A stretch of 35,174 nucleotides of DNA, taken from positions 22,690-57,863 of the forward strand of contig PLGM01000180.1 of NCBI GenBank assembly GCA_003139795.1. Direction: 5' to 3'. This stretch comes from Acidobacteriaceae bacterium (lineage in GTDB: Bacteria; Acidobacteriota; Terriglobia; Terriglobales; Acidobacteriaceae). Both the position numbers and the translations under genes were made by a program. Below, piece by piece: positions 1 through 35,174 of this stretch (positions are counted from its first letter, which is position 1; each line of letters opens with the position of its first letter). The notes under the pieces are model-generated. The model was given only the letters and a program-made list of their open reading frames with translations. It had not been told where the DNA came from and ran no database searches.

Positions 1-419
1 ATGCCGTACTGCATCATGTTGTTACAGGCGCTCATCTTGCCGCAGAAGCTGTCGCGGCGGTTGGCGATGGTCATGGTGTCCGAGCGGTCGGGCGTGGCCT
101 GCACCAGCACCGGAACCTTCAGCCCGGAGAGCCGGATAGCATCCACAATGCCGCGCTCTTCGCCGAAGTTGGGCAGTGTGACGATGATGCCGTCGATCTC
201 TTCCGCGTGCTTCTTGAACAGCGCGGCGCAGCGCTGCGACTCGGCGTAGGTCTCCACCGCGCCATGTCTCGACTCCTCCGGGCCCAACACCACGGCCCGT
301 GCTCCCGCAGCCTCTAGAACAGAGATGATTTCATCGCGGCCCGTCTTGGCCAAATGGCCCGGGAAAAAGCCGCGATTGCCTACTACCACTCCGAATGTCA
401 TCGTACGTTGCGCTGCCAT
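1..419 (-). CDS. L-fucose/L-arabinose isomerase-family protein (N-terminal part, cut by window edge)
   Basis: The start codon is at 419 and the frame runs open through the first base, so only about 139 N-terminal residues are present. The segment VVVGNRGFFPGHLAKTGRDE, followed by a VTLPNFGEE stretch, a VQATPD stretch and then RRDSFCGKMSACNNMMQYG, matches the N-terminal Rossmann-like domain of the fucose/arabinose isomerase superfamily. These enzymes interconvert aldoses and ketoses in the cytoplasm. It is the third gene of an operon behind a sodium-solute symporter and a small membrane protein, which suggests that it acts on the imported sugar. The exact sugar cannot be told from this fragment. 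A 175-bp gap separates it from the upstream 72-aa gene, longer than usual within an operon, but no terminator-like hairpin is obvious there. Confidence 0.8.
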   Translation of the reverse strand, partial: MAAQRTMTFGVVVGNRGFFPGHLAKTGRDEIISVLEAAGARAVVLGPEESRHGAVETYAESQRCAALFKKHAEEIDGIIVTLPNFGEERGIVDAIRLSGLKVPVLVQATPDRSDTMTIANRRDSFCGKMSACNNMMQYG

Positions 420-594
420 GTCTTCTGCTCCTTCAATCCTTGCCGCCTGCGCGGCTGCATTGCGCCTGCCGGGCCCGGTAGCACCGTCATCCTTCCGGGA
501 ATCCCTCGACAGGAATCCGTTTTTCAACTGCTCCTCGCGCCTGAACGGCTTGGCGATTGCTTCCGAACCAAACTCCGCGACTCACCCTCAACGC

Positions 595-813
595 CTACTT
601 CGAGCGGCCGGGACGAAACTTGACCACGTACAGCAACCCGAGGAGCGCCAGAATGCCGCCCCACCAGACGGGCGTATGCAGGTTGGTCAGCTCGACCCCC
701 GCCGGATAAACTCCGCTTTGCCACTGATAAACGCCATAGACGAAAATCATCGACCCATAGATCAGCAGCAGCACTCCGATAAAGAACCAAATGGGAATTC
801 CAGAACCATGCAT
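595..813 (-). CDS. Small two-helix membrane protein linked to the symporter
   Basis: A 72-residue protein with two hydrophobic segments, roughly residues 7-30 and 46-65, separated by a polar loop (QSGVYPAGVELTNLHTPVWW) and ended by a basic tail (KFRPGRSK). No named family is recognised. It lies 26 bases downstream of the sodium-solute symporter and on the same strand, so it is probably co-transcribed and translated from the same message. The Trp/Tyr-rich membrane borders and the strict coupling to the carrier suggest an accessory subunit or stabiliser, but that is inference from position. Codon use and the lack of a competing frame support a real gene. The ribosome binding site is weak. Confidence 0.7.
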   Translation of the reverse strand: MHGSGIPIWFFIGVLLLIYGSMIFVYGVYQWQSGVYPAGVELTNLHTPVWWGGILALLGLLYVVKFRPGRSK

Positions 814-839
814 ATGTCTCTACCCTTTCTTCTCTCTCG

Positions 840-2729
840 TTACCAGAACAGGATGTTGAGTACCACAAAGAGGACCCCCACCAGAATCGCCCACAGGTAT
901 TCGTTCTTGTAGAACGGGACAGGCTCTGCCTTGGGTAGTATCGTGGCGCCGTAGACCAGCCCATCCAGTTCCGCTACCGGCCTGGGTTTGGTAAACATGC
1001 TGACGACAAAGATCACGAGAGCCGTGAACAGGAACGCCCACAGCGCGCGAAAGACGTTTTCGGCCATCGGCTTGGCTGCTTCGGAAAGCGCCACGTATCG
1101 AAGATTCGCAGGATTGAGGTGAACCCACTCGAACAGGCTGGCGGAAAAGACGACTCCCAGCAGCAGGCCCAGAAAACCGGAGATTCTGCTGGCGCGCTTC
1201 CAGAACATGCCCAGCATAATGGCGCCCAGCAGCGGCGCGATGAAGATGCTGAACAGCGCCTGCACGTAGTCCATGATGCCGTGCGCATGTTGCACTATGT
1301 AGCCGGCGCCGATGGAGACGATTACGCCAAAGACGATCGAAAGCCGGCCCACCATCACATAGTGGCTGTCGGAACCTTTCTTGTTGATCAGCGGCTTGTA
1401 GAGGTCGTAGGTCCACACCGTGGAGAATGCGCTCACGTTGCCGGCCATGCCGCTCATGAAGCCGGCAATCAGCGCGGTGATACCCAGGCCCAGCAGTCCC
1501 GGCCCGCAGTAGCGCACCAGCATCAGCGGCAGCACTTCGTTATAGCTGTGCAACTCAGTTCCCGGCGCTCCGGACAGGACGCTCTGCCGATAGGCCGCGG
1601 GCAGCGTGGATTTGGCTTGCATCGCGGCGCTGCACGCGCCCGGATCTTCGATCTTGTCCGTGGACAGGCTCGCCGTGCAGGATTTCACCACGTCCTCGCC
1701 GACCAGCTGGCGGCGGCTGCCGTCCGGATTCTGCAACAGCACCAGGCCCAGCAGTCCGGGCAGGATGACGATGAACGGTACCGCCATCTTGAAGAATGAA
1801 CCGATGATGGGAGCCATGCGCGCCGCTCTCAGGTTACGCGCCGCCAGCACGCGCTGGACGACCAGGAAGTCCGTGGTCCAGTAACCGAAGCTGATCGCGA
1901 AGCCGAGGCCGAACACAATCCCGGTCCAGTGCACGCCCATGGGGTTGTCAGCGAAGTGGCCGGTGTCGCGCCACAGGTGGAAGTAGCTGTCGGAGTGCAT
2001 GTTGGCGATGATCTTGGTCTGCAGGCCGCTGATTCCGCCGGCTTGAATCATGCCCAGGATGGGTACCAGCAACGCGCCGCCCCAGATGAGCACAAACTGC
2101 AGCACCTCATTGAAGATGGCCGAGCGCAACCCGCCCAGGGCAACGTAAAGCGTAACCGCGAACGCCGAGACCAGAATGCTGAAGGTTAGGCTCCAGCCCA
2201 ACACCACCTTCATCACCACGGCCATGGCGAACATGTTCACGCCGCTCATCAGGATCATCTCCAGAGCGAAGAAGATTGCGGCCAGGACGCGGGCCTGCTC
2301 GCCGTAGCGCAGGTTCAGGTAGCCGGGCACCGAGTGCGTCTTGCTAACGTAGTAGAAAGGCATCATCACCAGGCCGAGGAAGAGCATGGCGGGGATGGCG
2401 CCGATCCAGTACCAGTGTGTGGCCAGGATGCCGTATTGGTAGGCCGATCCGGCCCAGCCCATCAGCTCCAGCGAGCCGAGGTTGGCTGAGACAAAGCTCA
2501 ATCCCGCAATCCAGGCCGTCATCTCGCGGCCGGCCATGAAGAACTCTTCGCTGGTGTTCGACCTGCCCTTGAGGTAAAAGCCGATCCAGATGACCATCCC
2601 GAAGTAGATGGCGATCACGGCGATGTCGAGCGACCTCAGTTGCGCCAGGGGCGATGCGCTGAGAGCCAGGAGGGCCGGCAAGGAGCCGAAAGAGCCGGCG
2701 GCGATGGAGGCTGGGACCAATCCGAACAT
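840..2729 (-). CDS. Sodium:solute symporter (SSS family), sugar-type
   Basis: This 629-residue protein has the many hydrophobic segments of an SSS-family (SGLT-like) carrier, which brings a solute into the cell with sodium ions. Family features include an N-terminal helix around LDIAVIAIYFGMVIWIGFYL, the stretch SNTSEEFFMAGREMTAWIAG after helix 1, and FGYWTTDFLVVQRVLAARN mid-protein. Length fits the sugar branch of the family. A soluble loop around residues 330-395 carries two or three Cys and is probably extracytoplasmic. The ATG at 2729 is preceded by AGGTGA at a suitable distance. The gene heads an operon with a small membrane protein and a fucose/arabinose-type isomerase, so the cargo is probably a monosaccharide such as a deoxyhexose or pentose. 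The actual substrate is not determined by the sequence. Confidence 0.88.
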   Translation of the reverse strand: MFGLVPASIAAGSFGSLPALLALSASPLAQLRSLDIAVIAIYFGMVIWIGFYLKGRSNTSEEFFMAGREMTAWIAGLSFVSANLGSLELMGWAGSAYQYGILATHWYWIGAIPAMLFLGLVMMPFYYVSKTHSVPGYLNLRYGEQARVLAAIFFALEMILMSGVNMFAMAVVMKVVLGWSLTFSILVSAFAVTLYVALGGLRSAIFNEVLQFVLIWGGALLVPILGMIQAGGISGLQTKIIANMHSDSYFHLWRDTGHFADNPMGVHWTGIVFGLGFAISFGYWTTDFLVVQRVLAARNLRAARMAPIIGSFFKMAVPFIVILPGLLGLVLLQNPDGSRRQLVGEDVVKSCTASLSTDKIEDPGACSAAMQAKSTLPAAYRQSVLSGAPGTELHSYNEVLPLMLVRYCGPGLLGLGITALIAGFMSGMAGNVSAFSTVWTYDLYKPLINKKGSDSHYVMVGRLSIVFGVIVSIGAGYIVQHAHGIMDYVQALFSIFIAPLLGAIMLGMFWKRASRISGFLGLLLGVVFSASLFEWVHLNPANLRYVALSEAAKPMAENVFRALWAFLFTALVIFVVSMFTKPRPVAELDGLVYGATILPKAEPVPFYKNEYLWAILVGVLFVVLNILFW

Positions 2730-2784
2730 TGCATCACCTGAAAGGGGTGAATTCGTCCGTGGAGCCCTCGGACGTTCGCCCCTA

Positions 2785-2814
2785 AGTAAATGGTTTTACT
2801 GCAACAATTGTCAA
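2785..2814 (-). promoter_or_regulatory. Promoter of the symporter operon with an overlapping palindrome
   Basis: On the minus strand a consensus -35 TTGACA (2814-2809) is followed after 18 bases by TTTACT (2790-2785), four of six matches to a -10 box. The -10 lies inside the inverted repeat AGTAAA-tggt-TTTACT (2785-2800), so a repressor bound there would block the promoter. The predicted transcript starts about 50 bases before the symporter ATG at 2729. Confidence 0.5.
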
Positions 2815-2932
2815 GCGGCAAACGTCTGCCGGGAGGAAAAACCGGTACTCGGCCCAGGATCAGCGTGGCAACCTGGGCAGCAGCAAAAACATTCCCTGGG
2901 CCGGCGCTCGAAATATCCTGCGCCGACGGCCG

Positions 2933-2946
2933 GGTAAGCGTTTACC
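2933..2946. promoter_or_regulatory. LacI-family-like operator
   Basis: GGTAAGCGTTTACC is a 14-bp palindrome broken only at the two bases flanking the central CG (GGTAA-nCGn-TTACC). LacI/GalR-family repressors typically bind such sites with a central CG step. It lies in the 417-bp gap between the symporter operon and the divergent aminotransferase gene, about 120 bp upstream of the symporter promoter. No regulator gene is visible in the window. The remainder of this gap holds no convincing gene. Confidence 0.4.
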
Positions 2947-3000
2947 GAACGCAGTCTAACACATCCTCCCTGTCCTGCACATCCCCGCGCAATTTCTTTC

Positions 3001-3029
3001 TTGTCATCTCTGCCCTGCGAAGGTACTTT
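3001..3029 (+). promoter_or_regulatory. Possible promoter of the Tat aminotransferase gene
   Basis: TTGTCA (3001-3006, five of six matches to a -35) is followed after exactly 17 bases by TACTTT (3024-3029, three of six matches to a -10). It would give a leader of about 110 bases before the ATG at 3147. The -10 is weak, so this is only a candidate. Confidence 0.3.
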
Positions 3030-3146
3030 GAAATATAGGTCGCTCTTTCCCCTGCTTCCACCTGCGTAATTCTCCGCTTGGCACAGCACTCCAGAGTGCC
3101 CCGCGATTTTCTGTGCAGCCGATCCACAACCCCAGGAGTCTTCCCC

Positions 3147-4364
3147 ATGACCTCGCCTGTTGATCCCATTGGATGTAGCGGCTTTTCGCGCCGCGCCTTT
3201 TTCCGCTTTGCCGCCGGCGCCTCCGCCCTGGCCAGCCTGCCCATCCTTACTGAGGCCCATCTCGCCCTGGCCCAGCGTCCCCAATTCGCCGATCCCAACA
3301 AGGGCATTCATATCGACGCCAATGAGAACCCGCTCGGGCCCTCCGAGGCAGCGCGCCAGGCCATCGCAAACATCATTCCCAGAGGCGGCCGCTACCTGTT
3401 CGACATCCAGGAGGATCTGGCTGCGACCTTTGCCGGGATCGAAGGCCTGAATCCCGAGTCGGTGATGCCCTTTCCAGGCTCCAGCCAACCTCTTCACTTC
3501 ACCGTGCTCGCCTTTACCGGTAAGAACAAGCCGCTGGTGATTGCCGATCCAGGCTACGAAGCGCCCATCTGGGCCGCAAAGGTCTCCGGCACGCCAGTCA
3601 TCAAGGTGCCCCTTGCCGATCCAAAAGGCGCGGCCACGCATGACATCGGGGCCATGCTCGCCGCATCGTCCACTCCCGGCGTCCTCTACATCTGCAATCC
3701 CAACAACCCTACCGGCACCACCACCAGCCGCGCCGACATCGAATACGCCGTGGCCAACGCCCCCAGGGGCGCCATCCTGCTCATCGACGAGGCCTATATT
3801 CACCTCTCTGACGCCACCCCTTCGCTGGACTTCGTCAAGGAAGGCAAGGACGTGATCGTTCTGCGCACCTTCTCGAAGTTATACGGCATGGCCGGCATCC
3901 GCATGGGCCTGGCCATTGCGCGGCCTGATCTGCTTGAGAAGATCGGATCGCTGGGCGGGCTGAACGCGCTGCCCATCACCGCCGTGGCCGCCGCCAAAGC
4001 CAGCCTTGTGGACAAGGACCTCGTCCCCACCCGCAGGAAGATCATTGGCGACATCCGCGCCGACACGCTTGCCTGGCTCAAAGCGGACGGATACGCCTGC
4101 ACTCCCTCAGTGAGCAACTGCTTCATGCTCGATGTGCGCCGCCCCGGCAAGGAAGTGCTGGCGGCCATGGCGGCCAAAGAAATCTTCATCGGCCGCATCT
4201 GGCCCGCCTGGCCCACACAGGTGCGCATCACCGTCGGCACTCAAAACGAAATGCTCGCCTTCCGCAAAGCATTCACTGAAGTCATGGCCGCCTCGACCGC
4301 GGGTCTGGTGCCGCCGCTGTTGCCCCGCAAACTCGCCGAGCATCCTTTCACCCACCTGTCCTGA
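3147..4364 (+). CDS. Class I/II aminotransferase (histidinol-phosphate type) with Tat signal
   Basis: A 405-residue PLP-dependent aminotransferase of the HisC-like branch. The PLP lysine is K244 in TFSKLYGMAGIRMG; CNPNNPTG (183-190) and LIDEAY (212-217) supply the cofactor-contacting Asn, Asp and Tyr, and IDANENPLGP (56-65) is the HisC-type N-terminal motif. Before the enzyme domain sits a twin-arginine signal, FSRRAFFR (13-20), then a hydrophobic stretch and a likely cleavage site near LALAQ, so export of the folded enzyme is predicted. That is unusual for a PLP aminotransferase and argues against a housekeeping role in histidine synthesis; no his genes are nearby. The ATG at 3147 is chosen because AGGAG lies at 3134-3138 and because this start places the RR motif at the N-terminus. 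The substrate is unknown. Confidence 0.85.
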   Translation: MTSPVDPIGCSGFSRRAFFRFAAGASALASLPILTEAHLALAQRPQFADPNKGIHIDANENPLGPSEAARQAIANIIPRGGRYLFDIQEDLAATFAGIEGLNPESVMPFPGSSQPLHFTVLAFTGKNKPLVIADPGYEAPIWAAKVSGTPVIKVPLADPKGAATHDIGAMLAASSTPGVLYICNPNNPTGTTTSRADIEYAVANAPRGAILLIDEAYIHLSDATPSLDFVKEGKDVIVLRTFSKLYGMAGIRMGLAIARPDLLEKIGSLGGLNALPITAVAAAKASLVDKDLVPTRRKIIGDIRADTLAWLKADGYACTPSVSNCFMLDVRRPGKEVLAAMAAKEIFIGRIWPAWPTQVRITVGTQNEMLAFRKAFTEVMAASTAGLVPPLLPRKLAEHPFTHLS

Positions 4365-4382
4365 GACCCGCAATTGACAACC

Positions 4383-4422
4383 ACGCAAAAGGGCCTCGCC
4401 AATCGGCGAGGCCCTTTTGCGT
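4383..4422. terminator. Strong bidirectional terminator hairpin
   Basis: A perfect 18-bp inverted repeat (4383-4400 and 4405-4422) with a 4-base AATC loop; the arms contain AAAAGGGCCTCGCC and its complement. The arm ends in CTTTT on both strands, as in a two-way intrinsic terminator. It lies between the convergent aminotransferase and CheX-like genes and can serve both. Confidence 0.9.
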
Positions 4423-4500
4423 TGCCAGTTTCGGCCAGTTGGAAGCTCATAGCTTACCAGGCGAGCCAGCGTCCGCCGGGGGCCTTCGCGCGGCCACTCC

Positions 4501-4968
4501 TCACTCCTGGCCGCATTCCTGCTCCCACACGCGCACCATCAGATCTCCTGCCGCGTGGCGGAAGGCCACCACCACCGAGTCCTCCATATGCGGCCGGCCC
4601 CGGTATCCCTCCCGCTCCACGGCCGACTCGGGCACGGTCATCGCGCAGGGCCGGGGCAATGAGGACTTGATCATCCCCGCGATCATGTTGGCGATCTCCT
4701 TGGTGGCGTCCAGCGCGTCGGACTCGCCCACCGTTTCCACCGGCTGCATCATCATCGCCGCCGTGGCTTCGTAGGCCAGCGACCCGGCCATTCGCACTTC
4801 GATACGGCCTTTCCACATCCCGGTCAGGGTTACGCAACCAAACAAGTGTCCTTCGCTCACTGAAAACTGCTCCGGAGTCAGCGTAGGCTCCAGCGTCATG
4901 GCCAGCATCTGCTCCCAGAACTGAGCGTTGGCCTTGATCACATTTTGCTGGTCGAGTTGAGCCCGCAT
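4501..4968 (-). CDS. CheX-like CheY-phosphate phosphatase
   Basis: A 155-residue protein of the CheC/CheX phosphatase fold. The segment DALDATKEIANMIAGMIKSS (about 84-103) carries the family motif ExxN (E91, N94), whose side chains remove the phosphate from response-regulator receiver domains. One such motif fits CheX rather than CheC, which has two. No che operon, receptor or flagellar gene is in view, so the partner receiver is unknown; the protein may serve a non-chemotaxis pathway. The ATG at 4968 is preferred over the one at 4983 because GGGAGTGGGG lies just before it and MRAQL fits a cytoplasmic start. It is transcribed away from the stress-protein gene at 5207. Confidence 0.75.
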   Translation of the reverse strand: MRAQLDQQNVIKANAQFWEQMLAMTLEPTLTPEQFSVSEGHLFGCVTLTGMWKGRIEVRMAGSLAYEATAAMMMQPVETVGESDALDATKEIANMIAGMIKSSLPRPCAMTVPESAVEREGYRGRPHMEDSVVVAFRHAAGDLMVRVWEQECGQE

Positions 4969-5119
4969 GCGCCCCACTCCCATCGGGAATCCGGCTAAGA
5001 CTATTTGTTTCTCCTCAACTTATCGGACAGTTCTCTGAATGCCTTAAGAATCGGCGGCGCGTCTGAGACATCGATCGTCATTGGAGCCGCCTCATCAAGT
5101 TCCGCGCACTCAACGCCCT

Positions 5120-5135
5120 TGTGAGATAAATCACC
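5120..5135. promoter_or_regulatory. CRP-type operator upstream of stress-protein gene
   Basis: TGTGA-GATAAA-TCACC matches the CRP consensus TGTGA-N6-TCACA in nine of ten positions. Its centre is 79 bp upstream of the ATG at 5207. A weak -10 candidate (CATCTT, 5156-5161) lies where class II activation (site centred near -41) would put it. The Crp/Fnr protein encoded at 6360-7073 has a matching recognition helix. Confidence 0.55.
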
Positions 5136-5206
5136 TCCGCGGGTGCGCCCTGGCACATCTTCCTCCCCTTGTTCGGTGCCACTCTGTCCCAAACGAGGTG
5201 TATGCC

Positions 5207-6181
5207 ATGCCGGATTCAGACCCGCATCCGGGCTTTGACCGTTGGACTCACCCGGCCGTCCTCCTCGTCGCCACCGATTTGAGCGACCTGGACCGCCTGA
5301 TGCCGTTTGCCTTTGAACAGGCTGCGCAGGAACAGGCGCGGTTGATTCTCCTGCATGTGCTTTCCCCATCCGCAGCCATGTCGGCCGATGCCGCCGGAAT
5401 GCCATACTACGATCCGGCCGGCGCATTGGACTTTGTCACCAGGACCCTGGAGCCCTGGTGCGAGTTGGCCCGCCAGAAGAACATCGCCTGCGATGCGCTG
5501 GTGCGCGAGGGGCCCCCCGTACAGCAGATTGCAGCCGCTGTTCGCCAGTTCCAGGCTGATCGCCTCCTTCTCGGTACCCGGAGCCGGAGCAAGCTCGGCA
5601 AGTTGCTCCTCGGTTCCGTGGCAGAACAAGTGCTGCGCTCGGTCAACCTCCCGGTCATAACCGTGGGACCCGAGGCTCATCTCCCGGTGCAATTGAGCTC
5701 CCGCGAACGCGTTGTGCTCCATGCCACCACCCTCCGAGAGACCTCTCGCCCGAGCGCGGCACTTGCTTGTCAGATCGCAGCCAGTCAAGGCGCCAGGCTG
5801 GTCCTGCTCCATGTCCTGCCCCCTATGGATGAGCCCACCTCTGACGCAATAGGGCGCAGCGGCCAGCCCGCCAGCCTGGACTCGGCCGCACTCCATGAGC
5901 TGCGCATCCTGGCCGCGGAAACCGGCTCTGGCTGCGCCGCTGCCGTTGAGCCCCATGTGGTGCACGGCAACCCCTCCATCGAGATCCTGGCCGAAGCCTC
6001 GGAGCGCCACGCCAACCTCATTGTCCTCGGCGCCACCCACCGCTCGGCCATCGAAAATCTCACCCGCGACCGCACCGTTTACCGGGTTCTGGCCCATGCC
6101 CGCTGTCCTGTCCTCACCCTCCGCGAACCCCACGCCGATCCGGCCGCCCCCAGGACGGAGCAGTTGGCGATCCATCTTTGA
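5207..6181 (+). CDS. Tandem-domain universal stress protein (UspA family)
   Basis: A 324-residue protein with two UspA domains. Domain 1 (about 15-160) starts with VLLVATDLSD and ends with LLLGTRSRSKLGKLLLGS, close to the ATP-binding pattern G2xG-9x-G(S/T) but with Ser in place of the second Gly. Domain 2 (about 170-305) ends with IVLGATHRSAIE and lacks the full pattern, so it probably does not bind ATP. Such proteins act in the cytoplasm during starvation or low oxygen. The ATG at 5207 is chosen because GAGGTG lies six bases before it and the domain begins soon after. It diverges from the CheX-like gene and faces the Crp/Fnr gene, and has a CRP-type operator upstream. Confidence 0.88.
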   Translation: MPDSDPHPGFDRWTHPAVLLVATDLSDLDRLMPFAFEQAAQEQARLILLHVLSPSAAMSADAAGMPYYDPAGALDFVTRTLEPWCELARQKNIACDALVREGPPVQQIAAAVRQFQADRLLLGTRSRSKLGKLLLGSVAEQVLRSVNLPVITVGPEAHLPVQLSSRERVVLHATTLRETSRPSAALACQIAASQGARLVLLHVLPPMDEPTSDAIGRSGQPASLDSAALHELRILAAETGSGCAAAVEPHVVHGNPSIEILAEASERHANLIVLGATHRSAIENLTRDRTVYRVLAHARCPVLTLREPHADPAAPRTEQLAIHL

Positions 6182-6359
6182 GGGCCGGGCTCTCGATGAA
6201 CCTCATGGGATCGGCTGCAAAACTGGCAATCCGCCCTGGTAGATGCGCCAGCCGGAAAAATGCCGGATGGGCGCAAAAGGGTGCGGATTGTCCCTGAAAA
6301 AGATGGAAACCCGCCCCGGATGTGAAGCGGAATTGGAAAGAAAAGGTCGCAACGAGATG

Positions 6360-7073
6360 CTACGCGGTTAGCCGTTCCAGCTGATCCGGCTTGACGATGG
6401 TCAGGCTGGAGCCCTTGATGGTGATCCACTGGTCGCGGCGAAACTGATTCAGCAGCCGCGTCACGGTCTCCCGCGAGGTACCCGCCATGTTGGCGATCTC
6501 CTCGTGCGTCAGCGCCATCGTAAACCGGATCTCCGGCTTGCCGTTGCCTGTGGCGCGTCCCCAGTCCAGCAACAGACGCGCCAGCCGCCCCGCCGCCGAG
6601 CCCGACAGCGCCAGACGCTTGGCGTCGTGAAACACCGTCAGGTATTCGCCGGAGAGTGATTGCGCCGCATGCATGCTGGCGATGCCGTGACGCCCCAGGA
6701 AGTCCACAAACTCCTGCTTGCGCACCGTCTTCACCTGGCACGGCTCAATGGCCTCGGCCGTCACTTCGTGCGCAACATTGGCCAGAACCGCGCTCAAACC
6801 CATCACATCGCCGGGGCCGGCGATCTTTAAAATCATGGTCTTGCCATCGCGCGAGGTCGAGGAAATCTTCACCTGGCCAAAACAGATCACAAACACGTTC
6901 CGGGCCGGGTCGCCTTCGGTAAACAATTTGGCGCCTCGGGCATGACTCATCATGATCCCGATCCCGTCGTAGTCCTCGAGTGCCTCCGGTGTGAGATTGC
7001 AGAACATCCGCAGATGGCGGTGCTCGCAGTTAATACAATCTTCCGGGGGGTGATGGGGATGGAACGATGCCAT
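6360..7073 (-). CDS. Crp/Fnr-family transcription regulator with FNR-like cysteines
   Basis: A 237-residue regulator: cyclic-nucleotide-binding fold (about 30-150), dimer helix, and winged HTH (about 165-230). The recognition helix reads TSRETVTRLLNQF; R201, E202 and R206 have the spacing of CRP residues R180, E181 and R185 that contact TGTGA half-sites, and differ from the E-x2-SR of FNR. The N-terminus has C13-x2-C16-x8-C25, and C112 lies where FNR has its fourth cluster ligand, so an iron-sulfur or other redox centre is possible, though FNR has x5 rather than x8. The ATG at 7073 puts the Cys region at the N-terminus; no clear ribosome binding site is seen. It is the last gene of a run with a CNBD protein and a stress protein. 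Confidence 0.88.
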   Translation of the reverse strand: MASFHPHHPPEDCINCEHRHLRMFCNLTPEALEDYDGIGIMMSHARGAKLFTEGDPARNVFVICFGQVKISSTSRDGKTMILKIAGPGDVMGLSAVLANVAHEVTAEAIEPCQVKTVRKQEFVDFLGRHGIASMHAAQSLSGEYLTVFHDAKRLALSGSAAGRLARLLLDWGRATGNGKPEIRFTMALTHEEIANMAGTSRETVTRLLNQFRRDQWITIKGSSLTIVKPDQLERLTA

Positions 7074-7200
7074 AGGTTTCCCGAAGGTCAAATTGCAGTA
7101 TAGCGCACTTTGGCTAGGCGCAAGGCAGGGATTCCCGTCAATTTCCGTTGCGGTCCAGGGAAATCCCCGGCACGGAAATTTGTCTGTGCAATACTTCCCC

Positions 7201-7695
7201 CTACGCCGCCGAAGCTCCCGCGCTGCGCCGTGCCTTCGGCATCCGGTTCTGGCAGCTGGCGTCGTAGCCCCGGGAAACCTCCCGGGCAAGTTCTTCCAAC
7301 AGTTGCATCCGCAGCTGCGGATACTGCTGAAATGCCAGGTTCAAAGCTTCCATGGGCAGCAAAAGCACTGATCCCGGCGTTTGCGCGCTCAGGGTGTAGG
7401 TGTGATGCCCATCGCCCAGCGCGGCCGCCAGCTCTACCAGGTCCCCGACGCGCGCCGGCCCCAGCGTCAACCGCGTCTCCAGCCTCTCCGTCCGGCGCAG
7501 AAACCGCCCTGAAACCACCACGTAGAGTCCCCGGCAGGTCCCCGACTGGCGAAAAACAGGCTCCCCAACATCGAAATCGATGCACTGGGCCGCGCTGTTC
7601 AGCAAGTTCCCGGTCGCCGGAGGGCAATCCAGCAACTCTGCCAGTGGATGTGCCTGGACTGCTTCCTTTCGCCCGTATATGGCCACAGGTTCCAT
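7201..7695 (-). CDS. Cyclic-nucleotide-binding-domain protein without HTH
   Basis: A 164-residue protein made almost wholly of a Crp-like effector fold. The stretch DVGEPVFRQSGTCRGLYVVV and the following GRFLRR match the beta-roll (vFrqGd...lYvV..G.v), and a dimer-type helix follows (QLRMQLLEELAREVS). No helix-turn-helix is present; the protein ends in a short basic, Ala-rich tail. It probably senses a ligand or pairs with another regulator, perhaps the adjacent Crp/Fnr protein, but that is inference. Two starts are possible: ATG 7695 with GGGAG nine bases before it, and ATG 7806 with GGAG before it, which would add 37 polar residues of low complexity. I chose 7695. The gene sits between the stress protein and the Crp/Fnr gene on the same strand. 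Confidence 0.75.
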   Translation of the reverse strand: MEPVAIYGRKEAVQAHPLAELLDCPPATGNLLNSAAQCIDFDVGEPVFRQSGTCRGLYVVVSGRFLRRTERLETRLTLGPARVGDLVELAAALGDGHHTYTLSAQTPGSVLLLPMEALNLAFQQYPQLRMQLLEELAREVSRGYDASCQNRMPKARRSAGASAA

Positions 7696-7962
7696 GGTCC
7701 CATCTCCCTTTGTCGCCGCCCGATTTCCCGTCCCGCGGTGCCTGGTGCCTGCATTCACCTGCCGGCCGGTCCTGTGCGAGCTCGTTTGACGCTGCGGATT
7801 TGCCATGATTCGATCTCCATATCCTGCAAATCGCTCCAAATGCAACAAGTTCAGAGAAACGGATTCCAAAAAAACGCATCGTTGAGAGCGGTTGCGGTCA
7901 TTTCTCCCTGCGCCGCCCCATCTCCCCTCCCATGCCAGGCTTCGGCTCCCGCGCGGCCATCG

Positions 7963-8862
7963 CTATCTGGCCTCCACTGGGCTCCGAGCCTCCCGTTGTT
8001 GGCTGGCGGCCACCGGTTCCGGCGGAACGCACAGCACCGGCACGCGAGACCGGGCGAGCAGGGCAAACGCCGTCCCATGCGGTCCCGGGGTTCCGCTGGT
8101 GCGCTTCACCCCGGCCACCAGAATGCTGGGATGGTGCTGGGCGATCGCTGCCGCGATAGCGTCGGACGGGTTGCCGTCCTTCACAATGAAACGCACCGGA
8201 AAACGCCCGCTCGGCTGCACCCCGAACGCCTCCAGCGTGGTCGCGACGGGGTTTAGAAACGCCGAGGCTTCGGCCGGTCCGCGCGCGTGCAACACCAGCA
8301 GCGTGCGATGAAACGTCTCCGCCAGCGAGTATGCCGTGGACACCGCCGCCACCGTTGCCTCGTTCTTCTCCATCGCCAGCAGCACCGGCCCGCCCGGCGC
8401 GGGGCGAAACTCCCCCGCATTCCAGTCCGCCGCCACCGCCAGCACCGGACACGGCGACAGTCGCACCAACTGCTCCGCAATGGAGCCCACAATCACCGGC
8501 CCGGCCCCGCTGAATCCTTTGGTCCCGATTACAATCAGCCCCGCCTCGTATTGCCGGGCCACGTCCACCAGCATCTGCGCCACCGTGCCCTGGCGAATCT
8601 CCGAATGGCTATGAATTCCTTCCCGCATCAGATCGCCGGCAAGCGTGTCCAGCGCCGCCCGCGCCTGTTCGGTCAGCCCCCTCAGCACCCGGCCGGGTAC
8701 CGAATCCACCGCCGCATAGTCCACCGGGTCCAGGCCGTGAGCCAGCACCAGGCGCGCCCCGTATCCGCCAGCCAATTTGCGGGCATATTCCAGCGCCGCT
8801 TCCGACTGGTCCTCCAGATCCGTGGCCACAACGATCGTCTTCATCCTGGCTGCAAAGCTCAT
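7963..8862 (-). CDS. Tandem-domain universal stress protein (UspA family)
   Basis: A 299-residue protein with two Usp domains. Domain 1 (about 5-145) begins KTIVVATDLEDQS and has the intact ATP pattern G2xG-9x-GS in GTKGFSGAGPVIVGS. Domain 2 (about 155-285) ends with LVAGVKRTSGTPGPHG, a degenerate version. The two-domain layout is the same as in the stress protein at 5207-6181, and the two genes bracket the CNBD and Crp/Fnr genes. The ATG at 8862 has a strong AGGAGG seven bases upstream, which decides the start over the ATG at 8880. Two CRP-type palindromes lie 84-121 bp upstream. It is likely the first gene of an operon with the CNBD and Crp/Fnr genes; gaps of 267 bp (or 156 bp with the longer CNBD start) and 127 bp leave room for internal promoters. 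Confidence 0.9.
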   Translation of the reverse strand: MSFAARMKTIVVATDLEDQSEAALEYARKLAGGYGARLVLAHGLDPVDYAAVDSVPGRVLRGLTEQARAALDTLAGDLMREGIHSHSEIRQGTVAQMLVDVARQYEAGLIVIGTKGFSGAGPVIVGSIAEQLVRLSPCPVLAVAADWNAGEFRPAPGGPVLLAMEKNEATVAAVSTAYSLAETFHRTLLVLHARGPAEASAFLNPVATTLEAFGVQPSGRFPVRFIVKDGNPSDAIAAAIAQHHPSILVAGVKRTSGTPGPHGTAFALLARSRVPVLCVPPEPVAASQQREARSPVEAR

Positions 8863-8945
8863 GGATGCCTCCTGACGCACACCGGCGTCCCTCGCTCTTC
8901 ATCCCTGTTGGACTTCGAGTCTGCGCTCCCCATAGACCGGCAGGC

Positions 8946-8961
8946 AGTGACACCATTCACT
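8946..8961. promoter_or_regulatory. CRP-type operator variant (proximal site)
   Basis: AGTGA-CACCAT-TCACT is a perfect palindrome in its five-base arms and differs from TGTGA-N6-TCACA only at the outermost base of each arm. Its centre is 22 bp, two helical turns, from the perfect site at 8968-8983, so two dimers would bind on the same face. It is the nearer site to the stress-protein gene starting at 8862. Confidence 0.5.
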
Positions 8962-8967
8962 CCGTCC

Positions 8968-8983
8968 TGTGATGCGAGTCACA
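8968..8983. promoter_or_regulatory. Perfect CRP-type operator (distal site)
   Basis: TGTGA-TGCGAG-TCACA matches the CRP consensus at all ten specified positions. It lies 106 bp upstream of the stress-protein ATG at 8862 and would be read by the Crp/Fnr protein of the same cluster, giving autoregulation if the genes are one operon. Confidence 0.65.
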
Positions 8984-9093
8984 ATCCACCCCTTGGGCCC
9001 ACCCAACTGCCCGCCCACAGGCGACCCTCCCGCTGGTGGGTGTTGTCGCAAAGGTATACATGCGCGGGCCAAATGCGGTAGCCTTTCCGCGTC

Positions 9094-11670
9094 ATGAAAA
9101 ACTCAAAAAAATCCTCTATTCAATCGATTTCGCCCTTGCGCCTCGCATGTTTTCTCTCCATCCTGTTCGGTTGCGCCCTGACCGCATCCGTCCAGGCCCT
9201 GGCACAAGCGCCCGTGCCCGCCTCGCCTGCCATCGAGGCCAAAGCCCACGCCTGGCTGGCCAAACTTACTCTCGAGCAAAAGATCGAGCTCATCGGCGGC
9301 GTCGATGACATGTACACCCATGCCGCCCCCGCCGTCGACCTGCCACGCTTCAAGATGTCCGACGCCTCCGTCGGCGTGCGCACCTGGGGACCCACCACCG
9401 CCTATGCCGGCGGCGTGGCGCTGGCCGCCACATGGGACCCGGCCCTGGCGCGCAAGGTCGGCGAGAGCCTCGGCAAGGATGCCCGCGCACGCAGCGTCAA
9501 TTTCCTGCTCGGTCCCGGCGTCAACATTGCCCGCTCGCCCGTGGCCGGCCGCAACTTCGAGTACCTCTCGGAAGACCCCTATTTGAACTCCATCCTGGTG
9601 GTTCCATTCATCGAGGGCGTCCAGTCCCAGGGCGTCATCGCCACCGTCAAGCACTTTGCCTTGAATGATCAGGAGTACAACCGCCACAACGTCAGCTCCG
9701 ACGCCGACGAGCGCACCATGCGCGAGATCTACCTGCCGTCCTTCGAGGCCGCCGTCACCAAGGGCCACGTCGACGCCGTCATGGACTCCTACAACCTCAT
9801 CAACGGCGTTCATGCCACCCAGAACGAGTTTCTCAACCTCAAGGTGCTCAAGGGCGAGTGGGGTTTCCAGGGCATTCTCATGTCCGACTGGGACGCCACC
9901 TACGACACGGTGGGCGCGGCCAACAACGGCCTCGATCTCGAGATGCCCAGCCCACGCTTCATGAACCCCAAGGGTCTGCTGGCCGCGGTCAAGGACGGAT
10001 CGGTCACCGAATCCACCATTGACGACAAGGTGCTGCGCATCTTCCGCACCGAGCTCCGCTACGGCTTCCTCGACCGTCCCCAATTCGACCCTGCCGACTC
10101 CACCTACTCCGTGGCCGCTCGCGCCGTTGTCCTTGAGGGCGCCCGCGAGAGCATCACCCTGCTCAAGAACGCGGGGCCCCTGCTCCCGCTCGACCCGGCC
10201 AAAATCAAGACCATCGCCGTCATCGGACCCAACGCCTGGCCGGCCGTCACCGGCGGCGGAGGCTCCTCTGAGGCCCAGGCCTTCGAGCCGGTCTCAACCG
10301 TCACCGGCATCGCCAACCTGCTCGGTCCCGACGTGCATGTCCTCTACAGCCGCGGACTGCCGGAGATGAACGATGTCTTCCAGGGCACACACTGGGAGGG
10401 CGGCGTGAAAGTTGCCACTTATCCCAACAAGGACTTTACCGGCATGCCGGAAACCACCACCCCCTCGAACATCGCCGACTACAAGCAGGAATGGTGGGGG
10501 CCCGAGGACAAGACTCCCCGCAGCATTCGCTACACAACCTCTTTCAAGGCGGCCAAAGCGGGCAAGTACCTGGTTCTGGCCGCAGCCTCCGGCAACGACG
10601 AATACAAGCTCGCCATCGACGGCAAACCGCTGCTCTCTCCCCCTCACGTCGAAGGTCAGGCGCCGCTCTTCTGGACCATCGATCTGAAGGCCGGCCAGAC
10701 CATCAACGTGGTCGCCGACTACCTGCCCGGCTTTGTAGGCGTCCGCTTCGGGCTGGGAATCGCCTATGAGCCCGACCTGGTCGCCGCCGAAGCAAAGACC
10801 TACGCCGCCGCCGCGGATGTGGTGGTAGTCGCCGCCGGCTTCAACCCTGGCACCGAGAGCGAGGGCCTCGACCGCACCTTCGAACTGCCCTGGGGACAGG
10901 ACGCTCTGATTGAAGCCGTGGCAGCCGCCAATCCACACACCATCGTTACCCTCAACGGCGGCGGCGGCATGGATACCCGCCGCTGGCTCGACAAGGTTCC
11001 CGCGCTGCTCCACACCTGGTACCCCGGCCAGGAGGGCGGCACTGCGGTAGCGGAGGTCCTCTTCGGCAAGCACAATCCCGAAGGCAAACTCCCCGTCAGC
11101 TTCGACCGCAGTTGGGACGAGAACCCTTCGTTCGCCTACTACTATCCCATCAAAGGCGCCGATACCGCGCTGCACGTCATCGAACCCGGCAAGCCGCCGG
11201 TCGATTACGTCATTCCCCACGTGAAGTACGGCGACCGCCTCATGGTCGGCTACCGCTACTGGACCACCACCGGGAAGCACCCCCTCTATCCCTTCGGCTT
11301 CGGCCTCAGCTACACCACCTTCAGCTTCTCCAAACTCCAGGCCCCTGCAACCGCCGCTTCCGGCTCAGCAGTCCCTGTTAGCTTCGACGTCACCAACACC
11401 GGCAGCGTGGCTGGTGCTGAAGTGGCTCAGCTCTACGTCTCCGACCCCTCCGCCAAAGTCACCCGCCCCGAGCGCGAATTGAAGGGCTTCGAAAAGGTCC
11501 GTCTGGCTCCCGGCGAAACCAGGCATGTAACCCTCAACCTCGACGCCCGCTCCTTCAGCTATTGGGACGAGGCGTCCCACAAATGGACCATCGACCCCGG
11601 CAAGTTCGTCATCCGCGTCGGCGACTCCAGTGAACACACGCCGTTGCACGCCGACCTGACGCTGAACTAG
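9094..11670 (+). CDS. Secreted glycoside hydrolase family 3 beta-glucosidase with PA14-like insert
   Basis: An 858-residue GH3 enzyme. A basic start and hydrophobic stretch (about 14-37, ending in QALAQA) is a Sec signal, so it acts in the periplasm or outside. The TIM-barrel domain (about 50-330) carries KHFALND (186-192), and ILMSDWDATY (261-270) with D265 as the expected nucleophile. The second domain (about 345-425 and 560-750) has GTESEGLDRTFELP, whose Glu is the likely acid/base. Between them, about 430-560, is an insert resembling a PA14 carbohydrate-binding domain. A fibronectin-III-like domain (about 770-855) closes the protein. It would release glucose or related sugars from beta-linked oligosaccharides. 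No good ribosome binding site precedes the ATG; a TATACA box at 9055-9060 is a possible -10. Confidence 0.9.
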   Translation: MKNSKKSSIQSISPLRLACFLSILFGCALTASVQALAQAPVPASPAIEAKAHAWLAKLTLEQKIELIGGVDDMYTHAAPAVDLPRFKMSDASVGVRTWGPTTAYAGGVALAATWDPALARKVGESLGKDARARSVNFLLGPGVNIARSPVAGRNFEYLSEDPYLNSILVVPFIEGVQSQGVIATVKHFALNDQEYNRHNVSSDADERTMREIYLPSFEAAVTKGHVDAVMDSYNLINGVHATQNEFLNLKVLKGEWGFQGILMSDWDATYDTVGAANNGLDLEMPSPRFMNPKGLLAAVKDGSVTESTIDDKVLRIFRTELRYGFLDRPQFDPADSTYSVAARAVVLEGARESITLLKNAGPLLPLDPAKIKTIAVIGPNAWPAVTGGGGSSEAQAFEPVSTVTGIANLLGPDVHVLYSRGLPEMNDVFQGTHWEGGVKVATYPNKDFTGMPETTTPSNIADYKQEWWGPEDKTPRSIRYTTSFKAAKAGKYLVLAAASGNDEYKLAIDGKPLLSPPHVEGQAPLFWTIDLKAGQTINVVADYLPGFVGVRFGLGIAYEPDLVAAEAKTYAAAADVVVVAAGFNPGTESEGLDRTFELPWGQDALIEAVAAANPHTIVTLNGGGGMDTRRWLDKVPALLHTWYPGQEGGTAVAEVLFGKHNPEGKLPVSFDRSWDENPSFAYYYPIKGADTALHVIEPGKPPVDYVIPHVKYGDRLMVGYRYWTTTGKHPLYPFGFGLSYTTFSFSKLQAPATAASGSAVPVSFDVTNTGSVAGAEVAQLYVSDPSAKVTRPERELKGFEKVRLAPGETRHVTLNLDARSFSYWDEASHKWTIDPGKFVIRVGDSSEHTPLHADLTLN

Positions 11671-11759
11671 AAAGAGCCCCAACCCAACCGAACCGGCCTC
11701 CCGCTTGCACAGGGCGGGCCGTTCTGTTGCATTCATTGGCAAAAAATTATGATCATCCT

Positions 11760-12416
11760 ATGAAGCGCGTTCTCTTGTCTTGGAGCAGCGACAAAGACAG
11801 CGCCTGGACGCTCTACCTTTTGCGCTGTCAGCCCGGCATTGAATTGGTCGGCCTGCTCACCACGCTGAACACTGAATTCCAGCGTGTCGCCATGCACGGC
11901 ACGCGCCGCTCGATTCTGGAAGCACAGGCCGACGCCGCGCAACTCCCCTTGTGGATCGTTCCGTTGCCCTGGCCCTGCCCCAACGAAGTCTATGAGCAGC
12001 GCATGGCCGAGGTCTGCAAACGCGCCGTCGATGAGCATATCGACGCGGTTGCATTCGGCGACCTGTTCCTGGCCGACGTGCGCGCCTATCGCGAGACGCA
12101 GCTCAAGCCCACTGGCCTCGAGCCCTTGTTTTCTCTATGGGAGATTCCCACCGGCGAGCTGGCCCGCACCATGATTGCCGGCGGCCTTCGCGCCAAACTG
12201 GCTTGCGTGGATACGAAGCAATTGCCGGAATCCTTTGCAGGCCGCGAGTTCGATGCCGCCCTTTTGCAGGATCTGCCTCAGGAAACAGACCCCTGTGGAG
12301 AGCGCGGCGAGTTTCATACCTGCGTCTACGCCGGCCCCATGTTCACCGTCCCGTTGCACCTGGAACCGGGAGAAATCGTCAATCGCGATGGCTTCGTCTT
12401 CGCCGACTTTCAATAA
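11760..12416 (+). CDS. PP-loop ATPase, diphthine--ammonia ligase family (DUF71)
   Basis: A 218-residue protein. The N-terminus KRVLLSWSSDKDSAW is a PP-loop (SGGKDS-type, here SSDKDS) that binds ATP and adenylates a carbonyl. Later motifs of this family are present: AFGDLFLADVRAYRE, an SLWEIPTGELAR stretch, and a C-terminal CGERGEFHTCVYAGPMF, the conserved GE(F/Y)HT end motif. Eukaryotic and archaeal members amidate diphthine on elongation factor 2; bacteria lack diphthamide, so the bacterial substrate is unknown. The ATG at 11760 places the PP-loop at the N-terminus as in relatives; no ribosome binding site is clear. It follows the GH3 gene by 89 bp and converges with the GH20 gene, with no evident functional link. 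Confidence 0.82.
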   Translation: MKRVLLSWSSDKDSAWTLYLLRCQPGIELVGLLTTLNTEFQRVAMHGTRRSILEAQADAAQLPLWIVPLPWPCPNEVYEQRMAEVCKRAVDEHIDAVAFGDLFLADVRAYRETQLKPTGLEPLFSLWEIPTGELARTMIAGGLRAKLACVDTKQLPESFAGREFDAALLQDLPQETDPCGERGEFHTCVYAGPMFTVPLHLEPGEIVNRDGFVFADFQ

Positions 12417-12473
12417 GCAACCGGCCCCGCCAGCCGGACAGAAATCCCAAGCTGGTGCCCAGTCCCTGGTCCC

Positions 12474-14594
12474 TTACTTTCCTGCCCCCTCCGGCAACCC
12501 AGCCTCCGCCGGCGCCGGCAGCGTATGCGTGGCAAACCACTGCTGCATCACCTGGCTCTGCCAGCGCTCCCCGCGGCCAACCCACAGTTGCGCCGCCTGG
12601 TCGTACCGGTCCAGGTTGGTTTCGAGCCAATACGGGCGGTTGTCGCGCAGCCAAGCCTGCCGGTAGAGGTCGCGCAACAGCATGTAGCCGTCGCGCATGT
12701 CTTCCAAGCGTCCGCTGTGCGAGCCGATCGTCCGCAGCATCTGCGAGACCTCGCTCCGCCGGCTCTCGTCGCCGGCCAGCGTCCGCGCCTGGTCATAAAG
12801 CGCCACGCAGTCGTCCGCGGCCTGAAACTTGAGCCCCACAAAGTCGATCCTCCGCGCGCCCAGTTCCAGCGCGTCCAGCGCCTCCGGATTCGAGAGTCGG
12901 CCATTTTCCAGGCCTCCCGCCGCCCTCGCCTCGGCCAGCAGCGTGATGGCTCTCTCGGCGTCCAGTCGCAGTTCGCTCTCGACCGGCCGCAGCTTCACAC
13001 CCACCCGCTGGCCCTCCGGCGAGAACGGATCGACCCAGAAATACTTGTCCTGCGCATCGCCCAGCCCAGCCTGCTTCAGCAACGCGTGCGCCGCCATCAG
13101 TGCCTGCTGCGCCTGGCTGATTTTGCCCGTCGAATCGCCATGAAACGCCAGCCCATACGATGCCGTAAAAGCCTCTTCCGAGCTCTCGCCCGCCTGCCAG
13201 CTCGCCGCCGCCCCAAACAGCACGCCAAACCAGTTCTCGTCGAAGATCCCCTCGCCGTCGTCGTTCCAAACCGTATTCAGCATCCCCTTCGAGCCCAGCT
13301 TCTGCCCATCCCGCACAAAGGCCCGGATGTTGCCCAGCGCCTCGTTGTTGTTGGGGTAGATGCGGTTCCAGTTGTTCACGCCCGGCGCCACCCAGGTCTC
13401 CAGCCCGGCATTCGTAAACGGCAAAATCAGCGGCGTGAAGTCCGGCTCGGCGTCGTAGCGCCACGGCACCGCGATCATGTCCTTGGGCAGCGTTCCCACC
13501 AGGTCCGGCGAGTTGACCGCGATATCGCCCCAGAACAGCAGTTGCTTGTGGTTGGGCGCGAGCGCGATGTGGATCAGCGTAAGAAAGTTCAGATAAACCG
13601 CTCCCAGCCCCTGCTCCTTTACTGCATCGCGCGTCTTCCCCAGCCCCAGCTCAAACGTCTCATCGGCGCCGATGTGCGCATAGGGCCCAGGGAACACCTT
13701 GGCCAGCTCACCAAACCAATTCGCGATCAGCGGCAGCGTCGAAGGCTCGCCCGGCGCCAGCACCGCGCCGTGCATGGTCTCGCCCAGTCCCGCGTACTGC
13801 TCGAATTTCAGCACATTGTGCAGGTGTCCGAACGACTCTTGCTCCGGAATCACGGTGATGTGGTATTGGGTCGCGTACTCCACCAGCTCGCGTGCCTCGG
13901 CCGGCGTCATCGACCCGTCGGGAAAAGCCGCCACCGGCGAACTCGCATAGGCAAATGTGTGCTCAAAGTACGGCGAGAAGGCGTTCATCTTGTAGGCCGC
14001 CAGCGTGCGAATCTCGCGCTTGAGAAAATCCATCGTCGGTATCGGCCCGCGCGACCAGTCGTCTGAAAGCCCGCGGTGCGCCATCGCCGGCCAGTCCCTC
14101 AGCGTCGGCGCCAGCAGCACTGCGTCCTTCCCCGTGCCGCGAATCAGCTGCTTCACTGTCTGCGCGCCGTAGAAGATGCCGGCGGAAGTTTCGGCAATCA
14201 CAGCCAACCCGCCCTTGAAGTCGGGCACCATCGCGTAGCCCTCGTCGTGCATCTCCGGGTCGAAGCTCAGGTGATGGCGCTCGAGCAGCGCCTTCGCCTC
14301 CCTTGAATCCGCCCGCTCCAGCCGAATGAAGGGAGCATCCTTCTGCACAATCCTCTTGCCGAGAGATTGTTCGATCAGGTCCTCGGCCGCAAACCCATCC
14401 TCCGGACTCTTTGAAGCAGCGACAAAGAATCCGATGCCCCCGATCGGAATCGCCTCCACTGCCACGCACTCCCGCGGCGCAGGAACCAGGTGCAACTCCG
14501 CGCAGGTGGGCGCCGCTGCCGGCGACGTTTGTGCAAGCGTGCGCACTCCAGCGCACAACAGCAACAATGAGACCACAGCAAAATGAATGCGCAT
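12474..14594 (-). CDS. Secreted glycoside hydrolase family 20 beta-N-acetylhexosaminidase
   Basis: A 706-residue enzyme. A Sec signal (about 1-21, cleavage near RTLAQ) indicates export. An N-terminal alpha/beta domain (about 35-165) with LVPAPRE is typical of GH20, followed by the catalytic barrel (about 170-480). HIGADETFELG contains the family's adjacent D311-E312 pair; the Asp orients the substrate acetamido group and the Glu is the acid/base. SFGHLHN (254-260) and a VWNDDGEG stretch further on fit the same family. It would remove terminal N-acetylglucosamine or N-acetylgalactosamine from chitin-like or peptidoglycan-derived oligosaccharides. The last 220 residues are helical with no known domain. 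GAGGAA precedes the ATG at 14594. Head-to-head placement with the toxin-antitoxin block seems incidental. Confidence 0.85.
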   Translation of the reverse strand: MRIHFAVVSLLLLCAGVRTLAQTSPAAAPTCAELHLVPAPRECVAVEAIPIGGIGFFVAASKSPEDGFAAEDLIEQSLGKRIVQKDAPFIRLERADSREAKALLERHHLSFDPEMHDEGYAMVPDFKGGLAVIAETSAGIFYGAQTVKQLIRGTGKDAVLLAPTLRDWPAMAHRGLSDDWSRGPIPTMDFLKREIRTLAAYKMNAFSPYFEHTFAYASSPVAAFPDGSMTPAEARELVEYATQYHITVIPEQESFGHLHNVLKFEQYAGLGETMHGAVLAPGEPSTLPLIANWFGELAKVFPGPYAHIGADETFELGLGKTRDAVKEQGLGAVYLNFLTLIHIALAPNHKQLLFWGDIAVNSPDLVGTLPKDMIAVPWRYDAEPDFTPLILPFTNAGLETWVAPGVNNWNRIYPNNNEALGNIRAFVRDGQKLGSKGMLNTVWNDDGEGIFDENWFGVLFGAAASWQAGESSEEAFTASYGLAFHGDSTGKISQAQQALMAAHALLKQAGLGDAQDKYFWVDPFSPEGQRVGVKLRPVESELRLDAERAITLLAEARAAGGLENGRLSNPEALDALELGARRIDFVGLKFQAADDCVALYDQARTLAGDESRRSEVSQMLRTIGSHSGRLEDMRDGYMLLRDLYRQAWLRDNRPYWLETNLDRYDQAAQLWVGRGERWQSQVMQQWFATHTLPAPAEAGLPEGAGK

Positions 14595-14714
14595 CGGTTT
14601 TTCCTCGGCAATTCCGGATCGCTTGTGAGCCTAGCGTATCATTGCCGCTTCTGTTGGCCGGAGCCGGGGCAGTCCCTGGCGCTCATGAGTTGCCCTTCGT
14701 CGATTCAAGCGAGG

Positions 14715-15035
14715 CTATAACCCGAAAAACCCACGCAAAGCCTCGTTCACGGCCTGCAAAGTGGCAGCGTCCACCTGCCCGATCCGCTCCCCCAGCTTGA
14801 CGCGCTGCACGGTCGTTGCTTTGTCCACCATGATCTGCGAGACGACACGCAGCCCCGTGGCCCTGCCGGCATTCACCGGGACCCGAAAGAGGGGCGCATC
14901 GTGGACTTCGCTGGTCAGGGGCAGCACAATCACCGACGGATGCCCGTCGAACGCGTCGGCCTGCACAATCAGAGCCGGTCGCGGCTTGCCATAATCCCCC
15001 GAAACAGCCACGGTTACCAGGTCGCCGCGCTTCAT
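14715..15035 (-). CDS. MazF/PemK-family mRNA interferase toxin
   Basis: A 106-residue toxin. MKRGDLVTVAVSGDYGKPRP at the N-terminus and ALIVQAD match the MazF fold, in which the conserved GD and KPRPALIVQ segments form the RNA-binding surface. LPLTSE, PLFRVPV and SQIMVDKATTV follow in the family order. MazF toxins cleave mRNA at short sequence motifs and stop growth. The ATG overlaps the end of the upstream antitoxin gene by four bases (ATGA type), the usual coupling in type II toxin-antitoxin operons. Length and motifs appear complete, so it is likely active unless neutralised by its partner. Confidence 0.9.
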   Translation of the reverse strand: MKRGDLVTVAVSGDYGKPRPALIVQADAFDGHPSVIVLPLTSEVHDAPLFRVPVNAGRATGLRVVSQIMVDKATTVQRVKLGERIGQVDAATLQAVNEALRGFFGL

Positions 15036-15304
15036 TGGCCGCTTCCGAGAGCGCTAACGTCCTGAATCCAGCGCATCACTTCCGTCTCATCCTCTGAACC
15101 GGCGATCAGTTGCGACTGGCGGCGTGCCTCGGCGGCGAAACGCCGCTGCCGCGCCTCGTCCACGTAGCTGCGCATCAATCCGCGCAGCACCTCGGAGGCC
15201 GTCCGGTCGTCCGCCTCGACCGCCTCCACAAACTCCGCCTTGAGCCCGGCGTCAATGCGCAGGTTCAACGTCGATTCCCTTGGACGAGCAATTGTCTGGG
15301 GCAT
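15032..15304 (-). CDS. Ribbon-helix-helix antitoxin partner of MazF
   Basis: A 90-residue protein with an N-terminal ribbon-helix-helix domain: STLNLRIDAGLKAEFVEAVE supplies the strand and first helix, and DDRTASEVLRGLMRSYVDEA the second helix. The C-terminal half (about 50-90) is charged and probably wraps the toxin. RHH antitoxins bind the promoter of their own operon and repress it. The ATG at 15304 is preceded by AGGAG (15312-15316 on this strand). It lies upstream of and overlaps the toxin gene. An array of TACAT-type half-sites lies just upstream. Confidence 0.85.
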   Translation of the reverse strand: MPQTIARPRESTLNLRIDAGLKAEFVEAVEADDRTASEVLRGLMRSYVDEARQRRFAAEARRQSQLIAGSEDETEVMRWIQDVSALGSGQ

Positions 15305-15319
15305 CCCGAAACTCCTGAA

Positions 15320-15361
15320 TACATTATAGAACTACATTCTGTAATTTCATAGTGTAATTAC
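15320..15361. promoter_or_regulatory. Operator array and promoter of the MazF-type operon
   Basis: Read on the plus strand, TACATTAT (15320) and TACATTCT (15333) repeat at a 13-bp step, and TGTAATT (15340) and TGTAATT (15353) repeat at the same 13-bp step in the opposite sense. TACA-TTC-TGTA (15333-15343) is a local palindrome. Such short, evenly spaced half-sites suit RHH repressors. A perfect TATAAT (15328-15323, minus strand) lies in the array, so binding would block the promoter; the mRNA leader would then be very short. Confidence 0.6.
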
Positions 15362-15424
15362 ATCGTTTGTGCCTGACATCGGCCCGATTCGGACATGTCT
15401 TGTATGGGAAAAGAGTCTGCGCAT

Positions 15425-15451
15425 CGCGAGAAAATCGTCTCGCGCTATAAT
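15425..15451 (+). promoter_or_regulatory. Promoter and inverted repeat of the UPF0175/DUF3368 operon, probably leaderless
   Basis: TATAAT (15446-15451) ends six bases before the ATG at 15458, so transcription should begin at or next to the start codon. No ribosome binding site is present, in line with a leaderless message. The inverted repeat CGCGAG-n8-CTCGCG (15425-15430 and 15439-15444) lies directly against the -10 and is a candidate operator. No good -35 is seen. Confidence 0.5.
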
Positions 15452-15457
15452 CCTTGC

Positions 15458-15742
15458 ATGCAGGTCACCGTCGAAATTCCCGACCAGTTTGTCCCCTACA
15501 TCGTGCCCCAGGGCACGGATGCGGCGCGGCGTTTGCTCGAGGACTCGGTGGCCGCCTCCTACCGCGAGCGCCGCCTCACCATGGAGCAGGTGCGCCAGCT
15601 TCTCGGCTTTGCCACCCGCATGGAGGTAGATCCCTTCCTGCAGCGGTATGAAATCTACGACTACACGGTCGATGATTTGCGTGAAGATATGGCCGGATTG
15701 GAAGATTTGCTTGGCTCAAGGGTCCCGCGTAAGACCGCATGA
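15458..15742 (+). CDS. UPF0175-like antitoxin
   Basis: A 94-residue protein with the start MQVTVEIPDQFVPYIVPQG, a short strand that opens many antitoxins of the UPF0175/VapB kind. ARRLLEDSVAASYRERRLTM and EQVRQLLGFATRMEVDPFLQ form the helix-turn-helix-like UPF0175 core, followed by YDYTVDDLREDM, a family end motif. UPF0175 proteins typically precede DUF3368 PIN-like proteins, as here, where the next gene overlaps by four bases (ATGA). The ATG at 15458 is preferred over an upstream ATG at 15395 because the family begins here and a TATAAT box ends six bases before it. It would bind and inhibit its partner and perhaps repress the operon. Confidence 0.75.
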   Translation: MQVTVEIPDQFVPYIVPQGTDAARRLLEDSVAASYRERRLTMEQVRQLLGFATRMEVDPFLQRYEIYDYTVDDLREDMAGLEDLLGSRVPRKTA

Positions 15743-16227
15743 TCGTCGTTGCCAACACCAGCCCGCTCAACTACCTCACCCGCTCTGGTTATGTCTGGAT
15801 TCTTCCCGAACTTTTTGGCAAGGTCCTTGTGCCCAAGGCTGTACTGACGGAGATGCTGCATCCGCAAGCGCCTGCCGAGGTCCACACATTCGCAAGCTCA
15901 CCGCCTCCTTGGCTGGAATGCGTGGAGGTAGGTCGCATTGCGTGCGGGCTTGACTCCTCTCTGGGCGAGGGAGAGCGTGAAGCGATCAGTCTTGCTCTGG
16001 AGACTCATGCCGATGCCCTGCTAATCGATGATTTAGCGGGACGCAGAGAAGCTCAGTCCCGGCACATCGCAGCCAGAGGAACGCTTGCCATCCTGCTACA
16101 GGCGTCTTTGCGCGGTCATCTTCACTTTCCAACTGCCTTCGAACAACTCAGACAGATGGGTTTTCGAGCCTCCAGCGCGATTCAGGAAGCGCTGTTTGAC
16201 GCGCATAGCAAGAGCCAGCTTGGCTAA
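15739..16227 (+). CDS. DUF3368 PIN-like toxin
   Basis: A 162-residue protein of the DUF3368 branch of PIN domains. The N-terminal MIVVANTSPLNYL is the first strand; classical VapC toxins have Asp where this has Asn6, a change common in DUF3368. Remaining acidic candidates for metal binding are E in GEGEREAISLA and the DD of LLIDDLAGRREAQ, with a further helix ARGTLAILLQAS. PIN toxins cut RNA, often tRNA or rRNA, using Mg2+. Activity of the Asn form is uncertain. The gene overlaps the UPF0175 antitoxin by four bases. Together they form a second toxin-antitoxin module, diverging from the MazF operon. Confidence 0.8.
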   Translation: MIVVANTSPLNYLTRSGYVWILPELFGKVLVPKAVLTEMLHPQAPAEVHTFASSPPPWLECVEVGRIACGLDSSLGEGEREAISLALETHADALLIDDLAGRREAQSRHIAARGTLAILLQASLRGHLHFPTAFEQLRQMGFRASSAIQEALFDAHSKSQLG

Positions 16228-16263
16228 ATATCCGGCAGCGAATTCAGCCAAGCTCCCAATCCC

Positions 16264-17739
16264 CTACCGCAAACTCTTCAGCGCCGGGTACAGCTTCCGC
16301 CACTGCGCATATCCAGCCTTGTAGGCTGCCAGATCGCCGGCATCCGGCTCGATGCGCTCTGCAACCTCGATCGCCTGCCCGCACGCCTCGTCCAGATTGG
16401 CCCAATGGCCCGCTCCCACCCCGGCCATCAACGCCGACCCGAACGCACCGCCCTCTTCCGCGGTCAGCACTTCCACCGCGTGCCCGTAGATCCCCGCCTG
16501 AATCTTCCGCCACAGCGGCCCGCGCGCCCCGCCGCCGCCCAGCCGAATCCCGCTCACCGGAATCCCCAACTCGGCAAACAGCGTAAACGTGTCCTCCAGC
16601 GAGTAAGCCACCCCCTCCAGCACCGCGCGCACAAAATGCGCCGCCGTGTGCGCGGTCGAGATGCCGGCAAACGCCGCCCTCACCTCGGGATCCAGGTGCG
16701 GCGTCCGCTCGCCCAGCAGATACGGCGCCCACTCCAGCCCCTCGCTCCCCGCCGGAACCAGCGCCGCCGCCGCGGTCAGAGCGTCATAACTCTGCCCGCC
16801 GAAAAATGTCTCCTTCAGCCAACTGAAGCTCAGCCCCGCCGACTGCGTTACGCCCATCACGTGCCACAGCCCCGGAACCGCGTGGCAGAACGTGTGCAGC
16901 CGTCCCTTCGGGTCCTTCGTCGGGCTCGCCGTGGCCGCAAACACCACCCCCGACGTGCCGATGGTGGCCGAAACCGAACCCGGCTGCAGAATCCCCATCC
17001 CCACCGCCCCGGCTCCCTGGTCGCCCGCGCCAGCCACCACGGGCGTGCCCGCACCCAGCCCGGTCAGCCCCGCCGCGCTCTCGCTGATCCGCGCGCAGAC
17101 CTCCGGCGATTCATACACCTTGGGCAGCCAGCTTTCTGGAATCCCCGCCGCCTCGGCCACTTCGCCCGACCAGCGGCGATGCGTCACGTCCAGCAGCAGC
17201 GTCCCTGAAGCCTCCTGTACATCGATCGCGAACTCGCCCGTCAGCCGGTAGCGCACATAGTCCTTGGGACAAAGAATGTGCCGGATCTTCGCGAAGATCT
17301 CCGGCTCGTGTTCCTTCACCCACAGCACCTTGGTCAGCGTGAAGTTGGGCAGCGCCGGGTTGCAGGTCAGCTCGATCAACCGCTCGTAGCCAATCTTCTC
17401 CGTCAGCCAGTCGCACTGCGGCTGGGTGCGCGTGTCGCACCAGATCAGCGCAGGCCGCAGCACCGCGCCGTCCTCGTCCAGCAGCACCGCCCCGTGCATC
17501 TGCCCCGTCAGCCCGATGGCCGCGATGGGCTCCTTTGGCTCCGGCGCCGCCGCCAGCGCAAAGCGAATGGCCTCCTGCGCCGCGCGCCACCAATCCTCGG
17601 GGTCCTGCTCCGCCCAGCCGGGGTGAGCCGTCTTGAACGCCGCATGTTCGCTCGACGCCCCGGCAATCAGTTTCCCAGTCCCATCCACCACCACGGCCCG
17701 TGTCCCGCCCGTGCCCACATCCATCCCAAGCAACCACAT
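16264..17739 (-). CDS. xylB: Xylulokinase (FGGY carbohydrate kinase)
   Basis: A 491-residue kinase of the FGGY family, phosphorylating D-xylulose to D-xylulose 5-phosphate. MWLLGMDVGTGGTRAVVVDG starts the N-terminal actin-like domain with its phosphate loop; GLTGQMHGAVLL is the xylulokinase substrate segment; GAGDQGAGAVG contains the expected catalytic Asp; LGGGGARGPLWRKIQAGIYG near the end is the FGGY C-terminal signature. Length is normal. The ATG at 17739 is used because GGGAG lies before it and the fold starts immediately; a longer start at 17787 adds a basic, unlikely extension. It is not in an operon with xylose isomerase here. It could share a pathway with the pentose-type isomerase at the window start. 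It converges with the DUF3368 gene. Confidence 0.88.
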   Translation of the reverse strand: MWLLGMDVGTGGTRAVVVDGTGKLIAGASSEHAAFKTAHPGWAEQDPEDWWRAAQEAIRFALAAAPEPKEPIAAIGLTGQMHGAVLLDEDGAVLRPALIWCDTRTQPQCDWLTEKIGYERLIELTCNPALPNFTLTKVLWVKEHEPEIFAKIRHILCPKDYVRYRLTGEFAIDVQEASGTLLLDVTHRRWSGEVAEAAGIPESWLPKVYESPEVCARISESAAGLTGLGAGTPVVAGAGDQGAGAVGMGILQPGSVSATIGTSGVVFAATASPTKDPKGRLHTFCHAVPGLWHVMGVTQSAGLSFSWLKETFFGGQSYDALTAAAALVPAGSEGLEWAPYLLGERTPHLDPEVRAAFAGISTAHTAAHFVRAVLEGVAYSLEDTFTLFAELGIPVSGIRLGGGGARGPLWRKIQAGIYGHAVEVLTAEEGGAFGSALMAGVGAGHWANLDEACGQAIEVAERIEPDAGDLAAYKAGYAQWRKLYPALKSLR

Positions 17740-17929
17740 ATCCGTTCTCTCCCTTGCGTAAATCGCTTTTTCCGGCGCACGCAGCATAACAGCCGAGGGC
17801 CAGCCGGGGAAAGGACGAAAAAACGATCAATGATCAGGGAACAGAACGCGGTGCGCAGCCTCGGATCACCCTCCGAGTGGGCAGCAAGCCGGGAGCAATC
17901 CGTTGCCTGGCTCCGGGTTGGCAGACGGC

Positions 17930-19864
17930 TCAGTTTTCTAAGAAGTTGTAGTTCATTTCCACCAGCTGCGGCCGCAATACGGGCTCGGCGCCGTCCAGCA
18001 GGAGGTCGCCCTGGCCGGTTTCCTGGTCGAAGACGGGGATTGGCGTTCCGATGGGGACCGGCTGGTAAGGCAGGAAGACGCGGAAGCTGGAACCGCGGCC
18101 CGGATTGCGCTCCGCCCAGATGCGGCCGGAGTGCTGGTGTACGATGGTGCGGCAGATGGCCAGGCCCAGGCCGGTTCCGCCTTTCTGGCGCGAGTCGGAG
18201 GCATCGACCTGCTGGAAGCGTCCGAAGATGCTCTCCAACTTGTCGGCGGGAATGCCGCGCCCTGGGTCGACGACCGAGAGAGTGACGCCGCTGGCGTCAG
18301 GCCGCAGCAAGACCGAGATGGTGGAGTTGGGGGGCGAGAACTTGATGGCATTGGAGAGCAGGTTGGTCAGAACCTGGAGCAGGCGGTCGAAGTCGGCGGC
18401 GATCTCCACCTGGGTGGAGTCTTGGATCAGTTGCACGCCGGCGCCATCGGCCACAGGCGCCATGCAGTCGATGGCCTGGCGGACCATTTGGGCCAATTGC
18501 ACCTTGCGAAAGACGAGCCGCTCGCGGCCGCTCTGGATGCGCTCGAGGTCGAGGATGTCGTTGATAAGGCGGACCAGGCGGTCGGAGTTGGCCAGGGCGA
18601 TGCGCATCAGGTTGGCGGCCTTCTCGTTGAGCTGGACCAGGTTGCCGTGGGAGAGCAGGCCCAGCGCGCCGCGGATGGCGGTCAGCGGCGTGCGCAACTC
18701 GTGGCTGACCGTGGAGATGAACTCGTCCTTGAGGCGATCCAGCGCATAGCGCTGGCTGATGTCGCGGAAGCTCAGCACGGAACCTGTAAGGCGGCCGTGG
18801 TCGAGGATGGGGGTCAGGGCGTAGTCGGCCCGGAAGGAGCTGCTGTCGCTGCGGAAGATGGCATCTTCGCCGGCCGTGGCCATCAGCCGCAGCCGGCCGG
18901 TGGCGCGCAGCAGGGCGCAATCCTCTCCGCACTGGCTGCTGGAGGGCGCGTAGCCGTGCAGAAGCGCATGCACCGGCTTACCTGTGAGGCTGGAGGCCGC
19001 TACGCCCAGCATGGCGGCTGCTGCAGGGTTGGCAAAGCTGATCAGGCCGTTGCCATCCACGCCGCAGATGCCGTCGGCAACCGAGTTGAGCAGGATCTCC
19101 TGCTGGCGGTAGAGTTTTTCCGCCCGGCCCCGTTCGTGGGAGCGGGCCAGCATCTGTCCCAGCGAAGCGGCCACCGTCTCAACGGCGGCCATGGACTCGC
19201 GATTTTCGCGCAGGCAAAAGTGGCAATAGAATTCGAGAACGGCGAGTATCCTGTTGCCCACACGTACAGGAACCGAACAGCCGGAGACCATTCCGCGGCC
19301 AAGGGCGGCTTGCGTGTGCGGGTTGGCCGGTTCCCCGCCGAGGTCGGCGATCCAAACCGGGCGGCCGTCCTGCCAGGCCCGTCCCGCCATCTCCACGCCG
19401 GGAGGAAGCGTCAGCCCCATGCTCTCCTGGACGAGGGCCTCCGTGTGCCTGCCCGGAGCGCTCCAGGCCGAGCAGAATTCCAGCCGGTTTTCCTCGCCGT
19501 TGACCTCCCATTTGAGGGCCACGTCCCAGCCCTGGGAGACGCAGAGGGCCTCGAGAATACGCATGGACGCGACCTCGGGGGACATGTTTTCGCCCACGAT
19601 CTCGCTTACCACCAGTTGCAGCGCTACGCGCTGCTCGCGCTGCACCAGCAGGCGAAGGACGAGGACTGCGGCGGCGGCTCCGGCGGCGAAGATCAGCAAT
19701 TCATCGAATCCCTTGCCGGCTGCCAGCCGCGGCGCAAACACTCCCACGACAACGGCCAACGCCAGACCTGCCAGGACTGGCGAAATGAACGAAAAGCCAC
19801 GCTGGACCGTTTGTCCGCGTCGCTCGCTACCGGTTGTACTGATCCCTTTGGACGGATCCCGCAT
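17930..19864 (-). CDS. GAF-PAS sensor histidine kinase
   Basis: A 644-residue membrane kinase. Two hydrophobic segments (about 27-47 and 55-73) anchor it, followed by a GAF domain (about 85-240), a PAS domain (about 255-370), HisKA and HATPase_c. VSHELRTPLTAIRG holds the phosphorylated H388; NLLSNAIKFSPP is the N box, DPGRGIPADKLESIF the G1 box and GGTGLGLAI the G2 box, all intact. It would autophosphorylate in response to a cytoplasmic signal. CRP-like residues are absent, but several Cys in and around the GAF and PAS domains (CHFC, CGEDC) could bind metal or sense redox state; this is inference. No response regulator is adjacent, so it is an orphan. GGGAG precedes the ATG at 19864. Confidence 0.9.
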   Translation of the reverse strand: MRDPSKGISTTGSERRGQTVQRGFSFISPVLAGLALAVVVGVFAPRLAAGKGFDELLIFAAGAAAAVLVLRLLVQREQRVALQLVVSEIVGENMSPEVASMRILEALCVSQGWDVALKWEVNGEENRLEFCSAWSAPGRHTEALVQESMGLTLPPGVEMAGRAWQDGRPVWIADLGGEPANPHTQAALGRGMVSGCSVPVRVGNRILAVLEFYCHFCLRENRESMAAVETVAASLGQMLARSHERGRAEKLYRQQEILLNSVADGICGVDGNGLISFANPAAAAMLGVAASSLTGKPVHALLHGYAPSSSQCGEDCALLRATGRLRLMATAGEDAIFRSDSSSFRADYALTPILDHGRLTGSVLSFRDISQRYALDRLKDEFISTVSHELRTPLTAIRGALGLLSHGNLVQLNEKAANLMRIALANSDRLVRLINDILDLERIQSGRERLVFRKVQLAQMVRQAIDCMAPVADGAGVQLIQDSTQVEIAADFDRLLQVLTNLLSNAIKFSPPNSTISVLLRPDASGVTLSVVDPGRGIPADKLESIFGRFQQVDASDSRQKGGTGLGLAICRTIVHQHSGRIWAERNPGRGSSFRVFLPYQPVPIGTPIPVFDQETGQGDLLLDGAEPVLRPQLVEMNYNFLEN

Positions 19865-19953
19865 TGCTCTCCCAGCAGCTCAGCAAGAACCTTCATGCTG
19901 CTTCCCGCCCGCCAGCCCAACAGTTGTATTGGCCCGAAGTAGACGGGACTCTA

Positions 19954-19959
19954 ATTATA
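19954..19959 (-). promoter_or_regulatory. Possible -10 box of the histidine kinase gene
   Basis: A perfect TATAAT on the minus strand about 90 bp upstream of the kinase ATG at 19864. No good -35 is found 16-18 bp upstream. It lies in a 507-bp gap (19865-20371) that has no convincing gene and also holds the CRP-type site at 20276-20291. Confidence 0.4.
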
Positions 19960-20275
19960 CAGTGCAAACGAAGGGCCATTCTGGTCAAAGCCACTAGGCT
20001 TGATTTGTCAACAACTTGCGGGCAGGCAGGCTCACCGGGCTGTGAACATTTGTATACAGGTCAACCCAGACAGTTACAGGTCCATTGTTACAGAATCGCC
20101 ATCGCATGTGAACCATGCGCCGGCGTCGCAGGCGCATGGAAGAGCCGGCCGGGCGTTCTCGGCTCATTCCTCCTGGTTAGCGGGATGGTTCAAAGCTTGC
20201 CCGCTCCAGGGGCCGGCGCATTGCCGCCACGCCGCGAACCAGGCCCGTGCCGACATGCAGAATAATCGCCCGGAC

Positions 20276-20291
20276 TGTGACCTTTAGCACA
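20276..20291. promoter_or_regulatory. CRP-type operator upstream of the phosphotransacylase gene
   Basis: TGTGA-CCTTTA-GCACA matches the CRP consensus in nine of ten positions. A -10-like AAGAAT (20314-20319) lies about 30 bp after its centre, the class II spacing, and the gene starts at 20372. A single-mismatch site is expected about once by chance in 35 kb, so the support is the position and the matching regulator. Confidence 0.4.
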
Positions 20292-20371
20292 GGCGCGCGA
20301 CCTCTTCGAGAATAAGAATGAATCCGTGAGGCCCGCCAGCCATCCGCTGCGCCGGCCGGGAGAAAATGCAC

Positions 20372-21358
20372 ATGAGCGATCTTGCAGGTCTGGCTGAAAG
20401 TGTTGCCGTTGACCCCTTGGTCGGCCATCCCGCCGACTACCACGTCTTCCACAAGTTTATCGAGCGCTGCAAGGAGCTGCCGGCCCTTTCCACCGCCGTC
20501 GTCTGGCCGCTCTCCGACGTGGCCCTGCGGGGCACGGTCGAAGCCGCAGTCGAGGGCCTCATCGAGCCCACGCTCATCGGCGATGAAGCCGAAATGAAGG
20601 CGCTGGCCGCCAAAATCGGCTTGGACATAAGCCCGTATCCCATCCTGCAGGCCGACACCGAGCGGAAAGCCGCTGAATTGGGTGTGGCGATGTGCCGCAG
20701 CGGCAGCGCCCTGGCCATGATGAAGGGCAGCCTGCACACCGACGAACTGCTGAAGCCGGCCATGAAGGCCGACACCGGCCTGCGCACCGCCCGCCGCATC
20801 TCACACGTCTTCATCATGGATACGCCGGCCTATGCGCGCACCCTGCTCATCACCGACGCGGCCATCAACATCACCCCCGAGCTTGAGGACAAGGTCCACA
20901 TCGTGCAGAACGCCATCGACCTGGCCCACGCCCTCGGCATTCCCGAGCCCAAGGTGGCTCTGCTCTCGGCGATCGAGACGATCAACCCCAAGATCAAGTC
21001 CACGCTGGACGCAGCCGCCCTGTGCAAGATGGCCGACCGCGGCCAGATCACCGGCGGCGTTCTCGACGGGCCCCTGGCCTTCGATACCGCCGTCAGCGTC
21101 AAGGCCGCCACCATCAAGAACCTGGTTTCTCCGGTCGCCGGACAGGCCGACATTCTCGTCGTCCCCGACCTCGAAAGCGGCAACATGCTGGCCAAGCAGC
21201 TTGAATACCTCGGCGGTGCGCAACTGGCCGGCATCGTCCTCGGCGCACGCATCCCCACGATCCTGACAAGCCGCGCCGATTCGGCTGAAACCCGCCTCAC
21301 CAGTTGTGCTGTGGCCGTGCTCCTGCACTATGCCGCCCACCCCCAGGTGAAGGTCTAA
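20372..21358 (+). CDS. Phosphate acetyl/butyryltransferase family enzyme
   Basis: A 328-residue protein of the PTA/PTB family, which moves an acyl group between CoA and phosphate and links acyl-CoA to acetate or butyrate formation. ALAMMKGSLHTDELLKPAMK, RRISHVFIMDTPAY, LLITDAAINITPELEDKVHI and ILVVPDLESGNMLAKQLEYL are the expected family segments in order. Length is that of the single-domain class, not the long Pta with a regulatory N-terminus. No acetate or butyrate kinase gene is adjacent. The ATG at 20372 lies nine bases after GGGAG; an ATG at 20366 is only three bases after it and is less likely. A CRP-type site lies upstream. Whether it prefers acetyl-CoA or butyryl-CoA cannot be decided here. 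Confidence 0.83.
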   Translation: MSDLAGLAESVAVDPLVGHPADYHVFHKFIERCKELPALSTAVVWPLSDVALRGTVEAAVEGLIEPTLIGDEAEMKALAAKIGLDISPYPILQADTERKAAELGVAMCRSGSALAMMKGSLHTDELLKPAMKADTGLRTARRISHVFIMDTPAYARTLLITDAAINITPELEDKVHIVQNAIDLAHALGIPEPKVALLSAIETINPKIKSTLDAAALCKMADRGQITGGVLDGPLAFDTAVSVKAATIKNLVSPVAGQADILVVPDLESGNMLAKQLEYLGGAQLAGIVLGARIPTILTSRADSAETRLTSCAVAVLLHYAAHPQVKV

Positions 21359-21375
21359 CGCGGAATCTGCGTCAA

Positions 21376-21404
21376 CGAGTCAGCGGCGCCAACCCGCTGA
21401 CTCG
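21376..21404. terminator. Inverted repeat after the phosphotransacylase gene
   Basis: CGAGTCAGCGG (21376-21386) and its exact complement CCGCTGACTCG (21394-21404) with a 7-base loop lie 18 bp after the stop codon. There is no T tract, so it may slow transcription or stabilise the mRNA end rather than act as a full intrinsic terminator. The same GCTGACTCGC core recurs near 33775. Confidence 0.55.
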
Positions 21405-21479
21405 CCGGCCCGCCGTCTCGCCCGGATTGCGCCCCTTCCATTTTTCGGCGGCCGCGCCCCCCTCTGCGAAACTTAAAAC

Positions 21480-22172
21480 GTGCCCAGCTCATTGCCATCC
21501 CTCATCTTCGACCTCGATGGAACCCTCACGGACTCCAAGCCCGGCATTGTCGGTTGCCTGCGCAAGGTGCTCGACGCCCGAAATATGGGCGATCAGGGTC
21601 CGCTGGACCGCTTCGTGGGGCCGCCGGTTGAAGAGTGGACCGCCGAACTCCTGCCACATGCGGACGAAGAAGCCCGAGCCGCACTGGCCCGCGACTACCG
21701 CGCCTGCTACGACCGCGAAGGCTGGAAGAACAACTCCGTCTTTGCCGGCGTGCGCGAAATGTTGACCGAGCTCCAACGCCTCGGATTTCCCCTCTACGTC
21801 TGCACCTCAAAGCAGCAGCGCTTTGCAGTGCGCATTCTGGATTTCTTCGCGCTGGCGGGCCTGTTCACAGCCATTTATGGCGACCAGGCCGAATATGCCA
21901 GCCACAGCAAGGCCGACCTGCTCGCCCTGCTTCTGCTCCGGCATTCACTCAGTCCCAACGCCGCCTGGATGATTGGCGACCGCATCTACGATATCGAGGC
22001 GGCCCACGCCAACCACATCCGTTGCCTGGCCGCCGGATGGGGCTACGGTTCAGCCGAGGAGCGTGCTCAGGCCGACGCCGTCGCTGCCACTCCGGCGGAC
22101 GTGCCCGCCCTGATGTGGCCGGGGAATCCTGAGGCCCAGGCCGGCGGCAAGACTCCCATCCTGCTTGCATAA
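21480..22172 (+). CDS. HAD-superfamily phosphatase (phosphoglycolate phosphatase-like)
   Basis: A 230-residue hydrolase. Motif I is LIFDLDGTLTDS, whose first Asp is the nucleophile; motif II is YVCTSK, with Thr or Ser in the usual position; motif III is the Lys of HSKADLL, and motif IV is MIGDRIYDIEAA. A cap region lies between about 20 and 80, as in the Gph/PGP group, whose members remove phosphate from phosphoglycolate or related small phosphates. The start is a GTG at 21480, because motif I lies only a few residues after it and no ATG is available nearby; no ribosome binding site is obvious. It lies on the same strand as the phosphotransacylase, 121 bp downstream. Confidence 0.8.
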   Translation: MPSSLPSLIFDLDGTLTDSKPGIVGCLRKVLDARNMGDQGPLDRFVGPPVEEWTAELLPHADEEARAALARDYRACYDREGWKNNSVFAGVREMLTELQRLGFPLYVCTSKQQRFAVRILDFFALAGLFTAIYGDQAEYASHSKADLLALLLLRHSLSPNAAWMIGDRIYDIEAAHANHIRCLAAGWGYGSAEERAQADAVAATPADVPALMWPGNPEAQAGGKTPILLA

Positions 22173-22337
22173 CTGTCCGGCGGAAGAGCTACGGCCTACG
22201 GAATTGATTCTGCTTCTGCCACACCTTTGCGGAGAATCCTTGCGCCCGCCTTCGCATCCAATCCCTTGCGCGGGGAACACGCGCAGACGCTCCATTCCGG
22301 ACGTCCCGATGGCCCTCCCCGGCAAAGGAGCTTCCCT

Positions 22338-22850
22338 ATGCCCACACACACCCATACAAAAGAATCTCAAGCCGCCAGGCTTTTGGTTCCAGACGGTTTC
22401 GCCCCCGAAGAAGTAAAGAACCTTTCCAGCGTGCTCAACGCGCTGCTGGCCGACGCCTTTGCCCTTTACCTCAAGACCAAAAACTTCCACTGGCACATGA
22501 ACGGACCGCATTTCCGCGACTATCACCTGCTCCTGGACGAACAGGCCGCCCAGATATTCGAAATCACCGACGCCATCGCCGAGCGCGTACGCAAGGTCGG
22601 CGGCACCACCATCCGTTCCATCGGGCACATCTCCCGGCTGCAGCGCATTCTCGACAACGACGAGGAGTTTGTAGGCCCCACCGAGATGCTCAGGGAACTG
22701 CACGGCGACAATAAAGCGCTGGTAGAAAGCCTGCGCGCGGCGCATGAAGTTACCAGCAAGGCCAATGAATATGCCACCACCAGCCTGATCGAAGTCTGGA
22801 TCGACGAGGCCGAACGCCGCTCCTGGTTCCTGTTCGAGGCCACCCGGTAA
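22338..22850 (+). CDS. dps: Dps/ferritin-like DNA-protecting protein
   Basis: A 170-residue protein of the Dps family. LKTKNFHWHMNGPHFRDYHL and the following LLDEQAAQIFEI contain the ferroxidase-site His, Asp and Glu typical of Dps, which lie at the dimer interface and oxidise Fe(II) with peroxide. The family forms 12-subunit shells that store iron and bind DNA. The N-terminus MPTHTHTKESQAARLL is short and polar. The ATG at 22338 has AGGAG (22326-22330) upstream. It is the last gene of a run on this strand and fits the stress theme of the region. A hairpin follows at 22882-22919. Confidence 0.9.
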   Translation: MPTHTHTKESQAARLLVPDGFAPEEVKNLSSVLNALLADAFALYLKTKNFHWHMNGPHFRDYHLLLDEQAAQIFEITDAIAERVRKVGGTTIRSIGHISRLQRILDNDEEFVGPTEMLRELHGDNKALVESLRAAHEVTSKANEYATTSLIEVWIDEAERRSWFLFEATR

Positions 22851-22881
22851 CCCCTCTCAGCCCCGCCATTGGTGCCGTCCC

Positions 22882-22919
22882 GAGTGCCCAGGTCTCGCTT
22901 TTTCAGACCTGGGGCACTC
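22882..22919. repeat. REP-like hairpin after dps
   Basis: GAGTGCCCAGGTCT (22882-22895) and AGACCTGGGGCACTC (22905-22919) form a stem with one extra base in the right arm and a T-rich loop. It resembles the hairpin repeats seen between genes in many acidobacteria, and may also end transcription of dps, although no T tract follows. The right arm ends within the frame of a possible decayed gene. Confidence 0.5.
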
Positions 22920-23010
22920 TACATTCTAAAGATTCCCTCATCTCCAGCCCCCGCCGCGAGGCGTCGAATGAATCTCCATTGCCCCCCGGACGATCCGCGC
23001 CTTTGGAAAC

Positions 23011-23274
23011 CTAGAGCTGCGCGCGGTTGCGGCGCCCAGGCCTCAATGCAGGGACCGCGGCGCCCGTTTTTGCGCGCCAATCCGTCGTTTGCAATGAAAA
23101 TGGTGCACTGGTTGCCCGCGTGCAGCGTACACTCATACTGAATTGTTGCGGCTTCTCGACAAATTCATAAAGGTCGCCCCGGCTTTCTCCGATGAAAGAG
23201 GCATCGCGGTTTGACGGGGGATTTTGCGTCTTGGGGCACTCCAGGCAAATGGGCACTTTGGACCGTTCGCTCAT
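23011..23274 (-). pseudogene. Possible decayed small gene with CxxC start (frameshifted)
   Basis: The minus-strand frame starting at ATG 23274 reads MSERSKVPICLECPKTQNPP and continues protein-like to about residue 45 (GDLYEFVEKPQQF), then becomes Arg-rich before stopping at 23011. From about 23137 the neighbouring frame reads YECTLHAGNQCTIFIANDGL and stays open to 22919. A single indel near 23138 would join them into one Cys-rich protein of about 118 residues. No family is recognised. Part of it overlaps the region just upstream of the GGDEF-EAL gene, which supports the later start at 23342 for that gene. This is a weak call. Confidence 0.25.
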
Positions 23275-23341
23275 GCCCATCCCCAAACCGAGGGATTCTG
23301 CTATGCCGAAAAGGGCGTCACCGGGCTCAGGAAAGGTCGCA

Positions 23342-26300
23342 ATGCGCAATCAAGCTGAAGCCAATCTCTCGGCCTTGATCGAAAGCACGGAAGACCTGAT
23401 CTGGTCGGTGGACCTGAATTATGGTCTCACTCTATTCAACCGGGCTTTTCAGCGGCACATCGAGCAGGTTTATGGCGTCCGGGTCGCGGTGGGGATGCGC
23501 CCGGAGGATCTACCCCTGCCAGAGAGAACTGCGCCTTGGCCACAGCTTTTTAGGCGGGCGCTGTCTGAAGGCCCTTTCCGGATCGAGTATTCTCTGCTCG
23601 ACGGGCACACCCACGAGGTGGCTTTCAACCCCATCGTGATCGATGGGGAAACAACCGGTATTTCCGTCTTCGGCAAAGACATCACGGAACGCAAGCGGGT
23701 CGAACTGGCGTTGGCTGAAAGCGAAGCCACCTTTCGCAGGTTTTTCGAGGAAAACGGCACCATGATGGTGCTTCTCGACCCGATCAGCAGCAACATTGTC
23801 GCCGCCAACCAGGCGGCTGCGGACTATTACGGCCTGCCACAGGATCGGCTGATTGGCGTGCCCGCGGACCAGATCAACACTGCGTCACCCGAAACGAATG
23901 TCCTTGACAGGCAGCGCGTGCTGCAAAGGCAACACGATGTCTTCAACTATCGCATTCGCTTGGCTTCCGGTGAAGAGCGGGAAGTTGAGGCCTATACCTC
24001 GCCCTTCGTTGTGGACGGTAGACCGCTGATCTACGCCATCATCCGCGACGTCTCCGAGCGCAAGCGGACGGAGATAGAACTCCGCGAGAGCAGGGACTCC
24101 CTGAGAGAAGCGCAGATGATTGGAGAGCTTGGAAGCTATGTCCTCGATTTCGGCACCGGAATGTGGACAAGTTCCAGTCTGCTGGACGAGCTGTTCGGCA
24201 TAGACGAAAGCTATGAGCGCAGTGTGGCGGGATGGGTGGCCCTTGTCCATCCCGGCGACCGGGCGATGATGACTGCCTACTTCGCCGACGAGGTTGTTGG
24301 GGCCAGAAAGGCCTTCGACAAGGAATACCGCATCGTTCGCCAGACAGACCGGGCGGAGCGCTGGGTGTATGGACGGGGCAGACTCGACTTCGACGCCCAG
24401 GGCCAGCCCTTGAAGATGCGCGGCGTTATCAAGGACATCACCGAGCGCAAACTGGCGGAGGCGCAGCTCCGCGAGAGCGAGGAGCGCTACCGCTCGACCT
24501 TCGAGCAGGCCGCGGTCGGCATCGTCCATGCCTCGTTCGACGGCAGGTACCTGAGGTGCAACGCACGTTTCGCCGAGATCGTCGGCTACCCGCTGGAGGA
24601 AATCCCCGGCATGACCTTCCAGCAGATCACGGCTCCAGAGAATCGGGCCGAAAGTGAGACAGCACGCCAACGAATTAAGAGCGGCGAGGCCGAAAGTTTC
24701 ACCTGCGAGAAGCGCTACCTCCGCAAAGACGGCAGCTTGACCTGGGTAAAGGTAACGGTCTCGACGCAACGCGACGCCGAGGGACGCCCGCTTCACACCA
24801 TCGCCCTGGTCGAAGACATCAATGCCCGCAAGACCGCGGAGGCGCGCCTGGCCGCGGCTACTGAAGCACTGCGGTCGAGCGAAGCCCGTTACCGCACCGT
24901 ATTCCAGACCAGTCTCGATCTCATCGCCATCAATCGTCTCAGTGATGGAATGTATGTCGATGTCAATAAGGCATTCGTCGATGCCACGGGATTCGAACGC
25001 GAAGAGGTCCTCGGACATACGTCTCTGGAACTCAACGCCTGGGCGGATTCTCGCGATCGGCGGATTTTTGTCGAACTGCTGCGCCTGCAATCGCAATGCC
25101 GGAATCTGGAGGTCAGCTTTAAAAGAAAGAACGGCGAGGTTTTTTCCGCGCTTGTATCCGCGGCGGCGATTGAGCTTGAAGGCGTCCCCTGCGTCGTCAC
25201 ACAGATACGGGATATCTCCCATGCCAAGGCGGCCCAGAACGAGATCCGCAATCTCGCCTTCTATGACCCGTTGACCGGTCTGCCCAACCGCCGCCTGCTG
25301 CTGGACCGGTTGCGCCAGGCCCTGGCTGCCGGCGCCCGAAGCGGCCGCTCGCAGGCGCTGCTGTTCGTCGATCTGGATCATTTCAAGACCTTGAACGACA
25401 CCCTCGGCCATCAGACAGGCGACCTTCTGCTCAAGGAAGTCGCCCAGCGCATTGTCGCCTGCACCAGCGAAGCCGACACCGCCGCTCGCCTGGGCGGAGA
25501 TGAGTTTCTGGTGTTGCTCGAAGATTTGAGCGGGACTCCAGAGGAAGCCGCGGCCCAGGCCAAAGCCGTCGGCGAGAAGGTTCTGGCGGCCATCGACCAG
25601 CCTTACCTGCTCAACGGCCGTGAGTGTCGCAGCAGCGCTAGCATCGGCATCTCCGTCGTCGGGAATCGCCGCGAAACCGCCCACGAAGCTTTGCAGCAGG
25701 CGGATATTGCCATGTATCAGGCCAAGGCGGCGGGCCGCAACGCCATTCGCTTTTTTGCCCCTGCTTTGCAGGCCGCCGTGAACGCCCGCGCAACCATGGA
25801 GGACGACCTGCGCAAGGCGATAAAAAACAACGAGTTCGTGCTCTATTACCAGCCTCAAGTCGACCGCGCCCGCTTGATCGGCGCCGAGGCCCTGATCCGT
25901 TGGCAGCATCCCACGCGCGGCCTCCTGGCCCCTGGCGACTTTATTTCCCTGGCCGAGGAAACCGGCCTGATTCTGCCTTTGGGAAACTGGGTGCTGGAAA
26001 CCGCCTGTGCGCAGATTGCGGCATGGGCGAATCGGGAGCAATCCACCCATATCTCCGTCGCGGTGAACATCAGCGCACGCCAGTTCCGCCAGCCGGAATT
26101 CGTCGAACAGGTGCTGGCGGCCCTCGATCGCGCCGGCGCCGATTCGCAAGACCTGGACCTGGAACTCACCGAGAGCATGTTGGTGGAAAATATCGAAGAC
26201 ATCATCGCCAAGATGAGTCTTCTCAAGTCCCATGGCCTCAGATTCTCCCTCGACGATTTCGGCACCGGCTATTCCTCGCTGGCCTACCTGAAGCGATTGC

Positions 26301-26575
26301 CCTTGGACCAAATGAAGATCGACCGGTCCTTCGTCCGCGACATGCTGGTGGATGAAAGCAGCGGCGCCATTGCACAAACCATCATCTCGTTGAGCCGGGC
26401 AATGGGCTTGCCGGTCATCGCCGAGGGAGTGGAGACTGAGCAACAGCGGGAGTTCCTCACCCGTCTCGGCTGCCATGCGTTTCAGGGTTACCTGTTCAGC
26501 CGTCCTCTGCCCCTCCGGGAGTTTGAGGATCATTGGCTGCCCACTCCAAGGAACTCGTTCTCCGCCGCCGACTAG
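23342..26575 (+). CDS. Five-PAS GGDEF-EAL cyclic-di-GMP protein
   Basis: A 1077-residue cytoplasmic protein with about five PAS domains (roughly 5-120, 130-240, 250-375, 380-505, 510-630), then GGDEF (about 640-800) and EAL (about 820-1065). The PAS linkers carry the usual DITERK or DVSERKR ends. The GGDEF motif is intact (718-722), but the RxxD product-inhibition site is replaced by SEAD. The EAL motif is intact (849-851) and LDDFGTGYSSLAYLK is the loop-6 region with metal-binding Asp residues. Both making and breaking cyclic-di-GMP are possible; the balance cannot be read from sequence. No membrane segment is seen. I use the ATG at 23342, with AGGAAAGG before it. An ATG at 23192 would add 50 residues and overlap a possible minus-strand gene. 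Confidence 0.88.
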   Translation: MRNQAEANLSALIESTEDLIWSVDLNYGLTLFNRAFQRHIEQVYGVRVAVGMRPEDLPLPERTAPWPQLFRRALSEGPFRIEYSLLDGHTHEVAFNPIVIDGETTGISVFGKDITERKRVELALAESEATFRRFFEENGTMMVLLDPISSNIVAANQAAADYYGLPQDRLIGVPADQINTASPETNVLDRQRVLQRQHDVFNYRIRLASGEEREVEAYTSPFVVDGRPLIYAIIRDVSERKRTEIELRESRDSLREAQMIGELGSYVLDFGTGMWTSSSLLDELFGIDESYERSVAGWVALVHPGDRAMMTAYFADEVVGARKAFDKEYRIVRQTDRAERWVYGRGRLDFDAQGQPLKMRGVIKDITERKLAEAQLRESEERYRSTFEQAAVGIVHASFDGRYLRCNARFAEIVGYPLEEIPGMTFQQITAPENRAESETARQRIKSGEAESFTCEKRYLRKDGSLTWVKVTVSTQRDAEGRPLHTIALVEDINARKTAEARLAAATEALRSSEARYRTVFQTSLDLIAINRLSDGMYVDVNKAFVDATGFEREEVLGHTSLELNAWADSRDRRIFVELLRLQSQCRNLEVSFKRKNGEVFSALVSAAAIELEGVPCVVTQIRDISHAKAAQNEIRNLAFYDPLTGLPNRRLLLDRLRQALAAGARSGRSQALLFVDLDHFKTLNDTLGHQTGDLLLKEVAQRIVACTSEADTAARLGGDEFLVLLEDLSGTPEEAAAQAKAVGEKVLAAIDQPYLLNGRECRSSASIGISVVGNRRETAHEALQQADIAMYQAKAAGRNAIRFFAPALQAAVNARATMEDDLRKAIKNNEFVLYYQPQVDRARLIGAEALIRWQHPTRGLLAPGDFISLAEETGLILPLGNWVLETACAQIAAWANREQSTHISVAVNISARQFRQPEFVEQVLAALDRAGADSQDLDLELTESMLVENIEDIIAKMSLLKSHGLRFSLDDFGTGYSSLAYLKRLPLDQMKIDRSFVRDMLVDESSGAIAQTIISLSRAMGLPVIAEGVETEQQREFLTRLGCHAFQGYLFSRPLPLREFEDHWLPTPRNSFSAAD

Positions 26576-26604
26576 GCCTTTGACCGCATGATTTTGTACC
26601 AAAA

Positions 26605-26700
26605 CTGGGTGCCCCACCTGGGTGCCGGGGTACCCTCGGGGCCGGGGCAGCGCGTGTCCCCGCGGCGACTTTTTGCGCCTAGGGTGGGAGGCCGCGACAC
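26605..26700. repeat. GC-rich repeat with GGGTGCC direct copies
   Basis: The gap after the GGDEF-EAL gene begins with GGGTGCC at 26607-26613 and again at 26620-26626, and CCCCACC (26612-26618) is roughly matched by a reversed GGGTGGG about 70 bases on. It shares the GTGCCCCA core with the hairpin at 22882-22919. It looks like a degenerate member of an acidobacterial hairpin repeat. Confidence 0.35.
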
Positions 26701-26738
26701 TCAATCACACGTACGAAATCACACGGTCAGAGACCTGG

Positions 26739-26844
26739 AGCGGTTCTCCATTTCACGTGCCCTTGCCAGTTCTCTGCAAGGTGGCTCGCCGCGGCGAGCC
26801 ACCCAGCAGTGGTGGTTTCGGGGAATAGCAATTGGAGAACCGCT
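26739..26844. repeat. Nested inverted-repeat element
   Basis: AGCGGTTCTCCA (26739-26750) and its exact complement TGGAGAACCGCT (26833-26844) bracket a perfect 24-bp palindrome, GGTGGCTCGCCG and its complement (26780-26803). The whole 106-bp unit can fold as a long hairpin with an inner one. No gene is encoded. It precedes the transposase remnant and may be a non-autonomous mobile repeat or a folded regulatory RNA. Confidence 0.6.
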
Positions 26845-26902
26845 GTAGGCTCTGCCGGCATATATACTCCGCAGCGGCGTAAAAACCTGGCGACCTTGGG
26901 GG

Positions 26903-27075
26903 TTGGTATCCGTGAACCGGTATGAAATGAGCGAATCACAGTGGGAGCGGATCGGAGATTTTCTGCCTGGACGCAAGGAACATGTGGGCCGCCCGGCGGC
27001 CGGTAACCGCGCGTTTGTGAACAGCGTGCCGTGGGTGCCTCGTCCCGTAGCCCGCTTCCAGGATCTCCTTGCCCT
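26903..27075 (+). pseudogene. IS5-type transposase N-terminal remnant
   Basis: NRYEMSESQWERIGDFLPGR followed by GRPAAGNRAFVNSVPWV matches the start of IS5-family (IS427-like) transposases, which usually read RYELSDxQWERI..LLPG...GR...NR.FVNAVLWVLRSGAPWRDLP. The next residues, PRPVARFQDL, can be aligned to LRSGAPWRDL with several changes, including Leu to Pro twice, and then similarity is lost near 27075. The DDE catalytic region is absent, so this is a dead fragment. The frame begins with GTG at 26912 (or TTG 26903). No terminal repeats of the original element are recognised. Confidence 0.65.
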
Positions 27076-27116
27076 CGCCTGCTCCTCGCTTTTGCTTCAG
27101 TTATATGGCTATACAG

Positions 27117-27256
27117 CCAGTACTACAGTTGTAGATCGCTTTTTCCGGAGGGAGCCGGGGGCTTCAGCTCCCGGAAAAAGCACGAATTGCCGGGGCCTTC
27201 AGGTCCGGGCCTTGGTCCATTCTCCGCGAAAGAAAGAAGTACAACTGTGGTACTAG
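27117..27256. mobile_element. MITE-like inverted-repeat element
   Basis: A 17-bp terminal inverted repeat with two mismatches: CAGTACTACAGTTGTA (from 27118; 17 bp from 27117) and TACAACTGTGGTACTAG (27240-27256). Inside is a second, perfect 11-bp pair, GCTTTTTCCGG (27138-27148) and CCGGAAAAAGC (27171-27181), with an inner GGAGC/GCTCC stem. The element is 140 bp, encodes nothing, lies beside a transposase remnant and reaches the stop codon of the adjacent outer-membrane gene. No clear target duplication is seen. Confidence 0.55.
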
Positions 27257-27828
27257 AACTGCCAGACCAATCCGCTGGAGATGCGGCCGAAATTGGTGGG
27301 CAGGCCGGGGATCCGGTATGGGCCTAACGTTACTGAGTGCTCGAGGGCGAAATAGGAGTATTGAAAGCCGCCCTCCACGCGGAAAGCGATATGCCGCGTG
27401 ATCGGTGTGTCCAGGCCGCCGCCAACGAGGGCTGAAAACGAGGCGGTTTGGCCGGTTGCACCGTCTGCCCCCCAAGTCTTGTTCGCGCCGCCGTTTCCCG
27501 CCAATCCCTCCACAAAAACGGATTCTCTTTTGATACGCCAGCTGTATTGCCCGCCGCCCATGATGAAGTAGGGGTGTTGCGGCGCGCCCAGGTTGGTCCC
27601 GCGGTATGCGGAGACGTCGACCTTGAAACGCAAGTTGTGCCAGGACGGGAAGGCCACGCCGGCATCGAATCCGTTCAGCGGCTGGTGGGATCCGGTCACC
27701 CCATCCAGGGAGTTGGAGAGGTAACTATAGCCCCCGTAGATCTGGTAGCGCGCGGGCGCCTCCTTTTGGGCGTGAAGGGCGGACGACAGGCACAGCAGTG
27801 CGATCAGCGAAAAGAGACGAGATGGCAT
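27253..27828 (-). CDS. Outer-membrane beta-barrel protein
   Basis: A 191-residue protein with a signal peptide (MPSRLFSLIALLCLSSALHA, cleavage before QKEA). The mature part has alternating hydrophobic and polar residues and many aromatic strand ends, beginning YQIYGGYSYLSNSLDG and ending with RISSGLVWQF; a final Phe is the outer-membrane sorting signal. Glycine-rich turns (MGGGQYSW, LVGGGLDT) fit an eight-stranded barrel of the OmpA/OmpW-like superfamily. Function is unknown. The last codons and stop lie inside the right arm of the MITE-like repeat, so the C-terminal end may have been shaped by its insertion, though the terminal WQF is intact. GAGGT precedes the ATG at 27828. Confidence 0.75.
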   Translation of the reverse strand: MPSRLFSLIALLCLSSALHAQKEAPARYQIYGGYSYLSNSLDGVTGSHQPLNGFDAGVAFPSWHNLRFKVDVSAYRGTNLGAPQHPYFIMGGGQYSWRIKRESVFVEGLAGNGGANKTWGADGATGQTASFSALVGGGLDTPITRHIAFRVEGGFQYSYFALEHSVTLGPYRIPGLPTNFGRISSGLVWQF

Positions 27829-28091
27829 TCAGGACCTCGGGTTCTAAAGTCTCTCCATCTTATCTGGTCGGTTTGGCCGTTGGGAATCAGCAGGTGCGCG
27901 ATCCGCGGTCAGTGATCGGCGCGCCGCGATTCGTTCTCCCGCGTCACCGGCAGTTCCAAAAGCAGTGAAATCGTATCGAACGCTGCTGCAGCCATGTTTC
28001 GATCCGGCCCCGTGCTTCGGGCGCTCCGCGGTCCAATCCGCAGCTTGTTTGCACCAGAGGCGCCCCGCTGACTTGCTGGCTCGCTGCCCCA

Positions 28092-28763
28092 TCAATCCAT
28101 CGACATGCTCAGCTGGTGCCGCACATCCGCCCCGCGAATCCAGAAAATCACATCGGTCGCGATATTCGACGCGTGGTCCGCAATCCGCTCCAGGTTGCGC
28201 GCCACCAGGATGCCGTGCATCGCTTGCTGGGTAAACTGCGGCTTTTCCTGGATCAGCTTGAGCAGGTCGGCGTGCGCGCGGCGGTGCATGCGGTCGATCT
28301 CGTCGTCCATGTCCCGTACCGAGTCCGCCAGCCGCGCATCCCCCTCCAGAAGCGCCTGCAGCGCCGAGCGGATCATCCGGCCGGCAAACTCGCCCATCGC
28401 CGCAAAATCCACCGGCAGATCCACTTCTTCGGTCTTCAGAATCTCCTTGGTCCGGCGAGCGATGCCCATCGCCTGGTCGCCGACCCGCTCCAGGTCGCCG
28501 TTGATCTTGATCACCGCCAGGATGAAGCGCAGATCGATGGCCATGGGCTGTTCCTTGGCCAGCAGTTCATAGGCCATCTCGTCCAGCTCGTGCTGCGCCG
28601 TGTTGATGGCGGCCTCGTTTTGCTTCACGTACTGGCACAGGCCCTTGTCGCGCTGCAGATAGGCGTCTACCGCGGACTCCACCGTCTGCTGCGCCAGCGC
28701 AGCCATGGCAAGCAGCTTGTCCTTCAGTTCGGCGAGTTGCAGCTGAAAATGAATTCGCGGCAC
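28092..28763 (-). CDS. phoU: PhoU phosphate-signalling protein
   Basis: A 223-residue protein made of two three-helix PhoU repeats. The family segments ELDEMAYELLAKEQPMAIDL, INGDLERVGDQAMGIARRT and, in the second repeat, ILVARNLERIADHASNIATD are all present; their Asp and Glu residues bind metal. PhoU couples the Pst phosphate importer to the PhoR kinase and keeps the Pho response off when phosphate is plentiful. No pst or pho genes are in view. The start is taken as GTG 28763 (VPRIHFQLQLAELKD), which fits the family and has GGGGGA before it; an ATG at 28889 would add 42 polar residues without similarity. The 263-bp gap upstream of the outer-membrane gene holds no gene. Confidence 0.85.
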   Translation of the reverse strand: MPRIHFQLQLAELKDKLLAMAALAQQTVESAVDAYLQRDKGLCQYVKQNEAAINTAQHELDEMAYELLAKEQPMAIDLRFILAVIKINGDLERVGDQAMGIARRTKEILKTEEVDLPVDFAAMGEFAGRMIRSALQALLEGDARLADSVRDMDDEIDRMHRRAHADLLKLIQEKPQFTQQAMHGILVARNLERIADHASNIATDVIFWIRGADVRHQLSMSMD

Positions 28764-28918
28764 CGCGGTTTCCCCCGTAATCTTTGATTGTGCATCATTC
28801 AGTGTTACCGGTGTGCAAATTTCGTGGCCGGCATCACAATGGTCACGCCCCGCCGGCGAACTGTCTCTGTCCTTGTTTTGATGCGCCACGCGCCGGGAAG
28901 ATGTTCTAGGCTAAACGT

Positions 28919-29584
28919 ATGACCGTCCCAGGCTCTTCTGAAGGCCCGATGTTCAGCCTCAACCCGGCCAATTGCGAACCCCGCCAGATCTACAAGCTGA
29001 TGACCGGCATCATCGTGCCGCGGCCCATCGCGCTGGTTTCCACCATGGACCGCAACGATATAGCCAACCTGGCGCCCTTCAGCTTCTTCTCCGGTGTGGG
29101 ATCGAATCCGCCCGCCGTGCTGTTCTGCCCCACGGTGCGCGCCCCGAACCGGTCCGCTTCCATTAGCTGGCCCGACCTTCGCAAGGACACCCTGCGCAAC
29201 GTCGAGGAGACGGGCGAGTTCGTGGTCAATGTGGTCAGCGAAGCCATTGCCGCGGCGGCCAATGCCGCCTCAGCCGAGGTCCCGCCGGAAGTGGACGAGT
29301 TTATGCTGGCCGGCCTCACTCCCCTGGCCAGCCAAGCTGTGCGCCCGCCTCGTGTGGCCGAGTCCCCCGCCCAGATGGAGTGCAAACTGCTTCAGGTCAT
29401 CTACACCAGCCACGCGCCGGGCGGAGGCGTCATTGTGCTGGGCGAAGTGGTCCGCTTTCACCTGCGCGAGGATCTGTTCGAGGATTTCCGCGTCGATCCC
29501 GCCGGCCTGGACGCCGTGGGCCGCATGGCCGGCAACTCCTGGGTCCGCACCCGTGACCGCATCGAATTCATCCGGCCCGGATAG
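28919..29584 (+). CDS. Flavin reductase-like FMN-binding protein
   Basis: A 221-residue protein of the flavin reductase-like (flavoredoxin) split-barrel family. PRQIYKLMTGIIVPRPIALV, ANLAPFSFFSGVGSNPPAVL, and an MECKLLQVIY stretch with VLGEVVRFH at the end of the barrel are the family pattern that binds FMN. Members reduce flavin with NAD(P)H or act in electron transfer; the partner is unknown. ATG 28949 (MFSLNPANCEP) begins exactly where relatives start, but ATG 28919 also has some signal; I give the longer form and note the alternative. It diverges from phoU and shares a 155-bp upstream region. Confidence 0.8.
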   Translation: MTVPGSSEGPMFSLNPANCEPRQIYKLMTGIIVPRPIALVSTMDRNDIANLAPFSFFSGVGSNPPAVLFCPTVRAPNRSASISWPDLRKDTLRNVEETGEFVVNVVSEAIAAAANAASAEVPPEVDEFMLAGLTPLASQAVRPPRVAESPAQMECKLLQVIYTSHAPGGGVIVLGEVVRFHLREDLFEDFRVDPAGLDAVGRMAGNSWVRTRDRIEFIRPG

Positions 29585-29841
29585 CCCTTACGCCCCCGCC
29601 CGCGCTGAAAAAGCCACGATGTTTCTGGCCCTCATCCGCCAGGGATGGCGCAAAACTCACGGCGGACGCGTCAGCCCGCCCCTGGCAGAGACTGATGAAT
29701 GCGATGCCCGACGCCAATTCGATCCCCAGAGTGCGGCCAGCAAGCGGCGCAACCCACGCTGCGGCAAGATTCTTCTCGGTGAAGGGCACGGCTGTACAGT
29801 TTGCTGAGCAACGGCGCCGGGCCAGCTTCCGATTGCCGAAC

Positions 29842-30294
29842 CTACACCGGAAACCCTCCCGTAATGTAGCCCTGCAACGCCTGAATGGTTTCCGCCTGAC
29901 CGGTGATCACCCACTTCACCAGGTCGCCAATCGACACCAATCCCACCACCGCGTCACCCTGCAACACCGGCAGATGGCGAACACGGTCTTGGGTCATCAG
30001 GGCCATGCATTCATCCACGGTGTGCTGCGGACTCACGAAGACAACCGGGCTGGTCATGATCTGCCGCACCTGGGTCTCTTTGGAATGGTGGCCCATCAGC
30101 ACGCCTTTGCGCGCGTAGTCGCGCTCCGACAGGATGCCGACAAGCCGGTGGTCGGAAACGACCAGCAAGGCGCCGATATCGTGCTCAGCCATCATCTGGA
30201 TCGCTTCATAGACTGACCGCTCAGGCGCTATCGACAGGACCCTGTTTTCTCCCTTGCCTTTCAGCAGCAACCCAATCGTGTCGGTGATCTTCAT
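29842..30294 (-). CDS. Two-CBS-domain protein
   Basis: A 150-residue protein with two CBS domains. CBS1 (about 10-75) includes [20 protein letters not shown] and ends in [12 protein letters not shown]2 (about 80-140) includes [20 protein letters not shown] and ends in [13 protein letters not shown]. Tandem CBS units bind adenosine nucleotides or other ligands at their interface and serve as energy or redox sensors. No catalytic domain is fused. GGAGG lies just before ATG 30294. A perfect palindrome lies 27 bp upstream (30321-30332). The 257-bp gap after it toward 29585 shows no gene that I can support. Confidence 0.85.
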
Positions 30295-30320
30295 CGGAAC
30301 CTCCTCGCCCTTCGCAGCCA

Positions 30321-30332
30321 CATACCGGTATG
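30321..30332. promoter_or_regulatory. Palindrome upstream of the CBS gene
   Basis: CATACCGGTATG is a perfect 12-bp palindrome whose near edge is 27 bp before the CBS ATG at 30294. It could be an operator or part of the leader. No promoter boxes of good quality were found around it. Confidence 0.3.
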
Positions 30333-30550
30333 CGCATCCCATCCCCGCTGGCCTTTATCCTCGCGGAACAGCAGTATATCTCGATTCGTGCACAGCAGTG
30401 CCGGCTGCCTCATCCTTGCAATTGCTGTTCGAGCAAAAGACTATCGCGAGGGTGGGATACCGTCAAACCAAACCAGGAAAGCCCAAACATGTCCAGCCCG
30501 TTTACCCGCCTGCCCTGGCTTTGCTGCATCCATTCGAAGAGAATGAGCAT

Positions 30551-30790
30551 TTAGGCCGCGTAGGTCGGTTCTTTGTCGAGACTGCGTGCGGCGAACTCGA
30601 TGACCGCTTTCACCTGCTCGCGATCAAGCCCGTCGAACCATTCCATCAGGTCGTCGATGCTGGCTCCGGCGACTATATTCTCAAAGATGGAAGAGACGGG
30701 CATACGGGTTCCCCGCAGCACCCAGGCCCCACTCACCTTCCCCGGAACGCTTTCGACAGCGTCGCACTGTGACCAATCGAGATTCGCCAT
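30551..30790 (-). CDS. DUF433 antitoxin-like protein
   Basis: A 79-residue DUF433 protein. The core KVSGAWVLRGTRMPVSSIFE, then NIVAGASIDDLMEWFDGLDREQ, is diagnostic of the family, a small winged helix-like fold that often serves as antitoxin to a DUF5615 PIN-like toxin. ATG 30790 has GGGAG at a good distance; a longer start at 30838 is less likely. The expected toxin gene is not intact downstream: one base after the stop an ATG opens MLILFE, close to the usual MLILFD start of DUF5615, but the rest of the frame (to about 30410) does not match and lacks the motif residues. So this is a lone antitoxin or a pair in decay. Confidence 0.75.
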   Translation of the reverse strand: MANLDWSQCDAVESVPGKVSGAWVLRGTRMPVSSIFENIVAGASIDDLMEWFDGLDREQVKAVIEFAARSLDKEPTYAA

Positions 30791-30844
30791 GGCTCGATCT
30801 CCCTCTTCCAAGAGTACGCCGGAACCTGTCTTTTTCAATAGCTC

Positions 30845-32098
30845 TCACACCGCCGTCATATCCTGTCCCCTGGCCTCGCGCCCCATCAGCGCCAACCCCG
30901 CCAGCGCCAGCGCCACCACCACCACGGTAACCGCCAGCACCGCCGGATAATTGCCCCACCGCTCCGCCGCCAAAGCCTGCGCCTTGCCGTTCCACGAGGT
31001 CACCAGCCCGCCCAACTGATACGCAAGCCCCGGCGCCGTAGCCCGCACCGGGGCCGGCGACAGCTCCGTCAAATAAGCCGGAACCACTCCCCAGGCCCCC
31101 TGCACCATGAACTGCATCAGCACCGCGCCGATGCCCAGCGTGATGGCCGAATGTCCATACGCGTAGAGCGGAATCACCGGAATCGACAGCAGCGCCGCGG
31201 CTACAATCGCCCGTTTGCGCCCCCATTTTTCCGACAGCGTTCCAAACGCGATCCCGCCCGCGATGGAGCCAAACCCATACAGTACCCCGATCAGCCCCAC
31301 CGTCGCCGGCTTCAGCTTCGCGAATACCGTGAGGAAGGTCGGGTACACGTCCTGTGTGCCGTGCGAGAAGCTCATGAAGGCCGTCATCAGCAGCACCAGA
31401 AACAGAAACGTGGGCAGAAACTTGAGCAGCATCGCCCATGTCCCGGCCCCGGCCCGCCTGCCCCCTCCGGCTTGCCGCGCCAGCCGCTCTTTTGCCCCCG
31501 CCAGCCACACCGGCGATTCACCCACCCGCGCCTGCACATAGAACACCAGCAAAGCCGGCGCCGCGCCCAGGATGAACAACCCCCGCCAGCCGATCCAATG
31601 GAAGAAAAGCGCGAAGGCCGCCGAGGCCAGAATCGACCCCATCGCGTAACCCTCCTGCAAAACGCCGCTGAACGTTCCGCGGCCCTCCTTGGGCAGCGTC
31701 TCAAATGCCAGCGCCGCACCCACGCCCCACTCCCCGCCCATGGCCAGCCCGAACAGCGCCCGCAGCGCCAGCAGCACGGCCAGTGACGGCGCAAAGGCGC
31801 AGGCCAGCTCAATCACCGAGAAGCTGAAGATGTTCACCATCAGCACCGGCCGCCGTCCGTACCGATCCGCCAGCATCCCAAACAGAATCGCTCCCACCGG
31901 CCGGAAGGCCTGGGTCAAAAACACCGTGCCCAGCACCGCCGATGGCTGCGTGTGGAACTCCCTGGCAATGGCCGGAACGCAGAAGATGAGGATGAAGAAG
32001 TCCAGCGAATCCATCGTCCAGCCCAGAAATGCGGCCACAAACGTGTGCCGCTGCGGGCGGGTCAGCCGGCGGAAGTGGCCGATCACAGACGAGGACAT
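30845..32098 (-). CDS. MFS carrier, sialate:H+ symporter/lactate type
   Basis: A 417-residue major facilitator carrier with about 12 membrane segments. FLGWTMDSLDFFILIFCVPA in the first helix is typical of the SHS subfamily (NanT, Jen1 lactate carriers). LADRYGRRPVLM between helices 2 and 3 and the matching LSEKWGRKRAIV after helix 8 are MFS signatures, and AMGGEWGVGAAL is the MFS motif region with E and W. It probably moves an organic acid or sugar acid with protons. The start is taken as ATG 32098 (MSSSVIGHFRRLTRPQ); no clear ribosome binding site is seen, and ATG 32110 is an alternative. It is not adjacent to enzymes that reveal the substrate. Confidence 0.82.
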   Translation of the reverse strand: MSSSVIGHFRRLTRPQRHTFVAAFLGWTMDSLDFFILIFCVPAIAREFHTQPSAVLGTVFLTQAFRPVGAILFGMLADRYGRRPVLMVNIFSFSVIELACAFAPSLAVLLALRALFGLAMGGEWGVGAALAFETLPKEGRGTFSGVLQEGYAMGSILASAAFALFFHWIGWRGLFILGAAPALLVFYVQARVGESPVWLAGAKERLARQAGGGRRAGAGTWAMLLKFLPTFLFLVLLMTAFMSFSHGTQDVYPTFLTVFAKLKPATVGLIGVLYGFGSIAGGIAFGTLSEKWGRKRAIVAAALLSIPVIPLYAYGHSAITLGIGAVLMQFMVQGAWGVVPAYLTELSPAPVRATAPGLAYQLGGLVTSWNGKAQALAAERWGNYPAVLAVTVVVVALALAGLALMGREARGQDMTAV

Positions 32099-32246
32099 AG
32101 CCGGGAGCATATCAGACCGGATTTGGAAAAATCCCGCGCCCGCTCGCCATCCCCTTGCATTCTCGCCGGCCAAAGGCGCTGATCCCGCGGCGCTCGGCCC
32201 TTCCCGGGCCCCTGAAATTTCGGCCGCACCGAAAATTCAAAAAAAT

Positions 32247-32262
32247 ATTTGTTGCAACGAAT
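32247..32262. promoter_or_regulatory. MarR-type operator candidate upstream of yceI
   Basis: ATTTGTTG-CAACGAAT is a 16-bp palindrome with one mismatch per arm, centred on the perfect 8-mer GTTGCAAC. AT-rich palindromes with GTTGCAAC-type cores are common among MarR operators. It lies 148 bp before the yceI ATG at 32410 in the otherwise gene-free 311-bp gap, and a MarR gene follows yceI. The rest of this gap is GC-rich with no gene seen. Confidence 0.4.
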
Positions 32263-32409
32263 AAATTGCCTGCCGCATCCTACATGCATCCAAAGATTCA
32301 GCGCGGAGCGCTCCAGCTTATCCCCGTTCCGCGCCCGTCCGGCGAGAGCGCTCCGCTCTTCCCCAACCCCAAAGCGGCCCAACGGCCCGGCATCGAAAGG
32401 ATTTGACCT

Positions 32410-33003
32410 ATGAAGCGTTTGGCAATTGTCACTGGCATTCTGGCGCTCGCGGCTCCCGTGGCCTTGGCGCAATACTCCACCTGGACCTCCGATCCGGCCC
32501 ACAGCGAGGTCGACTTCACCATACGCCACGGCGGCGTCTCCAACGTACATGGCCGCATTGGCGGCGTAGCTGCCACTCTTGTCTACAACGAGGCCGACGT
32601 CACCAAGTCCACCGTCACCGCCACCATCGACATAAGCACCGTCGACACCGGTGTGGCGCCCCGCGATTCAGACCTCAAGAGCGATTCATTCTTTGACGTC
32701 GCCAACTTCCCCACCGCCACCTTCACCAGCACCAATGTGGCCAGGAACGGCAACAACAAGCTGACCGTGGCCGGCAACTTTACTGTGCACGGCGTCACCA
32801 AACCCCTGGTCCTGGATGTGGAAGGTCCCAGCACGCCGGTCCAGAACGGCATGGACCACAAGCTGCACTCAGGCTTTTCGGCCACCACCACCATCAGCCG
32901 GGCAGCCTACGGGATTGGAACCAAGTTCCCTGCGGCCCTGGTGGGCGACGAGGTCAAGCTGACCATCGAGCTGGAAATCATCAAGCAGGAAGTCAAGCCG
33001 TAA
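32410..33003 (+). CDS. YceI-family secreted lipocalin-like protein
   Basis: A 197-residue protein with a signal peptide (about 1-20, MKRLAIVTGILALAAPVALA). The mature part is the YceI fold, an eight-stranded lipocalin-like barrel that binds isoprenoid or other hydrophobic molecules: WTSDPAHSEVDFTIRHGGVS, SDSFFDVANFPTATFTS, and VAGNFTVHGVTKPLVLDVEG are the conserved segments. In many bacteria yceI is found next to MarR or cytochrome b561 genes and is induced by stress. AAAGGA lies before the ATG. A 12-bp hairpin follows at 33014-33039 and the MarR gene follows on the same strand. Confidence 0.9.
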   Translation: MKRLAIVTGILALAAPVALAQYSTWTSDPAHSEVDFTIRHGGVSNVHGRIGGVAATLVYNEADVTKSTVTATIDISTVDTGVAPRDSDLKSDSFFDVANFPTATFTSTNVARNGNNKLTVAGNFTVHGVTKPLVLDVEGPSTPVQNGMDHKLHSGFSATTTISRAAYGIGTKFPAALVGDEVKLTIELEIIKQEVKP

Positions 33004-33013
33004 ACGGACTATG

Positions 33014-33039
33014 GGAACCGGTCTCAGGAGACCGGTTCC
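33014..33039. terminator. Inverted repeat after yceI
   Basis: GGAACCGGTCTC and its complement (33014-33025 and 33028-33039) are exact 12-bp arms with only two bases between. The stem is strong but no T tract follows. It lies 11 bp after the yceI stop codon and may separate it from the MarR gene or protect its mRNA. Confidence 0.6.
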
Positions 33040-33052
33040 GGGCGCCAGTGGG

Positions 33053-33077
33053 TTTTGAAGGGTGCGGCGTTTCAGCC
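33053..33077. repeat. Dispersed repeat copy 1 (TTTTGAAgGGtGCGGC)
   Basis: TTTTGAAGGGTGCGGCGTTT is closely repeated at 33741-33766 as TTTTGAAAGGGCGCGGCTTC, the two copies flanking the MarR gene in the same orientation. The sequence after it is partly self-complementary (GAAGGG and CCCTTC). It looks like an intergenic REP-type unit. Confidence 0.4.
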
Positions 33078-33134
33078 CGTGCCCTTCACCCCATGTTCTT
33101 TTGAATGCTCCAAAGCCGCCTGCGGAGGCCGCCG

Positions 33135-33650
33135 ATGGCAGGCCTGAAACTCGAAATCGTGCAGGAGCCTCCCTTTTCCAGCGTGGAAGAAGAGGCGTTC
33201 CTCAACCTGCTCCGCACCGCCGACTGCCTGCAGCGCGCCTTCCACTTGCACACCCGCGAATGGGGCCTCACCTCCACGCAATACAACGTGCTGCGGATTC
33301 TGCGCGGCGCGCAGCCGCACGGGCTCACCTGTTCGGCCATCGGCAGCCGCATGATCGCCGCCGAACCCGATATCACACGGCTTCTGGCCAGGCTCAAGGC
33401 GCTCAAACTCGTCCGCCAGCGCCGCGACTCTCATGACCGGCGCGTGGTCTGGACCGTGATCTCCGAGCCTGGCCTCGATCTGCTGCACAGGATGGACCCG
33501 GCCATCCGCAACCTTCCCGCCAAACTGCTGGGACACCTCGACCGCGCCAAATTGGTTGCGTTTGTCCGCTTGCTGGAGCTGGCCCGCAAGCCCATCCAGG
33601 ACGCTTTGACGCCTTTGAGCTCTACCGCCGCTGGGGCGGCGGAGCGATGA
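33135..33650 (+). CDS. MarR-family transcription regulator
   Basis: A 171-residue regulator. The winged helix core is recognisable: WGLTSTQYNVLRILRGAQPH, then a helix-turn-helix at about 63-85 (GLTCSAIGSRMIAAEPDITR), then LLARLKALKLVRQRRDSHDR with the D-x-R-R wing (RDSHDRRV). MarR proteins bind palindromes as dimers and usually lose affinity when a small aromatic or oxidant is bound. It is downstream of yceI and may control it; such pairing is common. ATG 33135 is used because GGAGG is seven bases before it; a start at 33105 would add ten residues. The sequence to its right (33651-33809) has one repeat copy and no gene. Confidence 0.88.
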   Translation: MAGLKLEIVQEPPFSSVEEEAFLNLLRTADCLQRAFHLHTREWGLTSTQYNVLRILRGAQPHGLTCSAIGSRMIAAEPDITRLLARLKALKLVRQRRDSHDRRVVWTVISEPGLDLLHRMDPAIRNLPAKLLGHLDRAKLVAFVRLLELARKPIQDALTPLSSTAAGAAER

Positions 33651-33740
33651 AGTCCTTGGGAGCGCCTGACGCCCCTTTTCGGGCTATCGCTTGAGGGGAA
33701 AACTGGTGGAGTTTCTAGGGAATCTCTGCATAAGTCGGCG

Positions 33741-33766
33741 TTTTGAAAGGGCGCGGCTTCATCCCC
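33741..33766. repeat. Dispersed repeat copy 2
   Basis: TTTTGAAAGGGCGCGGCTTC matches the unit at 33053-33077 in most positions and in the same orientation. It lies in the convergent gap between the MarR and response-regulator genes. Confidence 0.4.
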
Positions 33767-33809
33767 CGACGGATTGCTGACTCGCTGCGAGAGCTTATGC
33801 CTGGCTTTC

Positions 33810-34559
33810 CTAGCTCTCCACGACCTTCTGAGCCACCAGTGCCTCGTCCGCATCCGTCTGAATAATCTTGTTGTGCAGGCAATAGAGAGCCAGTTCCAGC
33901 CGGTCGCTCACGCCCAGCTTGTCATAGATCTTGCGTAGATAATTCTTGATTACCTGTTCGGTCGTTCCCAACTGGAAGGCTATTTCCTTGTTGCGCTTGC
34001 CTTGCGTAATGCAGGTGATGATGGCCATCTCCTTGGGCGAAAGCCGCGGCTGGGTGCGCGGGTTCACCAAGGTCGCTGCCTGGGCGCGATAGGCCTCGAT
34101 CACCCAGTTCACTGATTGATTGTCGATCCAGGTTTCGCCGGCTGCGATCCGGCGCACGCACCGCACCAGGAGGTCCGGCGAGATGGACCGCGAGATGATG
34201 CCCCGCACGCCGCGCCGGTAAAGCTCCACGGTGTGGTTTTCATCGGCCGCAACCGCCTGCACGATCAGCTTTATGTCCGGGGCAACCTTCAAAAGGTCGG
34301 GGATCACATTGGCCGTGCCGGCCAGCAAACTCCCCTCCAGAAGCACGATGTCGGTGGGATAGCGCTCTACCGCCGACCGCAGATTCTCAATTGAATCCGC
34401 CTGGGCCACCACGCGCAGATCGTCTTCCAGCGCGAACACCTTGCGGATGCCCACGCGGTAAATAGCCTGCGAATCCGCAAGAATGATGCGAACCGCTCCC
34501 GGCTTGGCCGGTGCGCCAACTATCTCGCCGTCTGCGGTATCGTCCAGAAATTCCGTCAT
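33810..34559 (-). CDS. LuxR/NarL-type regulator with a pseudo-receiver domain
   Basis: A 249-residue protein with a receiver-like domain (about 22-140) and a LuxR-type HTH (about 172-235: LSPKEMAIITCITQGKRNKE, then IAFQLGTTEQVIKNYLRKIY). The receiver lacks key residues: the phospho-acceptor Asp is replaced by Glu (E75 in DIVLLEGSLLAG), the acidic pair is reduced (ADS, D29 only), and the conserved Lys is replaced (GIISRS). Glu at that position may mimic phosphorylation, so it could be constitutively active or respond to a ligand. It is 27 bp downstream of a PilZ-domain gene on the same strand. ATG 34559 is chosen; a TTG at 34571 would add four residues. No ribosome binding site is clear. Confidence 0.85.
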   Translation of the reverse strand: MTEFLDDTADGEIVGAPAKPGAVRIILADSQAIYRVGIRKVFALEDDLRVVAQADSIENLRSAVERYPTDIVLLEGSLLAGTANVIPDLLKVAPDIKLIVQAVAADENHTVELYRRGVRGIISRSISPDLLVRCVRRIAAGETWIDNQSVNWVIEAYRAQAATLVNPRTQPRLSPKEMAIITCITQGKRNKEIAFQLGTTEQVIKNYLRKIYDKLGVSDRLELALYCLHNKIIQTDADEALVAQKVVES

Positions 34560-34586
34560 GGAGACTATCAAGCCAACCCTGGACCG

Positions 34587-34958
34587 TCACTGTTCCGCGA
34601 ATAGGTACTCGTCGATCGTGGCGGCAGCCAAATGTGGAGTTTGGCTTATGGAGCAGCGTACCACACGTCCCACACAATGAACCAGAACATCGTGCTGGGT
34701 ACCCAGCACCGCACCCGGCATGCGAAGCGAAAAACGGATCGTCTGCCCCACCTGCAACTCACCATCCAGCTCAAAAAGAACACCGCTGGCGGAAACATTC
34801 CGCGTCAGCGCCGCAACCTCCCCGCCGCCGGTCGACGCCACCACGGGCAGCACCAGCGGAAACCGCACAGCACATCGCACCTCCTGCCGTGCGATGGCCG
34901 GCTCGGCAACTGCGGATGGAACCGCTAACCCCGGTTTCAAAGCGTTCATAGGCTGCAT
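34587..34958 (-). CDS. PilZ-domain cyclic-di-GMP receptor
   Basis: A 123-residue single PilZ domain. Both binding motifs are present: RCAVRFP (R28, R32, the RxxxR arm) and RNVSASG (N54, S56, G59, the [D/N]xSxxG part). Later strands (TIRFSLRMPG, VHCVGRVV) complete the barrel, with a C-terminal Tyr-Leu-Phe strand. PilZ proteins change partner when cyclic-di-GMP binds. The gene sits immediately before a LuxR-type pseudo-receiver gene, so the two probably form one operon; the five-PAS GGDEF-EAL protein in this window is a possible source of the signal. ATG 34958 is used; ATG 34949 is an alternative. Confidence 0.85.
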   Translation of the reverse strand: MQPMNALKPGLAVPSAVAEPAIARQEVRCAVRFPLVLPVVASTGGGEVAALTRNVSASGVLFELDGELQVGQTIRFSLRMPGAVLGTQHDVLVHCVGRVVRCSISQTPHLAAATIDEYLFAEQ

Positions 34959-35142
34959 CCAAGCCCTGAAATGGGCCTTCTCGTCACTCTATCCCATCTG
35001 TCCCTCTTTGACCCACGGCACCAAAGTTTTCAGGAAGGTAACCGATTGTGCGATCCCCGGCCTTCCCTGGCAGGAACCGCGAGGAAGAATGCCCTCCCGG
35101 CCCTCCGTATCTACCAGAGAGTTAACTATTTATATGCCAAAG

Positions 35143-35148
35143 TGTCAA
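35143..35148 (-). promoter_or_regulatory. Possible -35 box upstream of the PilZ operon
   Basis: A consensus TTGACA on the minus strand lies about 185 bp upstream of the PilZ ATG at 34958. The best -10 at 17 bases is TTAACT, three of six matches. The AT-rich 35110-35174 region stands out from its GC-rich surroundings, as expected of a promoter. No gene is seen in 34959-35174. Confidence 0.3.
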
Positions 35149-35174
35149 TTTTTTACTGGACAGTGCCAAGTTCT

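Follow-up and report, generated by a model that had tools for sequence, protein, structure and literature searches.

FNR of Escherichia coli and Aliivibrio fischeri, an iron-sulfur oxygen sensor, combines the Crp/Fnr fold with N-terminal cysteines. In the E. coli protein, C122 is among the cysteines that ligate the [4Fe-4S] cluster, together with C20, C23 and C29, and the recognition helix is of the E-x2-S-R type; the fnr gene adjoins uspE, which codes for a universal stress protein (Usp) of 316 aa. FNR-type regulators govern Usp genes in other bacteria (PMC8509486, PMC5398030). Under low oxygen, tandem-domain Usp genes of Pseudomonas aeruginosa depend on Anr, an oxygen-sensing FNR homologue (PMC8509486), and FnrL, acting in the FnrL/Dnr cascade of Dinoroseobacter shibae, has several usp genes and additional Crp/Fnr regulator genes among its targets (PMC5398030). 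In Acidobacterium capsulatum at 0.1 μmol/l O2, usp genes were upregulated 7- and 56-fold and cydAB was upregulated as well; the words Fnr and Crp are absent from the main text of that report (PMC11636273). Our literature search, confined to freely accessible papers and to the wordings used, recognized no known acidobacterial regulon of such a kind.

Acidobacteria are plentiful in soil and peat, habitats with fluctuating oxygen. The window analyzed here, a 35 kb stretch of the genome of an Acidobacteriaceae bacterium, contains a cluster (positions 5120..8983) in which, as in the fnr-uspE arrangement of E. coli, a Crp/Fnr regulator is encoded beside usp genes.

Genes and promoter elements of the cluster

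5120..5135, + strand: distal consensus-like site of usp1, TGTGAGATAAATCACC, one mismatch to TGTGA-N6-TCACA, centre at about -64.5 from the inferred start
5142..5157, + strand: proximal palindrome of usp1, GGTGCGCCCTGGCACA, core GTGC-N6-GCAC, centre at about -42.5, exactly 22 bp past the distal site
5180..5185, + strand: -10-like hexamer of usp1, CACTCT, with TG two bases ahead; inferred start near 5192
5207..6181, + strand: usp1, tandem-domain universal stress protein, 324 aa; two PF00582 stretches, E 1.8e-42
6360..7073, - strand: Crp/Fnr regulator, 237 aa; PF00027, PF13545 and PF00325 above cut-off, and alignment
7201..7695, - strand: HTH-less protein with a Crp-type sensor domain, 164 aa; PF00027 only
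7963..8862, - strand: usp2, tandem-domain universal stress protein, 299 aa; two PF00582 stretches, E 1.3e-33
8918..8923, - strand: -10-like hexamer of usp2, CAGACT; inferred start near 8911
8946..8961, - strand: proximal palindrome of usp2, AGTGAATGGTGTCACT, core GTGA-N6-TCAC, two mismatches to TGTGA-N6-TCACA, centre at about -42.5
8968..8983, - strand: distal consensus site of usp2, TGTGACTCGCATCACA, perfect TGTGA-N6-TCACA, centre at about -64.5

Profile matches confirmed the sequence-only reading of the cluster as two tandem-domain Usp genes, a CNBD-only protein and a Crp/Fnr regulator. Both stress proteins belong to the Usp family, with two PF00582 domains in each, and their match to the UspE model falls far under the cut-off of that model. 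Among 80 related loci (the best 80 of 489), the HTH-less protein is present in 64 and a usp2 orthologue in 61; the open reading frame of the former spans 7201-7809 (- strand), and the start at 7695 was preferred from comparison with relatives.

The TGTGA-N6-TCACA sites that had been reported before both usp genes are indeed present, and each is part of a longer element shared by usp1 and usp2: a consensus site, a non-consensus palindrome exactly 22 bp downstream, and a -10-like hexamer. Due to this spacing and the hexamer, the proximal palindrome is placed near -42, the classical activator position, and the distal site near -64. A scan of positions 4950-9150 for consensus sigma-70 promoters found none, which would fit a weak, activator-dependent -10 element but proves nothing. 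The divergent GH3 gene (9094) was rejected as owner of the 8968 site, because the -10-like hexamer is directed to usp2 and the site persists in loci where no GH3 gene was found adjoining (e.g. L045, L047, L048). The earlier reading had covered half of the longer element; the proximal half at usp1 (5142-5157) was missed.

Conservation of the sites and the wider predicted regulon

Within the window, matches with up to two mismatches were not enriched (7, as compared to 8.5 ± 3.0 in shuffles), so that the reality of the sites is decided only by the genome and its relatives. Genome-wide, the motif is enriched, with 12 perfect occurrences vs 0 for the reversed motif, and 114 vs 46 at up to one mismatch. 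The 21 genomes with a regulator orthologue (at least 84% identity) contain 219 perfect and 12 reversed motifs, and the 20 genomes without a detected orthologue contain 50 and 11, respectively.

The motif is also kept near usp genes of related genomes. With at most one mismatch, it occurs upstream of usp2 in 60/60 orthologues (44 perfect; best permuted control motif 3) and upstream of usp1 in 23/31 (best permuted control 2); these counts leave out usp rows below 45% identity, with which the totals are 67/68 and 37/45. The spacer of the usp2 sites is variable across relatives, and their flanks are near 0 bits. At exactly +22, the proximal core is perfect in 48 of the 60 usp2 promoters, has one mismatch in 10 and two in 1, and is absent in 1; the proximal palindrome of usp1 conforms to GTG-N8-CAC in 21/23 promoters, the remaining 2 having one mismatch. 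The hexamer [TCG]ANNNT follows at offset 59-60 in 59/60 usp2 and 22/23 usp1 promoters, counting only promoters with a site at up to one mismatch and leaving out loci where upstream DNA was short or the match came late. This genome contains the complete double element once; across 41 genomes, 19 have it, with 20 occurrences in all and 0 of the reversed form, and it recurs at other usp genes in the distant loci L118-L121. Testing the genome's own usp genes gave a site at 4/13 loci (best control 1), on an automatic ORF choice with at least two doubtful picks (L028, L037). Conservation in relatives indicates that the usp sites are under selection, and is the decisive evidence for their reality.

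Since 11 of the 12 perfect sites of the genome fall outside the cluster, its description as self-contained is unsupported. Several of the outside sites precede genes for hydrogenase, cytochrome bd, cytochrome c maturation, and a second Crp/Fnr protein (reg2). The hydrogenase gene hyaA, the cytochrome bd gene cydA, and reg2 each have a single consensus site near -42 of the inferred start, conserved in 17/17, 11/18 and 22/22 relatives, respectively (best permuted control 2), with class II spacing of the -10-like hexamer in 17/17, 7/11 and 18/19 (the hyaA pieces L169 and L181 were set aside, as were loci whose upstream DNA was short or whose match came late). An oriented site-plus-hexamer pattern gave 25 vs 1 matches in this genome; downstream of the 23/25 inspected (L276 and L281 were left out) are phosphoketolase, H+-pyrophosphatase, cytochrome c assembly and hydrogenase genes. 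The sites at usp, hydrogenase and cytochrome bd genes are compatible with the earlier suggestion that such a regulator governs a stress or energy regulon.

No conserved site precedes the regulator gene, and the proposed autoregulation is therefore unsupported. A site at up to one mismatch was found in the 250 bp ahead of the regulator in only 7/80 related loci, and in the interval from the usp2 end to the regulator in 8/61, where one permuted control motif reaches 9; these counts, the latter at control level, exclude direct autoregulation as a conserved feature. In this genome, the stretch before the regulator contains TATACT and no site at up to one mismatch, and its RNA folding is unremarkable (z -1.44). 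Read-through from usp2 might possibly extend into the regulator gene.

The regulator and its signal

The regulator is a member of the Crp/Fnr superfamily, with a cNMP-type sensor domain and a Crp-type HTH. Its recognition helix, T-S-R-E-T-V-T-R, is CRP-type and contains the R-E-x3-R pattern previously read from the sequence; this helix and the TGTGA-N6-TCACA sites correspond to CRP, and not to the E-x2-S-R helix and TTGAT-N4-ATCAA site of E. coli FNR. Its cysteines C13, C16, C25 and C64, and also C112, are FNR-like; the first four are invariant across 41 chosen sequences (the alignment drew on 27 regulator sequences from the same best 80 of 489 loci), although their spacing differs from that of the E. 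coli FNR ligands and none aligned with C122. Thus, the designation "CRP-type" holds for the DNA half-site and the helix; it is unsupported for the signal class, given the FNR-like cysteines and the absence of cAMP-pocket residues. Comparison of the folds resulted in a tie between FNR and CRP. The protein looks FNR-like, with a CRP-type DNA half-site, and oxygen is its predicted signal.

Another Crp/Fnr protein, namely, reg2 on contig C289 or that of contig C394, might mainly read the sites, with the window regulator sharing them or controlling something else. R-E-x3-R was found in 3 of 10 Crp/Fnr proteins inspected (12 over the cut-off; contigs C64, C289, C394), and reg2 has the conserved site of its own; separating it phylogenetically from the window regulator was unsuccessful, as genomes with the regulator mostly carry reg2 too. 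However, in 60 loci the sites adjoin the window regulator, and L117-L121, which have different usp genes, again show a site at a usp gene beside the regulator, so this explanation seems unlikely. Nitric oxide can be sensed by Fe-S and Crp/Fnr proteins. That the same regulon responds to nitric oxide or redox state instead of oxygen may have a parallel in HcpR-type regulation in D. desulfuricans but is quite improbable: no NO-detoxification gene was seen in the partial list of targets inspected, and cydAB and usp of A. capsulatum respond to oxygen (PMC11636273). Even less credence is due to a cAMP-CRP-like energy regulator such as Mycobacterium smegmatis Crp at cydAB. That protein binds two TGTGA-N6-TCACA-like sites before cydA (PMC7739888), the helix and half-site are CRP-type, and GlxR and mycobacterial CRP are the solved sequences closest to the regulator; in contrast, the cAMP-pocket pattern G-E-L...R-S/T is missing, the GlxR residues G-E-L...R-T-S-S being replaced by G-L-S...H-E-V-T, and the cysteines are invariant. 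Chance matches in intergenic DNA, for which only the lack of excess in the window would speak, are refuted by the usp2 promoters, with their variable spacers and uninformative flanks, and by the genome-wide excess in relatives.

Proposed mechanism and comparison with known systems

Probably, the FNR-like regulator activates both adjoining tandem-Usp genes and a wider predicted low-oxygen energy regulon via the conserved TGTGA-N6-TCACA sites; DNA binding, the transcription starts and activation by the regulator are what we infer. When oxygen falls, the regulator would carry an iron-sulfur cluster on C13, C16, C25 and either C64 or C112, dimerize in this cluster-loaded form, and then bind its sites. 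At hyaA, cydA and reg2, the one consensus site at about -42 would put the activator in the class II position for contact with RNA polymerase. At usp1 and usp2, the weaker palindrome occupies that position and the strong site lies 22 bp farther out; activation would need two abutting dimers, so that the usp genes would be on only with much active regulator.

A doubtful extension is a two-protein gate, in which the window regulator occupies the distal usp site and reg2, an FNR-like paralogue and predicted target of the regulator, the proximal palindrome at -42. If true, this would form a feed-forward loop: respiration genes with one site would respond immediately, and stress proteins would be made only under prolonged oxygen shortage. 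A second FNR-like paralogue is present in 8/12 genomes examined, 4 of which have a close reg2 orthologue (79-82%); the other 4 paralogues are 48-50% relatives of the window regulator with the reg2-like helix T-T-R-E-T-V-T-R. All 8 genomes have the double element at a usp gene adjoining the regulator; of the 4/12 with one FNR-like protein, L117 has a single site, and L109, L112 and L116 lack an adjoining usp orthologue. The gate is only a lead, the genomes being related and of unstated completeness.

Compared with FNR (26% identity over 227 residues, with a fold match extending to residue 10), the regulator has C-x2-C-x8-C and another fourth cysteine, and combines an R-E-x3-R helix with TGTGA-N6-TCACA instead of TTGAT-N4-ATCAA (PMC5398030). 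The Anr box is FNR-like (PMC5398030), unlike the usp1 and usp2 sites, and the parts of PMC8509486 and PMC5398030 considered do not mention a strong-distal/weak-proximal double site for Anr. FnrL/Dnr of D. shibae differs in its TTGAT-type sites and denitrification network (PMC5398030). ArcR of the Staphylococcus aureus ACME is described as an oxygen-sensitive Crp/Fnr regulator with the TGTGA-N6-TCACA motif, but its target is arginine catabolism, not Usp (PMC5452487). Crp (MSMEG_6189) of M. smegmatis shares the DNA motif, with two sites before cydA, but is a cAMP receptor, and by the quoted coordinates its sites at cydA are 28 bp apart (PMC7739888). The conserved double site with its non-consensus proximal half suggests that the Usp genes could respond differently from the respiration genes. 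Predicted targets comprise hydrogenase, cytochrome bd, cytochrome c maturation, phosphoketolase, H+-pyrophosphatase and the second regulator, and for a low-oxygen usp and cytochrome bd response of the A. capsulatum kind, a candidate regulator and base-level sites can now be named.

Conserved palindromes upstream of the usp genes

The cluster consists of the following genes:

5207-6181, + strand: usp1, tandem-domain universal stress protein (Usp)
6360-7073, - strand: Crp/Fnr regulator, between usp1 and usp2
7201-7695, - strand: HTH-less protein with a Crp-type sensor domain, between usp1 and usp2
7963-8862, - strand: usp2, tandem-domain Usp protein

Related loci were collected via the regulator, whose nearest matches are from Acidobacteriaceae MAGs, Terracidiphilus and Occallatibacter. 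Among the best 80 of 489 matches, some of them cut by contig ends, usp2 orthologues (at least 45% identity) occur in 61 loci, the HTH-less gene in 64, usp1 orthologues in 32, and all three in 29. Inspection by eye indicated that the HTH-less protein has no arginine at the position that carries one in cAMP binders; it has a conserved C-terminal helix, LLEELAREVSRAY, and could serve the regulator as a partner or as a brake. Elsewhere in the window, a small protein (29842-30342, - strand) matches several CBS-domain-bearing families, always below cut-off, and two short overlapping ORFs (14715-15304, - strand) resemble by eye a toxin-antitoxin pair.

The palindromes TGTGA-N6-TCACA, which the sequence-only reading had placed before both usp genes, are better supported than originally claimed. 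Allowing one mismatch, the site precedes usp2 in all 60 orthologues with enough sequence (44 perfect), the highest count among 29 control palindromes with permuted half-sites being 3. It precedes usp1 in 23 of 31 orthologues (4 perfect; best control, 2), the others showing two (7) or three (1) mismatches. In the usp2 promoter alignment, the half-sites reach up to 2 bits, and the bases preceding the element about 0 bits. Judged from this conservation, the sites at the usp genes are under selection.

Double element and promoter geometry

At exactly 22 bp downstream, the 60 usp2 promoters carry the core GTGA-N6-TCAC again: it is perfect in 48, has one mismatch in 10 and two in 1, and is missing from 1. 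The corresponding position of usp1 promoters carries GTGC-N6-GCAC or a near variant, with GTG-N8-CAC in 21/23 and one mismatch in the other two. A scan for the spaced pattern GTGA-N6-TCAC-N8-GTGA-N6-TCAC gave a single match in the window's genome, at usp2, and 20 matches spread over 19 of 41 genomes (reversed pattern, 0); all 19 come from the 25 that belong to the window's genus. The double arrangement also appears at four distant loci (L118-L121) whose usp genes are different ones (29-36% identical): each of the five promoters inspected has it, the proximal core being GTGC-type in four and GTGA in one; another, L117, has one site only, at class II spacing.

A hexamer [TCG]ANNNT lies 59-60 bases past the distal-site start in 22/23 usp1 and 59/60 usp2 promoters (at any other offset pair, at most 5 and 14, respectively), and 37-38 bases past the site start at the hydrogenase gene hyaA (17/17), the second Crp/Fnr gene reg2 (18/19) and the cytochrome bd gene cydA (7/11), with maxima of 6, 7 and 3 at other offsets. 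Taking the hexamer as the -10 element would centre a palindrome at -41.5 or -42.5 in each of the five promoter groups, the position established for class II activation by CRP and FNR. With starts so inferred, the palindrome at this position in the usp promoters is the non-consensus one, the consensus site lying 22 bp further out.

A predicted regulon spread over the genome

The window's genome contains 12 perfect sites (reversed motif, 0), eight of them at usp2; ccmF; a NuoL-like gene, with hypF divergent to it; a hydrogenase small subunit gene; a gene whose product combines cytochrome c and bd-like parts; a cytochrome c554-like gene preceding nrfD; reg2; and cydA with divergent protoporphyrinogen oxidase. 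Two more sit at a TPR/GH31 and an ARMT1-like/FAD oxidoreductase pair, one falls within an OmpA-like gene and one close to an ion channel gene. Scanned in its orientation, the site-plus-hexamer pattern (up to one mismatch) gave 25 matches versus 1 for the control; of 23 inspected, 17 precede an ORF, 5 lie within genes and 1 has no called ORF. Family searches named phosphoketolase, H+-pyrophosphatase, a CcsA-like assembly protein and GAPDH among the predicted targets; further ones are a transpeptidase of the penicillin-binding type, an acyl-CoA dehydrogenase-like protein, a weak HipA-like match and unnamed proteins. A phosphoketolase gene on the window's contig, C64, has a one-mismatch site followed at class II spacing by a hexamer resembling a -10 element (L267 1501-1544).

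Conservation was checked for three out-of-cluster targets (up to one mismatch; best control, 2): the site is present in 17/17 relatives for hyaA (11 perfect), 22/22 for reg2 (2 perfect) and 11/18 for cydA (3 perfect). The 21 genomes with a regulator orthologue of at least 84% identity contain 219 perfect versus 12 reversed sites, and the 20 without a detected orthologue 50 versus 11, of which two genomes that both have the double site (G016, G017) supply 17 versus 0.

The proposal of an autoregulated stress or energy regulon is half right: the energy and stress regulon is real, but its sites are spread over the genome and it is not autoregulated in a conserved way. Among the best 80 of 489 loci, only 7 carry a site less than about 250 bp from where the regulator gene starts, and 8/61 have one between usp2 and the regulator, where one control motif scores 9. 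Read-through from usp2 into the regulator is possible; the gaps in the window are 267 bp (usp2 to HTH-less gene) and 127 bp (HTH-less gene to regulator).

Oxygen and comparison with known systems

The regulon is probably under oxygen control. A study on A. capsulatum (PMC11636273) reports that lowering O2 from 10 to 0.1 μmol/l raised expression of several usp genes (by factors of 7 and 56 for two of them) and of cydAB. Peat Terracidiphilus MAGs are described in PMC9599518 as encoding uptake hydrogenases of groups 1c and 1d. In E. coli, fnr adjoins uspE.

The reg2 product (L009 7689-8513, contig C289; perfect site upstream) is a second FNR-like regulator (39% identical); it retains C-x2-C-x8-C and the equivalent of cysteine C64, and lacks C112. 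Six more Crp/Fnr proteins of this genome (L017-L022), sharing the helix T-R-[SP]-R-V, look like a separate family. The conserved link is the site before reg2, and the predicted step from the regulator to reg2 would form a cascade resembling that from FnrL to Dnr in Dinoroseobacter (PMC5398030).
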